Of a DNA stretch of 64,000 nt, positions 1-64,000 are shown piece by piece. The position numbers were made by a program, and so were the translations under genes. Below the pieces are notes generated by a model. The model saw only the letters and a list, made by a program, of their open reading frames with translations. It searched no databases and was not told where the DNA came from. The stretch comes from Sedimentibacter sp. MB31-C6 (lineage in GTDB: Bacteria; Bacillota; Clostridia; Tissierellales; Sedimentibacteraceae), in contig NZ_CP142396.1 of assembly GCF_035934735.1 (NCBI RefSeq), forward strand, positions 868,001 to 932,000, written 5' to 3'. Position 1 is the first letter of the stretch, and the number at the start of each line of letters is the position of its first letter.

Positions 1-896
<896 letters not shown>

Positions 897-939
897 TTAA
901 ATTTAATTTAAAATTAATTTAATTATCTACTCAGAATTG

Positions 940-966
940 TTAGCACTCATCTTTGTAGAGTGCTAA
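940..966 (-). promoter_or_regulatory. CIRCE operator (HrcA binding site)
   Basis: A perfect inverted repeat, TTAGCACTC, 9-nt spacer, GAGTGCTAA, lies between the groES promoter and the groES start. This is the canonical CIRCE element bound by the heat-shock repressor HrcA. It sits just after the predicted -10 box, so repression by blocking early transcription is expected. hrcA itself is not in the window. Confidence 0.97.
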
Positions 967-980
967 CACTTACAATGTAT

Positions 981-1009
981 ATAATACTCAATTGTTGCCC
1001 TGTTTTCAA
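981..1009 (-). promoter_or_regulatory. Sigma-A promoter of groES-groEL
   Basis: Read on the minus strand: -35 TTGAAA (1004-1009), 17-nt spacer, -10 TATTAT (981-986), with CIRCE immediately downstream. The rest of the 364-nt groES/fba intergenic gap is AT-rich. It holds a TATAAT at 1186-1191 that may be the -10 of the fba promoter, but I see no convincing -35 partner. Confidence 0.8.
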
Positions 1010-1245
1010 GTATTGTTTTAACGCAAATTAATCAATTATAGTCAAATATGCTATTAATTATAACTATTTCTTAAAATTGCTTTTATTTTCTTTTTATTTC
1101 TTTATTTTGTATCTATTTTCAAATATTATACAAATAAATTTAAAGTATATTACAAAATATAGCTGTTTTTTATTTTTCATTATAGTATAATCAATATATA
1201 ATCACTTAAATATCAATAATTTACAATATACCAGGAGGTAATAAA

Positions 1246-2175
1246 ATGTCACTTGTAACATCAAAAGAAATGTTTAAAAAAGCTTATGAAGGAAATTATG
1301 CTGTTGGTGCCTTCAATGTAAACAATATGGAAATTATTCAAGGTATTGTTGAAGCTGCTAGACAAGAAAATGCACCATTAATCCTTCAAGTGTCTGCTGG
1401 AGCAAGAAAATACGCAAATCCAATTTATTTAAGAAAGCTTGTTGAAGCAGCTATTGAAGATTCAAATCTTGATATAGTTTTGCATCTTGACCATGGTGAA
1501 AGTTTTGAAATATGCAAATCATGTGTTGATGACGGTTTTACTTCTGTTATGATTGATGGTTCAAAATATCCATTCGAAGAAAATATAGCTCTTACGAAAA
1601 AGGTTGTAGAGTATGCTCATAGTAAAGGCGTCGTAGTAGAAGCTGAACTAGGAAAATTAGCTGGAGTTGAAGATGCCATAAAGGTTAATACAAAGGATGC
1701 TACATATACAGACCCTGAACAAGCAGCTGAATTTGTACAAAGAACAGGTGTTGATTCATTAGCAATTGCTATTGGTACAAGTCATGGTGCTTATAAATTC
1801 AAAGGTAATCCAAGTCTTGATTTTGATAGATTAGAAACTATTGCAAAATTGTTACCAGATTTTCCTCTAGTACTACATGGTTCATCATCAGTACCTAAGG
1901 AGTTCGTTGATTTATGCAATAAATATGGAGGAAAAATCCCAGGAGCTGCCGGTGTACCTGAGGCGATGCTGAAAAAAGCATCAAAAATGGGAGTTTGTAA
2001 AATAAACATAGATACTGATTTAAGACTTGCTATGACTGCATGCATTAGACAAATTTTAGAAGAAAAGCCTTCTGAATTTGATCCTCGTAAATATTTAGGA
2101 CCAGGCAGAGATGCTATAAAAGATATGGTTGCTCATAAAATGCGAGATGTTCTTGGTTGCAGCGGTAAACAGTAG
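1246..2175 (+). CDS. fba: Class II fructose-1,6-bisphosphate aldolase
   Basis: Zinc-dependent glycolytic and gluconeogenic enzyme that splits fructose-1,6-bisphosphate into dihydroxyacetone phosphate and glyceraldehyde-3-phosphate. The 309 residues show the class II layout: catalytic Asp82 next to zinc ligand His83 in LHLDHG, further zinc ligands His180 (GTSHG) and His211 (LHGSS), and Glu134 in the VEAELG strand. The C-terminal INIDTDLR segment binds substrate phosphate. ATG start with an AGGAGG site 7 nt upstream. It appears monocistronic: groES diverges from it, and a palindromic double hairpin begins at its stop codon. Confidence 0.96.
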   Translation: MSLVTSKEMFKKAYEGNYAVGAFNVNNMEIIQGIVEAARQENAPLILQVSAGARKYANPIYLRKLVEAAIEDSNLDIVLHLDHGESFEICKSCVDDGFTSVMIDGSKYPFEENIALTKKVVEYAHSKGVVVEAELGKLAGVEDAIKVNTKDATYTDPEQAAEFVQRTGVDSLAIAIGTSHGAYKFKGNPSLDFDRLETIAKLLPDFPLVLHGSSSVPKEFVDLCNKYGGKIPGAAGVPEAMLKKASKMGVCKINIDTDLRLAMTACIRQILEEKPSEFDPRKYLGPGRDAIKDMVAHKMRDVLGCSGKQ

Positions 2176-2219
2176 GGAACGCATTTTATGCGTTCCGCGG
2201 TAGGCATAAAATGCCTACC
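2176..2219. repeat. Double palindrome, REP-like, first locus of a dispersed family
   Basis: Two perfect 9-bp stem, 3-nt loop hairpins stand side by side: GGAACGCAT/ATGCGTTCC (2176-2196) and GGTAGGCAT/ATGCCTACC (2199-2219), joined by CG and followed by CTACA. The first starts directly after the fba stop codon. The second contains the stop codon of the convergent gene. Related copies occur near 33.2 kb and 61.8 kb. No T-run follows, so this is more like a REP-type mobile palindrome than an intrinsic terminator, although it may stop transcription or stabilise mRNA. Confidence 0.75.
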
Positions 2220-2493
2220 CTACATTATTTTTTTCGTCTTTTGCTAGTTTTATATTTCTCAAGTATAATATAAAATCAGTAGATACCATTATTAAATTAA
2301 GACCGTACAAATAAATTACTACATCAAAATTATATATAATTTTATTTAAAATTCCAAAAACATACCCTGACATCAATATTACTAAAAAATACGGACTCTT
2401 ACCTGCAACAGATTTTGATTTATAAGATTTATAAATCGAAAAAGGCCATGCAGCTCCAAAACAAAGAAGCATTAATATCTCAAATATACTCAT
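2215..2493 (-). CDS. PQ-loop/SemiSWEET-like small membrane protein
   Basis: About 92 residues with three hydrophobic segments. The first helix ends in the PQ-loop-like signature FGAAWPFSIYKSYKSKSVAGKS, where Trp-Pro replaces Pro-Gln, as in many bacterial SemiSWEET relatives. Such proteins dimerise to form small-solute (sugar) transporters, but the substrate here cannot be read from sequence. I chose the ATG at 2493, with a GGAGG 8 nt upstream, over a GTG three codons earlier that falls inside that ribosome binding site. The stop codon lies in the palindromic repeat shared with the fba 3' end. Confidence 0.7.
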   Translation of the reverse strand: MSIFEILMLLCFGAAWPFSIYKSYKSKSVAGKSPYFLVILMSGYVFGILNKIIYNFDVVIYLYGLNLIMVSTDFILYLRNIKLAKDEKNNVG

Positions 2494-2527
2494 ATTTACC
2501 ACCTCCTATCATTAATATAACTAATAA

Positions 2528-3724
2528 CTATTTCAATTTTGGTTTATTAACATATGTAGAAACATAATTTTTATCAATAGTCACTACTGCAAAATAAGTG
2601 TTATTTTCTTTTTTGATTAAGTTATCAATTTGATTAACTAATTCATTTGATTGAATATTATAATCTACTGGTACAACAACATCAAATATCAAATTAGTAT
2701 GAGTGTCTCCCTTGACAACTCGAAAATCATGTATGGAAAGGTCATTGTCAATGGACATCACTATAGTTTCAACCATTTCTTTTAAACTGTTTATCTCTTT
2801 ATCATCAGTTATTATTGGGTCTAAATGTATTACTAAATTAATATTCAAATCATTTGAAAAATCTCTTTCTATATTGTCTATTAAATCATGAGATTTTAAT
2901 ATGTCTTCTTTTGCATCAACTTCTGCATGAACTGTTGCAAAGTACCTATTCGGTCCATAATTATGTACAACAAGGTCATGTATATTAATGATTCCTTCAT
3001 ACTCCAATATTTTATTTTCAATTGATTGAATTAATTCTTCATCAGGCATTTCCCCTAACAATGGATTCAGTATATCTTTCAATATACTTATTCCAGAATA
3101 TATGATAAACAAAGCAACTAAAGTTCCCATGTAACCATCTATTTCAAAGCCTGTAAACTTTGTTATAATTACAGACACTAATACTGCACTAGTTGCAATA
3201 ACATCATTTCTACTATCCAAAGCTGTAGCTTTCATTGTTGTTGAAGAAATTCTATCAGCTAGATTACCATTAAAATAACTTAACCAAAGTTTTATTACTA
3301 TTGAAAATATTAACACAATAATCATTAAAATAGAAAACTTTGTTGCTTCTGGGTGAATTATTTTATTTATCGAAGATTTAATAAGTTCAAATCCAAGTAA
3401 TAATATTATGAAGCCAATAATAAGACCAGTTATATACTCCAATCGAGCATGACCAAATGGATGATCTTTATCTGCTGGTTTAGCAGATATTTTAAAGCCA
3501 ATTAAAGAAACAATCGACGAACCAGCATCAGATAAATTATTAACTCCGTCTGCTGTTATGGATATACTGTTAAATAACGTTCCTGTTGCAATTTTACTTA
3601 AGCTTAATATGAAATTTGCAATAATTCCAACTAAACTCCCCAGTTTTCCATATGATGTTCTAACTTCTGAACTTTTTATATTATCATAATCCTTTATAAA
3701 TTTCTTAACTATAAAATCAGTCAT
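2528..3724 (-). CDS. Cation diffusion facilitator family metal exporter
   Basis: Proton-coupled divalent metal efflux protein of the inner membrane, about 398 residues with six predicted transmembrane helices. The metal-site motifs are visible: ADGVNNLSDAG in helix 2, DHPFGHARLEY in the following loop, and ALDSRND in helix 5. The DG..N..D plus DxxxD pattern resembles manganese or iron exporters more than zinc-only members, but this is inference. The C-terminus is longer than in YiiP and appears to hold two consecutive ferredoxin-like cytoplasmic domains (about residues 205-290 and 300-385). The ATG at 3724 is chosen because AAAGGGG stands 8 nt upstream. A longer reading frame exists but has no ribosome site. 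Confidence 0.88.
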   Translation of the reverse strand: MTDFIVKKFIKDYDNIKSSEVRTSYGKLGSLVGIIANFILSLSKIATGTLFNSISITADGVNNLSDAGSSIVSLIGFKISAKPADKDHPFGHARLEYITGLIIGFIILLLGFELIKSSINKIIHPEATKFSILMIIVLIFSIVIKLWLSYFNGNLADRISSTTMKATALDSRNDVIATSAVLVSVIITKFTGFEIDGYMGTLVALFIIYSGISILKDILNPLLGEMPDEELIQSIENKILEYEGIINIHDLVVHNYGPNRYFATVHAEVDAKEDILKSHDLIDNIERDFSNDLNINLVIHLDPIITDDKEINSLKEMVETIVMSIDNDLSIHDFRVVKGDTHTNLIFDVVVPVDYNIQSNELVNQIDNLIKKENNTYFAVVTIDKNYVSTYVNKPKLK

Positions 3725-3892
3725 AAAATACCCCTTTAAAATATAAGAATACCTGTGAAACATTATACGTCCCACAGGTGTTTATCTAACTAATTAATTC
3801 TGTCAATATACTATAAGTTTATTCTTTAACTAATTTTATAATACTAAATAAATAATTATTTGTCAAATAGTTATTTATTTATTTCATCACAA

Positions 3893-5407
3893 TTAATTGT
3901 CGTTATCACTATCATAATATTTATAGCCTTTATTGCCATTATTGCCTTTATTGCCATTATTTCTATTGTTTTTATTGTTGTCTTTATTATCCTTTTTATC
4001 TTTGTTATCTTTGTTATCCTTTTTATCTTTGTTATCTTTGTTATCCTTTTTATCTTTGTTATCTTTGTTATCTTTGTTATCTTTGTTATCTTTGTTATCT
4101 TTGTTATCTTTGTTATCTTTTTTGTCTTTATTACCATTGTTGTTACCATTATTATCATTATTATCTTGTTCATTGTCATTGAACTTAGAACCTTTTGGTT
4201 CAGTCTTCTCATTTGTTATGGTAACTACTTTTATATCATTAGCATGAAAAACATCGTCTTCAAGCTCTATATCTATTTTTATTTCATCGCCAACTTTTAT
4301 ATTATTTTCTTTAATATTCTTTCCGCCATCACTCTTTATACTAGTATTATCATCAATATAAATTATTTCAACTTCACCATTATGAAGCATTTTTACTTCT
4401 ATATTGTTAGCTTTTTTATCTATAGACATTACAATCGCCTGCAAATCATCCATATCATTATATTTATCATCTTTTTCGTCTATATTACTTTTTTCATATT
4501 TTTTTTCTTTATCATTTTTTTTTATTTTGTTATTATTATCGGTTTTGTCATCAATATGATTTTTATTTTCTTTCTTATTACCTATTTTATACTCTTTTGT
4601 TGCCTTTATGATATCCTTAACTGGCTTATCTAACCATTCATCTAAATCAAAATCTTCTGAATTTCCTGTAGCTTCTTGAAGCTTTTCTAACAGATTTAAC
4701 TTGCCTGGCGTAACACCAAGGTCTCTAGCTTCTTCTACACGCTCTTGACCAACACCAATCACATCAATCCTTATGCCCTTATTCTTATTATCAGTTTCTA
4801 TTTTATCATCTAAATCTTTTTCATCATCTATATTATTTTCAGAAACTATAGTTATTTCATCATCTTTATTTATTATTTCTTCAGCTTTTTCTATTTTTTC
4901 CACTTCTATTTCAACAGCAGACCTTATTGTTTCTGCTAATCTATCTGTCTTTTCTTGAGTTTTGCTTGATGTTGCTACTATAACTCCGCCTTCTTTTCCT
5001 TCAATAAGATATCCATCATCCTTTAATTTGTTAAGAACATTTTTAATCGCCTCTGATATTTCTTTATTTTTCAGTTCTTTTATGTCAATTTCCTTTATTA
5101 TTTCTTTACCATCATCATTAACAGCCTTTACTTCTAATACACGATCAAATCTATTTATTGAAAATTCAAAAGATGGATTGACATCTACACTTACATAGGA
5201 GTATGGTGTCAGGTAAGCCCATGCCGGAGTTATGAAAAGCATAATTGCCGCTGCCGCTGTAACTACCCATTTAATATATTTATTATTATTCGTAATTACT
5301 ATTTCCTGTCCTATCGCATAATTCTTGTTCTTAATTTTAGTTATACAACCATCTTCGGACAAGACTGCTGCAAGATTATCTCTTATTTCTACTACTACTG
5401 CTTTCAT
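3893..5407 (-). CDS. rsgI: RsgI-like anti-sigma-I factor with Lys/Asp/Asn-rich tail
   Basis: Membrane-anchored regulator predicted to hold the sigma factor SigI inactive. The 504 residues show an N-terminal cytoplasmic RsgI domain (about 1-42), one transmembrane helix (about 44-66), and an extracytoplasmic domain with VDVNPSFEFSI. Its Asn77-Pro78 bond matches the self-cleavage site known in RsgI proteins. An acidic linker follows. The last ~90 residues are a low-complexity run of DNK/DKK triplets, where many RsgI proteins instead carry carbohydrate-binding modules. It overlaps the upstream sigma gene by 4 nt (ATGA), so the two are translationally coupled. Confidence 0.9.
   Translation of the reverse strand: MKAVVVEIRDNLAAVLSEDGCITKIKNKNYAIGQEIVITNNNKYIKWVVTAAAAIMLFITPAWAYLTPYSYVSVDVNPSFEFSINRFDRVLEVKAVNDDGKEIIKEIDIKELKNKEISEAIKNVLNKLKDDGYLIEGKEGGVIVATSSKTQEKTDRLAETIRSAVEIEVEKIEKAEEIINKDDEITIVSENNIDDEKDLDDKIETDNKNKGIRIDVIGVGQERVEEARDLGVTPGKLNLLEKLQEATGNSEDFDLDEWLDKPVKDIIKATKEYKIGNKKENKNHIDDKTDNNNKIKKNDKEKKYEKSNIDEKDDKYNDMDDLQAIVMSIDKKANNIEVKMLHNGEVEIIYIDDNTSIKSDGGKNIKENNIKVGDEIKIDIELEDDVFHANDIKVVTITNEKTEPKGSKFNDNEQDNNDNNGNNNGNKDKKDNKDNKDNKDNKDNKDNKDNKDKKDNKDNKDKKDNKDNKDKKDNKDNNKNNRNNGNKGNNGNKGYKYYDSDNDN
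3991..4126. repeat. Tandem 9-bp repeat tract inside rsgI
   Basis: About fifteen units of a 9-bp motif (TTATCTTTG on the plus strand, with TTATCCTTTT-type variants) encode Asn-Lys-Asp/Lys-Lys-Asp triplets in the RsgI tail. The unit length is a multiple of three, so gain or loss of units keeps the frame and would only change tail length. Confidence 0.85.
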
Positions 5408-6120
5408 TTTTTTAACTCCTCCCGAATGTATCGTATATATTCTGCAAGATATGGATAATCTCCGGATATTATCTCTACTGCTGCTATTATATATTTTCGA
5501 TGACGCTCTAATAATTTACGGGGTATTTTAGTATTTTTTTCTATCAAATTTAAAGGTAGTGTTTTTTTAACTTTCATATTACTCACTAATATTGGATTCT
5601 TTAAAATAAACGCAACTGCCTTAGCACATGACTTCTTAGTTTTCCTAGCCTTCGGGGAACAATCTGCCAAATCAAAAAAAGAAAACCCATATGTAGATAA
5701 AACCTCGTTAGCAAGTTCTATTTCTAAATTCACTGAATTGTCAGTTTCTTTTGATATTTTTTCCGTAACTTTAATACTTATAGATGATGATTCTTCTTCA
5801 TCTATTTCAGAATTAAATATTGATGGATTGATTGAAATTTCAGAAGCATATCTTGACTTACTTCTAATGTAATCTATAAGTCGCCTTCGTATTACTAATT
5901 CCGCAAAATTTAAAAAACTACCTTTATTTATAGAGTAGTTTTTTATCGCTACTGAGAATGCATGAAGAGCAACAGCATATTCATCATCACTTTTAGAAAT
6001 ATAATTATGAGCTGTTGAGGATGCGCATTTTAGTATGAAATTTTCATATTTTAAAATTAAGTCGCTCATTATAGTTTCATCTGTCTTTGCCTTTTCAGCC
6101 AATATGTCTAATTCGCTCAT
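5404..6120 (-). CDS. sigI: RNA polymerase sigma factor SigI
   Basis: Alternative sigma factor of the SigI family. In Bacillus it responds to heat, and in cellulolytic clostridia to extracellular polysaccharide sensed by RsgI. The 238 residues include a region 2-like part with DDEYAVALHAFSVAI and the following FLNFAELVIRRRLIDYIR, and a C-terminal helix-turn-helix segment near LIEKNTKIPRKLLERHRKYI. It overlaps rsgI by 4 nt and is the first gene of the pair. ATG start behind an AGGGGTGAGC site. The SigI regulon in this organism cannot be read from the window. Confidence 0.93.
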   Translation of the reverse strand: MSELDILAEKAKTDETIMSDLILKYENFILKCASSTAHNYISKSDDEYAVALHAFSVAIKNYSINKGSFLNFAELVIRRRLIDYIRSKSRYASEISINPSIFNSEIDEEESSSISIKVTEKISKETDNSVNLEIELANEVLSTYGFSFFDLADCSPKARKTKKSCAKAVAFILKNPILVSNMKVKKTLPLNLIEKNTKIPRKLLERHRKYIIAAVEIISGDYPYLAEYIRYIREELKK

Positions 6121-6208
6121 TAGCTCACCCCTTTTTCCAAATTAACTACTAACTAATAATAATAATTTTTATCTAAAAGTTAATTAATGACTTTCTAGTC
6201 GATAACAT

Positions 6209-6237
6209 ATTATATCATCATAGCTTTTTAATGACAA
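6209..6237 (-). promoter_or_regulatory. Sigma-A promoter of sigI-rsgI
   Basis: Minus-strand -35 TTGTCA (6232-6237), 17-nt spacer, -10 TATAAT (6209-6214), about 90 nt upstream of the sigI start. A housekeeping promoter would provide basal expression. I did not recognise an additional SigI-type autoregulatory promoter. Confidence 0.7.
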
Positions 6238-6261
6238 CAGTGAATTGCATGCAAGTAATAT

Positions 6262-6501
6262 TCACATTTTAAATAAGTACCAAGTTCTGCTGTCTAACTC
6301 ATATTTAAGCTCAAAAATATCCTTACCTTTATGCAAACAAACAAAAACAAGTCGTGTGTTTCCAACTATTTTTTCTTCGTAAAATTTCATTATTCTTTCA
6401 ATTCTTACAACTTTATCATCAAGTCTAAATTTAACTGGCTGTATCTTGCCATCTGTATTAAAAATAACCATGACTTTTATGGGTTCATTTAAAATTTTCA
6501 T
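6262..6501 (-). CDS. Small conserved protein paired with dinB
   Basis: 79 residues beginning MKILNEPIKVMVIFNTDGKI, mostly beta-strand in character, rich in Lys and hydrophobics, and ending in Trp-Tyr-Leu-Phe-Lys-Met. It starts 12 nt after the dinB stop with a good AAAAGGTGAG site, so it is almost certainly in the LexA-controlled dinB transcript. Similar small proteins (DUF6504-like) are known next to translesion polymerases. I place it there by length and context, not by a confirmed match. A role in DNA damage tolerance is inference. Confidence 0.65.
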   Translation of the reverse strand: MKILNEPIKVMVIFNTDGKIQPVKFRLDDKVVRIERIMKFYEEKIVGNTRLVFVCLHKGKDIFELKYELDSRTWYLFKM

Positions 6502-6513
6502 AATCTCACCTTT

Positions 6514-7752
6514 TTACAATATACTACTCATACCTGGATACTCATCATCTGGATATCCCCCCAGAAGTGGTTTGAAATCGCTATTGGCAAATACACCTCT
6601 AATAATAGCTTCATCTCCATACTTTGTTCTAATTATATCAACAGTTTTATCTAAAATTTCATTTTTTGCACTAAGTTCATCTTGAAATATATTAATTTGC
6701 TTTTTATGTGAATATTCTAAATCTGATATAGATACTCCTAATTGCCTTATTGGTTTATTATCCCATAATTCATCAAATAATCTGCATATACTTATATAAA
6801 TATCTCGAGTACAATTAGTGAAATATAAAAGTTTTCTTTGTTTTGAAGAATACTTAAAATTCTTATCTTTTATACTTACACTAACTACTCTGCAACTCAT
6901 ATTTGCTTCTCTTAAACGCCAGGCAGTCATTTCTACCAAACTGAGCAATATTATATGTGCAGTTTCCGTATTAGTAACATCAAATTTTAATGTACTGCTA
7001 TTGCCAACACTTTTAATTGAATCTTTCGGTTTAAACATTGAATCATCTCTACCCCAAGCATAATTATATATTAATCTACCATGGGATTTTAACATTGAGG
7101 ATATTAGCTTATAATCAGCATTTGCTAAATCACCTATTGTATATATACCCCATTTGTTTAATTTTGGTTTAGTTTTCCTTCCAACCATAAATAAATCTTC
7201 TACAGGAAGGACCCATAATTTTTCTTTTATTTCGTCACTAAATAAAGTATGACATTTGTTAGGCTTTTCAAAATCGCCAGCCTGTTTTGCTAAAAGCTTG
7301 TTTTCCGAAATTCCAATATTTACGGTATATCCAAAGTTTTTATAAACTATATCTTTAATTTTGTAAGCTAACTTAACTGCTTCTTTTTTATTGATATCTG
7401 TAAAACGTAAAAAGCATTCATCTATACTAAATATTTCTACATCTGGAGTAAATGTTTTTAGAAATTCTATTAAAGCCTTACTTGCCCTTGTATATACTCT
7501 ATAATCTGGGGGTACTACTAGTAAATTTGGACATTTTTGCCTTGCTTCGAGAAGAGATTCTCCAGTTTGTATTTTGAATTTTTTAGCAGACATAGATTTT
7601 GCCAAAACAATTCCATGACGATTTTTTTCATTGCCACCTATTACAGAAGGTACTTTTCGTATGTCTCTATCTATCCCCATTTGCATCTCATATGCTGATG
7701 TCCATGACAAAAATGCTGAGTTAACATCAATATGCATTATTATCTGTTTCAA
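6514..7752 (-). CDS. dinB: DNA polymerase IV (Y-family, translesion)
   Basis: Error-prone polymerase that bypasses DNA lesions. It has 412 residues from the chosen TTG start, which has AGAGGTGAT upstream and gives MKQIIMHIDVNSAF. A longer upstream frame has no ribosome site and would cross the LexA operator. The catalytic carboxylates are visible: Asp9 in MHIDVN and Asp111-Glu112 in FSIDECFLRF. The helix-hairpin-helix and little-finger regions follow (KWGIYTIGDLAN; RQLGVSISDLEY). It lacks an obvious C-terminal beta-clamp QLxLF tail, but has QINIF near residue 370, which could serve. Confidence 0.96.
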   Translation of the reverse strand: MKQIIMHIDVNSAFLSWTSAYEMQMGIDRDIRKVPSVIGGNEKNRHGIVLAKSMSAKKFKIQTGESLLEARQKCPNLLVVPPDYRVYTRASKALIEFLKTFTPDVEIFSIDECFLRFTDINKKEAVKLAYKIKDIVYKNFGYTVNIGISENKLLAKQAGDFEKPNKCHTLFSDEIKEKLWVLPVEDLFMVGRKTKPKLNKWGIYTIGDLANADYKLISSMLKSHGRLIYNYAWGRDDSMFKPKDSIKSVGNSSTLKFDVTNTETAHIILLSLVEMTAWRLREANMSCRVVSVSIKDKNFKYSSKQRKLLYFTNCTRDIYISICRLFDELWDNKPIRQLGVSISDLEYSHKKQINIFQDELSAKNEILDKTVDIIRTKYGDEAIIRGVFANSDFKPLLGGYPDDEYPGMSSIL

Positions 7753-7770
7753 AGTATCACCTCTATTACT

Positions 7771-7784
7771 CGAACATTTGTTCT
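7771..7784 (-). promoter_or_regulatory. LexA (SOS) operator upstream of dinB
   Basis: The sequence CGAACATTTGTTCT matches the Gram-positive LexA box CGAACN4GTTCG except at the last base. It lies 18 nt upstream of the dinB start and about 10 nt after a minus-strand -10 box TATAAT (7795-7800). That position fits repression of dinB and of the small gene behind it. Confidence 0.9.
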
Positions 7785-7849
7785 TTATAGAGTTATTATA
7801 ACACATTTTTTTAATTTTAAAAGAGTTTTTTATAATAAATATATAAACA

Positions 7850-7883
7850 ATGGAGATTCTTCGCTAACGCTCAGAATCTCCAT
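7850..7883 (-). terminator. Hairpin terminator after coaX
   Basis: An 11-bp perfect stem, ATGGAGATTCT/AGAATCTCCAT, with a 12-nt loop begins 4 nt past the coaX stop on the minus strand. It is followed by a T-rich but interrupted run, so termination is likely but perhaps not strong. Confidence 0.6.
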
Positions 7884-7886
7884 AAC

Positions 7887-8663
7887 TCAACTTTTACCCA
7901 TATTTTTATCATAAATAATCTTTAAACCTTTGAATATAAGGTCTGAATCATATACATTGATAGAAGATGTAGAATCGGCCATTATTCTACCTAACCCTCC
8001 AGTTGCAATAACCCTCATTTCTTCATTATTCATTTCTTCTTTGAGTTTTTTTACTATATATTCAATTTGTCCAATATATCCGTAAACTAGTCCTGCTTGC
8101 ATACTTGTAATAGTATTTTTTGCAAGAATTGAATCTGGTTTCTTGATTTCAATTTTTGGAAGTTGCGCTGTTCTTTGCCACAATGCATCAGCTGATATTT
8201 GTACTCCAGGAGATGTTATACCATATTTAAATTCTCCCTTTTCGCTAACAACATCATAGGTAGTTGCTGTTCCAAAATCTATTACAATAAGTGGTCCTCC
8301 ATATATTTCATATGCTGCAACTATACCAACAATTCTATCTGCTCCTACTTCTCTTGGATTATCAGTATTAATAGTTATTCCTGTTTTTATTCCAGGTCCT
8401 ACTATTAAAGGGTCAATATTAAAATATTTTTTCATAGCATTCTGAAATGAATGCATTACATTTGGCACTACTGAAGAAACAATAACACCGTTTATCTTTT
8501 TATAGTCAATATTCTCATATTTTAATAAATTTAATATAAATATACCATACTCATCAGATGTTTTTTCACTTCTGGTAACCATTCTCCAATTACCAATAAG
8601 TTCATCATTTTTATAAACACCAACAACTATATTGGTATTTCCAATGTCAACAACTAAAACCAT
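7887..8663 (-). CDS. coaX: Type III pantothenate kinase
   Basis: Catalyses the first step of coenzyme A synthesis, phosphorylating pantothenate. 258 residues, family length. Motifs of the ASKHA fold are clear: phosphate-binding DIGNTNIVVGVY at the N-terminus, GADRIVGIVAA in the middle, IVIDFGTATTYD with the catalytic Asp, and GITSPGVQISADAL. ATG start with GGAGGAAAA. It is probably co-transcribed with the CYTH gene 17 nt upstream. Confidence 0.97.
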   Translation of the reverse strand: MVLVVDIGNTNIVVGVYKNDELIGNWRMVTRSEKTSDEYGIFILNLLKYENIDYKKINGVIVSSVVPNVMHSFQNAMKKYFNIDPLIVGPGIKTGITINTDNPREVGADRIVGIVAAYEIYGGPLIVIDFGTATTYDVVSEKGEFKYGITSPGVQISADALWQRTAQLPKIEIKKPDSILAKNTITSMQAGLVYGYIGQIEYIVKKLKEEMNNEEMRVIATGGLGRIMADSTSSINVYDSDLIFKGLKIIYDKNMGKS

Positions 8664-8680
8664 TTTTCCTCCTAATTTAC

Positions 8681-9211
8681 TTAATCTTTATTCAATTCAT
8701 CAATTGATTTGGTAGTTATTTGTTTTCTATCTAAATCCAAAAGCTTTATTGCTTTCTCTAATTCATCTTCTGAAGACATTTCAATTTCTAAATATGGTTT
8801 TGAATATGTTTCTTTATCCCATATATCTATTTCAAAAAATATGTTATCATATGAGTAGGACTTTCGATGTTTATATCCCGGTCTTTTTTGCTTGTAACCC
8901 ATAATTTCAAGGATTTTCACAGTATCTTTCCAATTAGAAATTTCCGTTTCAGTTTCTTCGTTAACTCTTAACTTATCTCTATTAATACTTCTTTTCAATG
9001 TGAGGGTATTTTTAATTTCTCCATTTAATAAATTCTTTGTTATTCTTATTCTTAAATATCCTTTGTGATTTTTTTTTAAAAAGTTATCCTCAGTATCAAA
9101 TCTTATATTTGTTTGTTCCTCATCTTTAATAAGATAGGCACCTATTTTAATAAGTTTTCTCTCTATTTCATCTTTATCTATATTTAAGACCTTTATTTCC
9201 CTCTCTCTCAT
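8681..9211 (-). CDS. CYTH-domain protein (CyaB/triphosphatase-like)
   Basis: 176 residues of the CYTH fold, a beta-tunnel enzyme family that includes class IV adenylate cyclase and inorganic or thiamine triphosphatases. The ExExK metal-binding signature is EREIKV at residues 2-7, followed by the basic YLRIRI strand, LTLKRS, and the acidic strand FFEIDIW. Which triphosphate is the substrate is not readable. It sits directly upstream of coaX with 17 nt between them. Confidence 0.87.
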   Translation of the reverse strand: MREREIKVLNIDKDEIERKLIKIGAYLIKDEEQTNIRFDTEDNFLKKNHKGYLRIRITKNLLNGEIKNTLTLKRSINRDKLRVNEETETEISNWKDTVKILEIMGYKQKRPGYKHRKSYSYDNIFFEIDIWDKETYSKPYLEIEMSSEDELEKAIKLLDLDRKQITTKSIDELNKD

Positions 9212-9416
9212 TATGTTCTCCCATTTTTTATATTATCATATTGCAATAAATATTTTTAAGACTACGAGTTATTTAATATAAATTTAATTTCTTGTTAATA
9301 TATTATAACATAATTTTTCTTTTTTCTCAGTAAATATATATTTTTTTATAAAAAAATGTTTATGATAATAATTATGTGATATAATTTCATTGAATTAAAA
9401 ATTGAGGTGAAATAAA

Positions 9417-10196
9417 TTGGAAGTCATTGTAAGCAAACTATTAAAAGTAATTAAATTGTCCTCACAAATCATACTAGAAAGTGGCGGAGAAACTTATAGA
9501 GCAGAGGAAACTATAAAATTCATATGCAAATCTTTTAATGTAAATGAAATAGATTCTATTGCAACACCTACAGGTGTTTATATAACAATTTCAACTGAAA
9601 ATACTGAAAACAGCACAGTTGTCAGAAGAATTAAAAAAAGATCAATAAATTTAGATAAATTACATAAGGTAAACAATATATCAAGACAATTAACAAATCA
9701 TTTAATATCTTTAGATGAAGCAATAAAACAACTAGAAGAAACAAGAAATGAAATAACACGACATAATAAATTTTCAGTTTTTTATGGAGGAATTTCTGCG
9801 GCATTTTTTACATTGCTCTTTGGAGGAAGTTTTTTCGGCTTTATTATAGCTCTTATATCAGGAATAATTGTAACACTTATAACAAAAAAATTTGAAGACC
9901 TTCAATCTTATCAGTTTTTTTCTAGTATAATTGCAGGTATAATAGTATCCTCTTTCGCAATTGTAGGAACAAATTTAATTAAAATAGGAAATTATAATCA
10001 TATAATAGTTGGAGGTATTATGCCTCATTTACCAGGTCTTGCTATGACAAATGCAATACGCGATACTATAAGAGGTGATTTAATTTCAGGATTAGCAAGA
10101 GGTGCTGAAGCCTTAATTGTTGCAGCTTCTTTAGCAGCAGGAGCAGGTGTTATTATTTCTTTAGCTTATACAATTGGTTTATTACCTATTAAATAG
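9417..10196 (+). CDS. Threonine/serine exporter, N-terminal half (ThrE/DUF1212)
   Basis: 259 residues: a soluble N-terminal region containing the conserved SGGETYRAEETI motif, then about five transmembrane helices with GGIMPHLPGLAMTNAIRD. In Corynebacterium ThrE the two halves are fused. Here they are separate genes 12 nt apart, the usual arrangement in clostridia. TTG start chosen for GAGGTGA 8 nt upstream. Expected to export threonine, serine or related solutes with the next gene. Confidence 0.9.
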   Translation: MEVIVSKLLKVIKLSSQIILESGGETYRAEETIKFICKSFNVNEIDSIATPTGVYITISTENTENSTVVRRIKKRSINLDKLHKVNNISRQLTNHLISLDEAIKQLEETRNEITRHNKFSVFYGGISAAFFTLLFGGSFFGFIIALISGIIVTLITKKFEDLQSYQFFSSIIAGIIVSSFAIVGTNLIKIGNYNHIIVGGIMPHLPGLAMTNAIRDTIRGDLISGLARGAEALIVAASLAAGAGVIISLAYTIGLLPIK

Positions 10197-10208
10197 AAAG
10201 GAAAAATT

Positions 10209-10646
10209 ATGATAAAAGAATTAATATTACAAATGATATATTGTTTTATGGCATCTTTATTTTTTGCATTAATAATGAACTCTCCTAAAAAGGTTCTTGC
10301 TTATACCTCTTTAATTGCATCATTAGGTTACTTAATTTATATACTCTGTATTAATTATGGAAATCCAAAACTTGGTTTTTTTCTCGGAACAATGTTTATT
10401 GCTTTTTTAGGAGAAATCTGTGCAAGACGTTTTAAAATGCCTGCTACTATTTTTATTTTCCCAGCAGTAATTCCTATTGTTCCTGGATTAGGTTTATATG
10501 AAACTATTCTTGCCTTTGTTCAAGATGATATATTTTTAGCACTTAAGGTTGGAACAAACACAATATTAAATATAGGGTCTATGGCAATAGCTATGGCTAT
10601 TATAAGTTTAATTGCTATTAAATTAAAAATAAAACCAAAAATTTAA
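10209..10646 (+). CDS. Threonine/serine exporter, C-terminal half (DUF3815)
   Basis: 145 residues with four hydrophobic helices and the conserved segment FPAVIPIVPGLGLYE. It is the small partner subunit of the split ThrE exporter encoded immediately upstream. The ATG follows a GAAAGGAAAA site overlapping the end of the first gene. Confidence 0.9.
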   Translation: MIKELILQMIYCFMASLFFALIMNSPKKVLAYTSLIASLGYLIYILCINYGNPKLGFFLGTMFIAFLGEICARRFKMPATIFIFPAVIPIVPGLGLYETILAFVQDDIFLALKVGTNTILNIGSMAIAMAIISLIAIKLKIKPKI

Positions 10647-10722
10647 AATAAAAAATGTTTTAAATAAATTTTAGTGGGTATAAAGTAGTCATATGAATTA
10701 TATAAATTAGGAGGAATAAATT

Positions 10723-11106
10723 ATGTGTAAAACAAAGTTTGTTATATGTAGAACATGTGGAAATTTAGTAGAAATGATAGAAGATTCAGGTGTTAATATG
10801 GTATGTTGTGGTGAAGAAATGGAAGAATTAACAGCAAATACTGTAGATGCAGCTCAAGAGAAACATGTTCCTGTAGTAGAAAAAGAAGGTAATAAAGTTA
10901 CTGTTAAAGTTGGTAGTGTAACTCATCCAATGGCTGAAGAACATTATATCCAATGGATTTATCTTGTAACTAAACAAGGATTTCAAAGAAAGTGCTTAAA
11001 CCCAGGAGAAGAACCAGCTGCTACATTTGCTCTTGTTGAAGGTGACGAAGTAGTTGCAGCTTATGAATATTGCAATCTTCACGGTCTTTGGAAAAAGGAA
11101 GCATAA
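10723..11106 (+). CDS. dfx: Desulfoferrodoxin (superoxide reductase)
   Basis: Reduces superoxide to peroxide without making oxygen, a hallmark of anaerobes. 127 residues in two domains. The N-terminal desulforedoxin iron centre uses Cys9, Cys12, Cys28 and Cys29. The catalytic centre uses His48 (EKHVPV), His68, His74, Cys117 and His120 (CNLHG), with the usual Glu46 beside it. Strong AGGAGG site. It ends in a hairpin terminator facing metG. Confidence 0.97.
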   Translation: MCKTKFVICRTCGNLVEMIEDSGVNMVCCGEEMEELTANTVDAAQEKHVPVVEKEGNKVTVKVGSVTHPMAEEHYIQWIYLVTKQGFQRKCLNPGEEPAATFALVEGDEVVAAYEYCNLHGLWKKEA

Positions 11107-11130
11107 AAAATAATAAATAAACAAAAATAT

Positions 11131-11160
11131 AAGGTGCGCAATGCGCACCTTGATTTTTTT
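11131..11160. terminator. Intrinsic terminator between dfx and metG
   Basis: Perfect stem AAGGTGCGC/GCGCACCTT with a short loop, followed on the plus strand by GATTTTTTTT. It terminates dfx. On the other strand an A-rich flank gives a T-run, so it probably serves metG too. Confidence 0.9.
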
Positions 11161-13112
11161 TATGAGATTTTTGATCCACTTGGAATATCTTCTAAAGTTG
11201 ATACAAGTGTTAATTTCTTTCCCTTTTCTGCTGCTAAAATCATTCCGTTTGAATCTACTCCTCTTAATTTAACAGGTTTTAAATTATAAACCATAACAAC
11301 TTTTTTGCCTACTAAATCCTCAGGCTTATAGTATTTAGATATACCTGATACAACTTGCCTAACTTCTTCGCCAAGTTTTAACTGGAATACCAATAGTTTA
11401 TCTGCATCAGGGTGCTTTTCTGCCTTAATTATCTCAGCAACTCTTAAATCTAATTTATCAAAGTCATCTATTGTTATAAAATCTTCTTCCTTAACTTCTT
11501 CTTTTTTAGGTTTCTTTTCTTCCTTTTTGTCACTATTTAATCCTAACATACTATTTATCTCTTCTATTTTCTTTGCTGCATCTATTCTTGCAAACAATAT
11601 GTCTGGAGTTCCAACCTTGTCACCAGAAATTATACCGTTAAATTGTTGCAATGAATCCCAGTCAGTTTTTTTAGTATTTAACTGACTAAATATTTTTTGA
11701 GCAGTTTCAGGTAAAAATGGCTCTAATAACACTGCTGAAATTCTAATAGATTCAAGCAAATTATAAAGAACAGTACCAAGCCTTTCTTTTTTACTTTCAT
11801 CTTTTCCAAGAATCCATGGCTGCGTTTCATCAATATATTTATTGCTTCTTCTTAAAAGTGTAAATATTTCATCTATTGCATCTGCAACTCTGAGAGTATC
11901 CATTCTTTGTTCAACTCTCTTTGGAGTTTCAAGAGCTAAATTAATAAGTTCATCATCTATAGGTTCATGATTTGTAGGAGGCAATATTTCACCATCAAAA
12001 TACTTATTAGTCATAGTTACAGTTCTATTTACTAAATTACCAAGTATATTTGCTAATTCTGAATTAATTCGTTCAATTATTAAATCATAAGTAATTGTTC
12101 CATCGTTAGCAAAAGGCATTTCATGAAGTACGTAGTATCTTATAGCATCGACTCCAAATAAATCTACTAAATCATCTGCATAAATTACATTACCTTTTGA
12201 CTTGCTCATTTTGCCCTCGCCAACTAAAAGCCAAGGATGACCAAATACTTGTTTAGGAAGTTCTTCTCCTAAAGCCATTAATAAAATCGGCCAATAAATA
12301 GTATGGAAACGAAGTATATCCTTACCTATCAAATGAACATCCGCAGGCCAATATTTGTTGTATAATTCTCCATGATTTCCATCTGGGTCATACCCTAAAA
12401 ATGTAATATAGTTACTTAATGCATCAATCCAAACATAAACAACGTGACCTTCATCAAATGTAACTGGAATACCCCAATCAAATGATGTTCTGGAAACACA
12501 TAAATCTTGAAGACCGGGCTTTAAGAAATTATTTACCATCTCATTTTTTCTAGATTCTGGCTGTATAAACTTTGGATTATCTTCAATGTGTTTCATTAAG
12601 CGGTCAGCATAATTACTCATTTTAAAGAAATAAGCTTCTTCCTTTGCTTTATGTACTTCTCTACCACAATCAGGACATTTTCCATCAACTAATTGAGAAT
12701 CAGTAAAAAATGCTTCATCTGGTGTACAATACCAACCTTCGTAATATCCTTTGTAAATATCTCCCTGATCATAAAGTTTTTTAAATATTTTCTGTACTAT
12801 TTTTTCATGTTCTTTATCTGTAGTACGAACAAATTTATCATAGCTCGTATTCATTAAATTCCAAATACATTTAATTTCACTTGCTACCTCATCAACAAAT
12901 TGTTGTGGTGTTTTATCTGCTTCAGCAGCTTTAATTTGTATTTTTTCACCATGCTCATCAGTTCCAGTCTGAAAATATACATCATAACCATTTAACTTTT
13001 TAAACCTTGCAATACTATCTGCAAGAACTATTTCATAAGTGTTTCCAATATGAGGTTTTCCTGATGTATATGCTATTGCTGTTGTTATATAATATTTGCC
13101 TTTCTTATTCAT
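11160..13112 (-). CDS. metG: Methionyl-tRNA synthetase
   Basis: Charges tRNA-Met. 650 residues from an ATG with GGAGGATAAT upstream; a longer frame runs into the T-box leader and is not used. Class I signatures are HIGN (PHIGNTYE) and KMSKS (GEGKMSKSKGN). The knuckle region has WYCTPDEAFF followed by CPDCGR. The anticodon-binding helical domain follows. A C-terminal tRNA-binding OB domain starts near FDKLDLRVAEIIKAEKHP, joined by a Lys/Glu-rich linker (KKEEKKPKKEEVKEED). Expression is controlled by the T-box leader. Confidence 0.98.
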   Translation of the reverse strand: MNKKGKYYITTAIAYTSGKPHIGNTYEIVLADSIARFKKLNGYDVYFQTGTDEHGEKIQIKAAEADKTPQQFVDEVASEIKCIWNLMNTSYDKFVRTTDKEHEKIVQKIFKKLYDQGDIYKGYYEGWYCTPDEAFFTDSQLVDGKCPDCGREVHKAKEEAYFFKMSNYADRLMKHIEDNPKFIQPESRKNEMVNNFLKPGLQDLCVSRTSFDWGIPVTFDEGHVVYVWIDALSNYITFLGYDPDGNHGELYNKYWPADVHLIGKDILRFHTIYWPILLMALGEELPKQVFGHPWLLVGEGKMSKSKGNVIYADDLVDLFGVDAIRYYVLHEMPFANDGTITYDLIIERINSELANILGNLVNRTVTMTNKYFDGEILPPTNHEPIDDELINLALETPKRVEQRMDTLRVADAIDEIFTLLRRSNKYIDETQPWILGKDESKKERLGTVLYNLLESIRISAVLLEPFLPETAQKIFSQLNTKKTDWDSLQQFNGIISGDKVGTPDILFARIDAAKKIEEINSMLGLNSDKKEEKKPKKEEVKEEDFITIDDFDKLDLRVAEIIKAEKHPDADKLLVFQLKLGEEVRQVVSGISKYYKPEDLVGKKVVMVYNLKPVKLRGVDSNGMILAAEKGKKLTLVSTLEDIPSGSKIS

Positions 13113-13132
13113 ATTATCCTCCAAATATTTAT

Positions 13133-13372
13133 CGCCTCTTAGCATAAGCTAAGAGGCGAATTATCGCGTTACCACTCTTTTTCACACATATTTCACAATA
13201 TGTGCCTCAATAGGTCATAAACCATGTACTATAACGGATACATCCGGTATACTTTAACGTAAGCTCAAGTATAAAGCTCCAAGGCCATCTTCATTTTAAA
13301 TCAATCCCCAGCTCACACCTTCTCTGGTTCTCTTTATCATGATTTTTAAATTACTCTTCTCTTCATCGCTTT
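13133..13372 (-). ncRNA. T-box riboswitch leader, methionine-specific
   Basis: On the minus strand, the stem I 5' strand carries GCGATGAAGAGAAGAGTA (13352-13369). It is followed by the conserved purine-rich and distal-loop sequences, then AUG triplets (13285-13287 or 13292-13294) just before the conserved CCTTGGAGCT, fitting a Met specifier. The antiterminator T-box TGGTAACGCG lies at 13165-13174 (usual form TGGTACCGCG). Last comes a long terminator stem CGCCTCTTAGC/GCTAAGAGGCG at 13133-13158. Uncharged tRNA-Met would switch on metG. Nothing else is seen between here and the small gene at 13494. Confidence 0.93.
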
Positions 13373-13493
13373 CATATATTATTGTTCTTTATATTCTAAA
13401 CTATACATAATTATTACAAATTTGTCAACAAATTATTTTGCTACAAATGCATGCTTTTACTACATTAATTTATTCATAGCTAATTTATTCACA

Positions 13494-13724
13494 CTAAAAA
13501 ATAACCATAATACACTTGAAAATTGCAAAAATTACACCTATAATAATAGCTGGTATCAATAATATGGTTAACAAACCTAACCCTAATGGTAATAAGACTA
13601 CAAGCAATCCTAAACCTACCACAGCTCCTAGTATTGTAAACAGAATTTTAAACATAACAGCTCCTATTTTTAATGCTGCAACTATAAATGCAAAAAACAC
13701 AAATATTCCTAATAATAATTCCAT
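13494..13724 (-). CDS. Small hydrophobic membrane protein, unknown
   Basis: 76 residues, almost entirely hydrophobic: one helix at 1-20 and two long Gly/Leu/Ile-rich helices (about 27-50 and 52-75). The GLGLLVVLLPLGLGLLTILLIP stretch is highly repetitive in Leu and Gly. A GAGGAGAG site precedes the ATG, supporting a real gene. Small envelope-stress proteins can look like this, but I do not recognise the family. Confidence 0.6.
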   Translation of the reverse strand: MELLLGIFVFFAFIVAALKIGAVMFKILFTILGAVVGLGLLVVLLPLGLGLLTILLIPAIIIGVIFAIFKCIMVIF

Positions 13725-13899
13725 ATCTCTCTCCTCATTTAAAATCCAATTGTTATTATTTTACACAAACTAAATTCATTTGTTATTAAGGTTATATTAA
13801 AAAAAGATTAAAAATATAACACAATAAGCTTTCAATTATATCTTACATTTATTTTTAAAAAATGATACAATATATTATATACTTATTTAGGAGCAACTT

Positions 13900-14724
13900 A
13901 TGATTGATTTGCATATTCACTCAATGTTTTCAGATGGTACAGATTCTATAGATGATATAGTTGAAATCGTAAAAGAAAAAAACATACCTGCCATATCCTT
14001 GACTGATCATGATACAACTTATGGCGTAGCAGAAATAATAAATAAAACAAAACCTCATAATATAAAAGTCATACCTGGAATTGAAATATCATCAGTTTCA
14101 AACGGTCATCTTATACATATTTTAGGGTATAATATAGATATAAATAATGGGCAGTTACAAGAGCTTTTAAATAGGCTAGCCAATTATTTTTATGTTCATT
14201 TTTGTGAGCAATATACATGGCTACAAAAAAATCATATAATAAATTTTAATTTAAATAAAATATTAAAATATGCAGAATTCAAACAATCCATTGCACCATC
14301 AGATATATTAAAGGCAATGATTGCTAATGGAGCTCCGTATACATTGAAGGATTGGCCAGAATTCTTCAATAAAAAAGTACGTTTATATCCAAGCAACTTC
14401 ATAAAAGATTTTCCAATAAATTCGTCAGAAGCTGTAGAAATTATAAAATTAGCTGGAGGAATCCCAGTTTTTGCTCATCCTGCTCGAATAGGCAATGCAG
14501 ATTTACCTGAGATGGAATTACTTTTACCCCACGGGTTAGGCGGTATTGAAGTATATTATCCGTATCATGACAAAAAACTAATTAATCGTTATGAAAATTT
14601 TGCCTTAAAACATAATTTGATAAAAACAGGTGGTACTGATTGGCATGGTACAGAACTAACTACATGGAAAGCCGAAATCGGAGATTATGGGGTAAATGAT
14701 TTGGAATATCGACTCAATTCATAA
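13900..14724 (+). CDS. PHP-domain phosphoesterase
   Basis: Metal-dependent phosphoesterase, 274 residues. Motifs of the PHP superfamily are present: DLHIHSMFSDGTDS (residues 3-16), SLTDHDTTYG, GIEISS, VFAHPARIG and GGTDWHG near the C-terminus, together supplying the His/Asp/Glu metal cluster. Closest in layout to YciV/RNase AM-type 3',5'-nucleoside bisphosphate or 5'-3' exonuclease proteins, with the usual variable insert at about 90-150. ATG with an AGGAGC site. Its last 11 nt overlap the end of the convergent peptidase gene. Confidence 0.88.
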   Translation: MIDLHIHSMFSDGTDSIDDIVEIVKEKNIPAISLTDHDTTYGVAEIINKTKPHNIKVIPGIEISSVSNGHLIHILGYNIDINNGQLQELLNRLANYFYVHFCEQYTWLQKNHIINFNLNKILKYAEFKQSIAPSDILKAMIANGAPYTLKDWPEFFNKKVRLYPSNFIKDFPINSSEAVEIIKLAGGIPVFAHPARIGNADLPEMELLLPHGLGGIEVYYPYHDKKLINRYENFALKHNLIKTGGTDWHGTELTTWKAEIGDYGVNDLEYRLNS

Positions 14725-15952
14725 AATTTTCTATATCATTTGTTGTTTTTATAATATCTGGTGATAAATTTATAACACCATTTTTTGTAACCCATACATC
14801 ATCCTCAATTCTTATACCAATACCTTCTTCTTTAATATATAGTCCAGGTTCCACAGTGTACACATTATTTTCTTGCATAATTTTATCTCTTCTTCTTAAA
14901 TCATGTACGTCAAGTCCAAGGGGATGGCCTATTCCATGATAATAATATTTTGCTACATCAGATTCATCTTTTATTAATTTTAAAGTTTTTAACCCTTTTG
15001 CAAAATGCGATTTCACTGCATCATTTACAACTACTTCAGATGCACCTACATGCATAGCATCTATGGCTACATCCTGTGCTTCTAAAACTATATTATAAAT
15101 ATCTTTTTGACGTGGAGTGAATTTTCCATTTGCAGGATAAGTTCTAGAAATATCTGAAGCATAATTATTAGACAATGCTCCTAAATCAAGTAGAATCATA
15201 CTTCCATCCTTTATTTTTTCTAATAAATCCACGTAATGAAGTATGACAGCATTTTTGCCTGATGCTCCAATAGTTTTAAAACTTGGTTTTGACCCTCTCA
15301 ACATTAATTGATATTCAAAATCTGCTTTAACTTGATATTCATATCTGCCAGGTTTTAAATTCTTCATAACAAACTCTAAAGCTTCCTTAGTGTATCTTAA
15401 AGCAGTTTGAATTTCATTTACTTCTTCTTCTGTTTTAGAGCTTCTCAGTTCTGTTACAATATCAAGAGAATTCATAATATTAATTGTAGGATACTGATTT
15501 CTCATCCAGTGTGCAAGACTTCTGTAATTGTCATAGGCTTCATCCTTATCTGTAATATATGAAAATATATAAACATTGTCAGGTCTATCTGATGATGAAA
15601 GCCTTTTTGCAAAATCAGTCAAGAAATTATCTCTATTTTCAATAGATTTAATATCTGACATTTCTATAGCTTCTTCTTTTCTCAAAAGAATCCCAAACCA
15701 TTTTTCGTAAAATTCATCAACAGGAGGTATGTATAATTGTTCAGTTACTTTTCCAAAAATTTTATTTATAACTAAAACCATATTCTCTTTATCTATTCCT
15801 GTTAAATAAAAAAAGTTCCTGTCAACGGAAAAATCATATTCCTGATCAGCGCTTTGTCTAGGCGCCTTACCGGAAAAAAACACTGCACTTGAGTTATCAA
15901 CCATTTTTTCTGCAAATTTTACTCTATTGTTTTTAAAAAAACCTGATTTCAT
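14714..15952 (-). CDS. pepP: Xaa-Pro aminopeptidase (M24B)
   Basis: Removes N-terminal residues preceding proline. 412 residues: AMP_N domain (about 1-140) then a pita-bread catalytic domain. The five metal ligands are visible: Asp in LDLGAL, Asp in YASDISRTYP, His in GIGHPLGLDVHD, Glu in VEPGLYI and Glu in IRIEDDV. ATG with AGGAGGAAT. It converges on the PHP gene with an 11-nt 3' overlap. Confidence 0.95.
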   Translation of the reverse strand: MKSGFFKNNRVKFAEKMVDNSSAVFFSGKAPRQSADQEYDFSVDRNFFYLTGIDKENMVLVINKIFGKVTEQLYIPPVDEFYEKWFGILLRKEEAIEMSDIKSIENRDNFLTDFAKRLSSSDRPDNVYIFSYITDKDEAYDNYRSLAHWMRNQYPTINIMNSLDIVTELRSSKTEEEVNEIQTALRYTKEALEFVMKNLKPGRYEYQVKADFEYQLMLRGSKPSFKTIGASGKNAVILHYVDLLEKIKDGSMILLDLGALSNNYASDISRTYPANGKFTPRQKDIYNIVLEAQDVAIDAMHVGASEVVVNDAVKSHFAKGLKTLKLIKDESDVAKYYYHGIGHPLGLDVHDLRRRDKIMQENNVYTVEPGLYIKEEGIGIRIEDDVWVTKNGVINLSPDIIKTTNDIENFMN

Positions 15953-16089
15953 ATATTCCTCCTAGTATTTTAATTTTTCTTCATCACATAAGTTTAATGT
16001 AAATACTTTACTAACGCTCATTATGACTATAATAAAAATAATTAACACAATTATATACTTAGAAAATAAAATAATCAACTTCAATAAAA

Positions 16090-16120
16090 AAGAAATATAA
16101 TGAGAACAATTATATTTCTT
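16090..16120 (-). terminator. Terminator after the DUF438 sensor gene
   Basis: 11-bp stem AAGAAATATAA/TTATATTTCTT with a 9-nt loop, followed on the minus strand by TTTTTATTG. It lies 45 nt past the stop of the upstream minus-strand gene. Confidence 0.7.
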
Positions 16121-16164
16121 GCTATTGACATACACCTTTCTTCCATCAATTCGGCTCCTACCTA

Positions 16165-17343
16165 CTATTCTTCTACCAATCTTTTTTCTCCTGTTATATC
16201 TTGTATAGGTTTAATATTTTGACTTACTTCAACTACTCCAAGATATTTTCCATTATTATCACGAACTGCAAAGTACCGAATATATACGTATTTATTTCCG
16301 AGTTTTATCCAAAAATCCTCGTGGTCTTTTTTCCCAGATTTCAAATCTTCAACAATACTCTCAACAATATGTACACTTGCAGGAGGATGACAATTAGAAA
16401 CTTTGCGTCCTATTATAGTTTTTGTACGTGGAAATATACGCTCAGAACTTTGTGAAAAATATTTAACCGTATCATTTTTATCAACAAATGTTATATCAAT
16501 AGGTAAAGTGTCTAACATATAAATTAACTCTTCTTTATTAAAAATTCCAGAAGGTAATGTTATAACTCCAGGTTCAGTAATTTCTTCCTTTACTGCTTCC
16601 TTATCCTTTAAATTTGGTTTCCAAGTTTGTATATTATCAATAATATTTCCGATTTCGTCACTATCATCATAAACTTGTTTCCATTCATCTTGAGTCATTG
16701 AATCTAAAAGCATAGGTAACATTATATTTTCTTCTTTAAAAATCATCTCAGTAATTTTATTAATTAAACTTTCTATCTTTTGTTTAGTAGGCTGAATTTT
16801 AACATCTTTTAGTTGCTCTCTAATTTCATCATCTACTCCCCACATAACCTTTGGTGGTGCAGTAATTCCGTACTTCTCCATGTAAGGGAATAATAGATTT
16901 TCCTTTTTTAAGTAATGGATATTTATTAATGATAATTTATCAAGACCTTTTTGAATTGATTCTATTCCTTCTTTATTTGAAACTTTATCTAAATAAGGAG
17001 TTATTTCATTTTCAATCAATTTTTCTATAAAACGATTTTCAAGAATAATTACATTGGCAGGATGACCTGGTATTTCTGTTTGGTCAATTTGTTGATGAAT
17101 TTCTTCAATGGAACCCTTAAAAACAGCAGAATGAACATCACATAATCTTTGAACTTCTGAAACAGGAAGGCCTTCTGAAATTAATGCTTGTTCTGCTTCG
17201 GATATTTCTGATGCTGATACTCCAGAAAATACTTCTTCAAACTTTTGTTTTACCTCTTCAACGCTCTTTCCTTCATGTAACTCTGAAATTACTTCTTTAA
17301 TTATTTTTTTCCTAAATTCTCTGTTATTAATTTGTTCGCTCAT
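16165..17343 (-). CDS. DUF438 / hemerythrin-like / PAS sensor protein
   Basis: 392 residues in three parts: DUF438 (about 1-75), a helical HHE hemerythrin-like domain (about 85-230) with His/Glu-rich helices around IPGHPANVIILENRF, INIHYLKKEN and EENIMLPMLL, and a C-terminal PAS domain (about 270-385) with GRKVSNCHPPASV. There is no kinase, cyclase or DNA-binding output domain, so it probably signals by protein contact or acts as an oxygen, nitric oxide or redox sensor. The ligand is not proven by sequence. ATG with GGAGAAATT. Stands alone. Confidence 0.87.
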   Translation of the reverse strand: MSEQINNREFRKKIIKEVISELHEGKSVEEVKQKFEEVFSGVSASEISEAEQALISEGLPVSEVQRLCDVHSAVFKGSIEEIHQQIDQTEIPGHPANVIILENRFIEKLIENEITPYLDKVSNKEGIESIQKGLDKLSLINIHYLKKENLLFPYMEKYGITAPPKVMWGVDDEIREQLKDVKIQPTKQKIESLINKITEMIFKEENIMLPMLLDSMTQDEWKQVYDDSDEIGNIIDNIQTWKPNLKDKEAVKEEITEPGVITLPSGIFNKEELIYMLDTLPIDITFVDKNDTVKYFSQSSERIFPRTKTIIGRKVSNCHPPASVHIVESIVEDLKSGKKDHEDFWIKLGNKYVYIRYFAVRDNNGKYLGVVEVSQNIKPIQDITGEKRLVEE

Positions 17344-17474
17344 AATTTCTCCTTTTTCATTTTCCTATATACTAGATTGCTTATAAACAAATTATACCCT
17401 GTATTTGGAAAATTATTACTATTATGTTTGTATATTCTCTCCTTTGATGTATTTTTTTAAATACAGAATTTTCC

Positions 17475-17503
17475 TTGATTAATTATTGTCAATATAGTAT
17501 TAT
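17475..17503 (+). promoter_or_regulatory. Sigma-A promoter of the stalk-domain protein gene
   Basis: -35 TTGATT (17475-17480), 17-nt spacer, -10 TATTAT (17498-17503), 36 nt upstream of the ATG at 17540. Confidence 0.65.
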
Positions 17504-17539
17504 TTAAATATATATATATATGAAAATGGAGGAAATTTA

Positions 17540-18913
17540 ATGAAAAAAATTATTTTTACAATTAGCCTAGTATTAATTTTGGCTATATCGTCATTTACAG
17601 CTTTTGCTCAAGATCAAATAATTGTAAATATCGATTCCAACAAAGTTGAATTTAATGAAGAAATAGGAATGCCTTTTATTGATGAAAACGGCAGAACTCA
17701 AGTACCATTTAGAGCAACTCTTGAAAAATACGGAGCAACAGTTGATTGGAACGTTGAAAGCAGTATTGCTATAGCAACCATAGGTGATACAACTGTCGAA
17801 GTTCCTGTTGGAGAAAACTTCATTTTAAAAAACGGTGAAGAAATTGCAACAGATACTGTAGCAGTAATAGTTGACGGTAGAACATATTTACCTATTAGAC
17901 CAGTTATTGAAGCATTTGGTTCAGAAGTACAATGGGACATGGGATTAAATACTGTTGTTATAACAACAGAACCAATTGATGCTAAAGGAATTTTTACTGA
18001 AGCAAATAACAAATCATATGAATGGGAAAATTGTGATGCTAACGTAGTAATTGACATGTCTATGCCTGTACCAGATGAAACTGGTAATGTTCAAACAATG
18101 GATATGAAAGTTAATATGTATATGACTATGTTTATGAACCCGTTAAAAGCTAAAATATCAGCAGATATGTCTATGAATGTAATGGGTGAAGAAATGATTG
18201 TACCTGTAATGGATATGTATATGAATGTAGATGAGGATAATTATACAACATATATGGGAATGAATGATGGCACAGATTCTATTACATGGATGAAATCAAC
18301 AGTTGAAGACGAATTATTTGCTGAACTTTTGAATTATGATGAAGAAACAATTAAAGAAAATAAAGAATTAACAGAAAAATATATTGAAGATGTAAAATAC
18401 TTTGGAAAGTATACTGATGAATCAGGTAAATCTTTACTCAGAATGGAATATACAATGTCTGGAGATATTTACAAAGATATGTTTGGAGAATACGTCGAAG
18501 AATTATCTAATTCAACTAATGAACAAGAACTAATGACTGCAGAAATGCTAAAAAGTTTTGTTGATGGAGAATTAGGGGATCTTACTTTTATTGTATACAT
18601 AGATGAAGAATCTGGCGAAATAATTAAATATGAAATGGATTTAGGAAATATGATATTATCCATGGTATCAGGAATGACTGGAATAGTAGGTGAAATTCCT
18701 GAAGAAGAGCTAGAATTATTAAAAGAAATGAAAGCTACAATGGTTATGGATATACTAAATATCAATGAAGCTGAAGATTTTGAAATTCCTGAAGATGCAT
18801 TAAATGCACCTGATGTTTCTGAGATGGAATTAGATACAGTTCCAACACCTGAGACTGAAGATGCATCTGAGGTAGAAACTGAAACTGAAGAAACAGATTC
18901 AGAAGAAGAATAA
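17540..18913 (+). CDS. Secreted protein with copper-amine-oxidase N-terminal (stalk) domain
   Basis: 457 residues. A signal peptide (about 1-23, cleavage after FTAFA) is followed by a Cu_amine_oxidN1-type domain (about 24-155) with its doubled pattern RTQVPFRATLEKYGATVDW and RTYLPIRPVIEAFGSEVQW. This domain is a cell-surface stalk module in Firmicutes and does not mean amine oxidase activity. The rest (160-430) is a Met- and acid-rich LolA/DUF6612-like region with repeated VDGELG/MDMYMNVDE strands. The C-terminal 30 residues are almost all Glu, Thr, Ser and Asp. Ends in a clear terminator. Confidence 0.85.
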   Translation: MKKIIFTISLVLILAISSFTAFAQDQIIVNIDSNKVEFNEEIGMPFIDENGRTQVPFRATLEKYGATVDWNVESSIAIATIGDTTVEVPVGENFILKNGEEIATDTVAVIVDGRTYLPIRPVIEAFGSEVQWDMGLNTVVITTEPIDAKGIFTEANNKSYEWENCDANVVIDMSMPVPDETGNVQTMDMKVNMYMTMFMNPLKAKISADMSMNVMGEEMIVPVMDMYMNVDEDNYTTYMGMNDGTDSITWMKSTVEDELFAELLNYDEETIKENKELTEKYIEDVKYFGKYTDESGKSLLRMEYTMSGDIYKDMFGEYVEELSNSTNEQELMTAEMLKSFVDGELGDLTFIVYIDEESGEIIKYEMDLGNMILSMVSGMTGIVGEIPEEELELLKEMKATMVMDILNINEAEDFEIPEDALNAPDVSEMELDTVPTPETEDASEVETETEETDSEEE

Positions 18914-18932
18914 TATTTTATTAAAGTAAATT

Positions 18933-18972
18933 AAGACTATCGAGTTACTTTATAACTTGATAGTCTTTTTTA
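18933..18972 (+). terminator. Intrinsic terminator after the stalk-domain gene
   Basis: Stem AAGACTATC/GATAGTCTT with an inner AGTTA/TAACT extension, followed by TTTTTAATT. Confidence 0.85.
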
Positions 18973-19111
18973 ATTCTATGAAAAGTTTCAAGTAAATTGT
19001 TCAATCCATCAATATGTCAATAAGTAAATATATGGAACGCATTTTTAATTGAAATCATAATAACATAATGTTATTATTTAAATATTAAATTTATAATGGA
19101 GATAAATATAC

Positions 19112-20326
19112 ATGAAAAATATTATTAAACAATTTTTAATATTACTGTTTACATTATCACTACTATTTACTTTAGGATATAGTATTGTTGGACTGAATGA
19201 AAATGATAACAATATGAATGAAATGCCTAAAGAAAACGAATCTGAACATGAAGATAATAAAACAGAACCTGATGCTGACGAAGAAAAAGATAATGAAGAT
19301 AATAAGGAACTATTTGATGAATATGAAGATATTGCTTTAAAAACTTTAGAAGAACTTTCTATAGAAGAAAAAGTTGGTCAAATCTTTTTAGTAAGATGTC
19401 CCTTACCAGAAGATTTAGATTATTTTATGTCTATGAAACCAGGTGGATTTATATTGTTTGGTAGAGACTTTGTTGATAAGACAAAAGATGATGTAATAAA
19501 GGATATAGAATCTTATCAGGACAAAAGTAAAATCCCAATGATTATCGGTGTTGATGAAGAAGGTGGAACAGTTGTCAGAGTCAGTTCAAATTATATGTTA
19601 GCAGATGAAAGGTTCAAATCACCTCAAGAATTATATAACATAGGTGGATTTGAAGAGATAAAAAATGATACTTACACTAAATCAAATCTCTTGCTAGACC
19701 TTGGTATTAATTTGAATTTAGCCCCAGTCGCTGATGTTTCAGAAAATAAAACTGATTTTATTTATCAAAGAGCATTTGGAAAGTCGGCAGAAGAAACATC
19801 AAAATATGTCAATATAGTAGTTGAAGCTATGAAGGAAAGCGGGATTTCCGGTACATTAAAACATTTCCCTGGATATGGAAATAATGTAGATACTCATACA
19901 GGTTCTGCATATGATAACCGTCCCTATAGTAACTTTAAAAACAATGACTTTCTTCCCTTTTCAGCTGGAATTGAAACTGGCGTAGAAAGTATATTAGTTT
20001 CTCATAATATAATTGAATCTATGGATGCAGAATTACCTGCTTCTTTATCTAAAGAAGTAATTACGATATTAAGAAATGAGTTGAATTTTACCGGTGTCAT
20101 AATGACTGATGATTTATCTATGGGTTCTATAACAAACTTACAGCTAAGTAAATCACCAGAAGTTGTAGCCCTTTTAGCAGGAAATGACATGCTTATAGTT
20201 ACAGATTATGAAACAAGCTATAATGCTATTTTAAACGCAGTAAAAAATGAAGAAATATCAATGGATAGATTAAACGAATCTGTTCTAAGAATATTAAAAT
20301 GGAAATACTATATGGGAATTATGTAA
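19112..20326 (+). CDS. Glycoside hydrolase family 3, NagZ-like beta-N-acetylglucosaminidase
   Basis: 404 residues. An N-terminal membrane segment (about 7-28) is followed by an acidic Asn/Glu/Asp linker (30-70) and the GH3 TIM barrel. NagZ hallmarks: GVDEEGGTVVRV (147-158), KHFPGYG at 250-256, the Asp260-Thr-His262 acid/base dyad, and nucleophile Asp in IMTDDLSMG (333-334). It should cleave GlcNAc from muropeptides outside the cell, in cell-wall turnover. Unlike Gram-negative NagZ it is surface-anchored, as in Bacillus. No partner amidase is adjacent. Confidence 0.9.
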   Translation: MKNIIKQFLILLFTLSLLFTLGYSIVGLNENDNNMNEMPKENESEHEDNKTEPDADEEKDNEDNKELFDEYEDIALKTLEELSIEEKVGQIFLVRCPLPEDLDYFMSMKPGGFILFGRDFVDKTKDDVIKDIESYQDKSKIPMIIGVDEEGGTVVRVSSNYMLADERFKSPQELYNIGGFEEIKNDTYTKSNLLLDLGINLNLAPVADVSENKTDFIYQRAFGKSAEETSKYVNIVVEAMKESGISGTLKHFPGYGNNVDTHTGSAYDNRPYSNFKNNDFLPFSAGIETGVESILVSHNIIESMDAELPASLSKEVITILRNELNFTGVIMTDDLSMGSITNLQLSKSPEVVALLAGNDMLIVTDYETSYNAILNAVKNEEISMDRLNESVLRILKWKYYMGIM

Positions 20327-20356
20327 AAAATCTTGATAAAAAAGATACTGGATAAT

Positions 20357-20944
20357 TTATTGTTCAATATCTTTTTTTATATAATCATTAATCATTTGTT
20401 TTAATTTGTTAATTACATCAAAATTATTAGAGTCTGATTTCCCCATGATATCAGCCTTAATCAATTCAAGTATATCTTCCAATCTATTTTCCCCTACATC
20501 ATCGATGAATTTTTCTATACCTTTTTCTTTTATATTTTTATTTATATCTTTAATATAATGATATCTAATAAGTATTTGTACGTTTTCTATAAATTCTTCA
20601 CCATATCCAAGCCTTTGGAGTATTATTTCACTTTCATTAGCAGATTTAATATGATGTCCATAAAAATGTCCTCTTCCCTTTTCATCAATTGTAAAACAAT
20701 CAGGTTTACTTATATCATGAAGCAAAGCAGCCATTCTTAATATTAATTTTGGCTTTATTGAATCCACTACAGTCATTGTATGGTCTAATATATCCTTATC
20801 ATGATAGGGAGTATGTTGATTAAATCCTTTAAGCTTAATTAATTCTGGAATTATATCTTTCATTTCACCATTTTCAATTAATTTATATAATTCTTTTGAT
20901 GGTTCATCATTTAAAAGTATTTTATTTAATTTATTTTTGTACAT
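20357..20944 (-). CDS. HD-domain phosphohydrolase
   Basis: 195 residues of a single HD domain. Metal ligands are visible in HTPYHDKDILDHT, LLHDISKPDCF and FYGHHIKSA, followed by RYHYIKD. The arrangement resembles the HD half of tRNA CCA-adding enzymes without the nucleotidyltransferase part. Substrate unknown, probably a phosphomonoester or nucleotide. ATG with AAGGAGAC. Convergent with the GH3 gene, whose stop lies 30 nt away, with no clear terminator between. Confidence 0.8.
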   Translation of the reverse strand: MYKNKLNKILLNDEPSKELYKLIENGEMKDIIPELIKLKGFNQHTPYHDKDILDHTMTVVDSIKPKLILRMAALLHDISKPDCFTIDEKGRGHFYGHHIKSANESEIILQRLGYGEEFIENVQILIRYHYIKDINKNIKEKGIEKFIDDVGENRLEDILELIKADIMGKSDSNNFDVINKLKQMINDYIKKDIEQ

Positions 20945-21114
20945 TTAGTCTCCTTAGTTGAACTTTTTATTTTTATTTTCGTCTAATAGATATAGTATAT
21001 ACTACAATATATTTTTAAATAATTCAATATATTGGTAGTAGATACTTTTATGTCTTTTATTTTTCCAAAAACTAGTGTATAATTACTTTGTAATATAAAG
21101 GGGATGGTGTAATA

Positions 21115-22857
21115 ATGAAAATTAATAAACTATATAAAATATTAATCTTAATCTATATCTTAACAATCATTTTTTCATTTAATGTATATGGGTATACCTA
21201 TGATGCATATGATATTGGTGATTTAGAAGATACTGTTTACGAACAGTTAAGTTTATTAAATGCTAACTTTGAAATAAGATATAGTGGATTATATGAGGAT
21301 ATTGAAAACGTTCTGAAAAATACCATTGAAAATGACACCTATCTTGATTCTATAATCAGCTCTGTAAATTGGAGTGTTTCAGAATCATCTAATGTATATA
21401 ATATAAAAATGAATGTTAATTATATTCTAACATCCAGCGAAAAATTAGAAGCCGATGAAATGATAAACAACATATTGACCGAAATAATTAAGCCAAATAT
21501 GAATGATCATGAAAAAATTAAAGCAGTACATGATTACATTGTTTTAAACGGAGAATATGATACATCTCTTCAATTATATTCAGATTATGATTTTTTGACT
21601 AAAGGAAAATCTGTCTGCAATGGTTATGCTCTACTAACATACAATATGCTTAATAAACTTAATATTCCTGTAAGATTAGTTTCAGGAACTGGCAATGAAG
21701 AACCACATGTATGGAACATAGTTAAAATTGATAAATATTGGTTTCACTTAGATACAACTTGGAACGACCCTGTTCCAGATAAAAAAGACAGTGTTTCATA
21801 TAATTATTATTTGCTTACAGAAGAAGAAATTTCAAAAGATCATACTATAAATAAAAATCAATATCTTCCTAAATCAAATAAAAAATATTATACATTTTTA
21901 AAGGAATTGTCTTTAATTGAAAAAAACGGTTATGTTTATGACAGAATACTTATGGAAACAGAATTGGATATTTATAATGTAGAAAATACAGCAACTTCAG
22001 CAGAAGGTTTAAGCACTATTCTCAAAAATAAAATTAAATACCATCCAGTTAAAGTTTCTGTAAGATTTAACAAATCAATTTCCCAAGATAGTGTTAATAC
22101 TGCAATGTCAGATTTATTTAGATATAGTTTCATATCAGAAATCAGACATGAACCTTTTTACTTAGATGATACTGGTAACTTTTATGTATTAAATTTATAC
22201 ATAAAATATAAAAAAACACCTGACAGCATAATTACGGATTTATCTAAAGAAGTGTATAATACAACTTCTAAAGTTGATTTTAATGTTTATGCTGTATACG
22301 GCTCTGAAAAAGAAAATATTACTAAGGATGTACTAATTTATCCCTATGATAACTATTTTCTAAATATTTCAGATAATACTTTATCCTTTAATGATGCAGG
22401 ATTCGAAAATTTAACATTAGAATATGGAGGAAAAAGAACTAAAGTAAATATTTCAGCTATTGATTCCAAGGGCTTTAAATATATTACTGATGACAAACCT
22501 AACAGCGATGTAAATGTTAAAGTCTTTAACCAATATATTGACTTTAGTAAAATAAAACAATGGCCATTAATAGAAGATGGAAGAACTTTAGTTCCAATAA
22601 GGGCCATATTTGAAGTATTAAACTGCAACGTTAATTGGGATTCTGACAGTAGCTGTGCAATAGTAGAAAGTGGAACCACAAAGATTGTCATTCCGGCAAA
22701 TAGTAATACTGCATTTATTAACGGAACAGAAAGTACCCTAGATGTCCCTGCTAAAATAGTAAATGATCGAATTATGGTACCTCTAAGGTTTATAAGCGAA
22801 TCAATAGATAAAACGGTAATATGGGATGACCTAAACAAAACAGTATTAATATATTAA
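21115..22857 (+). CDS. Secreted transglutaminase-like protein with stalk domain
   Basis: 580 residues: N-terminal signal or anchor helix (about 7-27), a helical region, a transglutaminase/protease-like core, and a C-terminal Cu_amine_oxidN1 domain (about 470-580; RTLVPIRAIFEVLNCNVNW and RIMVPLRFISESIDKTVIW). The catalytic triad is intact: Cys168 (KSVCNGYA), His198 (EPHVWNIV), Asp213 (HLDTTWNDP). The stalk domain at the C-terminus suggests attachment to or interaction with the cell surface. Real activity may be peptidase-like rather than crosslinking. A TATAAT at 21078-21083 may be its -10 box. Confidence 0.87.
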   Translation: MKINKLYKILILIYILTIIFSFNVYGYTYDAYDIGDLEDTVYEQLSLLNANFEIRYSGLYEDIENVLKNTIENDTYLDSIISSVNWSVSESSNVYNIKMNVNYILTSSEKLEADEMINNILTEIIKPNMNDHEKIKAVHDYIVLNGEYDTSLQLYSDYDFLTKGKSVCNGYALLTYNMLNKLNIPVRLVSGTGNEEPHVWNIVKIDKYWFHLDTTWNDPVPDKKDSVSYNYYLLTEEEISKDHTINKNQYLPKSNKKYYTFLKELSLIEKNGYVYDRILMETELDIYNVENTATSAEGLSTILKNKIKYHPVKVSVRFNKSISQDSVNTAMSDLFRYSFISEIRHEPFYLDDTGNFYVLNLYIKYKKTPDSIITDLSKEVYNTTSKVDFNVYAVYGSEKENITKDVLIYPYDNYFLNISDNTLSFNDAGFENLTLEYGGKRTKVNISAIDSKGFKYITDDKPNSDVNVKVFNQYIDFSKIKQWPLIEDGRTLVPIRAIFEVLNCNVNWDSDSSCAIVESGTTKIVIPANSNTAFINGTESTLDVPAKIVNDRIMVPLRFISESIDKTVIWDDLNKTVLIY

Positions 22858-22870
22858 TAATTTGCATTTA

Positions 22871-22912
22871 AAAAGAGGTAGTCATTTAATTAATTTGGCT
22901 TACCTCTTTTTT
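22871..22912. terminator. Bidirectional terminator
   Basis: Perfect 10-bp stem AAAAGAGGTA/TACCTCTTTT with a 20-nt loop and T-runs on both strands, placed between two convergent genes (transglutaminase-like and S41 protease). Confidence 0.85.
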
Positions 22913-22919
22913 ATGTTTA

Positions 22920-24152
22920 TTATTGGCTTAACTTCTCATCTAAAACTTCAACAGCTTTTTGCAGCTGATTATCCATATCATAAAATTCATATCCATATCC
23001 CGTTGCATCTGGATTCAATTCTAATACGATATCAGGTTCAATTCCTATTCCATGAATATTTACCCCATTAGGTGTAAAATACTCTGAAACAGTCATTTTT
23101 AAGCCCTCACCTTCAGAACCAAAGCCTTGAACTCTCTGTACTATACCCTTACCAAAAGTTTTTGTACCAATAAGTGTTGCTCTTTGGGTATCTTTCATAG
23201 CACCTGCCATTATTTCAGAAGCACTTGCACTTCCTTCATTAATAAGTAATACTATCGGAATATCATCAGCACTTTTATCTGATTTATAATATTCAATATC
23301 TCCAGATTTAGTTTTAGTATATGTTATAATTCCTTCGCCTAAAAACTCATCCGTAATATCAACTGTTGCATTAATAATACCGCCAGGATTAAACCTTAAA
23401 TCTATTACTAATGCTTTCATACCTTGACCTTTTAGTGTTTCATAAGCAGCATTGAAATCTTTAGCAGTCTGCATGTCAAAAGTAGTTATTCTAATATAAC
23501 CTATATTATCCTCAAGCATAGAAGGTTTTATCGTTTTAATTCTAATTTTTTCTCTATTAACAACTATATCTGTAGTTTCATGTTTTCCATTCTCTTTAGT
23601 TCTTTGAATTGTAAGAGTTACACTTGTACCCGGTAACCCCTTCATTATACTTACAGCTTGATCTATTTTGTCCGCAGAATATTCTGTTCCATTTATTTTA
23701 ATAATCTTATCTCCAGTTTTCAATCCAGCCTTTTCAGCAGGGGTATCTTCTATTGGTGATACTATCATTATTTTATTGTCATCACTTGCAGTTATGTATA
23801 CGCCTATGCCTTCATAGGAACCTTCTGTGTCTTGTAATAAAGCACCATATTCTTCTTTCGTCATATATTGTGTATACGGATCACCTAAAGCAATTAATGT
23901 ACCCTTTAAAGCACCCTCAAGCATAGCTTCCTCATCTGCTTCATATAAGAATTCTTTTTTCGCAAATTCCATTAAACTATTTTGCTTTGCAAATTTGTCA
24001 TACATATCTTTTAATACAGAATAAGTTTCTTTAGGTAAAACAACCTTTTGTCCAACTTCAACTAAGAAAACATTTCCTAAAGAAACAGTCAAAAAAGCAG
24101 TAACAAAAACAACTACTATGATAGTGATAAAATATTTCTTTTTTGATATCAT
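22920..24152 (-). CDS. C-terminal processing peptidase (S41 family, CtpA/CtpB-like)
   Basis: Membrane-anchored serine protease, 410 residues. N-terminal helix (8-30), PDZ domain (about 95-180: GIGVYITASDDNKIMIVSP, AGLKTGDKIIKINGT), then the S41 core with DLRFNPGG, the nucleophile Ser in NEGSASASEIMAGA, and the general-base Lys in GTKTFGKGIVQ. In spore formers CtpB cleaves sporulation signalling proteins. Whether this is that orthologue is unknown. No peptidoglycan-binding tail is present. ATG with a GGGAGTGAG site. Confidence 0.93.
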   Translation of the reverse strand: MISKKKYFITIIVVVFVTAFLTVSLGNVFLVEVGQKVVLPKETYSVLKDMYDKFAKQNSLMEFAKKEFLYEADEEAMLEGALKGTLIALGDPYTQYMTKEEYGALLQDTEGSYEGIGVYITASDDNKIMIVSPIEDTPAEKAGLKTGDKIIKINGTEYSADKIDQAVSIMKGLPGTSVTLTIQRTKENGKHETTDIVVNREKIRIKTIKPSMLEDNIGYIRITTFDMQTAKDFNAAYETLKGQGMKALVIDLRFNPGGIINATVDITDEFLGEGIITYTKTKSGDIEYYKSDKSADDIPIVLLINEGSASASEIMAGAMKDTQRATLIGTKTFGKGIVQRVQGFGSEGEGLKMTVSEYFTPNGVNIHGIGIEPDIVLELNPDATGYGYEFYDMDNQLQKAVEVLDEKLSQ

Positions 24153-24383
24153 CTACTCACTCCCGATATTTAATTAAGCCAAATAAAATCAATGCTCATA
24201 TTATTTATATGCTATGATATTTAATTTTATCCTATTAAAATTAATATATTCTTAATACATACAGTTGATATTATAGCATATTTATTAGATAATCAACAGA
24301 GTTTTTATTTATTTCTAATTTTTATTATAAATATATTGATAATTTTAATAAAGTATAATATAATCTTCAATGTATTGAATCAT

Positions 24384-24456
24384 GGGCCATTAGCTCAGTG
24401 GATAGAGTGGCAGACTTCGAATCTGTTCGTCGGGGGTTCGAATCCCTCATGGCTCA
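24384..24456 (+). tRNA. tRNA-Arg (anticodon TCG)
   Basis: 73-nt cloverleaf. Acceptor GGGCCAT pairs with ATGGCTC (one G-T pair); discriminator A; D-arm TAGCTCAGTGGATAGAGT; anticodon stem GCAGA/TCTGT with loop CTTCGAA, anticodon TCG; T-arm GGGGGTTCGAATCCCTC. CCA is not encoded. It stands alone. I see no gene in the 230 nt between the protease start and this tRNA, and no integrase next to it. Confidence 0.95.
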
Positions 24457-24507
24457 TAAATAAAAGTTATACTTTGAATAAAATATAGGTATATATTATG
24501 CCTTAAC

Positions 24508-24554
24508 AAAATATTAAGCTTCTTTGACATGGTGTCAAAGAAGCTTAATATTTT
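24508..24554. terminator. Long perfect hairpin, bidirectional terminator
   Basis: A 22-bp perfect stem (AAAATATTAAGCTTCTTTGA plus CA, paired downstream) with a 3-nt loop TGG lies between tRNA-Arg and the end of glutamate dehydrogenase. A/T-rich outer ends give T-runs on both strands. It is unusually long for a simple terminator. Confidence 0.8.
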
Positions 24555-24611
24555 ACTATACTTTAATAAGATAAAGATACGACCTATCTTATTTTTCGTC
24601 GATTATTTATA

Positions 24612-25877
24612 TTAATACCATCCTCTTAATTTCATTACTTCAGCTACTTTTTTAACTGAAATCATATAAGCAGCTTGTCTTGTTGTACATTTTTGTGTTT
24701 CTTGAAGAGCCCATACATCATTAAACGCCTGTACCATTTTAACTTCTTGTTTTTCTTCAACTTCTTTTTCTTTCCAATAATATCCTTGTAGGTTTTGTAC
24801 CCACTCAAAATATGAAACAACTACTCCACCAGCATTAGTTAAAATATCTGGAGTAACAGGGATACCTCTTGAATTCAACACTTCATCAGCCTCTGAAGTT
24901 GTAGGACCATTAGCTGCCTCACATACTAATTTAGCTTTAACTTTTTCTGCTACTTCTTTAGTTATAGCGTTTTCTAAAGCTGCAGGAATTAATATATCAA
25001 CATCTAAATTCCAGAATTCATCAAGACTAATCATTTTAGCTTTTGGATAATCAACTAAATTCTTATGTTCATTATTGTAAGCCAACAAATCTTCAAAATC
25101 TAATCCATCTTCATTGTATATTGCATATGTGCCAACTTTTGGTGCCCATTCTCCAATAGCTACTATTTTAGCTCCTTGTCTTTGGACGTTTTTAACAGTA
25201 AAACGACCTACATTTCCAAATCCCTGGATAGCAACTTTTGATTTTTTGATATCAATTCCAACTTTTTTAGCCGCTTCTCTAGCAACTATTGAAACACCAA
25301 AACCTGTTGCTTCATTTCTGCCTTCTGAACCGCCCCATGCTACAGGCTTACCTGTAATAACACCTAATGCTGAAGTTCCAGTTAATTTGTTATATTCATC
25401 TACCATCCAAGCCATAATTTGTCCGTTAGTTCCAACGTCTGGTGCTGGTATATCTTCTTTTTCACCTAAGTACTTATAAAGTCTATCAATATAACCTCTT
25501 GAAAGTCTTTCCAGTTCTCCCTGTGACAATGTTAATGGATCACATATAATTCCACCTTTGCCTCCGCCATAAGGAAGTCCCATTACTCCGCCTTTAAATG
25601 TCATCCATATAGAAAGAGCTTTAACCTCCTCTAATGTTACACCTGGATGGAATCTAACTCCACCTTTTGTCGGACCAACTGAATCATTATGTGATGCTCT
25701 AAAACCTTTAAAAGATTTCATGCTTCCGTCATCCATTCTAACAGGAATGTTAACTTCAATAACTCTTTGTGGTTCTTTTAAAATTTCATACACCGCTGAG
25801 TCTAATCCTAAAGCGTCACAAGCAGTTTTTACTTGTAATTGAGAATTTTCTAAAGGATTTAAATTCTCTTTTCCCAT
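24612..25877 (-). CDS. gdh: Glutamate dehydrogenase, catabolic NAD type
   Basis: Interconverts glutamate and 2-oxoglutarate plus ammonia, a central step when amino acids are fermented. 421 residues, hexameric class I type. Substrate-side motifs are GPTKGGVRFHP and LPYGGGKGGI with catalytic Lys residues, then APDVGTNGQIMAW. The Rossmann motif VAIQGFGNVGRFTVK has Gly-rich GxGNVG and is followed by Gly-Glu-Trp, consistent with NAD but not decisive. It resembles RocG/GudB. ATG with GGAGGTTTAG. A Rex-like operator is about 47 nt upstream of the start. Confidence 0.95.
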   Translation of the reverse strand: MGKENLNPLENSQLQVKTACDALGLDSAVYEILKEPQRVIEVNIPVRMDDGSMKSFKGFRASHNDSVGPTKGGVRFHPGVTLEEVKALSIWMTFKGGVMGLPYGGGKGGIICDPLTLSQGELERLSRGYIDRLYKYLGEKEDIPAPDVGTNGQIMAWMVDEYNKLTGTSALGVITGKPVAWGGSEGRNEATGFGVSIVAREAAKKVGIDIKKSKVAIQGFGNVGRFTVKNVQRQGAKIVAIGEWAPKVGTYAIYNEDGLDFEDLLAYNNEHKNLVDYPKAKMISLDEFWNLDVDILIPAALENAITKEVAEKVKAKLVCEAANGPTTSEADEVLNSRGIPVTPDILTNAGGVVVSYFEWVQNLQGYYWKEKEVEEKQEVKMVQAFNDVWALQETQKCTTRQAAYMISVKKVAEVMKLRGWY

Positions 25878-25923
25878 AACTAAACCTCCAAATAAATGAT
25901 TTGTGTTATTTTTATCTTAAATA

Positions 25924-25941
25924 TTGCTAATACATTAACAA
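25924..25941. promoter_or_regulatory. Candidate Rex operator upstream of glutamate dehydrogenase
   Basis: TTGCTAATACATTAACAA matches the Rex consensus TTGTTAAN4TTAACAA with one mismatch. Rex is encoded in this window at 33.3-34.0 kb. Binding would tie gdh transcription to the NADH/NAD ratio. The rest of the 322-nt gap up to 26199 holds no gene, only the terminator at 26137-26170. Confidence 0.6.
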
Positions 25942-26136
25942 TATTACCAGACAAATACATTTTAACACCCTATTAATATTATTTCAAGCTAAAATATATA
26001 TCTTATAATGTAAATTTACTGTTAGAAAAATTTTAGACAATTTTCCCTAGTAAACCATTCAAAACTAAAGCCATTAGTTTTTAACGATTAAAATGCAAAA
26101 TAGATAAATTAATGTTTAGCATAAGATAAGATATTA

Positions 26137-26171
26137 AAAAGTCCACCCAGTATAATACTGAGTGGACTTTT
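26137..26171 (-). terminator. Intrinsic terminator after the 26.2 kb gene
   Basis: Stem AAAAGTCCAC(C/T)CAGTAT with its complement ATACTGAGTGGACTTTT, nearly perfect, and a T-run on the minus strand (TTTTTAATATC). Confidence 0.88.
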
Positions 26172-26199
26172 AATTGATAATCTAACGCACCCTCTTAAT

Positions 26200-26706
26200 T
26201 TACAAATAAAATTTCCTATAGTAACTTTGATTATTAATTAAATCCCTAGGATGTGGGGGTATATTAATAATTTTTTCTGGAACAGGAAAAACACCTGGTG
26301 TAACTTCTATCATATTAATATCATAGTTTTCTGTTGTTCCTGGAAATATACGTATATTTACAATACTAACAGGGGAATAACCAGCTGCAGTTATTGTCAT
26401 ATTATAAGTTGTAAATTTATATTCTGGCCCCGTAATTAATATTCCTGTTGGATGTGCTACCGGCAATTCAATAGTAATTGGATTAACAGTTGTTACAAAT
26501 GTTTCTATAGGAACTCCTACAAAAGTAGTCTGTCTTGCATAAATTGTTACTTCTGCATCTGGAATTGGGACTCTGCCACGCTCTCTAAAAACATACAATT
26601 GTATATATCCAACATCTTGATTAACTGGCACTTCATTAATAAAAGCTTTAAAATTAGATGTTTTATTTTTATAACAATTATAGTTTTCAATTTTATTATA
26701 ATTCAC
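26200..26706 (-). CDS. Carboxypeptidase-regulatory-like beta-sandwich protein, unknown role
   Basis: 168 residues. The central part (about 30-140) looks like a carboxypeptidase regulatory-like domain: PIPDAEVTIYARQ, FVTTVNPITIELPV, YNMTITAAGYSPVSIVNIRIFPG and ENYDINMIEV. There is no signal peptide. Similar domains precede spore cortex-lytic proteins and coat proteins in clostridia, so a spore-related role is possible but only inferred. Start is GTG with AAAGGAGT 10 nt upstream; no better ATG exists. Monocistronic. Confidence 0.6.
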   Translation of the reverse strand: MNYNKIENYNCYKNKTSNFKAFINEVPVNQDVGYIQLYVFRERGRVPIPDAEVTIYARQTTFVGVPIETFVTTVNPITIELPVAHPTGILITGPEYKFTTYNMTITAAGYSPVSIVNIRIFPGTTENYDINMIEVTPGVFPVPEKIINIPPHPRDLINNQSYYRKFYL

Positions 26707-26857
26707 TTTTTAAAACTCCTTTATAACAATATTTGTAATATCTTGTAATATTATATGTTAAATTAATAAAAGTGAGCTACTATAATATGTTTATTACATA
26801 ACCTTACTTATTTTTTTAATTTCTATACTATTAACAACTTTTGCACATTAACATTTA

Positions 26858-29542
26858 TCATTTATCAGACATCATTTTAATAAAAATATCTACAATATCA
26901 GGATCATATACAATTCCCGATTGTTTTTTTATTTCTTTTAAAGCTTTTTCTTTAGTCATAGCATCATTAGTAAAATCATTTGTCATAGAATCATAAGATT
27001 CTGCAACTCTTATTATTCTAGCTAATCTAGGAATCTCTTCTCTCTTAATGCCCTTAGGATAACCTGTACCATTCCAATTTTCATGATGATAAAGAATTCC
27101 TTCTGCTAAATCCACTGTATTATCAAATAAATTTAGAATCCGATACCCTATAACAGCGTGTTTTTCCATTTCTTTATTCTCTTCTTCAGTTTGAACATCA
27201 TCATTTATTAAAATATCTTCATTTAATATTATTTTCCCTATATCATGGAAGAAGCCAGCTTGTTTTAATTTTCTTATGTTTGTTTCTGTCAAATTCATTG
27301 CATAACCTATATCCTCACATAATTCGCTAACATTTATTGAATGAGTTTTTTCACGACAACTCAAATCATGCAATGTTTCCATAATTGTATTAAGTAAATT
27401 AGAATTTATTTTGCTTCGATTAAGTGTTTTATCTTGATACATTTCTTCTTCAGCATTTTCCATCGTACGTTCTAAATCTTGTTCTAAATTTATTTTTGTA
27501 TCATAACCCATTGACATACTAGCCTTTATAGCAATAATTTTTATTTTAGAAATTTCTTTTTTTAATCTCCCAATGATTTTTTCTGCATCATTCCCTGAGG
27601 TGTTCGGTAAAACAATCGCAAATTCATCTCCACCAACACGAGCAACTATATCTTTTTCCCTACAAACATTTTTTAATATATCTGCTGTTTTTTTCAAAAG
27701 TTCATCCCCTGCAACGTGCCCAAATATATCATTAGTAAGTTTAAGCCCATTAACATCTCCAAAAATAATAGATATAGGTAGATTTTCATTTGTATCTAGT
27801 CTCTTTAATTCACTTTCAAAAAAAGTTCTATTATACAAATCAGTAAGTGAATCATGATAACTAATATATTTTATGTGTTCTTCATTTTTCTTACGTTCTG
27901 TAATATCAATAAATGTAACTACAGCACCGATAACCTTTCCTTCTTTATACTGTGGATAAGAATTATATTCCACATCAAAACTTGTACCATCTGCTCTCCA
28001 AAAAACTTCATCATTTGCATTAGTTCCTTTTCCTTCTAAAAGAGCCTTATATATTTTACATTCGCTTATAGGCATTGTTTTTCCATCTTTATAAGTATGA
28101 TGAATTAACTTATGAATATCTTTTCCTAATAACTCGTCTTGGTGTGAGTAGCCCAACATTTTTAAACCACTTGTGTTGCAAAATGTACATTTCCCATTAA
28201 TATCCATACCATAAATAGCTTGAACTGTTGAATTTAAAATTAACTGAAGATAATCCTTATTTTCTTTTAATTCAAGGGTTCTTTCCTTTACCTTTGATTC
28301 AAGATTAAAAACAAGGGATGATATTGTATCGGCCATCTTATTAAAAGACTTAGTCAACTTACCTATTTCATCATTTCTTTTAGTAACTGCTCTTATTCTC
28401 AAATCCCCTTGAGTCAGTTTTTCTGTAGTATCTATTAAATTATCTATAGGTTTTAGAAGTTTATTAGTAAGTTTGTAATAAAAAAATATTGATATTATTA
28501 GAGCTATAACAATTAGTAATGAAGCCAACTTCATATTATCAAATATACCTGCTGTAAACAAACTAAATGGTACAGCTAAAATTACAATCCAATCTATACC
28601 ATTTTTTTGATATTCAATTAAATTAATATGTAAATTATCTTCATTGTTTTTTATTTTAAAATTACTGCTTTGTATACTTTTATATTTTTCATACGATTTT
28701 AATACTTCTTCATTATTCACTTCATTAATTGTTAACCTTTTGATGGTTCCATCATCTAAAGTTATGAAATTATCCATATTAAGAGAATTGGCAATTAATT
28801 TACCAGTATTTTTTTCGATTATAATAGCATAAGCGTTTTTATCTTTTACTATTTCTCTCAAGTAATTGTCTATTCTCGAAAGGGTTATGTGTGACCCCAA
28901 AACTCCTTTTAGTTCTCCTCCTTTATATATAGGTACAGCTGCTGAAATAGTCAAGTCATTCATAACAAAATGCTTATATATTTCAGAAAACATAGGTTTC
29001 TGATTATCTTTGGCTACCTTATACCAATCTCTCGTTCTAGGATCAAATTCTCCAGCATCTACTACAAGTTCACTTGATGTCATCTCATCTGTTATAGAAT
29101 AATAAAAAGAATGTCCTTTTGTATCTGCATTATTTTTCATAATTTCTATGTCATTATTTCTATTTCTACGAGCGCCATAATACTCTCCATTTACAGTTCC
29201 ATAACTAAAACTGTAAACATCATAACCTTGAGTTTTCAAAACTCCAACAAAATATTTTTCTCGTTCAATTTCATTGTTTAAATCAACAATATTATTTTCT
29301 AAAAGTTTTTGATTCATTTCATTAATTTGCTCTGGAACATTCATAAACATATCAATTTCATGATATATTTCTTCATTCATATCTTGAGCCAGTTTTGTTA
29401 TAATATCATCTGTTGAATATATCCAATTGAAAAAAACTATATAACCTATTAAACTAATAGTTGTTAACATAAGTAATATAAACGAAACAATAACAATTAC
29501 TCTTATCGGAAGTTCTTTTATGTCATTTTTAATTCTTCTCAT
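26858..29542 (-). CDS. Membrane sensor with Cache, HAMP, PAS, GGDEF and HD-GYP domains
   Basis: 894 residues. Two transmembrane helices (about 14-36 and 330-352) enclose a double-Cache sensor. A HAMP domain follows (360-415), then a short coiled coil, PAS (about 425-555), a GGDEF domain with intact RVGGDEF and an inhibitory RxxD site (REKD) before it, and an HD-GYP domain with FFHDIGKI and HHENWNGTGYPKGIKREEIP. Both a diguanylate cyclase and a c-di-GMP phosphodiesterase signature are complete, so one polypeptide could make and break the second messenger. Which activity dominates is unknown. Stands alone. Confidence 0.93.
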   Translation of the reverse strand: MRRIKNDIKELPIRVIVIVSFILLMLTTISLIGYIVFFNWIYSTDDIITKLAQDMNEEIYHEIDMFMNVPEQINEMNQKLLENNIVDLNNEIEREKYFVGVLKTQGYDVYSFSYGTVNGEYYGARRNRNNDIEIMKNNADTKGHSFYYSITDEMTSSELVVDAGEFDPRTRDWYKVAKDNQKPMFSEIYKHFVMNDLTISAAVPIYKGGELKGVLGSHITLSRIDNYLREIVKDKNAYAIIIEKNTGKLIANSLNMDNFITLDDGTIKRLTINEVNNEEVLKSYEKYKSIQSSNFKIKNNEDNLHINLIEYQKNGIDWIVILAVPFSLFTAGIFDNMKLASLLIVIALIISIFFYYKLTNKLLKPIDNLIDTTEKLTQGDLRIRAVTKRNDEIGKLTKSFNKMADTISSLVFNLESKVKERTLELKENKDYLQLILNSTVQAIYGMDINGKCTFCNTSGLKMLGYSHQDELLGKDIHKLIHHTYKDGKTMPISECKIYKALLEGKGTNANDEVFWRADGTSFDVEYNSYPQYKEGKVIGAVVTFIDITERKKNEEHIKYISYHDSLTDLYNRTFFESELKRLDTNENLPISIIFGDVNGLKLTNDIFGHVAGDELLKKTADILKNVCREKDIVARVGGDEFAIVLPNTSGNDAEKIIGRLKKEISKIKIIAIKASMSMGYDTKINLEQDLERTMENAEEEMYQDKTLNRSKINSNLLNTIMETLHDLSCREKTHSINVSELCEDIGYAMNLTETNIRKLKQAGFFHDIGKIILNEDILINDDVQTEEENKEMEKHAVIGYRILNLFDNTVDLAEGILYHHENWNGTGYPKGIKREEIPRLARIIRVAESYDSMTNDFTNDAMTKEKALKEIKKQSGIVYDPDIVDIFIKMMSDK

Positions 29543-29670
29543 TCTTTTAATTCCTTCTAATTATATTATTCTTTAAATCAAAATTTACGAATAAACTAAG
29601 AGTAAATTACACAGATTATAATTAAACATATCTAACATTATACCCTTCTATTTTTTTAAGTTAACATATT

Positions 29671-30234
29671 TTACAATAAATTAACATTTTGACGGTAATT
29701 CCTTTGCCCTATTTCATAAAGGTCATTACCTTGTGAATCTATTGCAACTACAACAGGTAGCTCAACAACTTCTAATTTCCTAATTGCTTCAGATCCTAAG
29801 TCCTCATATGCAATTATTTCAGCTTTTTTTATTGATTTTCCCATTAATGCTGCTGCCCCTCCTATTGCAGCAAAATAAACAGCTTCATTCTTTTTTATTG
29901 ATTCTACAACATCCTTTGACCTTGAACCTTTGCCTATCATTCCTCGTAACCCTTTATCTAACAACCTTGGAGTATATGAATCCATTCTATAACTTGTAGT
30001 TGGCCCTGCTGAACCAATAGGCTTACCTGGTTTTGCTGGCGATGGACCTACATAATAAATTATAGAATCCTTTATATTTATTGGTAAGTTTTCTCCATTA
30101 TCTAATAATCCCATTAATCTTTTATGAGCAGCATCCCTAGCAGTATAAATAGTGCCTGATAATAAAACCCTGTCTCCTACTTTTAATTCTTTAACTTTTT
30201 CATATGTTAAGGGCGTGGATATTTTCTTTTCCAT
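29671..30234 (-). CDS. fumB: Fumarate hydratase (class I, Fe-S), beta subunit
   Basis: 187 residues, the C-terminal swivelling domain of the two-subunit iron-sulfur hydro-lyase converting fumarate to malate. Family motifs: LKVGDRVLLSGTIYTARDAAHKRL, YVGPSPAKPGKPIGSAGPTT and GKGSR. Lies 9 nt after the alpha subunit. L(+)-tartrate dehydratase has the same build, so fumarase is preferred but not proven. Confidence 0.9.
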   Translation of the reverse strand: MEKKISTPLTYEKVKELKVGDRVLLSGTIYTARDAAHKRLMGLLDNGENLPINIKDSIIYYVGPSPAKPGKPIGSAGPTTSYRMDSYTPRLLDKGLRGMIGKGSRSKDVVESIKKNEAVYFAAIGGAAALMGKSIKKAEIIAYEDLGSEAIRKLEVVELPVVVAIDSQGNDLYEIGQRNYRQNVNLL

Positions 30235-30243
30235 AGTAACCTC

Positions 30244-31086
30244 CTAAAGTAATATACTTTTGTGCCTAGTAACATGGCAATTAATATTTACTGCAACTGG
30301 TAGACCAGCTATATGAGTTGGATAAGTTTCTATATTAACCTTAAGAGCTGTAGTTTTTCCTCCAAATCCTTGAGGTCCAATACCTAGATTATTTATCTTT
30401 TCTAATATCTCATTTTCTAAATTTGCATAAAACTCTTCTGAATTTTGTTCTGTCAAAGGTCTTATTAATGCTTTTTTAGCTAAATAAGCTGCTTTATCAA
30501 ATGTTCCTCCTATACCAATGCCAACTACTGTTGGAGGACATGGATTAGGGCCTGCTTCTTTAACAACATTTAGTACAAAGTCTTTTACACCTTCAATTCC
30601 ATCTGACGGTTTTAACATCTTAATTTGACTCATGTTTTCCGAACCGAACCCTTTTGGGGCAACTGTAATTTTAAGTTTATCTCCTGGAACTATATCATAA
30701 TATATTATTGCCGGCGTATTGTCTTTAGTATTTACTCTTATTAATGGATCTTCTACAACTGATTTCCTTAGATATCCTTCGTTATATCCCTGTCTTACAC
30801 CTTCATTTATTGCATCTTCTAATAACCCATCAATTATATGAACATCCTGTCCTATTTCTATAAATACACATGCCATTCCCGTATCTTGACAAACTGGTAC
30901 ATCTTCATTTTTTGCTATTTCTATATTAGTCAATATTTTATCTAAAATATCCTTTGCCATTGACCAAGGCTCAGATTTTTTTGCTTCTTCTATTTTTGTT
31001 ATTACATCTTCTGGAATATAATAATTTGCTTCAATACATAGCTCTTTTATTGCTTTAGTTATATTAATAGAACTTATATTTCTCAT
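30244..31086 (-). CDS. fumA: Fumarate hydratase (class I, Fe-S), alpha subunit
   Basis: 280 residues from the ATG at 31086, which has AAGGT 9 nt upstream; a frame nine codons longer has no ribosome site. Holds the [4Fe-4S] cluster: Cys in PVCQDTGMACVFI, Cys in GPNPCPPTVVGIGIGG, and the C-terminal NINCHVTRH. Works with the beta subunit downstream. The oxygen-sensitive two-subunit enzyme fits an anaerobe. Confidence 0.92.
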   Translation of the reverse strand: MRNISSINITKAIKELCIEANYYIPEDVITKIEEAKKSEPWSMAKDILDKILTNIEIAKNEDVPVCQDTGMACVFIEIGQDVHIIDGLLEDAINEGVRQGYNEGYLRKSVVEDPLIRVNTKDNTPAIIYYDIVPGDKLKITVAPKGFGSENMSQIKMLKPSDGIEGVKDFVLNVVKEAGPNPCPPTVVGIGIGGTFDKAAYLAKKALIRPLTEQNSEEFYANLENEILEKINNLGIGPQGFGGKTTALKVNIETYPTHIAGLPVAVNINCHVTRHKSILL

Positions 31087-31272
31087 GACTACCTTACCTT
31101 TCCGTTTATACATCGTAAAATTGCTTAAACAATACCTTTAATATTTTTTTAATTATAGCATTATAAAGATATTTTTTCTATATAATTATCATTCAAATAA
31201 CGCTTGCAATAAAGTTTTTTTAATATTATAATTATTTCAACATATAAAATACTATTAAGAGGAATAAATCAA

Positions 31273-32346
31273 ATGACCTATGATGAAAAAAAGAAATTTA
31301 TAATAAATGTAGCCTTTGCTGTAACTGTCTATGCTGTCGTTTATTTTGTATTTGTGTACGTTATACATTGGGTAATGCCTTTTATTGTTGGATTTTTAAT
31401 TGCCCTTGCACTTAGACCAGTTACTAGGTTTATAAATAAATATTTTCGTATTAAGGGCAAAAATGTTTCTATGTTTGTAGTTGCACTATTTTATTTTGTA
31501 ATTGCAATGATATTATGGCTTTTTTTTACATTTTTGTGGTCTCAAATGGCAGAATTAATCAGAATCTTGCCTAGTTTTTACTTTACTAGAATAGAGCCAT
31601 TATTATTTGAACTTAATAACTGGATTGTTGAAAATGCCAAAACAATATCTCCTGATGTTGCAAATACCCTTTCAAATGTAATTATGAATGGATTAGAATA
31701 CTTGGCAGGAGGAGTAAGAAATTTATCTATATATATAGTTCAATTAGCAACAGGTATTATATCTAATTTTCCTTTATATTTAATATCCGTTATTTTTACA
31801 ATAGTATTATCGATATTTATTAGTGTAGAATACAGTAATATAACTTCATTTTTTAAACGACAACTACCAGACAAATTTAATTCAACTTTTGATGAAGCTA
31901 GAGTCTTTTTAACTGGTACACTGTGGAAAATGATTAAGGCATATGTAATTATATTATTTATTACATTTATAGAATTGTTTATTGGATTATCTTTATTAAA
32001 TGTCAGATATGCTTTACCTATTGCAGCAATAATTGCAATATTAGACATAATGCCCGTACTAGGCACTGGTGGAGTAATTATTCCTTGGGCAATAATTGAA
32101 TTGATTTTGAAAAATTATAGCTATGGAATAGGATTATTTGTGTTGTATATAGTTGTTACTGTTGTACGAAATACTGTAGAGCCTAGAATAATTGGAAAAC
32201 AAATAGGTCTTCATCCAATTGTTACAATAACTGTTATGTATGCTGGCTTAAGATTATTTGGATTTATAGGATTTATATTGGCACCTGTTACTGCCATTTT
32301 AATTAAATATTTAAATGATACAGGCAAAATTAAGTTGTTTAAATAA
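31273..32346 (+). CDS. ytvI: YtvI-like sporulation membrane protein (AI-2E transporter superfamily)
   Basis: 357 residues, seven to eight transmembrane helices, with a central soluble-looking stretch (about 110-165). The conserved C-terminal block PVLGTGGVIIPWAIIEL and EPRIIGKQIGLHPIVTITVMYAGLRLFG is typical of the YtvI branch found in spore formers. YtvI's function in sporulation is not well understood. AAGAGGAAT site before the ATG. Ends in a clear terminator. Confidence 0.82.
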   Translation: MTYDEKKKFIINVAFAVTVYAVVYFVFVYVIHWVMPFIVGFLIALALRPVTRFINKYFRIKGKNVSMFVVALFYFVIAMILWLFFTFLWSQMAELIRILPSFYFTRIEPLLFELNNWIVENAKTISPDVANTLSNVIMNGLEYLAGGVRNLSIYIVQLATGIISNFPLYLISVIFTIVLSIFISVEYSNITSFFKRQLPDKFNSTFDEARVFLTGTLWKMIKAYVIILFITFIELFIGLSLLNVRYALPIAAIIAILDIMPVLGTGGVIIPWAIIELILKNYSYGIGLFVLYIVVTVVRNTVEPRIIGKQIGLHPIVTITVMYAGLRLFGFIGFILAPVTAILIKYLNDTGKIKLFK

Positions 32347-32350
32347 TTCA

Positions 32351-32386
32351 AAGCGCATAACTTATATAAGTATATGCGCTTTTTTA
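32351..32386 (+). terminator. Intrinsic terminator after ytvI
   Basis: AAGCGCATA/TATGCGCTT stem with an inner CTTATATAAG palindrome and a TTTTTTATT tail. Confidence 0.9.
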
Positions 32387-32422
32387 TTATATTAAATTTA
32401 ATAATTACAATATATCGTGTAA

Positions 32423-33070
32423 TTATACTATGAATAGATACATCATTATGAAGTGGCAGAATGTTCCTGCTAGAACGAATACATGAAATAATTCATGGAA
32501 CCCAAACCAAGGTTTATTAATATTTGGTTTTTTTAGACCATATATAACCCCACCTATAGTATACAATAATCCTCCTAAAACTAACCAAAACATACCACCT
32601 GCTGACATACTTTTGACTAATGGCATCATAACTAAAATAGACATCCATCCCATACCTATATACAAACCTGAACTTACCCATCTCGGAGCACTAATCCAAA
32701 ATATCTTAATAAATACTCCTATTAATGTAATTGTCCATACAACACTAAGTAGCTTATATCCTACACTTTTATTTAAAACTAACAAGCAAATAGGAGTATA
32801 GGTGCCTGAAATTAATACAAATATCATAATGTGATCAAGCTTTCTCATTACAAGTTTTGCTCTTTTCTTAGACTTATCAATAAAATGATATATTGTGCTA
32901 GTTGAATATAACATAATCATGCTTAATCCAAAAACAATAAAAGCTATAATACTCATTGTATTATTAGATTTTATTGCAACACTCAATAGCATAAACATAC
33001 CTATAACGCCAAATATAGCTCCACCTAGATGGGTTAATGCACTTGTTATCTCTTTTTTATCTTTATTCAT
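32423..33070 (-). CDS. Hemolysin III family membrane protein (TrhA/PAQR-like)
   Basis: 215 residues with seven transmembrane helices. The PAQR metal site is visible: STSTIYHFID and KLDHIMIFVLISGTYTPI on one side, GFHELFHVFVLAGTFCHFI with three His near the C-terminus. The bacterial relatives influence membrane lipid homeostasis. The hemolysin name is historical. ATG with AAAAGGGATG. Confidence 0.9.
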   Translation of the reverse strand: MNKDKKEITSALTHLGGAIFGVIGMFMLLSVAIKSNNTMSIIAFIVFGLSMIMLYSTSTIYHFIDKSKKRAKLVMRKLDHIMIFVLISGTYTPICLLVLNKSVGYKLLSVVWTITLIGVFIKIFWISAPRWVSSGLYIGMGWMSILVMMPLVKSMSAGGMFWLVLGGLLYTIGGVIYGLKKPNINKPWFGFHELFHVFVLAGTFCHFIMMYLFIV

Positions 33071-33202
33071 ATAATCATCCCTTTTATGTAGTTTTAATAA
33101 CTATATTATATAGTATATATTATTCCTTTTCGCAAAATATGTCAATACATGATTATATATTTAACAGAATAGAATAAAATTATGCATCAAATAGAACTAT
33201 TC

Positions 33203-33241
33203 TGTAGGGGAAGCATTGCATGCGTCCCGCGGTATGCATAC
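33203..33241. repeat. REP-like palindrome, second locus
   Basis: On the minus strand this reads CGCGGGACGCATGC followed by AATGCTTCCCCTACA, with a second half-palindrome ATGCATAC at its other side. It shares the GCGGGACGCAT..AATGC.TCCCCTAC core with the 61.8 kb copies and the CGCGGTAGGCAT..CCCTACA end with the 2.2 kb copy. It lies in the intergenic gap between the hemolysin III-like gene and rex. Confidence 0.75.
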
Positions 33242-33341
33242 AATTTTCAGATGACGATAAGGTATTAAAACATATAGCATTATTAATTTATTGTAACATT
33301 AATTTTCAATAAATAAAAAAGCAGAGTATAATCTCTACTTT

Positions 33342-33983
33342 TTATTCTTCTTCATTTAATTTATTGTAGTAATAAGTTAGTGAAAATAAACTTTCATTTA
33401 AATGAACATTTTCAACATAAACATCTTCTGGCATTTTTAAATCTTTCGGTGCGAAGTTCCAAATTGCCTTTATCCCACACTTTATTACTTGTTCTGCTAT
33501 TTGTTGACATACGCTCTTTGGTGTGCATATTACAACTATATCAATTTTTTCTTTACCTAAAAATTCTTCAATACCATCTATGTCCTTTATAACAGCATTT
33601 CTCATAGATAAACCTATCAGTTTAGGATTCTTATCAAACAAAGCAACTACTTCATAATCAGCTTCATAAAATCCAGTATAATTTGCAATTGCTTGACCAA
33701 TATTTCCAGCACCAATAATTATAAGCCTATACTTTTTATCCAATCCTAATATTTTACCTATTGCAGTTCGTAATTTTTCAACATCATAACCAAAGCCTTG
33801 CTGACCAAATCCGCCAAAGTTATTTAAATCTTGACGTATTTGAGAAGCAGAAAAACCAGTCATCTCACTTAATTCCCTAGATGAAGTTTTGTTTACGCCG
33901 ATTTTTTTTAATTCACCTAAATATCTGTAATACTTTGGTAATCTTCTTATTACTGCAGGTGATATTCTATCATTTTTGTCCAT
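33342..33983 (-). CDS. rex: Redox-sensing transcriptional repressor Rex
   Basis: 213 residues. N-terminal winged helix (about 1-80: PAVIRRLPKYYRYLGEL, SSRELSEMTGFSASQIRQDLNNFG) and a C-terminal NADH-binding Rossmann domain with IIGAGNIGQAIANY. Rex leaves DNA when NADH rises and controls fermentation genes. The ATG at 33983 has AGGAGG 7 nt upstream; a TTG two codons earlier is too close to it. A single TTGTTAA half-site stands upstream at about 34005, not a full operator. Confidence 0.97.
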   Translation of the reverse strand: MDKNDRISPAVIRRLPKYYRYLGELKKIGVNKTSSRELSEMTGFSASQIRQDLNNFGGFGQQGFGYDVEKLRTAIGKILGLDKKYRLIIIGAGNIGQAIANYTGFYEADYEVVALFDKNPKLIGLSMRNAVIKDIDGIEEFLGKEKIDIVVICTPKSVCQQIAEQVIKCGIKAIWNFAPKDLKMPEDVYVENVHLNESLFSLTYYYNKLNEEE

Positions 33984-34087
33984 TGTCAAGCCTCCTGCAC
34001 TTATTTTAACAATCTTTTTATTTTATTGCAACATATTTTTTTCTAAAAATTAAATTTTTTTAAGATTTAAACTGTCAAGTTGGCATG

Positions 34088-34711
34088 CTATGAATTTTTC
34101 ATAATTATGCTTTCAACAACATTTACAGCTTCTTCACATGCGTCACAACATTTTTCTAATCTATTAAATGCTTCAGTCCAAGACATAATTTCAATAGGAT
34201 CTTTAGATATCATATGTAAATGTCTGACTGCTTCTGTATAAATATTATCACCATCTTCTTCTAATTTATTAATTAAAACTATTCCATTATGTATATTCTT
34301 CGACTTACGAAAATTACTAAACTCTATAAAAGTTTTTTTAAGTTCCTCACAACAAACAACAATTAACTTAGAGAATTTCAAAGCTTCATTTCTAATTCTT
34401 TTTACATTATACATATACATATGTAATAACACATCTTCAATACAATCTGTTACATCATCAATTTCATGCACCAACGACAATATATCTTCACGTTCAATTG
34501 GTGTTATAAATTCACGTGCTAACCTACGCATAATTTCATGAGCTTCTGCATCTGCCTTATGCTCAATTTCATGCATTTCTTTCATCTTTTTTTGTAAAGT
34601 TGCTGCATTATAATTTACTAATGTTTCATCTAATAATTTTGATGCCAAGCAGCAATAATCAGATAATTTTACAAATTCATTAAAATAATTATATACATTT
34701 TTACGCGCCAT
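34088..34711 (-). CDS. PhoU-like DUF47 protein, Pit accessory
   Basis: 207 residues, all helical, related to PhoU (TIGR00153 type). Acidic metal-binding-type helices are visible: EIEHKADAEAHEIMRRL, HEIDDVTDCIEDVL and LEEDGDNIYTEAVRHL. It sits 23 nt after the Pit transporter gene, the standard pairing, and probably regulates phosphate uptake. Confidence 0.92.
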   Translation of the reverse strand: MARKNVYNYFNEFVKLSDYCCLASKLLDETLVNYNAATLQKKMKEMHEIEHKADAEAHEIMRRLAREFITPIEREDILSLVHEIDDVTDCIEDVLLHMYMYNVKRIRNEALKFSKLIVVCCEELKKTFIEFSNFRKSKNIHNGIVLINKLEEDGDNIYTEAVRHLHMISKDPIEIMSWTEAFNRLEKCCDACEEAVNVVESIIMKNS

Positions 34712-34734
34712 TACTATACCTCTATCATATAATT

Positions 34735-35787
34735 TTAAAAAATAATAATAAACAGCTTAGCCATTAAAAATCCAATTATTCCGCACCCAGGAAAAGTCAA
34801 TACCCATGTCAATACCATTTCATTTACCAGACCCCAATTAACAGAGGAAAGTCTCTTAGCTGCTCCTACTCCCATAATCGCTGTAGTCTTTGTATGAGTC
34901 GTACTAACAGGCATTCCTATGATAGATGAAATAAACAAACTAGAAGCAGCTGCAATATCAGCTGAAAAACCCTGGTATTTTTCTAATTTGCACATATCTA
35001 TACCTACAGATTTAATTATCCTATAACCGCCTATTGACGTTCCAATAGCCATTATTAAAGAACATAATATCATCATCCAAACAGGAATAATAAAATCCGT
35101 AACATTTGCTTGTCCATTCGCAAGAAATATTCCTAACATAAAAACGCCCATAAATTTTTGCCCATCTTGTGCTCCGTGCATAAATGCCATAGCAGCGCCA
35201 CTTCCTATTTGAGCTTTTTGAAAAAAATCATTTGCTTTTCTTCGGTTAAGTCCCTTACAAACAATTCCAATTACCTTTACTACAATCCACCCTAATAAAA
35301 ATCCTAAAATAGTTGATATAATTAATCCATATATTATCTTTGCCCATTCATTTACATTAATGCCAGATAATCCATTTTGTAATGCAATGGCTGCTCCAGA
35401 TATGCCTGCTATTAAAGCATGACTTTCACTAGTCGGTATTCCAAACCACCAAGCTGCCGTTGCCCATGTAACAATAGCAAATAAAGCAGCACAAAGGGCA
35501 ACTATAGCATCTTTTGAATTTCCACCAAAATCTACCATATTATAGATAGTTTGAGCGACATTCGCATTAATAGCTGTCATTACAAATACACCAAAAAAAT
35601 TAAAAACAGCTGCCATTAAAATTGCTGATTTAACTGTAATTGATCTAGTAGATACACAAGTTGCAATAGCATTAGGTGCATCAGTCCAACCATTTACTAA
35701 AATTACTACTAACGTTAAAACAGCTGTAATGAACAGCATAGAATTTGTTGTAATCATATACAAAAAATTTGAAAATGAAATGACCAT
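34735..35787 (-). CDS. pit: Inorganic phosphate transporter, Pit family
   Basis: 350 residues with about ten transmembrane helices and the duplicated Pit signature: GWTDAPNAIATCVSTRSI near the N-terminus and MPVSTTHTKTTAIMGVGAAK near the C-terminus, with GAQDGQKFMG in the middle. Low-affinity metal-phosphate symporter. The ATG at 35787 with AGGAG is chosen over an extended frame without a ribosome site. Confidence 0.94.
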   Translation of the reverse strand: MVISFSNFLYMITTNSMLFITAVLTLVVILVNGWTDAPNAIATCVSTRSITVKSAILMAAVFNFFGVFVMTAINANVAQTIYNMVDFGGNSKDAIVALCAALFAIVTWATAAWWFGIPTSESHALIAGISGAAIALQNGLSGINVNEWAKIIYGLIISTILGFLLGWIVVKVIGIVCKGLNRRKANDFFQKAQIGSGAAMAFMHGAQDGQKFMGVFMLGIFLANGQANVTDFIIPVWMMILCSLIMAIGTSIGGYRIIKSVGIDMCKLEKYQGFSADIAAASSLFISSIIGMPVSTTHTKTTAIMGVGAAKRLSSVNWGLVNEMVLTWVLTFPGCGIIGFLMAKLFIIIF

Positions 35788-35905
35788 AATAAACTCCTGA
35801 TAATTTTTATTTATCACGTATTTCAAAATCTTTTCTTATTGTTAAATATTTACATATATAATATACCATAAATTAGATATTTTTTCTATACTATTTTCAA
35901 ATTAA

Positions 35906-35933
35906 ACAAAAAACCCCCATTATTAAGGGGGCT
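35906..35933 (-). terminator. Intrinsic terminator after atoE
   Basis: Minus strand: CCCCC(T) paired with GGGGG, loop TTAATAAT, then TTTTTTG. Very clear. Confidence 0.92.
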
Positions 35934-35960
35934 TCATGTTTTTTTACTATATTCGAAACG

Positions 35961-37322
35961 CTAGAATATTAAGAATCCTGCACAAATTACAACTCCACTA
36001 AATAGTAAAGTAATTACGCAATATCCCATAATATCCTTAGCACTTAATCCAGCAATTCCTAAAGCAGGCAAAGCCCAGAAAGGCTGAATCATGTTTGTCC
36101 AAGCATCACCCCATGCAATTGCCATTGCTGTTTTAGCAGCATCAACACCAATTTCTGCTCCTGCTGGCATCATTATTGGAGCTTGAACTGCCCACTGTCC
36201 ACCACCAGAAGGTACGAAAAAGTTAACAATACCCGCACTTAAGAATGTAAACAATGGGAAAGTAGTTACAGTAGATATGCTAACAAACGAGCTAGATATA
36301 ACACCTGCTAAAGATAATCCTGTTTCAGGATTTACACCAACCATCATACCCATTATACCTGCATAAAATGGAAATTGTAGTATTATACCTGCTGCACTGG
36401 ATGCAGCGTCATATATTGCATCTATGTAATTTCTAAGACTTCCATGTAACAATACACCTACAAATAAGAATATAAAGTTTACAAAATCAAGACTTAAATT
36501 TAATCCAACTTGAGTGAAGTTATAAACTATAAAAGTAAATCCAAAAATTAAAGTAATAATCCATATTATTTTACTACGCTCTAATTTATCTGCTGGAGAA
36601 AATTTACTTTTATCTTCTTCAACTTCTTCTTTTTCAATTAATTTACTAGGATCAACTACAACTGTATGTTCTTCATCAGGCATCATTGCTCTACAAACAA
36701 ATGGTAAACCAATAATTATAACTGCTGATATAACTAAATTCATTGGAGAGAATATAGTTTGACTAGTTGGTATAGTAAAAGCAGCATCAAACACATTAGG
36801 AGCAACATCAGATAAAGCTCCTGCATTTGCAACCTTTAATGGAACAGATCCCGATATACCGCCATGCCATACAATAAATCCTGAATACGCTGATGCAATT
36901 AAAAGTCTGTAGTCAACACCTTTTACTTCTCTAGCAATTTCCTTTGCTAACAATGCCCCAATTACAAGTCCAAAACCCCAATTAATCCAACAAGCAACAA
37001 CGGATATAAAAGAAGTAATCATAATTCCTCTAATAGGTGTTTTTGCAGTTTTTGCTATTCTTTTAAGCAATCTTTTAAAGAACTTTGCTTGTGCCATAGC
37101 ACTTCCTAAAACTAATACTAAGACCATTTGCATAGAGAATGCAAGTAGTCCCCAAAATCCGCCTGAACCTGCCCAATGCAGAATCATTTGGAAAGGTGAT
37201 TGATCTGTTACTACTATTCCACCAATAAATGTAATTATTGTTAAGATAATAGCAAATAAAAAAGGATCTGGTAAATATTTGTTCATAACAGATACACAAC
37301 CATTTGTAAATTTTTTAAACAT
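35961..37322 (-). CDS. atoE: Short-chain fatty acid transporter (AtoE family)
   Basis: 453 residues with about twelve transmembrane helices, starting FTNGCVSVMNKYLPDPFLFA. It includes the family motifs WHGGISGSVPLKVANAG and NFFVPSGGGQWAVQAPIMMPA. Moves short-chain acids such as butyrate, a usual fermentation product or substrate. Stand-alone gene. A cre-like site lies about 220 nt upstream. Confidence 0.9.
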   Translation of the reverse strand: MFKKFTNGCVSVMNKYLPDPFLFAIILTIITFIGGIVVTDQSPFQMILHWAGSGGFWGLLAFSMQMVLVLVLGSAMAQAKFFKRLLKRIAKTAKTPIRGIMITSFISVVACWINWGFGLVIGALLAKEIAREVKGVDYRLLIASAYSGFIVWHGGISGSVPLKVANAGALSDVAPNVFDAAFTIPTSQTIFSPMNLVISAVIIIGLPFVCRAMMPDEEHTVVVDPSKLIEKEEVEEDKSKFSPADKLERSKIIWIITLIFGFTFIVYNFTQVGLNLSLDFVNFIFLFVGVLLHGSLRNYIDAIYDAASSAAGIILQFPFYAGIMGMMVGVNPETGLSLAGVISSSFVSISTVTTFPLFTFLSAGIVNFFVPSGGGQWAVQAPIMMPAGAEIGVDAAKTAMAIAWGDAWTNMIQPFWALPALGIAGLSAKDIMGYCVITLLFSGVVICAGFLIF

Positions 37323-37542
37323 AGTATGTCCTCCTAAAAAATTTTATAAATAACTTAGTGCTATTTATCAATTAGTTATTGTAAGTAGTTCAGTTATATT
37401 TTAAACAATTTGTCCAACTTATTCAAATTAGTAACTTAAAGTATAATGAAGATTTATCGAGAAAACAACGTATAATTTAATGTTTATCAATCGTAAACAT
37501 ATATAATCATTATTATTATAAATAAATACAATAATAATAAAC

Positions 37543-37557
37543 ATGTAAACGTTTATT
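37543..37557. promoter_or_regulatory. Candidate CcpA cre site
   Basis: ATGTAAACGTTTATT fits the cre consensus WTGNAANCGNWNNCW with one mismatch and has the palindromic TGTAAACGTTTA core. It lies in the 404-nt gap between divergent atoE and the binding-protein gene, so it could control either. The rest of the gap is AT-rich with no gene. Confidence 0.5.
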
Positions 37558-37726
37558 TTTCAATGTTTTATTATAATGTACTTTTTATACTTTTAATATA
37601 ACTATAATAATTAGGTTTGTTGATATATATTTAACAATGTTACACTGATATTAATATTAATATCAGTAACTCTTTAATAAAGCTATGAATATACTAGATA
37701 ATATATTGTTTTAGGAGGCTGTTTTA

Positions 37727-38740
37727 ATGAAAAAAATTATTTCTTTACTTATGGTTGTTCTTCTAATGACATCTTTGGTACTTGTTGGTTGTGAGCAGGA
37801 AACAACTGAGAAGCAAAACGTACGTCTAGTAGAAGTTACACATTCTATTTTTTATGCTCCTCAATACGTTGCAATTGAAAAAGGACTATTTGATAAGTAC
37901 GGTATACAAATTGATCTTACTAATGGTGGTGGAGCAGATAAATGTATGGCTGCTTTAGTTAGTGGTGAAGCTGACATAGCTTTTATGGGCCCTGAAGCCA
38001 GCATATATGTGTATCTACAAGGTAGAGAAGATCCTGCGATTAACTTTGCACAACTTACTCAAAGAGACGGTTCATTTATAGTTGGAAGAGAAAAGGATGA
38101 AAATTTCACTATTGATAAATTGAAAGGTAAAACTATTCTCGGTGGCAGAAAAGGTGGTATGCCCCTTATGGCTTTAGAATATGTTTTGAAACAAGATGGG
38201 TTAACTCCAGGTGTTGATCTTGATGTTAGAACTGATGTGCAATTTGATATGATGGCAGGTGCCTTTGCATCTGGAGAAGCTGACTATACTACGTTATTTG
38301 AACCACTTGCTTCATCCTTTGAATTAGATGGGAACGGTTATGTAGTAGCTTCAGTAGGAGAATTAGCTGGATATATTCCTTATACATGTTATTCAGCATT
38401 ACAAGATTATATTGATGAAAATCCTGAATTAATTCAAAACTTCTCTAATGCTCTTTATGAAGGAATGGTTTGGGTAGAAGAACATACTGCAGAAGAAGTG
38501 GCAGAAGTACTACTTGCTCAATTCCCTGATACAGAACTAGATTTTCTAGCTAATATTGTTCAAACCTACAAAAATCAAGATACTTGGAATCCAAACTTAG
38601 TGTTAGGAGAAGATGGATATAATCGATTGGTTGATATTATGAAAACCGCAGGAGAAATAGAAGAAGGACCTCCTTACGATGCTATACAAACTCCAGAATT
38701 TGCTTTAAAAGCAAAGGAAAATTACGAAGCTAATAAGTAA
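37727..38740 (+). CDS. Orphan ABC substrate-binding lipoprotein (NMT1/SsuA type)
   Basis: 337 residues. Lipoprotein signal with lipobox LVLVGC (Cys22), then a type 2 periplasmic-binding fold of the NMT1/THI5 and taurine/alkanesulfonate branch: FYAPQYVAIEKGLFDKYGI, LVSGEADIAFMGPEA and GGRKGGMPLMALEYVLK. No permease or ATPase gene is adjacent, so it must share a transporter encoded elsewhere. Substrate unknown; thiamine-pyrimidine-like, sulfonate or aromatic compounds are possible for this fold. AGGAGG site before the ATG. Confidence 0.88.
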   Translation: MKKIISLLMVVLLMTSLVLVGCEQETTEKQNVRLVEVTHSIFYAPQYVAIEKGLFDKYGIQIDLTNGGGADKCMAALVSGEADIAFMGPEASIYVYLQGREDPAINFAQLTQRDGSFIVGREKDENFTIDKLKGKTILGGRKGGMPLMALEYVLKQDGLTPGVDLDVRTDVQFDMMAGAFASGEADYTTLFEPLASSFELDGNGYVVASVGELAGYIPYTCYSALQDYIDENPELIQNFSNALYEGMVWVEEHTAEEVAEVLLAQFPDTELDFLANIVQTYKNQDTWNPNLVLGEDGYNRLVDIMKTAGEIEEGPPYDAIQTPEFALKAKENYEANK

Positions 38741-38757
38741 TATAAAAACTATAAATA

Positions 38758-38790
38758 AAAAACTTCAGCTATCATTGCTGAAGTTTTTAA
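38758..38790 (+). terminator. Intrinsic terminator after the binding-protein gene
   Basis: AACTTCAGC/GCTGAAGTT stem, 7-nt loop, TTTT tail; A-run upstream makes it usable in both directions. Confidence 0.9.
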
Positions 38791-38851
38791 ACTTTAAATA
38801 GCCTTATTATGTTATATATAAATTTATATGGCATATATTACTTAATTCGTT

Positions 38852-39910
38852 TTAATATTGATTAAATACTGGTACTGTATTATCCTCTTCAAAAACTAAA
38901 CCAGCTTCCTCAAAAGATAATCCTTCAATTTTATAATCTACATTAACTACATCGGAAAATTGATTAAGACATAGAACAACAATTGTATTCATATCTTCAA
39001 ATTCCTGCTCCGATAAATTAACAGCTTCAACACCTAAATTTACTACAGCAGTATCACCTACTACGTCAACATCTCTTAAATTCACGCCATATGGAATTTT
39101 ATTGCTTAATTCTGTGTCTGCTGGTGCGCCGCTAAATAATCTTTCAACAACTGTTACAATTGGATTTTCTACTTTCTTAGAAGAAAAAGTTATTGGAACA
39201 TAATGCCCTGCAACTTCTGTGTCAGGAGCCTTATAATAAACAGTGTAATTCACTCCATTCTCTGAACCAAATAAATTTATATTTCCTCTTTCAAAGGCTG
39301 TATTTATAACGTAACCCTTTGATAAAGTATCCATTGCTTGACCTTCAACTAATATTTCTACTTTATTTACTGTTGAAAACTCTGTTAAAGTGTATGTAAT
39401 AGCGGTCATCATATTTTGTTCTTGTTCATAAGTTTCAGTATTTAAGATATTTTCACTGAAGTCAACTCTACATAATCCGTCTTTAATAGACATTCCCCTT
39501 ACTTCAGTACCTTCAGGCAATACACCATGTAATCCTGACTGGGAAATTCTCTCTTCAGTTTCACTTCCTTTAACCAAACTTCTTAAAGTCGCCTTTGCAA
39601 TTCCTTCTTCCCATGGTATTTTAGTATTTACTGGAACAACAAATCCATTTTCATCCTCATAGTAAGCAACAATCTCTGTCATTTTTGCATCTGCGGTGTT
39701 TACAGTAACTGTTTCAACAGCTTCCTCAATGACTTCTTCTCCAATCCCGTCATCAACTATTTCAAAATCTGTTAAATCTGTCATATCTGCTACATCTGGA
39801 TTATTATCGTCATCCTTTAAACCAACCATCATATCTAAGGTACTGCATCCTGTTATGCTTGCCGCCATACAAATAATTATTATTAGAGATATAATTTTCT
39901 TATAAGCCAA
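38852..39910 (-). CDS. gerM: GerMN-domain lipoprotein (GerM-like)
   Basis: 352 residues. Lipobox ITGC (Cys22), acidic linker, then two GerMN domains (about 85-200 and 215-340), each with the VDFSENIL or VVNLGVEAVNLSEQE pattern. GerM is a spore envelope protein needed for germination and for the sporulation channel in Bacillus. The TTG start has GAGGAGGG 7 nt upstream. Confidence 0.85.
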   Translation of the reverse strand: MAYKKIISLIIIICMAASITGCSTLDMMVGLKDDDNNPDVADMTDLTDFEIVDDGIGEEVIEEAVETVTVNTADAKMTEIVAYYEDENGFVVPVNTKIPWEEGIAKATLRSLVKGSETEERISQSGLHGVLPEGTEVRGMSIKDGLCRVDFSENILNTETYEQEQNMMTAITYTLTEFSTVNKVEILVEGQAMDTLSKGYVINTAFERGNINLFGSENGVNYTVYYKAPDTEVAGHYVPITFSSKKVENPIVTVVERLFSGAPADTELSNKIPYGVNLRDVDVVGDTAVVNLGVEAVNLSEQEFEDMNTIVVLCLNQFSDVVNVDYKIEGLSFEEAGLVFEEDNTVPVFNQY

Positions 39911-40032
39911 TTTTACACCCTCCTCATGCCTTTATATATATTATTATATTTGACAGGCAGGGTATATATGATTAATTTTTATTTATTTTTTGGACGAATT
40001 GTATTTATATCTAAATATTTTTTAAATTTCTT

Positions 40033-41823
40033 TTATTTATTTTGTTTAGATATTTTATCTGCTAAATCGTTTAAGTATATCCATCTGTTCATTTTTTCTT
40101 CTAGCTGATTTTCAATTTTACTTTTTTCTTCCATGATATCTTGAAGCTTTACATAATCTGAGGAATTATTCTCTAATTGAATTTCTAACTCTTTAATTTT
40201 TTGTTCAAGATTTGCAATATCATCATCAATTGTACAATATTCTCTCTCTTCATTATAAGAGAATTTTAACTTTTTTGATTTAATCTTATTATTTTTGCTA
40301 GTATTTTTTTTCTCTTTTTCTTTAGGAATATCGTATAGTTTTTCGAACGATAACTTTTTCTTTAGATAGTCAGAATAACCACCATTATACTTTTGAATAG
40401 TCCCATCACCTGGCAATTCTAAAATTGTATTAACAACCTTATCTAAAAAGTATCTATCATGAGATACAGTAATTACAGCACCTTTAAAAGTTTCTAAATA
40501 TTCCTCTAATATAGTAAGTGTTTCAATATCCAAATCATTTGTAGGTTCATCTAAAATTAGAATATTAGGAGCTTTCATTAAAATACTAAGTAAAAACAAT
40601 CTTCGTCTTTCTCCGCCAGATAGCCTTTGTATAGTATTATATTGTAAATCAGAATAAAATAAAAACTTTTCTAACATTTGAGAAGCTGTAACAGGTCCAT
40701 CTACTGTATCTATTATTTCTGCAATATTTTTTATATAATCTATAACCTTTAAAGATTCATCTAAAACTTCTGATTCTTGTGAAAAAAAACCAATATTTAC
40801 TGTATCACCTATTTCTACATGACCATTATCTGGTTTAATCTTTCCTACTATAATATTTAGTAATGTAGATTTTCCTGCTCCATTTGGTCCAACAATACCA
40901 ATTCTTGCATCTCTATTAACTAAAAATTCAAAATCTTTTACTATTTCTTTATCGCCAAATTTTTTTGAAATATTTTTTATTTCAATTGTTTTTTTGCCTA
41001 ATCGTGTAGAAACTGAGCTTAACTCTACTTTTTCCTTTTCTTCAATACCTAACTGCTCACTTAATATTTCAAATCGTTGTATTCTGCCTTTAGCTTTAGT
41101 ACTCCTAGCCCTAGCGCCTCTTTGCATCCATGCCAGTTCCTTCTTAAATAAGCTTTGTCTTTTCCTGTCAGTACTAATTTCACTTTCCTCTCGAAGTGAC
41201 TTTAACTCTAAAAATTTAGAATAATTCCCTTGGTACGAATATAAATCTCCTTTATCAAGTTCAACTATTCTGTTAGTAACTCTATCTAAAAAATATCTAT
41301 CATGTGTTACCATGATTATAGAACCTGTAAATTTTATTAAATAGTTTTCCAACCAAATTATCATATCATTATCTAAATGATTAGTAGGTTCATCAAGTAC
41401 TAACAATTCACATGGATTAACTAAAGCACTTGCAATTGCAACTCTTTTCCTTTGACCAACAGATAATAAATTTACATCCTTATCAAATTCGGTTATGCCT
41501 AATTTATTTAAAATTGTTTTAGCCTCATACTCCATTAACTCTTTAGTTTCCGAACTTGCGTTAATAAATATTTGCTCTAGTACCGTTGTCTCATCAAAAA
41601 CAGGAGTCTGTGGTAAATAGCATATTCTGTCACCTTGTCGTTTTATAATATCTCCACTATCTGGCTCCTCTAATTGAGCAATTATTTTTAACAGTGTAGA
41701 CTTCCCTGTTCCATTAACTCCAACTATACCTACTTTTTCACCTTCATTTAAATATAAATCAACATTATATAGTAATTTTTTTTCTCCGTAATTTTTGCTT
41801 ATTTTGTCTAAAGTTAAAATCAT
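40033..41823 (-). CDS. ABC-F ATPase (Uup/YdiF-like)
   Basis: 596 residues with two ABC ATPase cassettes and no membrane part. Walker A GVNGTGKST and GPNGAGKST; signature LSVGQRKRVAIA and LSGGERRRLFLL; Walker B VLDEPTNHLD and ILDEPTNDLD. The inter-cassette linker is rich in Arg and Lys (RKRQSLFKKELAWMQRGARARSTKAK), and a C-terminal coiled coil (about 530-590) follows. Such proteins act on the ribosome, in translation stress or antibiotic protection. The ATG at 41823 is preferred to an upstream TTG. Confidence 0.93.
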   Translation of the reverse strand: MILTLDKISKNYGEKKLLYNVDLYLNEGEKVGIVGVNGTGKSTLLKIIAQLEEPDSGDIIKRQGDRICYLPQTPVFDETTVLEQIFINASSETKELMEYEAKTILNKLGITEFDKDVNLLSVGQRKRVAIASALVNPCELLVLDEPTNHLDNDMIIWLENYLIKFTGSIIMVTHDRYFLDRVTNRIVELDKGDLYSYQGNYSKFLELKSLREESEISTDRKRQSLFKKELAWMQRGARARSTKAKGRIQRFEILSEQLGIEEKEKVELSSVSTRLGKKTIEIKNISKKFGDKEIVKDFEFLVNRDARIGIVGPNGAGKSTLLNIIVGKIKPDNGHVEIGDTVNIGFFSQESEVLDESLKVIDYIKNIAEIIDTVDGPVTASQMLEKFLFYSDLQYNTIQRLSGGERRRLFLLSILMKAPNILILDEPTNDLDIETLTILEEYLETFKGAVITVSHDRYFLDKVVNTILELPGDGTIQKYNGGYSDYLKKKLSFEKLYDIPKEKEKKNTSKNNKIKSKKLKFSYNEEREYCTIDDDIANLEQKIKELEIQLENNSSDYVKLQDIMEEKSKIENQLEEKMNRWIYLNDLADKISKQNK

Positions 41824-41869
41824 ATTTTGTTTACCTTTCAAATAATTATAAATTATTTCTTTATCAAAT

Positions 41870-41965
41870 TATCTAAGATCCCCACCTTTATAAGTGGGAT
41901 AGAATCCCCCTCTGAAGCCCCGATTTTCAGCTTTAGCTGAACGAGTTCACTGATTCCCAACTCAA
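41870..41965 (-). mobile_element. Probable IS200/IS605 right-end / omega-RNA-like remnant
   Basis: Minus strand: AATCAGTGAACTCG, a TTCAGC-TAAA-GCTGAA hairpin, ATCGGGGCTTCAGAG, then a CCCAC-TTATAAAG-GTGGG hairpin near the end. This order is how tnpB-bearing IS200/IS605 elements commonly finish, where the 3' end also encodes the TnpB guide RNA scaffold. No tnpA or tnpB frame is present. It lies between the RDD gene and the ABC-F gene. Family assignment is from memory of such ends, not from a search. Confidence 0.5.
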
Positions 41966-41981
41966 CAACTGCAATTAAAAA

Positions 41982-43073
41982 TCAGTACTGTAGCTTATTA
42001 ATTGAATAATCCAATTTGAAATAATTTTCTTCTAAATTTTTATCAGGAAATAAATAACCATCATAAGTATTTATATAACCTGTATAAATAACATTACAGA
42101 TAAATTCAATATTGGCTTCAATAAATTCAAAATTCTTTAATTTATTATTAATGATATTATCTATAATATTTCTATTAACTTTTGAAAATAAACTAACCTC
42201 ATCTTGAGCACCGGCAAAGGAGAGTGAAGCTAAAATCATTTGATTGTCATAAGAACTAATCCAATCCTCATTATTTTTTAGTTCAATTATAAAGGCAACA
42301 CCTGTAACATCTCCATTTTCAATAGTGTAGTTGTACTCAGGCATATCAGAATAACCTAATTCAATATATGTTGTTCCATCAAGTGCCTTTTCCATCCATT
42401 GTCCGCTTTTGTCTAAATATTTATTACCAAAATCTATATCATATAAATCAGCATAGTAATTATAATTCTCCACAAATTCTGTTACAGTAAGGTCCCCTCG
42501 ATTAGGAGGAAGCTTCTGTGCAGATATTGCAGTAAATAAAACTGCAATAATGGCTACATGCGCTGCAACGAAAAGCAAACCTTGATACCACTTTTTATCT
42601 TTCTTGATATAAGATATCTGTTTATCCCATGGTTGTATTTCATTATCACTACATAACTCATAACTCTTCCAAAGTCGAATAATATGATAGATTGGAATAT
42701 TGTATCCCATTCCAACACCGAATACTTCCCATGTCCGTTTTAATCCTTCGATATAAGAAAGTCGTCTACCTTCAGAAGTATTAATTACAAGCCCGAATAT
42801 TGCTTTTCCTGGAGTTGTTCTGAATAAAGGGAGACAAAGTGGCTCTAATAGTAACATAATACCAAGTGATATAAATCCATCAAATATATGTCCTATATTG
42901 CTTCTATTCAACAAATTAACATTGAACATAAAGATAAGAAAAATTGACCAAAACATATTATAAATAGAAATATCAAGCATTCTTGCCAAATACCTTCGCC
43001 ACGGATAAAATGCTTGAGGAACCCCAATACCATGTTCCATTCCAGACAATGTTTCAATTTCTTTTATTGTCAT
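41982..43073 (-). CDS. RDD-family membrane protein
   Basis: 363 residues. RDD domain in the first ~140 residues (YPWRRYLARMLDISIY; a later helix leads to FRTTPGKAIFGLVI), helices near 30-50, 65-85 and 170-190, then an extracytoplasmic C-terminal domain of about 170 residues with no recognised motif. Function unknown; RDD proteins are often proposed to be transporters. The ATG at 43073 has AAGGGGGAGC upstream. The transferred exporter block begins just upstream of this gene. Confidence 0.8.
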   Translation of the reverse strand: MTIKEIETLSGMEHGIGVPQAFYPWRRYLARMLDISIYNMFWSIFLIFMFNVNLLNRSNIGHIFDGFISLGIMLLLEPLCLPLFRTTPGKAIFGLVINTSEGRRLSYIEGLKRTWEVFGVGMGYNIPIYHIIRLWKSYELCSDNEIQPWDKQISYIKKDKKWYQGLLFVAAHVAIIAVLFTAISAQKLPPNRGDLTVTEFVENYNYYADLYDIDFGNKYLDKSGQWMEKALDGTTYIELGYSDMPEYNYTIENGDVTGVAFIIELKNNEDWISSYDNQMILASLSFAGAQDEVSLFSKVNRNIIDNIINNKLKNFEFIEANIEFICNVIYTGYINTYDGYLFPDKNLEENYFKLDYSINKLQY

Positions 43074-43153
43074 ACAGCTCCCCCTTAATATTATTACTAT
43101 CATTATAAACCATATTCTATATTTTTAGCAAGTCACATTAAAGTTTGAAAACA

Positions 43154-43216
43154 TAAAAAATACCTCCAAGTAGACAATCTGAATTAATTAATTAGACTGT
43201 CTGCTTTGGAAGTATC
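43154..43216 (-). terminator. Terminator of the ABC exporter operon
   Basis: Long imperfect stem: ATACTTCCAAAGCAGACAGTC pairs with the later GATTGTCTACTTGGAGGTAT, loop AATTAATTAATT-rich, followed by TTTTTTATG on the minus strand. The RDD gene starts 81 nt past it. Confidence 0.85.
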
Positions 43217-43298
43217 ATATCAAAAGGATAGTTCTCAAGTATTTAATCAAAGTTGTAACCATACTATCATAATGAAATAATCACTTTATAACCTAATT

Positions 43299-44897
43299 TT
43301 ATCCAATACTTCGACGTCTGAATCCAATAAACCCTAACCATGTAAGCGCAGCTGCAATAACAGTCAACACAATAAGCGGCACAAATGCAAGTTCCTGAAT
43401 GGGGATACTGTAATGGGCATAGGCGAAGGGCGTCCATTGCATTGCGGACCATCCTACGATTCCAACCTCCCAAAGCATCTCAATGAAAATAAACACGCCC
43501 AATATGAGCCAATTTAGAACAAACGCAATACGAGGTAGCCAGCCATAAAGGAGGGCAGCGATACCGATAATTGTCCAGACAGAAGGAATTTTTGAAAGGC
43601 TCATAAATAACACGCGAATAAAATGACTATACTCTCCTGAAACAATGCTCCATCCCAAGCCAGAAGCCAAACCGAGAGTAATAAGTATCAACACGCTGCC
43701 TGCAAAGGCAACTGTTAAATAGCTTCCCATCCACTTAAATCTACTCACAGGTCTTGACAATATTATTTCGGCATAATGCTCCTTTTCTTCCTGACGCATA
43801 CTTTGTACCGCCGTAATAGCAAAAACAGATAAACCGCCCATTAATCCCAGAATATAGATTAAAATAGCAATGAAACCTTCCTGATTACCTAACTTTACTA
43901 TTGCAGATGCCCAAGAAGTATCCATATGAGCGAACGAAGAACTGATGGCTTCAGATATATTAGGCGTACCCATACCCATAATTCCTCCAAGCCAAGCCAT
44001 ACCGATTGCCCAGACCAGAATACTGCCTTTTTGCTGCTGCCAGACCAAGGCTATGGGAGAATTGAAACGATGGGATGCATTAGCTGAACCTTCTTTTTGC
44101 AGAATAAGTCCAGCACCCATATCACGGCGAACAAGCAGCATATAAGAAAGTATCATAGGTAGAGCAGCGAGTACAATAAAAATCAACAACTTCCATGCAT
44201 GATTTCCCCCAAATGGGAGAGTGATACGAAACCATGATTCAGGAGCAAGCCATACCCAGCTAGTACTGCCACCACCCATATTATTTATAACCATGGCAAC
44301 CATAGTTACTAGATATGCGCCAAACACGACACCTCTTGCGCTACCGCTGTGTTCAAAAATCTGTGCACATAATCCTCCAACCCCAGCAAAGATACAACCG
44401 GAAGCGGCAAGAGTCAAGCCGGCCAACAATGAACCGCTCCCTGCTAACCCAATTCCCTTCAAGAACACAGCCGTCAATAAGCCTGCCATCAAACTTCCAC
44501 CACAGGAAAGAATCAGGGCTGCCGTCAGATTAGCGTATCTTCCTACTGGTCTTCCAAGTAGTAATTCATTTCTTCCTGATGTTTCTTCTGTACGAGTATG
44601 ACGAATCATAGTAATTGCCGCTCCGAACATAACTGTTATGGAAGCCTGCAGCATGCCCCTCCACAGGATAGCGCCTTCTATGCTTAACGGTACAACAGGC
44701 CCAAGAATAGCAGAAGTAAGAGGGCTTGCGGACAGCTCAGTAATAAACATCTGCCAATCAGGCATTGTTTTCACAAAAGATACCTGCCCGTAAATCACTG
44801 CTAACGCAAGCAATATCCATATAGGCAGTATGATTCTATCTCGACGTAGATAAAGCTTAAACAGCTTGCCTGTACCAGCAAAATGATTTTTTTTCAT
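43299..44897 (-). CDS. ABC exporter permease (polyketide-antibiotic exporter type)
   Basis: 532 residues with about twelve transmembrane helices in two repeats, each with a large loop. Resembles permeases of the tetronasin/YhcB-like multidrug exporter group. Conserved pieces: RHTRTEETSGRNELLLGRPVGR and RQEEKEHYAEIILSRPVSRFKW, the paired cytoplasmic loops that contact the ATPase. The ATG at 44897 follows the ATPase stop by 1 nt. The DNA is clearly richer in GC than the flanks (30 of 60 bases in 43381-43440 versus 11 of 60 in 42001-42060). Confidence 0.88.
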   Translation of the reverse strand: MKKNHFAGTGKLFKLYLRRDRIILPIWILLALAVIYGQVSFVKTMPDWQMFITELSASPLTSAILGPVVPLSIEGAILWRGMLQASITVMFGAAITMIRHTRTEETSGRNELLLGRPVGRYANLTAALILSCGGSLMAGLLTAVFLKGIGLAGSGSLLAGLTLAASGCIFAGVGGLCAQIFEHSGSARGVVFGAYLVTMVAMVINNMGGGSTSWVWLAPESWFRITLPFGGNHAWKLLIFIVLAALPMILSYMLLVRRDMGAGLILQKEGSANASHRFNSPIALVWQQQKGSILVWAIGMAWLGGIMGMGTPNISEAISSSFAHMDTSWASAIVKLGNQEGFIAILIYILGLMGGLSVFAITAVQSMRQEEKEHYAEIILSRPVSRFKWMGSYLTVAFAGSVLILITLGLASGLGWSIVSGEYSHFIRVLFMSLSKIPSVWTIIGIAALLYGWLPRIAFVLNWLILGVFIFIEMLWEVGIVGWSAMQWTPFAYAHYSIPIQELAFVPLIVLTVIAAALTWLGFIGFRRRSIG

Positions 44898-44898
44898 A

Positions 44899-45801
44899 CT
44901 AGTTCGTCTCCTTTCTCTCAAGCGTATCTCCGTAGTGACGTATGAATAATTCTTCAAGTGTTGGAGGTTCCGCCATAAGCGACTTAATACCCATTAGTGC
45001 AAGAGTACCCATCACAGATGCCATTGCATTTGCATCCACTGAAAAACGCCACTTCTCTTCCTTTTGTAATACATCATGAACCCCATGTAATTGATTGAGG
45101 TTTGTAGGCTTGGCAAGCTCAACAGTTAGAGTTGTGCGTGTTAAATGTCGCAGTTCTTCAAGGGTGCCGGATTCAACAATTTTTCCCTGTCGAATTATTC
45201 CAACTCGATCGCAAAGTGCCTCTACCTCAGCAAGAATATGACTGGATAGAAAAACGGTTTTTCCTTGTTTCTTTACTTCGAAGATACATTCCTGAAAAAT
45301 CTGCTCCATTAATGGATCAAGGCCGCTAGTAGGCTCATCTAAAATCAAAAGCTCCGCATCGGAAGCAAAAGCAGAGATTAGCGCTACCTTCTGGCGATTT
45401 CCTTTGGAATAACTCCGACATTTTTTCTTAGGGTCAAGCTGGAACCTGTCTAACAATTCCTTGCGACGAGAGGGATTAATTTTACTATGCAAGCTACCTA
45501 AGAAATCTATTACCTCACCACCGGTTAAGTTAGGCCATAAAGTCACATCTCCAGGCACATATACAAGCCGCTTATGAAGAGCAACAGCATTCTCCCAAGG
45601 ATCACCCCCAAGAAGTTTCGCTTCTCCACCATTCTTGCGAAGCATTCCTAAAAGGATACGAATTGTTGTTGATTTTCCTGCTCCATTGGGACCAATAAAA
45701 CCATACACTTCTCCTTGTTTTACAGTTAAATCGACTCCCTGTAAGGCCTTATGTTTCCCATAGAACTTAATAAGTTTTGTTGTTTCAATTACGTTCATCA
45801 T
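44899..45801 (-). CDS. ABC exporter ATP-binding protein
   Basis: 300 residues. Walker A GPNGAGKST, Q-loop and signature YSKGNRQKVALI (a variant of LSGGQ), Walker B LLILDEPTSGLD, and H-loop FLSSHILAEVEAL, then a C-terminal ~80-residue regulatory part. Drives the permease encoded next. The ATG at 45801 (GGAGG 5 nt upstream) lies 12 nt after the TetR stop. Drug or toxic-lipid export is the expected role. Confidence 0.93.
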   Translation of the reverse strand: MMNVIETTKLIKFYGKHKALQGVDLTVKQGEVYGFIGPNGAGKSTTIRILLGMLRKNGGEAKLLGGDPWENAVALHKRLVYVPGDVTLWPNLTGGEVIDFLGSLHSKINPSRRKELLDRFQLDPKKKCRSYSKGNRQKVALISAFASDAELLILDEPTSGLDPLMEQIFQECIFEVKKQGKTVFLSSHILAEVEALCDRVGIIRQGKIVESGTLEELRHLTRTTLTVELAKPTNLNQLHGVHDVLQKEEKWRFSVDANAMASVMGTLALMGIKSLMAEPPTLEELFIRHYGDTLERKETN

Positions 45802-45813
45802 AATACCCTCCAA

Positions 45814-46437
45814 TTACTTATAATAAGCTTTTCGTAACTCGTTAAGATAACCGTCAAAATCAGTACGGATTTTTTCAAAGTTAAACTCCACGATATCCAA
45901 ACTTTTAAATTGATCCAATATTTGACTTGCATATCCACCTACAGCCCAAAAAATCAACTGCTTTGCCTTGTTTATGTCCAACTCACTTCGGAAACGCGAC
46001 ACATCTATATCACCATAAAATCGTTCAAGACTATTGTTTTCAACCATTTTACGTCTTTCTTTTAATTCATTTTTTACCGCAACAGAATCCGTAAAAACAG
46101 CCACTCTAATAAAATCAAAAATCCATGGATATTTTTGCATCACTTGAATTTTAAGTAAACATGTCTGCCTCAAACGTTCAAAAATATCCTTTTCATGCAC
46201 ATCGATTTTGTCAAAATACTCACGGTTCAAAATATCCAAACAATAATCATATAGAAAAAGAAAAAAATCTTTTTTATTGTTAACATAGTGAAACATCAAC
46301 GGTTTTGAGATGCCAGATTCTTTTGCAATAACATTCGTCGAAGCATCATCAAAACCTTTATTGGCAAACTCCCTAAACGCCGCATTCATAATTGCATTTC
46401 GTCTTTCTAGCTCTAAATTTAAAAACTTTGAAAACAT
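45814..46437 (-). CDS. TetR/AcrR-family repressor of the exporter operon
   Basis: 207 residues. TetR helix-turn-helix in the first ~60 residues (RRNAIMNAAFREFANKGFDDASTNVIAKESGISKPLMFHYVNNK, in pieces), then a helical ligand domain. First gene of the operon TetR-ATPase-permease. Two palindromic operators overlap its own promoter, so it very likely autoregulates the operon. The inducer is unknown. Confidence 0.9.
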   Translation of the reverse strand: MFSKFLNLELERRNAIMNAAFREFANKGFDDASTNVIAKESGISKPLMFHYVNNKKDFFLFLYDYCLDILNREYFDKIDVHEKDIFERLRQTCLLKIQVMQKYPWIFDFIRVAVFTDSVAVKNELKERRKMVENNSLERFYGDIDVSRFRSELDINKAKQLIFWAVGGYASQILDQFKSLDIVEFNFEKIRTDFDGYLNELRKAYYK

Positions 46438-46474
46438 AGTATCACCTACTTATAGTCGTTTTATTAATATGCAA

Positions 46475-46529
46475 TTTACCTGTTAGGTCAATACAGTTAT
46501 TATAGCACCGTTTACCTAATAGGTCAATA
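46475..46529. promoter_or_regulatory. Two TetR operators
   Basis: Two copies of a 19-bp sequence: TTTACCTGTTAGGTCAATA at 46475-46493 and TTTACCTAATAGGTCAATA at 46511-46529. Each is centred on a palindrome (ACCTATAGGT-like: ACCTA-A-TAGGT is perfect in the second). Centres are 36 bp apart. One overlaps the -35, the other lies just after the -10. Confidence 0.85.
46499..46527 (-). promoter_or_regulatory. Sigma-A promoter of tetR-ABC exporter operon
   Basis: -35 TTGACC (46522-46527), 17-nt spacer, -10 TATAAT (46499-46504), minus strand, embedded between the two operators. Confidence 0.88.
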
Positions 46530-46541
46530 AAAATATAATTG

Positions 46542-46570
46542 TTGACACAAAAAATTTCTTGTGCTATATT
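46542..46570 (+). promoter_or_regulatory. Sigma-A promoter of the riboswitch-cbiK transcript
   Basis: -35 TTGACA (46542-46547), 17-nt spacer, -10 TATATT (46565-46570), just before the cobalamin riboswitch. It is divergent from the tetR promoter, with only 14 bp between the two -35 boxes. Confidence 0.85.
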
Positions 46571-46596
46571 GATATCAATTGAATATTAAAAACATT

Positions 46597-46748
46597 TAAG
46601 GTGCTTTTTAAAAAGATAATAGGGAAACTGGTTAAAATCCAGTGCGAACCCATCACTGTAAGCAGAGACGACGTCTAAATAAGCCACTGAAAGAAATTTT
46701 GGGAAGGCAAGACGAAGAATGAACTGCAAGCCAGGAAACCTGCCTTAA
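46597..46748 (+). ncRNA. Cobalamin (B12) riboswitch
   Basis: Conserved landmarks in order: AAGGTGC, AGGGAA, GGTTAAAATCCAGTGC, the CACTGTAAGC core, GCCACTGAAAG, TTGGGAAGGC, GAATGAACTGCAAGCCAGGA and GACCTGCC-like AAACCTGCC. This B12 box and surrounding helices are characteristic of an AdoCbl-type riboswitch. It is followed by a terminator hairpin, so it probably works by premature termination when cobalamin is plentiful. Confidence 0.95.
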
Positions 46749-46807
46749 ATAAGAAAAATATGTAGGGGATTGTACATGTTTTATTTTTAAAACGTCTTAG
46801 TTTAATG

Positions 46808-46842
46808 GGAGCTAATTAGTTTAATACTAATTAGCTCTTTTA
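46808..46842 (+). terminator. Terminator of the cobalamin riboswitch
   Basis: Stem GAGCTAATTAGT/ACTAATTAGCTC with a 5-nt loop and a TTTTAATTT tail, 60 nt past the riboswitch core and 52 nt before the cbiK start. Confidence 0.85.
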
Positions 46843-46893
46843 ATTTGCTCTCAGGGCAAATATAAAAAATTATAATATACGAGGAGAAGGAAA

Positions 46894-47796
46894 ATGAAAA
46901 AAATTATCGTACTAATTACTACCGTATTAGCGGTACTATCTCTAGGAGGATGTACTCCTAATGAAAATGTAGAATCTAAAAATACTGTCAATGTAGGTGA
47001 TCCAGAAAAAAAGGCCATTCTTGTAGTAAGCTTTGGAACAAGCTATAATGATACACGCAAAAAAACTATTGACGCAATTGAAACTGCAATTTCAGATGCA
47101 TATGATGATTATGAGATACGCCGTGCGTTTACAAGTCAGTTTATTATAGACAAACTTAAGGAACGTGACGAACTTTATATTAATAATGTAGATGAAGCTA
47201 TGAAAGATTTAGTTGCTGACAACATAGGTACACTTGTGGTCCAACCTACACATGTAATGAATGGTTTCGAATATGAAGAAATGATGACAGAAATTAAACC
47301 ATATATTGAAAATTTTGATTCAATTGCATTCAGCGATCCTCTGATTACAAGTATGGAAGATTACATAGCAATAGTAGAAGCGTATAAAACAGAAATCGCA
47401 ACAGATGTACCACAAGACACTGCTTTAGTTCTTATGGGACATGGTACCCACCATTATGCAAATTCAACTTATGCTGCACTTGATTACATATTCAAAGACA
47501 AAGGTATGAGTAACGTATTTGTAGGAACTGTTGAAAGCTATCCTGATGTAGACACTGTAATTGCTCATGTAAAAGAAGCTGGTTATACAAAGGTTATTAT
47601 TGAGCCTCTTATGATTGTCGCAGGAGACCACGCTAATAACGATATGGCTGGAGATGAAGAGGATTCTTGGAAAACAATATTTCAATCAGAAGGATTTGAA
47701 GTTGACTGCGTACTTAAAGGATTAGGCGAATATGAGTCAATTCATAAAATATATGTGGATCATGTTGGTAATGCTATAAAAAATCACACAGAATGA
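46894..47796 (+). CDS. cbiK: Sirohydrochlorin cobaltochelatase CbiK, predicted lipoprotein
   Basis: Inserts cobalt into sirohydrochlorin in anaerobic B12 synthesis. 300 residues. Unusually, it starts with a lipoprotein signal: lipobox LGGC with Cys20, then a short linker before the CbiK fold (about 40-300). Active-site residues are present: His183 in MGHGTHH, His246 in AGDHANNDMAGD, and Glu127-128 in FEYEEM. Extracytoplasmic CbiK proteins are known in Desulfovibrio, where cobalt or haem handling has been proposed. GAGGAGAAGG site before the ATG. No other B12 or cobalt gene follows; the CRISPR array starts 80 nt on. Confidence 0.93.
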   Translation: MKKIIVLITTVLAVLSLGGCTPNENVESKNTVNVGDPEKKAILVVSFGTSYNDTRKKTIDAIETAISDAYDDYEIRRAFTSQFIIDKLKERDELYINNVDEAMKDLVADNIGTLVVQPTHVMNGFEYEEMMTEIKPYIENFDSIAFSDPLITSMEDYIAIVEAYKTEIATDVPQDTALVLMGHGTHHYANSTYAALDYIFKDKGMSNVFVGTVESYPDVDTVIAHVKEAGYTKVIIEPLMIVAGDHANNDMAGDEEDSWKTIFQSEGFEVDCVLKGLGEYESIHKIYVDHVGNAIKNHTE

Positions 47797-47835
47797 TACA
47801 AATTGTAATCCTAAACGATAATTAAAGATGGCTAC

Positions 47836-47868
47836 CGCTATTTTCAAAGTATTTTTTTGAAAATAGCG
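47836..47868. terminator. Hairpin between cbiK and the trailer end of the CRISPR array
   Basis: 13-bp perfect stem CGCTATTTTCAAA/TTTGAAAATAGCG with a 7-nt loop. No T-run follows on either strand. It could end cbiK transcription or fold the 3' end of the pre-crRNA, as the array is read toward it. Confidence 0.45.
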
Positions 47869-47875
47869 ATGAATT

Positions 47876-50800
47876 ATTTCAATACATCTAATGTTAAGGT
47901 TCAGCCGACACATAATGAATTCACCGTCAAATTTTAAATTAATTTCAATACATCTAATGTTAAGGTTCAGCTATTTTGCAAATGCTGTCGCATTTATTTG
48001 TGAAGAATTTCAATACATCTAATGTTAAGGTTCAGCATTAAGCTTTGTATCCATGCTTGCAAAAGTCAAGTTATTTCAATACATCTAATGTTAAGGTTCA
48101 GCCATTTAAAAAAAATAAGCAGGAAACAGAATTATACATTTCAATACATCTAATGTTAAGGTTCAGCGATTATATTCACCCATACTCTCATTAACTTTAG
48201 CTAATTTCAATACATCTAATGTTAAGGTTCAGCTCGTAATTTTTTTAAAAAATATTCTTTCTTTTTATATTTCAATACATCTAATGTTAAGGTTCAGCGA
48301 TAACACTGGCCGTGGAAGTTGAGCTATCTAATAAATTTCAATACATCTAATGTTAAGGTTCAGCAATAAATGCTACGTACGTAGTTAAAACTGTCATCAA
48401 ATTTCAATACATCTAATGTTAAGGTTCAGCTTTAAATGTTATTTTGACATCTTGTAAATTATTACATATTTCAATACATCTAATGTTAAGGTTCAGCTAA
48501 AAGGCATGGAAGCCAGACTTTTGATAATAGGTAATTTCAATACATCTAATGTTAAGGTTCAGCGCGATTCTACTCCGTTTCATATCAGTAATATCGCCAT
48601 TTCAATACATCTAATGTTAAGGTTCAGCATGTCTTTTTATTATGGCACTCCAAACATAAATACATTTCAATACATCTAATGTTAAGGTTCAGCCAAATCC
48701 CCTCTCTCTTCTTGTAAAAAGTTTTCTATTTCAATACATCTAATGTTAAGGTTCAGCAAGATGAATTAAAAAGAATAATAAACTGTTTAGGGCAATTTCA
48801 ATACATCTAATGTTAAGGTTCAGCGATAACGGAATCGATTATGTTGTAACAGATCAGGGATTTCAATACATCTAATGTTAAGGTTCAGCAACTTACTTTG
48901 TTGTAGAAGGTGATGATATTCCTTTCATTTCAATACATCTAATGTTAAGGTTCAGCAGGTAACGCAACACAAAATTTAGGAATGTATAACCCATTTCAAT
49001 ACATCTAATGTTAAGGTTCAGCTTTGAGTATTTTCACCGTCTGCAACAGTTTCAATATTTCAATACATCTAATGTTAAGGTTCAGCTAATTGATGGACAA
49101 ACTTACATAGCGGAAGACACAGATTTCAATACATCTAATGTTAAGGTTCAGCGTACAAGGAAGTGAGTTAGAGGAACTAGGATATTTATTTCAATACATC
49201 TAATGTTAAGGTTCAGCTGGACTGCAGCCAGCAAAAAATAAGGCGGTAGCCGAATTTCAATACATCTAATGTTAAGGTTCAGCTGGACTGCAGCCAGCAA
49301 AAAATAAGGCGGTAGCCGAATTTCAATACATCTAATGTTAAGGTTCAGCTGGGGAGCTGCCGCCTGCGGAAGTTAGTGAAGGCAGATTTCAATACATCTA
49401 ATGTTAAGGTTCAGCAGTATTGATTTGGTTGAATCAGAAGAGGGTGCAAAATTTCAATACATCTAATGTTAAGGTTCAGCACCAGCTTACCGCCGTATGT
49501 GTCAGTTTCTTTCCACATTTCAATACATCTAATGTTAAGGTTCAGCGTATTATAGACAGAGATTATTACTATTCAGACAAATTTCAATACATCTAATGTT
49601 AAGGTTCAGCTAGAATATTTGGAGAATGAAATGGAGGATTCTGAAATTTCAATACATCTAATGTTAAGGTTCAGCTATCTGCCGTTTTCACTATTGTAGC
49701 CTAATCTTGCCAATTTCAATACATCTAATGTTAAGGTTCAGCCCTTGTCGCTTACTTTTCTCCATTATAGCATACCGCATTTCAATACATCTAATGTTAA
49801 GGTTCAGCGTGGTATATCTCTTTTCCCCTGTCTGAGTTGTGTAAATTTCAATACATCTAATGTTAAGGTTCAGCCAAAATATAACAGAGGAAATAAATAT
49901 TGGAATATCGATTTCAATACATCTAATGTTAAGGTTCAGCGCTGATAAGTGAACTAGAACAACTACGATTTGAAATATTTCAATACATCTAATGTTAAGG
50001 TTCAGCTGAAGGCGGTGAAGAAATTAGACAGCCACAGCTTGCATTTCAATACATCTAATGTTAAGGTTCAGCTTGTATTGTATCGGAATAAGCTCCCAAA
50101 GTTCAACAAATTTCAATACATCTAATGTTAAGGTTCAGCGAAACTAATTGATAAATTAATTAAGGATGGAAGGCTATTTCAATACATCTAATGTTAAGGT
50201 TCAGCGAAACTAATTGATAAATTAATTAAGGATGGAAGGCTATTTCAATACATCTAATGTTAAGGTTCAGCTAAAAAGATTACAGCTAACAACTACATAC
50301 AGCTAACATTTCAATACATCTAATGTTAAGGTTCAGCAATAAGGTTTTATAATAGAAAGCGAGGATAAATAAAATTTCAATACATCTAATGTTAAGGTTC
50401 AGCAAACTGGATTGATGTGGGAAAGCCTTGGAATAGATTTCAATACATCTAATGTTAAGGTTCAGCATTATTAAAAAAAGCAAGTGACGGAGAAGTGAAT
50501 GTATTTCAATACATCTAATGTTAAGGTTCAGCGCAGTATTAATTTTAGCAGGCTTATATACTATTGAATTTCAATACATCTAATGTTAAGGTTCAGCCAT
50601 TAGAAAAGGTCATAGAGCAAGATATAATCTAATTTCAATACATCTAATGTTAAGGTTCAGCCAACTCGCACGTGGTATCTACGATCCTTTACAGAAATTT
50701 CAATACATCTAATGTTAAGGTTCAGCAATAGCAGAAACATAGAACATTGCAAATTATATGAATTTCAATACATCTAATGTTAAGGTTCAGCCAATTTTAT

Positions 50801-51314
50801 TGCATACACCGACGTACGCAGAACAATTTCAATACATCTAATGTTAAGGTTCAGCCTAATTGTTTTATACGAAGGTCTAATTCTTTGTTAATTTCAATAC
50901 ATCTAATGTTAAGGTTCAGCACAACTCGCACGTGGTATCTACGATCCTTTACAGAAATTTCAATACATCTAATGTTAAGGTTCAGCTAACTAATTGAGAA
51001 TTTTTCAATGTTGACATTCAAATTTCAATACATCTAATGTTAAGGTTCAGCTTACTGGACCTTTAACATTGACAGGTAATATAATCAATTTCAATACATC
51101 TAATGTTAAGGTTCAGCTTCCGTTGTTCTGGTAGGGCATTAAAAAAAATTTGATTTCAATACATCTAATGTTAAGGTTCAGCCTGTTTTTCAACTGGAAG
51201 TGTAGATAATTCGGCTCCATTTCAATACATCTAATGTTAAGGTTCAGCATTCCTTTTTCTACTCTTTTAAAATATCTTTCATCTATTTCAATACATCTAA
51301 TGTTAAGGTTCAGC
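47876..51314 (-). CRISPR. Type I-B CRISPR array, 53 repeats and 52 spacers
   Basis: The 30-bp repeat (plus strand starts ATTTCAATACATC and ends AAGGTTCAGC) was located 53 times; no variants noticed. Spacers are 33-37 nt (mean about 35.6). In crRNA orientation (minus strand) the repeat ends ATTGAAAT, the 8-nt 5' handle typical of type I-B, so the leader and newest spacers are at the high-coordinate end next to cas2. Numbered from the low end, spacers 21 and 22 are identical, 35 and 36 are identical, and 43 and 47 differ only by one base of length. No degenerate terminal repeat is seen at the trailer. Short reading frames across the array are not genes. Confidence 0.99.
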
Positions 51315-51491
51315 TACATGAAATTAGCGAAATTTAATTACTATTATATATCTAATTCATTTATATTTCAATATTTGTTTATAGTTTTTCCAATGATAAA
51401 ATATTTATATTTGCTTTTAACAAAATAATATGTTAATTGCTTATTTTTCAACTAATTTGTTGTTTTCTTAAGAATAATCGTTGGAAAATAG
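51315..51491 (-). promoter_or_regulatory. CRISPR leader
   Basis: 177 nt, very AT-rich, between the cas2 stop and the first repeat. Contains the array promoter at 51343-51371 and, at 51394-51405 on the plus strand, a 12-nt sequence TGATAAAATATT that also starts the pseudo-spacer in the cas operon leader. A TATTTCAATAT fragment here resembles the repeat end and supplies the -35. Confidence 0.85.
51343..51371 (-). promoter_or_regulatory. Sigma-A promoter driving the CRISPR array
   Basis: -35 TTGAAA (51366-51371), 17-nt spacer, -10 TATAAT (51343-51348). Transcription would begin about 20 nt before the first repeat. Confidence 0.82.
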
Positions 51492-51779
51492 TTAAAGAAA
51501 AATACTTTCACTATTTTTTATTTTTCCAAGTTCCTCTTCAGCAAAGTTTCCTTTTCCAATAAATTTAATTATTGTAAAATAATCTTCATTAGGATTTATT
51601 ATTCCTTTAATTTCGTTTTTTAGTTTTATTAAATTTGATGGAGTTATTTCTCCTCTAAAAATCGAATTTTGGTGATGAGCAAAATACTTTTTACAAATTT
51701 TAAAAATCTTATGTACTCTCTTTTCATTCACATCATACATTACGAATGCATAATTAAAGTTATAACTTTTACTAGACAT
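51492..51779 (-). CDS. cas2: CRISPR adaptation endoribonuclease Cas2
   Basis: 95 residues with the ferredoxin-like Cas2 fold: FVMYDVNEKRVHKIFKICKKY (catalytic-type Asp in the first strand), HHQNSIFRGEITPSNL, then a C-terminal strand. Works with Cas1 in spacer integration. Its ATG overlaps the cas1 stop by one base (TAATG). Last gene of the operon; leader follows. Confidence 0.97.
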   Translation of the reverse strand: MSSKSYNFNYAFVMYDVNEKRVHKIFKICKKYFAHHQNSIFRGEITPSNLIKLKNEIKGIINPNEDYFTIIKFIGKGNFAEEELGKIKNSESIFL

Positions 51780-52780
51780 TACAACAACTCCTTTAAATTA
51801 AAAGGTTCAAAATTTTTATCCTCAACAATATATTTTATTAATTTATAACAATCTAACCTTATTGCTGTTTTGTATGAAATTTTCCTCTTTAATTTTGGAT
51901 GCATAAATGTATCATTTAATCTTTCTTCAAAAGCTTGTACAAAAATATTTCTCCCTTTTTCATTTAGGACACAATAATTTAACTTTTTATCAAAGTGCTC
52001 ATTAGCTTTCAACATCTTTCTGTTTGTTAATTCAAATATAGTTTTAAAAACAATTACTGGCTTAAAACTTTCACTTATATCTAAGGCTAATGAGAACCTT
52101 CCTTCTGATGGGCTATGTAAATAGCTAATAGAAGGGTTTAAATGCGTATTAAATATCTCAGTTATTGTCTTCGTATATATCATAGAATTACCAAAAGATA
52201 TTAATGCATTAATTGGATTATCAGGAGGTCTTCTTACTCTGCTATTCATCCAAAAATCTTCATGTAGAAATAGTTTGAAATAAGAATAAAATTTCTTCCA
52301 TATTTCACCTTCAACAAATAATAGCTCCTCAACTCTTCTCGATTTTTCTATTAGTATTATAGCATCATTTTTTATCCAATCTAAATAATCTTTTAGTTCA
52401 CTTTTACCATGACGATAATAATGATATAAAACCTCATGAATATTCATTGCTATAGACTTAACAAAAGCTTTTGCAACTACTAACCTATTATTATTAAATT
52501 TATCAACTTGCTTAATAAGTAATTTACCACTAATTAAATAATCTTTTGGATAAAAGGTACCCGAATAAAGGTTATAATAATTGAAAAAGTGCACTATAAC
52601 ACCAGCCCTTCCAAGAAAATCTAGTAATTTAGTGTTGATAGATATTTCATTCATACAATATATTTCTCTAACATTTTCTATTGGAATATAATTATTACCT
52701 TTTTCATTTACAAAAGAAAGAGAATTATCCTTACGTTTTAATTCTCCCATAGTAATTAAATACTTTGTATTTCTTGGCAC
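51779..52780 (-). CDS. cas1: CRISPR integrase Cas1 (type I-B)
   Basis: 333 residues. Metal-binding residues in the C-terminal helical domain: Glu near VEGEIWKKFY, His in ISYLHSPSEG, Asp/Glu in LALDISESFKP. N-terminal beta domain has KYLITMGELKRKDNSL. The GTG at 52780 is chosen: AGGAGG stands 6 nt upstream and the frame then begins at the usual Cas1 start. A TTG further up would overlap cas4. Confidence 0.97.
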   Translation of the reverse strand: MPRNTKYLITMGELKRKDNSLSFVNEKGNNYIPIENVREIYCMNEISINTKLLDFLGRAGVIVHFFNYYNLYSGTFYPKDYLISGKLLIKQVDKFNNNRLVVAKAFVKSIAMNIHEVLYHYYRHGKSELKDYLDWIKNDAIILIEKSRRVEELLFVEGEIWKKFYSYFKLFLHEDFWMNSRVRRPPDNPINALISFGNSMIYTKTITEIFNTHLNPSISYLHSPSEGRFSLALDISESFKPVIVFKTIFELTNRKMLKANEHFDKKLNYCVLNEKGRNIFVQAFEERLNDTFMHPKLKRKISYKTAIRLDCYKLIKYIVEDKNFEPFNLKELL

Positions 52781-52791
52781 AATATCCCTCC

Positions 52792-53283
52792 TTATATAAA
52801 GCAATACTCATAATAAGCACATTTCTTGCATTTTTTAGATTTTCCTACATCAGGGGGTTTTTCTTCATTTATTAAAATATTAATATTTTTTATTAAGTCT
52901 TGTAATAATTCTTCATGTTCTTCATTTAATTCTAGTATGATTGTTTTCTTATTTTGTTTATTTTTTTCATCAAATACTAATTTACCTTTTCTATATATTT
53001 TTTTATCCTTCAATACCTTTAGATAATAGAGAAGCTGCCATTTACTAGCTTCTACATCAGCATCAGATTTTTTAAATTCAATAATATATTCCGATGTTAA
53101 TTTATCTATTTTAATATTGTCGATTGAAACTTCGCTTTCTTCACTTTGGTCTTTAATTTCATGTAATATTTTACCGATATATACATCTTCACTATCATTT
53201 TCAAAATTTAATCTATTAGCATGTAAATAACATTGCCTCTTGCAATGAAAATAATAATTTATTAACGTTCCATTCAAATTCAT
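52792..53283 (-). CDS. cas4: Cas4 exonuclease (Fe-S, RecB-like)
   Basis: 163 residues. Cys14, Cys18 near the start (FHCKRQCYL) and Cys152, Cys155, Cys161 near the end for a [4Fe-4S] cluster; RecB nuclease motif EFKKS (69-73) and QLLYYLKVL. Trims and orients pre-spacers with a PAM before integration. Lies 21 nt after cas3. Confidence 0.95.
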   Translation of the reverse strand: MNLNGTLINYYFHCKRQCYLHANRLNFENDSEDVYIGKILHEIKDQSEESEVSIDNIKIDKLTSEYIIEFKKSDADVEASKWQLLYYLKVLKDKKIYRKGKLVFDEKNKQNKKTIILELNEEHEELLQDLIKNINILINEEKPPDVGKSKKCKKCAYYEYCFI

Positions 53284-53304
53284 ATAAACCCCACATTATA
53301 TTTA

Positions 53305-55887
53305 TTAAATCATCTCAAAGTTTTTTGTTTGTTTAAGCAAATTTACATTAAATTTCCCATCCTCCAAATATCTTTCTCCATCCTCTATATAAATTAAATC
53401 ACCTATTCTATCATTATATGAAAAAGATATATCATTTACTTCATAAGTAAAGTAATCCATTTTTTCCGAAATTTCTGATAGTTTTACTCTTCTTTCTGCG
53501 TAAGATAGCTCTTTATTTAATAAGATACTACAATACTCATTCCATATATTTATCCCTATTAGAATATTTCCATCTTCAAGTACTATTTCAGTGTTTAAAA
53601 ATAAAGTAAACTTGCTCTTTTCATCAATTAATTTCATTATTTTTTCGATTTCATTAAATTTAAATTGACTAAGCATCTCATTTCTAAAGCTTTCTATACT
53701 TTTTTCTGTTTTCTTATCTTTATTTTCTTCTATCTTTTTAATAACAATATCATAATAAATGTCAAATTTCTTATTTTTTAAGATATCTCTAATTTCATCA
53801 TTAATCAAAGTAATTTCTTTTAAATTCCTAACATCACCCTTATATATATTAGATGAATCGTCTAAATTGAAAAAATATGCCTTGCAACCTTCTTTTTTGC
53901 ATGACCTGTTAATTCTTCCTAAAAATTGTTCCTCACTATCTAAAATCGATATGTTCTTAAATCCAGTGTCCATATCTATATCAACGCCTGCTTCAATTAC
54001 TTGTGTAGCAATTAAAATAATATTTTTATGAACTTTTACTTTTTCAACAATTTTATTTCTATTAAATCTACTATCGTAACCAGTCATAAGCAATATTTCT
54101 GCATTAAGTGAGTATTCTTCCGCAACTATTTTAAATTTATTGTAAAAATCAAGAGCTCTTCTTTTACTTATAAACTCAACCACTATTTTACCTTCTAAAG
54201 TTGAATTAATTTTCGACCTATTATACTCGTCAATTATTGTTTCTATCAATTTATCCTCTATTTCATCTATGCCATCCAATGATAATAAAGAATAATCTAA
54301 TTCAACCCTATTTTTAAATAGTGGATTATAGTAATATCTATCTCTATTGCTAATTAATTTACAAAATTTATCCTTATCGTTACTTAAGATAGATAGATCA
54401 GGTAAGGTTGCAGACATTATAATTATTTTAATATTTAATAGTTTAGAATATGCTTTTAATAAAATTATAAATTCTTTCCAAATGCTATTTTTATAACTTT
54501 GTATTTCATCTAATACTACTACACTGTTTGCCATGTGTAGCAAAGGAAAAACTGATTCCTTATCAGTACCAAACAGTATGTTGAAAAATTTAACATGAGT
54601 TGTTATATTAATAGGGTAATGCAAGAACTGCCTTGATAAAAGGGACCTTTCATAATCTATATTTCGATTATATCCTGATTCAACAAATTTGCCAGTAGCT
54701 TCATCTTCATATGTTTTAATAGCCGTTATAGAATTTATAACCGCAATACTCTCTTTTATTTCTTTAGAATCATCAAATGTGTCAATCAGAGAACGTTTTG
54801 TTTGTTCTACTAGAGTGTTAAAAGGAAAAACATAAAATATTTTATTTAAATTTATATTTTTATTAATTAATTTTAATGATAAATTAATTGCCATATTGGT
54901 TTTACCGCTGCCAGTTGGCGCTTCTAAAAAGTATATATCATTATCCAGATTATCCAACAAATTTTCTTCACTTTCCAAAAACATTTCTGTTCTAAGCTTA
55001 TTGATATCATATTTATTATAGACATTGTCTATACCTAATGCCCTAGCTTTTTCGATTTTTTTATTTACTTTTGTTTCTTTAAATATCTTTATATATTTTT
55101 TTATATCATCAATAGTACCAAAATCATCAACTTCTTTATTATTTTGAAATTGAGATGTAGCATAGAAATCACAAGTCACTATCATTGAAAAAACGACTCT
55201 CGTATATAAGTACATGATTACAGAAATCCACTTTTCTTTTTTTCCCAAATCATTAACTATATCTAAAAGATTAATGCAATTTGTCATTCTTTGAATTGTT
55301 ATAAAGTTATCATTTAAATAATTAATATATTCAGGCTTTTCATCATCTTTTAATACGTCTTTTAAATCTTTTATATACTTAATAATTTCATCTAAATATC
55401 CATGATGTTTGCTGATTGCATAACTGTTTATAACTAAGAATGAAAACAAAAGTAAAAAATGGTCATCATTAATTTCATTCTTTAAATTCCATAGTTTTAT
55501 AGCATAATAATTAAAATAAATAACTGATGAAGTAAGAGAATGTTTTGAATTCCGTTTTTCTGATGTTTTGAAATCATTATTAGACAACCTTAGCGTTTGA
55601 AAATCTGGATTACTCTTTCCAAGATCATGGCAATACACAGCATTATAAAGAAGTTCTCTATAAAAATATCTTGCAGGTAAAATAGAGCCTTTAAATAAGT
55701 TTTGTTCAATATTTCCAAATATTAAGTCTAAATTTTTCTCTTTTATAATCTTATCTAAATAATACATGCATAGATTCATATGATTTTCTAACAACTCTTT
55801 ATTATCTTTATCCACATGTGCATATAATTTATCCCTATTAGCAATGTTACTTTTATAATCAAACAGCACAACATTATCAAAGTACAT
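53305..55887 (-). CDS. cas3: Cas3 helicase-nuclease
   Basis: 860 residues: N-terminal HD nuclease then a superfamily 2 helicase, fused. HD motif His87-Asp88 (CHDLGK), His161-His162 (SKHHG) and Asp240. Walker A APTGSGKT (323-330), motif II DEIQ (460-463, a DExH variant), SAT at 492-494, motif VI region QFLGRINRSCKK. Degrades target DNA recruited by Cascade. ATG with GGAGGTGAG. Confidence 0.97.
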   Translation of the reverse strand: MYFDNVVLFDYKSNIANRDKLYAHVDKDNKELLENHMNLCMYYLDKIIKEKNLDLIFGNIEQNLFKGSILPARYFYRELLYNAVYCHDLGKSNPDFQTLRLSNNDFKTSEKRNSKHSLTSSVIYFNYYAIKLWNLKNEINDDHFLLLFSFLVINSYAISKHHGYLDEIIKYIKDLKDVLKDDEKPEYINYLNDNFITIQRMTNCINLLDIVNDLGKKEKWISVIMYLYTRVVFSMIVTCDFYATSQFQNNKEVDDFGTIDDIKKYIKIFKETKVNKKIEKARALGIDNVYNKYDINKLRTEMFLESEENLLDNLDNDIYFLEAPTGSGKTNMAINLSLKLINKNINLNKIFYVFPFNTLVEQTKRSLIDTFDDSKEIKESIAVINSITAIKTYEDEATGKFVESGYNRNIDYERSLLSRQFLHYPINITTHVKFFNILFGTDKESVFPLLHMANSVVVLDEIQSYKNSIWKEFIILLKAYSKLLNIKIIIMSATLPDLSILSNDKDKFCKLISNRDRYYYNPLFKNRVELDYSLLSLDGIDEIEDKLIETIIDEYNRSKINSTLEGKIVVEFISKRRALDFYNKFKIVAEEYSLNAEILLMTGYDSRFNRNKIVEKVKVHKNIILIATQVIEAGVDIDMDTGFKNISILDSEEQFLGRINRSCKKEGCKAYFFNLDDSSNIYKGDVRNLKEITLINDEIRDILKNKKFDIYYDIVIKKIEENKDKKTEKSIESFRNEMLSQFKFNEIEKIMKLIDEKSKFTLFLNTEIVLEDGNILIGINIWNEYCSILLNKELSYAERRVKLSEISEKMDYFTYEVNDISFSYNDRIGDLIYIEDGERYLEDGKFNVNLLKQTKNFEMI

Positions 55888-55906
55888 TCTCTCACCTCCT
55901 TAAACC

Positions 55907-56668
55907 TTAAATGAATTGCAAATATTTTTCTTTAACATTATAAATTTTTTTGTCTGAATTTGGCTCTACTTTCATATTGGTGTGAATGAAAGGCTTTTTA
56001 ATATATTGATTACTCGTTTTATCAAGTTCTACTGGCAGATATTCTTCATACTTCCACTTTGCACTTTCATCAAAGTCCTTATCAAATAACATATTTAAAT
56101 CAAATTTTGCTATGTTGAAATCAGACTTTAAAAATAAGCTGTCTATTTTTTTAATTTTAGTTTTCTGTACTATTTGTATGTTGTCTTTTTCAATAATCTC
56201 AACATTCTTTATATTCGCATAATGATCATTTTTACCTAAGTATGGTATATATTCAAACCTCATATTTAAAAGTCTTTCTTTTATATCGTTAAATAATGAA
56301 CCTTCATGTATTTGTATATATATCGTCCAATTTGGTTTTTCAAGCCATTGTTCTCTTACGTTAAGAATGCCACCATCTTTGTTAGCATATCCAACAGCAT
56401 TGTTAAAAATTTGAATCTTTTTTGATATTAATCCCTTTTCATTGTTTGGTAAAATAGATATCTTTATATCTTTTAGTTTTTCATAAAACTCAGGATAATC
56501 ATCAGTTTCGTCTTGAAAAGCATAGCCATTAAGACCTAACATTGCACCAATTATTCCTAATAAAGCTATCCTATGGATATTTCCATACGTAAAGTAATAA
56601 TAAGTGTTTACGTCAGGTTTTTTAAAGAATGCTGTTTCACCGCTTAAATTAAATTTTAATATTTCCAT
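55907..56668 (-). CDS. cas5: Cascade subunit Cas5 (type I-B)
   Basis: 253 residues. Begins MEILKFNLSGETAFFKKPDVNTYY, then the Cas5 segment YGNIHRIALLGIIGAMLGLNG, where a helix with Gly-rich turn caps the crRNA 5' handle. Starts 2 nt after the cas7 stop. Binds the ATTGAAAT handle. Confidence 0.94.
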   Translation of the reverse strand: MEILKFNLSGETAFFKKPDVNTYYYFTYGNIHRIALLGIIGAMLGLNGYAFQDETDDYPEFYEKLKDIKISILPNNEKGLISKKIQIFNNAVGYANKDGGILNVREQWLEKPNWTIYIQIHEGSLFNDIKERLLNMRFEYIPYLGKNDHYANIKNVEIIEKDNIQIVQKTKIKKIDSLFLKSDFNIAKFDLNMLFDKDFDESAKWKYEEYLPVELDKTSNQYIKKPFIHTNMKVEPNSDKKIYNVKEKYLQFI

Positions 56669-56670
56669 AA

Positions 56671-57639
56671 TTAAATACCTTTTTTAGTAAATATATTAAA
56701 ATATTTTGCCCCTTCTATTTTACCTTCTATCTCTGTGGTATAAGGATTATAATATATTTCTATTGATTTTATCTTATCTTTTAAATCGTTTATTAAATTT
56801 TTAAAATTAAGTTTAACAGTCGATATGTTTTTTCCTTTTATAAATTCAACGAACTGTGTCATGTCTGGTAAATATAAATCCTTTTCAGTTTCGATAAATA
56901 TACCCAATTCATTTTCACATCCAACTTTTGAATTTGTATTAAAAGACGTAGCTGCAACAAGTGATGCATATTTAAACTTATTATAATCTTCTTCACTATA
57001 TCCATCAGTAGCCCCAAGATCTTCATACTCTTTATAAACCAATGGATTGATTGAAAATCCATAAAAATAGTGAGCTTCATTGCTAACTATTTTACTTCCT
57101 AAAGTTGATGAATTATCTTCTTGTTCTTCTTTTGTCACTTTATCCTTTTTATTTTTAGAATTTCTAAATGGTGATAAAATCTGCTGCTCTTCTACATTAT
57201 GTCCATCATATTTATTAAAACCCTGAGTTATTTGTACAGCACCTGTTATTGATATATTGTTACCTTCTTCAGCAAAGGTTGCTCCAAAGTTCTTTACATC
57301 AATTGCTTTAAATAAGTTTTCCAAAACTTTTTTATTATCCTTTTTATCTTTTTTATCTTTTAATACCTTTTCATTAAATATCTGCTCATATCTTTCACTT
57401 AATGATTTAGGCCTAATTACAGTCCCCTGCTTTTCAGATTCATCAATTTTATACGATTTAATATATAATACATTTTCACCTTGATTATCCCACATTTTTT
57501 TAATGGGATATTTAAACGCCTTATCACTACCAAACACTTCTCCTGTAGAAATAGATTTTGGATATCCTGTAAAATCAGCATTCCAATTTGACATAATTGA
57601 TTTTATCCCAAGTACTCCATATACTCTTTTATCCATCAT
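56671..57639 (-). CDS. cas7: Cascade backbone subunit Cas7 (type I-B)
   Basis: 322 residues of the RAMP fold; the chain that coats the crRNA spacer. Features: KRVYGVLGIKSIMSNWNADF, an insert of charged residues (SKNKKDKVTKEEQEDNSST, about 160-180), NEAHYFYGFSINPLVYKEYE. The ATG at 57639 is chosen; its AGGAGG is 11 nt upstream, inside the end of cas8b. A frame nine codons longer would overlap cas8b without a ribosome site. Assignment to Csh2-like or Cst2-like subfamily is not resolved. Confidence 0.9.
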   Translation of the reverse strand: MMDKRVYGVLGIKSIMSNWNADFTGYPKSISTGEVFGSDKAFKYPIKKMWDNQGENVLYIKSYKIDESEKQGTVIRPKSLSERYEQIFNEKVLKDKKDKKDNKKVLENLFKAIDVKNFGATFAEEGNNISITGAVQITQGFNKYDGHNVEEQQILSPFRNSKNKKDKVTKEEQEDNSSTLGSKIVSNEAHYFYGFSINPLVYKEYEDLGATDGYSEEDYNKFKYASLVAATSFNTNSKVGCENELGIFIETEKDLYLPDMTQFVEFIKGKNISTVKLNFKNLINDLKDKIKSIEIYYNPYTTEIEGKIEGAKYFNIFTKKGI

Positions 57640-57643
57640 TTTA

Positions 57644-59338
57644 CTACTTTCCTCCTTCTTTTTCATAAATTATATTTTTACATAAAAAACCTGCTAACAA
57701 TACATCATCATTTACTCTTTTATCTTTTGGTATATACCTTAAAATCATTCCATAAAGATTACTAAATTTCAATGACGAAAATTCTATTTTGTAATTGTAT
57801 TTTTTATATAACCCCTTTATTCTTTGTAAAAGAATTTCATAATTGTTGCTATTAATAATTGGATTAATCAATGATTGTTGTCTTTTTGTTGATTGACTTT
57901 GAGACAATAAATAATAAACAACTTGTCCTACTGCAAAATAATATTCATCATCACTTATAATTGAACTTATCTCTTTTTTTCCTGCTTTTTGACGCAACCC
58001 TTCATATGCTACATCTAACCTTTCAGCCATCTTACTGTCACCTCCAAAATATTCTAAAATAGATTCTCTCAAATTTAATTGTTCTAATGCCTTGAAATCA
58101 TAACCCTTATTAACAGAATTTTTTATTATTCTTAGTGAACTTTCTTTAAATAATGGTTTTACAGAATTTTCATATCCCTTATAAAACCAATTGAAATAAG
58201 CAGTCCTACTTTTAATAAGCTCTTCTTTAATAATACTATCATTCAATTTTATATCCTTAGCATCTGTAAAAAAATTACCAACTAAAAATTTACTGAAAAA
58301 TAAAGTATTTATATATTCTTGTAATTCTTTAAATTTATAAACTTTACCATATGATAAAGTTCCTTTATTTGTGTTATTAATAGAGTCGACTGAAATAACT
58401 TGCTTAAGTTTGAAGTTTTTTAATAATGGTGTGTAAAAAGAAATGTTGTCAAAATCATGTATTTCTACTTCTTTTCCCTTTTTTAATCTTAAAAAATACC
58501 CACAAAAATTTTCATCTAATAATTCTGTGTTTCCTACAGGTTTTATTTTCTTGTCTACATAAATATTTGTATAACCTTTATTAGCTAAATTATAAAGATA
58601 ATCAAAAAGTTTTTTTTGAAGTAATACCTCATCTTGAGAAATTAAATAAGGCGTCGTTATTTTTCTGTTTTTATTATCTAAATATGGCTTTTTAGGATTT
58701 AAACCTATATTATTATTTGGCATACCATATATAATATCATTAATTTTTATATTATAATCTTTGGAGTTGTAAATATTAGGAAGCATGTATCTTTTGTTTT
58801 CTCTATCATATTCTTCAATACTTGCTTCAAAAAATATTTTAATATAGTTCTTATCATCTTTAAAACCATATTTTTTTATTATATTAAATATATTATCCTT
58901 TATCCATGCTTTATACTTTTTTATTTTAGCTCCATCTGGTAAACCTATTTCTTTTTCAATAATAGAATATAGTTCTGTTTTTTTTGGATTCAATAGATTA
59001 TTATAATAACCATCTATTATGTCATTGTTCAATTTTTCTTCTATTTTATCTTTCTTAATCCAAAATGAATAATAGTTATTACTATGGATTGTTTTGCTAT
59101 TATCAATAGGCTTATTCATTTCCAATAGTTTACTAAGATAATCCATAACAACAAATTTCTCACTACTGACTTCATCATAATTTTTTTTATTAACTTCCAA
59201 AATATTTTCGTACTTTATAGCTCCATCATTACTAATAAGCACATATGTCCCATCATCTAATTTATGGTTATCTGTTATTAGTTCATCTCCTGATTCACGA
59301 TACATGTTTAAAAACGCTTGCAATATATCTGCAATCAA
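57644..59338 (-). CDS. cas8b: Cascade large subunit Cas8b
   Basis: 564 residues, the PAM-recognising large subunit. Weakly conserved in sequence; recognised by size, position between cas6 and cas7, and by the Csh1-type start ADILQAFLNMYRESGDEL with YLISQDEVLLQKKLFDYLYN. No zinc-finger Cys4 seen. TTG start with AGGAGGTGATAAA upstream. Confidence 0.88.
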   Translation of the reverse strand: MIADILQAFLNMYRESGDELITDNHKLDDGTYVLISNDGAIKYENILEVNKKNYDEVSSEKFVVMDYLSKLLEMNKPIDNSKTIHSNNYYSFWIKKDKIEEKLNNDIIDGYYNNLLNPKKTELYSIIEKEIGLPDGAKIKKYKAWIKDNIFNIIKKYGFKDDKNYIKIFFEASIEEYDRENKRYMLPNIYNSKDYNIKINDIIYGMPNNNIGLNPKKPYLDNKNRKITTPYLISQDEVLLQKKLFDYLYNLANKGYTNIYVDKKIKPVGNTELLDENFCGYFLRLKKGKEVEIHDFDNISFYTPLLKNFKLKQVISVDSINNTNKGTLSYGKVYKFKELQEYINTLFFSKFLVGNFFTDAKDIKLNDSIIKEELIKSRTAYFNWFYKGYENSVKPLFKESSLRIIKNSVNKGYDFKALEQLNLRESILEYFGGDSKMAERLDVAYEGLRQKAGKKEISSIISDDEYYFAVGQVVYYLLSQSQSTKRQQSLINPIINSNNYEILLQRIKGLYKKYNYKIEFSSLKFSNLYGMILRYIPKDKRVNDDVLLAGFLCKNIIYEKEGGK

Positions 59339-59354
59339 TTTATCACCTCCTCTA

Positions 59355-60044
59355 TTATATAAATTTATAATTCGTATATCCGTAGCCTCTTGAATTCAGT
59401 TCAGATAATCCTGTGCCTAATGCAAAATAACTAAGCATCTGTGCAGTTTTATTATCTGCAACTTGTAATGATAATTTATCCCCTAACAATTTGATATTTT
59501 TTATTGGAATTGCAATTGGTTTATCATTTTCAAATTGAATATGATTAAATAATTCAAAATTTTCATCTAATTTTTCACCAAAGAATTCTTGATATTTTTT
59601 AATTAAATTTGTCCTTAAACGGTTTTCATATTCAGAAATAGTATATTTCCCCTTCCAATAGCCATCAAATTTCACAACACAAGGGGTAACACTATATATT
59701 TTATGAATATGTCTGTAAGGTAAAACTTTTGTTTGAACGGTTAAGGCTTTAATTTTATCGGTGTATTCGTTTGCAAGATATGTTTCAAAATACTTAACTA
59801 ATCTGTCATCTACTGTTCTTATTAAGACAGTATATATTTTACCAGCCTTATATATTTTATCTTTCTCAAGAGGATAAAATGAATTAAATGTGTAAAATTT
59901 AAATTTTCTTTCTTTATGGAATTTTTTCATTTCTTCTGAATGAATAAAACTTTTATCAATTAATGCCGCAATGGTTTCAGACGATTTAACTGCTGAAATG
60001 TCTTCCATTAAATAAGCTTTTAACTTTAATTCGTATACTTTCAT
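59355..60044 (-). CDS. cas6: crRNA-processing endoribonuclease Cas6
   Basis: 229 residues from the ATG at 60044 (AAAGGAGGTGATATC upstream). RAMP fold with the Gly-rich loop ALGTGLSELNSRGYGYTNY at the C-terminus, and His at ~35 (SFIHSEEMKKFH) as candidate catalytic residues. Cuts the repeat to leave the ATTGAAAT handle. First gene of the operon. Its 5' leader contains two repeat-like sequences that Cas6 itself might bind. Confidence 0.95.
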   Translation of the reverse strand: MKVYELKLKAYLMEDISAVKSSETIAALIDKSFIHSEEMKKFHKERKFKFYTFNSFYPLEKDKIYKAGKIYTVLIRTVDDRLVKYFETYLANEYTDKIKALTVQTKVLPYRHIHKIYSVTPCVVKFDGYWKGKYTISEYENRLRTNLIKKYQEFFGEKLDENFELFNHIQFENDKPIAIPIKNIKLLGDKLSLQVADNKTAQMLSYFALGTGLSELNSRGYGYTNYKFI

Positions 60045-60071
60045 GATATCACCTCCTTTACAATAAGATTT

Positions 60072-60157
60072 TAGCCAATACATAAAATGTTGAAGTTCAA
60101 TATTTCACAATAATTAATATTTTATCAATTTAAATACATCAAAATGTTAACATTAAT
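60072..60157 (-). repeat. Two degenerate CRISPR repeats flanking a 26-nt pseudo-spacer in the cas leader
   Basis: Minus strand. First copy (60128-60157) ends TTTTGATGTATTTAAAT, against AGATGTATTGAAAT in the array repeat, with TTAACATT upstream and one indel. Second copy (60072-60101) begins ATTGAACTTCAACATTTTAT and then GTATTGG; it agrees with the array repeat at 21 of the first 26 positions. Between them lies TGATAAAATATTAATTATTG plus TGAAAT (60102-60127). Both lie downstream of the cas promoter and upstream of the cas6 ribosome site, so they would be transcribed in the cas mRNA. Confidence 0.8.
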
Positions 60158-60172
60158 TTATATTATATTATG

Positions 60173-60201
60173 ATAATACCATATATGTAAAAATATGTCA
60201 A
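60173..60201 (-). promoter_or_regulatory. Sigma-A promoter of the cas operon
   Basis: -35 TTGACA (60196-60201), 17-nt spacer, -10 TATTAT (60173-60178). Predicted start near 60166 gives a ~120-nt 5' untranslated region containing the two repeat-like elements. Confidence 0.82.
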
Positions 60202-60206
60202 TATAT

Positions 60207-60255
60207 AAAACTAAAAAGTAGCAAGTTTAATATTTTCTTGCTACTTTTTAGTTTT
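60207..60255. terminator. Bidirectional terminator between the HD gene and cas promoter
   Basis: 19-bp perfect stem AAAACTAAAAAGTAGCAAG/CTTGCTACTTTTTAGTTTT with an 11-nt loop. It ends the minus-strand HD gene and insulates the cas promoter that begins 6 nt further. Confidence 0.88.
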
Positions 60256-60273
60256 ATATATTTAGGTTTACAA

Positions 60274-60933
60274 TTACAACAACTCTACCCCATTAATAAC
60301 TAACTTAAACCTTAACTTTAAAAATTCTGCTGCTCTTCTGCATAAAAGCATTCTTCCTAGAAATATTTCAAAATAGTCCATTATCGTAAATGTAGTAGTA
60401 TCAATCTTTAAGTCTATTACGATATACATACTTTTCTTATCTAATATAAGACTTGATGATTCAACTGAGTAATTTACTCTGTCATGTATGTCAAAATTTG
60501 AAATATCTTGATTTCTTACTCTAGAACGTCTTACATCACTTTTGTCTGCTAGAATCAAAGCTGCAGCTACTGCATTTACTGGAACTGCTGTAGCTTCATC
60601 GTGATTGCCAATAGCTGATATGACAGTTGCTATTTCTGATACATCCATACCCATTTTGTCTAAAATACGAAATGCCATAATTGCACCACTTTGAGCGTGA
60701 TCCACTCTGTTTACAACATTTCCTATATCGTGCATATACCCTGCAATACTAGCAAGTTCTGATGTTCTTTGGTCATAATCAAGTTTTTTTAACAAATCTC
60801 TTGCTTGATTTGCTACCTTCTCTACATGTGCAAAAGAATGCTCTGTAAAACCTAATTCTACTAGTGATTCATCAGCTTTTTTTATATATGTTTGTATTTC
60901 TTTATTATTCTTTATATCTTCAAATGTTATCAT
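60274..60933 (-). CDS. HD-domain phosphohydrolase
   Basis: 219 residues, single HD domain: SFAHVEKVANQAR, YMHDIGNVVNRVDHAQSGA and GNHDEATAV give the His/Asp metal ligands. A C-terminal beta-rich part (about 150-219) ends in VINGVELL. Resembles metal-dependent HD phosphohydrolases of nucleotides; substrate unknown. Follows pgeF by 19 nt in the same direction. Confidence 0.83.
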   Translation of the reverse strand: MITFEDIKNNKEIQTYIKKADESLVELGFTEHSFAHVEKVANQARDLLKKLDYDQRTSELASIAGYMHDIGNVVNRVDHAQSGAIMAFRILDKMGMDVSEIATVISAIGNHDEATAVPVNAVAAALILADKSDVRRSRVRNQDISNFDIHDRVNYSVESSSLILDKKSMYIVIDLKIDTTTFTIMDYFEIFLGRMLLCRRAAEFLKLRFKLVINGVELL

Positions 60934-60952
60934 GTATATATGTCCTTTCTTT

Positions 60953-61756
60953 TTATTTCATCATAATTAGACCTGCCATTAATCCTCGTTTACCCTGTTG
61001 ACCTCTATGAGAGAAAAATAAATCATTATGACACTTAGTACATAGTTCAGAAATCTCTATATTTTCTTCTCTTAAACCTTTTTTTATCATTATATGCTTA
61101 TTTATTTCCCACAAATCAAAATAATACTTTATACCTTTTTTAATCATAAATTCTTTGTACTTTATATCTTTTGAAAGAAAAATTTCCGCTACATCTTCAT
61201 CAACTTCAAAACAACATTGACCTAATGATGGTCCAATTACTGATTGTATGTCCTCGGGATTTGAATTAAAATCTTTGATAAATTTTTCAACTATTAAACC
61301 TGTTATATTATCTACTGTACCTCTCCATCCTGCATGAACCATACCTATTACCTTTTTAATTGGATCATAAAGATATATTGGGGTACAATCCGCATGAAAA
61401 GACATTAATACGATGCCTTTATTATCGGTTATAAGTCCATCTATATCTTTATATTTCGCTTCGTCAAGGACATTAATAGTATCACTTTTAGTTACATATT
61501 TAATATTATTTGTATGAGTCTGAAAGGTTTTAATAAAACTATTTTTATTTAAATTTAGATTTTTTGTGAGTATCTCATAGTTTTTTGTTACATTTTCTCT
61601 ATCGTCTCCTACGTTTAGACCAAGGTTCAATGAGGAAAAGCAGCCTTGGCTAACTCCTCCTAGTCTTGTTGTAAAGCAATGAAATAAGTCATCATACTTT
61701 TCTAGTGATGGAAATGTTACGTAATTGAAATCGTCTATTTTATTTAATTTGAACAT
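60953..61756 (-). CDS. pgeF: Peptidoglycan editing factor PgeF (YfiH family)
   Basis: 267 residues. The conserved zinc site is FHADCTPIYLYD (His, Cys) and VHAGWRGT (His), with FQTHTNNI upstream and LSHRGQQGKRGLMAGLI near the C-terminus (as FFSHRGQQGKRG). Known activity: hydrolysis of misincorporated amino acids in UDP-MurNAc precursors; formerly called multicopper polyphenol oxidase. ATG with AGAAAGGAATC. Confidence 0.93.
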   Translation of the reverse strand: MFKLNKIDDFNYVTFPSLEKYDDLFHCFTTRLGGVSQGCFSSLNLGLNVGDDRENVTKNYEILTKNLNLNKNSFIKTFQTHTNNIKYVTKSDTINVLDEAKYKDIDGLITDNKGIVLMSFHADCTPIYLYDPIKKVIGMVHAGWRGTVDNITGLIVEKFIKDFNSNPEDIQSVIGPSLGQCCFEVDEDVAEIFLSKDIKYKEFMIKKGIKYYFDLWEINKHIMIKKGLREENIEISELCTKCHNDLFFSHRGQQGKRGLMAGLIMMK

Positions 61757-61785
61757 ATTGATTCCTTTCTGTTATTGGATATTAA

Positions 61786-61900
61786 GTGCGGGACGCATAC
61801 AATGCGTCCCCTACGTTTTGGGGTCTTTGTGGTACGCATACAATGCGTCCCCTACGTTTTGGGGTCTTGCGGGACGCATGGAATGCGTCCCCTACGTTTC
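61786..61900. repeat. Three tandem REP-like palindromes, third locus
   Basis: Three units of 40-41 bp, each GGGACGCAT(AC or GG)AATGCGTCCC followed by CTACGTTTTGGGGTCTT (last unit truncated after CTACGTTT). Unit 2 has GGTACGCAT instead. Lies between pgeF and the RluA gene. The short plus-strand frame across it is an artefact of the repeat. Confidence 0.88.
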
Positions 61901-61901
61901 A

Positions 61902-62588
61902 TTATGAATAATTAAATAGGGTAAAGGGGTAGAGGTTTGGCTTAGATGTATATTCTACATATAGTTTTGTTTTTGGATGCTTAAATCCGAATTTGTATGA
62001 CCAAAGTGCAATATTTGTGAATTCTTTTTTCTTTACAAACACTTTATTATATTTATTGTCCCCCCAAATAGGCATGTTTGCATTTGATAGCTGAACTCTT
62101 ATTTGATGATGTCTGCCTGTTAATAATTTTATTTTCATTAAAGTAAGAGGTCCATATTCTTCTGTAACAACCGTATCTATAACTCTATATTCGAGCGTGG
62201 CTAGTTTACCTACTTTATCATCTTTTGTTGTTACTTTAGACATATTAATAGTTTTTAATTTTTTCAAATAATCCTGTAACAAACCAGTTTTCTCTTCTGG
62301 GTTACTACACACAACTGCAAAGTATTCTTTATGTGTTTCTCTTTGTTGAACTTGCCTTGAAAGTTCTTTATTTGCAAATGGATTTTTTGAATATACTATG
62401 ACTCCACCAACAGGTCTATCAAGCCTCTGAATTAGACCTAAATATGGATTTTCATTTTTTGTTTTTAAATAATTTATAGTTACTGACATTAAGTCTTCGT
62501 CATTTGTTTTATCGCTTTGGGAAGGTACTCCTTGAGGTTTTACTAGGCATAATATATGTTTATCTTCATATATAATATTTAATTCCAT
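61902..62588 (-). CDS. RNA pseudouridine synthase, RluA family
   Basis: 228 residues. Catalytic Asp in IQRLDRPVGGVIVYSK; conserved YFAVV and TGRHHQIRVQLS. There is no S4 domain, as in the short RluA-type or YlyB-like members. Modifies uridine in rRNA or tRNA; the exact site is not readable. ATG with TGGAGATA. Confidence 0.92.
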   Translation of the reverse strand: MELNIIYEDKHILCLVKPQGVPSQSDKTNDEDLMSVTINYLKTKNENPYLGLIQRLDRPVGGVIVYSKNPFANKELSRQVQQRETHKEYFAVVCSNPEEKTGLLQDYLKKLKTINMSKVTTKDDKVGKLATLEYRVIDTVVTEEYGPLTLMKIKLLTGRHHQIRVQLSNANMPIWGDNKYNKVFVKKKEFTNIALWSYKFGFKHPKTKLYVEYTSKPNLYPFTLFNYS

Positions 62589-62797
62589 ATTATCTCCATT
62601 TCAAATTACTATTTTACTCAAATTATAGCACAACAAAAAAATATTGTATATTAAAAATATGATGTTTACAAAGTTTTTACTTTAAAAATATATTACTATT
62701 TTGTTCCATTTTTCTTTAAGCTATGATAAAATATATGTAACCTTAAAATTTTAAAAAATCTATATGTTTAACAATGTCAGATTCAACGGAGGATTAA

Positions 62798-64000
62798 ATG
62801 ATTATTTCACCTATATTAGATAAAACAAGCAATAAGGCATTATATATTCAGCTTTATGAATACATTAAATCAGAAATAACTTTAGGTTTATTGAAACCTG
62901 ACTCAAAACTTCCATCAATAAGAGAAGCTTCATCTTCTCTTAATCTAAGTAAAACAACTATTGAAAATGCTTATAGCCAGCTTGTAGCAGAAGGCTATAT
63001 TGAAAACTTGCCTAAAAAGGGCTATTTTGTTTGCGACTTAAGTGAATATAGTTATGAAAATTTTACTGACAATCATAAAAAGACAGTATGTAAAACAGTT
63101 GATTTTAAATATTTAAATGATGGTGTTGACAATGGCAGCTTTGATATATCGTCATGGAAAAGAATATATAACAAGGTTATATCTGATAAAGCAACAGAAA
63201 TATACACCAATGGCTCTTTTCAAGGTGAAAGTATATTGAGAGATGAAATAGCAAACTTCGTTAATACAATGCGTGGCGGAAATACAAGTCCGGATCAAGT
63301 TATAGTCGGTGCAGGTGTTCAGTATCTTCTAGGTGTTTTAATAGGAATAATAAAGGATAATCATAATTCTGTCGCAGTAGAAAACCCAGGTTATAAAAAA
63401 GCAGAATTTATTTTTGAAGATTACATGTTTGATGTTAAACATATAAATATAACTGATAATTCTTATCCTATTGATACTCTTAAAACAAGTGAAGCTAAGC
63501 TTGTTTATTTAAGCCCTTCTCATCAATATCCTTTAGGAACAATCATGCCTGTAAACAAACGAATGGAACTCCTTGATTGGGCATATAAAAATAGTGGTTT
63601 AATTATTGAGGATGATTATGATGCAATTATAAGATATGGTGGTATGCCTATACCTTGCTTGCAAGGTTTAGATAAACATAATTGTGTAATTTATCTAGGT
63701 TCTTTTTCTAAAGTACTTTTGCCTGCTTTACGTATAAGTTTCATGATTATACCAAAAAATTTATTACCAAAATACCATAACATAAAGAGTAAATATACTC
63801 AATCTACTTCTAAAATTGATCAAATTGTATTGGCTAATTTTATGAAGGAAGGATATATGCTCAAACATATAAGAAAAATAAAAAGAATATATAAAAAGAA
63901 AAATTTATTACTAACAAATAGTATTAAAGAAAAATATAGTGATAAAATAAACATAATAAATTCTGATTCTGGACTTCATATTGTATTTGAATCATTAATT
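62798..64000 (+). CDS. MocR/PdxR-type regulator (GntR HTH plus aminotransferase), partial
   Basis: The 401 visible residues begin MIISPILDKTSNKALYIQLY. A GntR winged helix (about 10-75: LKPDSKLPSIREASSSLNLS and TTIENAYSQLVAEGYIENLPKKG) is fused to a fold-type I aminotransferase domain with EDDYDAIIRY and the PLP lysine region GSFSKVLLPALRIS. Such proteins sense PLP and control B6, GABA or amino-acid genes. Cut by the window edge, so regulated partners are unseen. AGGATT-type site upstream with GGAGG. Confidence 0.93.
   Translation, partial: MIISPILDKTSNKALYIQLYEYIKSEITLGLLKPDSKLPSIREASSSLNLSKTTIENAYSQLVAEGYIENLPKKGYFVCDLSEYSYENFTDNHKKTVCKTVDFKYLNDGVDNGSFDISSWKRIYNKVISDKATEIYTNGSFQGESILRDEIANFVNTMRGGNTSPDQVIVGAGVQYLLGVLIGIIKDNHNSVAVENPGYKKAEFIFEDYMFDVKHINITDNSYPIDTLKTSEAKLVYLSPSHQYPLGTIMPVNKRMELLDWAYKNSGLIIEDDYDAIIRYGGMPIPCLQGLDKHNCVIYLGSFSKVLLPALRISFMIIPKNLLPKYHNIKSKYTQSTSKIDQIVLANFMKEGYMLKHIRKIKRIYKKKNLLLTNSIKEKYSDKINIINSDSGLHIVFESLI

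Follow-up and report, generated by a model that had tools for sequence, protein, structure and literature searches.

In type II-A systems, a long-form tracrRNA serves as a natural guide that turns Cas9 on its own cas promoter; that arrangement uses Cas9 and tracrRNA, without Cas6-cut repeats, and in this it differs from the locus described here. Closer is CreR (Liu et al. 2023, Cell Host Microbe 31:1481), which reviews (PMC12737573, PMC13131331, PMC12948488) describe as mediating autorepression in type I-B, I-E and V-A systems, relieved by competing crRNAs or anti-CRISPRs. The element analysed here resembles CreR, as those reviews present it, in being a crRNA-like mini-CRISPR guide partly complementary to the cas promoter, but differs in that the mini-array has its target on one side and cas6 on the other, apparently within the cas mRNA leader, with the target overlapping the first repeat. 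CreA of the CreTA module, in the accounts of PMC8501985 and PMC9458426, is likewise built from a first degenerate repeat that keeps its 8-nt handle and a second that keeps its Cas6-side part, and likewise directs Cascade-guided repression through partial matching; CreA, however, represses a toxin RNA and makes cells Cascade-dependent, whereas the target here is the cas start region. The principle is known, and no leader-embedded guide was found in titles and abstract openings among the matches listed on CreR and mini-CRISPR autorepression; with caution, we put forward the leader-embedded layout as a variant.

The window, by which we mean the whole 64,000-nt stretch of Sedimentibacter sp. MB31-C6 DNA that was analysed, carries a type I-B system on its minus strand, cas genes first and array after them. 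The array repeat reads GCTGAACCTTAACATTAGATGTATTGAAAT on the crRNA strand, and its 53 copies enclose 52 spacers of 33–37 nt. Some adjoining spacers are exact duplicates (17 and 18, 31 and 32), and spacers 6 and 10 are alike except for one end base. In AT-rich surroundings between pgeF and the next gene, 61787–61908 holds three tandem 40–41-bp copies of a GC-rich unit (GGGACGCATACAATGCGTCCC). Between cas6 and the upstream HD-domain gene lies a gap of about 230 nt (18% GC) that contains, in order toward cas6, an inverted repeat, promoter candidates, a first degenerate repeat (R1), a pseudo-spacer, a second degenerate repeat (R2), a ribosome site and the cas6 start at 60044. The features are as follows.

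60200..60262, no strand: perfect 26-bp inverted repeat (arms 60200–60225 and 60237–60262, 11-nt loop) in the interval between the HD-domain gene and the cas promoter
60173..60201, minus strand: cas promoter candidate A, TTGACA-17-TATTAT, 11/12, with TG ahead of the second hexamer
60162..60191, minus strand: cas promoter candidate B, TTTACA-18-TATAAT, 11/12, overlapping candidate A
60171..60173, minus strand: PAM TCA of the guide target, adjoining it
60145..60170, minus strand: guide target TAATATAATATAAATTAATGTTAACA, 19/26 matches to the guide, overlapping R1 by 13 nt
60128..60157, minus strand: R1, carrying the handle ATTTAAAT at 60135–60128
60102..60127, minus strand: pseudo-spacer (guide) TGATAAAATATTAATTATTGTGAAAT, 26 nt
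60072..60101, minus strand: R2, positions 1–26 kept and handle end lost
59355..60044, minus strand: cas6, 229 aa, Pfam Cas6 C-terminal match above cut-off, NCBIfam cas6 match just below cut-off
51517..59338, minus strand: remaining cas operon (cas8b, cas7, cas5b, cas3, cas4, cas1b, cas2), with profile matches except for cas8b, a large gene that lacks an NCBIfam or Pfam match and was assigned by position
47876..51314, minus strand: CRISPR array, 53 identical 30-nt repeats

The inverted repeat is a possible terminator, which the terminator scan did not have among its listed sites. Because the promoter scan returned 4 such sites overall against 4.6 expected in shuffles, the promoter call rests on the quality of a single match, candidate A. 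R1 agrees with the array repeat at 18/30 positions ungapped and at 23/30 when one inserted base is allowed, and its handle, the last 8 nt, agrees with the array handle ATTGAAAT at 7/8; R2 agrees at 20/30 ungapped, all 20 within positions 1–26, and nothing else outside the array matches the repeat better in the 64-kb window. The sequence-only reading had described two repeat-like blocks of the same orientation around a 26-nt pseudo-spacer between the cas promoter and cas6, and we locate them as R1 and R2, starting 56 nt apart; its figure of 21/26 for the second repeat becomes 20/26 on recount. As in CreR, two repeat-like blocks surround a short spacer beside the cas genes and retain, at the level of sequence, what Cas6 processing and the handle need (R1 through its handle, R2 through its 20/26), while the imperfect repeats and a spacer of 26 nt rather than 33–37 nt set the element apart from a canonical array. 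Same-strand pairs 45–75 nt apart and as good as this one arose in 9/20,000 dinucleotide shuffles of the 230-nt intergenic region, in 14/20,000 trials with shuffled repeats and in 0/519 other 230-nt segments of the window, so the likeness does exceed chance, as had been claimed.

In type I effectors every sixth base is flipped out and unread, and our scoring of read positions ignored every sixth base. On this score the guide finds its target directly behind the −10 box, with 14/15 read positions matched among the first 17. The full-length mismatches fall at positions 2, 6, 12, 18, 22, 25 and 26, that at position 2, within the seed, being an rG–dT wobble; complementarity to the system's own cas promoter beside a PAM is thus limited, as for CreR. 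Among the window's 2,432 TCA sites the target ranked first, the runner-up reaching 12/15; the upstream regions of other loci never reached 14 against the focal guide (0/59, best 13), and the 52 array spacers scored at most 10/15 in the leader. Across the 3.02-Mb genome, with A or G allowed at position 2, no site but the cas start region came within one mismatch of the guide and PAM pattern; there were 20 further sites at two mismatches, and a reversed-pattern control gave 13 sites in all. An opposite-strand target at 60171 (TGATAATAC, flank TTA) came top in a plain seed scan yet scored lower, and the TCA site emerged once every sixth position was left out of scoring. The sequence-only reading had offered as one of two models a CreR-like guide with a partly matching target, but had named no target; a PAM-adjacent one in the operon's own start region, together with recurrence of the design in relatives, strongly supports that model.

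TTTCA is described as a functional PAM in the type I-B system of C. pasteurianum (PMC4860712). Among seven protospacer-like matches that reach at least 80% against the focal array, three were flanked by TCA (spacer 43 in two genomes, spacer 41), one by ACA (spacer 40, in a phage) and three by AAG or CAG (spacer 23, three genomes, 86%). Counted by spacer, four have matches at that level, and TCA flanks those of two, ACA and AAG/CAG those of the other two. Two weaker matches of spacer 1 (75%, two genomes) were flanked by GCT. Compared with phage records, the focal array matched 3 records, one of which was inspected.

Relatives of cas6 occurred in 3/27 genomes of the family, 22/249 of the order and 27/391 of the class, the window's own genome being counted in each, and a scan of genome contigs gave 19 loci. 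The best relative was 58% identical, and none of these searches (family, order and class genomes, contig scan) found a close relative with the focal leader itself. Plasmids carried 6 distant cas6 relatives, and none was confirmed in viral contigs. Outside the window, the class-level search yielded 29 matches (30 rows with loci once the window is counted), of which 20 were taken as long regions and 8 others (L088–L096, without the unlisted neighbour of L092) entered the upstream test as short loci. Removal of three copies (L017, L025 and L106, equal to L012, L013 and L015) left 68 upstream regions; a check found no further copies, only one genus (L055–L060) being alike at 86–97%. One region had no usable upstream sequence (L049) and four were short (L052, L090, L096, L111).

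An automated test that demanded a repeat-like block of at least 14/30, a TCA target of at least 13/15 and a seed of at least 9/10 was passed by 24/68 upstream regions, against 19/4,556 cross-locus comparisons; 44/68 failed, 4 or 5 of these through missing upstream sequence. The test proposed by the sequence-only reading, whether relatives conserve the repeat-like blocks, thereby has a positive outcome in distant relatives. We also picked 18 mini-arrays by eye from a listing, on their repeats, and in 17 of these the TCA target at the locus itself beat every control region. The exception, L054, had a weak target (11/15, equalled by 2/59 control regions), and a target at L063 was rejected, 6/56 controls being as good. 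At L053 and L054 a true array runs towards cas6 and has the guide as its last, short unit, a layout that looks like an intermediate between an array and a stand-alone guide.

We then compared seeds under different masks in 17 repeat-chosen mini-arrays (L057, with the same guide as L058, was left out), taking the best site by 11 seed positions without requiring a PAM. With position 6 ignored, the best seed match lay behind TCA in 17/17 and was perfect in 14/17; ignoring any one of positions 2–5 or 7–10 instead gave 2–4 perfect seeds, and ignoring nothing gave 2/17, with 16/17 behind TCA. Cross-locus, a perfect seed and TCA came together in 0/937. Twenty-one guide–target pairs, comprising the 17 repeat-chosen ones and four found via the target search (L064, L067, L102, L118; L026 and L057 absent), were mismatched at position 6 in 18 and at position 12 in 11, and carried 4 mismatches in 210 cells at positions 1–5 and 7–11; the score that selected these pairs left positions 6 and 12 out of account and gave credit for matches at the others. 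Within one genus, guide and target covary by eye (both ACTAA in two genomes, both GTTAA in two others) and the position-6 mismatch stays. L055 and L059, of the same genus, both seem by eye to have lost the target TCA and the R1 end. Repeat decay was compared at 15 of the 18 repeat-chosen loci, those with an array of their own (L015, L057 and L115 out): R1 kept 95% of its 8-nt handle versus 74% of its 5′ part, and R2 kept 84% of positions 1–22 versus 35% of positions 24–30, the decay pattern described for creA (PMC8501985).

The analysis shows the anatomy, the target and its PAM, the mismatch pattern, genome uniqueness, recurrence and guide–target covariation in relatives; that the guide is transcribed, processed and loaded, that it represses and can be relieved, and that it shares a single transcript with the cas mRNA is what we infer. 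Read in this way, the mini-array is very probably a CreR-type regulatory guide that Cascade uses to repress cas transcription. A transcript from the cas promoter would run through R1, pseudo-spacer and R2 into cas6, and Cas6 would cleave at R1 and R2, releasing a small RNA with the handle AUUUAAAU first and then UGAUAAAAUAUUAAUU, which would be loaded into Cascade; this Cas6-dependent small RNA would start AUUUAAAUUGAUAAAAUA and end in R2. Bound at the PAM TCA (60173–60171) in the start region of the cas operon, Cascade would block initiation, and the shortness and incomplete match of the guide would keep it from cutting. A 24-nt guide is reported to repress without cutting in one type I-B system, in which 28 nt still cuts somewhat (PMC10989794), and the switch between repressing and cutting is placed at 26 nt in another (PMC10551041); the focal guide has 26 nt, 19 of them matched. 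The result would be negative feedback on cas expression that relaxes under competition for Cascade from array crRNAs, or once an anti-CRISPR has put Cascade out of action. Counting against this reading are the mismatch at seed position 2, the 44/68 upstream regions that failed the automated test and the ACA, AAG/CAG and GCT flanks of some array-spacer matches; the three TCA flanks count for it.

Layout was compared across 23 mapped loci, the window included, namely the 24 that passed the automated test without L091 and L095 (over thresholds with a repeat match of 16/30), plus L054. Mini-arrays ran with cas6 in 19/23 and against it in 4/23 (L012, L113, L115, L118); these four retain the control with their guide gene reversed. 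The target lay between mini-array and cas6 in 21/23, and upstream of the mini-array only in the window and in L102, where a plausible cas6 promoter (TTTACA-17-TAAAAT, by eye) stands below the mini-array. L107 and L108 have a small ORF (about 70–90 aa, helix-turn-helix-like by eye) between target and cas6, and the guide target there therefore heads an operon that begins with a possible regulator. In the window, whose layout is unusual, the target precedes R1 and overlaps it, and guide and cas mRNA therefore probably share one transcript. Below the promoter candidates there is only a weak promoter-like site, within the mini-array at 60128–60099 (TTGATA-18-AATATT, 9/12 in the promoter scan), so that the simplest view places the guide within the leader of the cas mRNA, a view that rests on promoter prediction rather than mapped ends; the weak site could itself yield cas6 mRNA without the guide, which counts against a shared transcript. 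On balance we favour, with some reserve, a single-transcript, self-limiting operon in which Cas6 would cut the repressing guide from the leader of the mRNA encoding Cas6 and Cascade, and the guide would target a promoter and start site overlapping its own first repeat. If so, guide and effector message would be made one for one, each guide costing one leader cleavage, and R1 would be doubly constrained, as Cas6 substrate and as Cascade target.

Could the repeats act without any guide? Cas6 might simply bind and cut its own mRNA leader and so limit its own message, which was the second model of the sequence-only reading, and both R1 and R2 do lie within the predicted leader and retain their Cas6-side sequence; leader cutting would indeed follow if the guide derives from the cas leader. 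As a full explanation this is very improbable, since it leaves the PAM-adjacent target with mismatches at every sixth base unexplained, and relatives keep guide and target where the mini-array lies outside the leader, including the four that run away from cas6. Less probable again is a decayed remnant of an ordinary array with no present function. True arrays do lie directly upstream of cas6 in six relatives (L013, L018, L054, L103, L109, L117), but the array-end repeat pairs in three of them (L013, L018, L109) have no target match, and at loci with mini-arrays decay is non-random, sparing the R1 handle and the R2 body; the focal guide–target match, moreover, is unique in the genome.

The anatomy of two divergent repeats around a short guide is also that given for creA (PMC8501985), which would suit a CreTA-type addiction module whose guide represses a toxin RNA and not the cas genes. 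Against this, the site search gave the cas start region, and no toxin-RNA promoter, as the one genomic site within one mismatch, and only the mini-array stands between target and cas6; we regard such a module as no more credible than a dead remnant. The CreR-type regulatory guide is the reading that we retain.

These observations support the view that type I-B systems of clostridia and related bacteria commonly include RNA-guided self-repression among their layers of control; such systems serve in native genome editing and are targets of anti-CRISPRs. Guide–target mismatches across the loci are concentrated at positions 6 and 12, the rest of the seed being almost free of them, which offers a natural readout of the bases that Cascade reads. 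The focal layout lends itself to examining feedback with a guide and an effector that would come from a single transcript.
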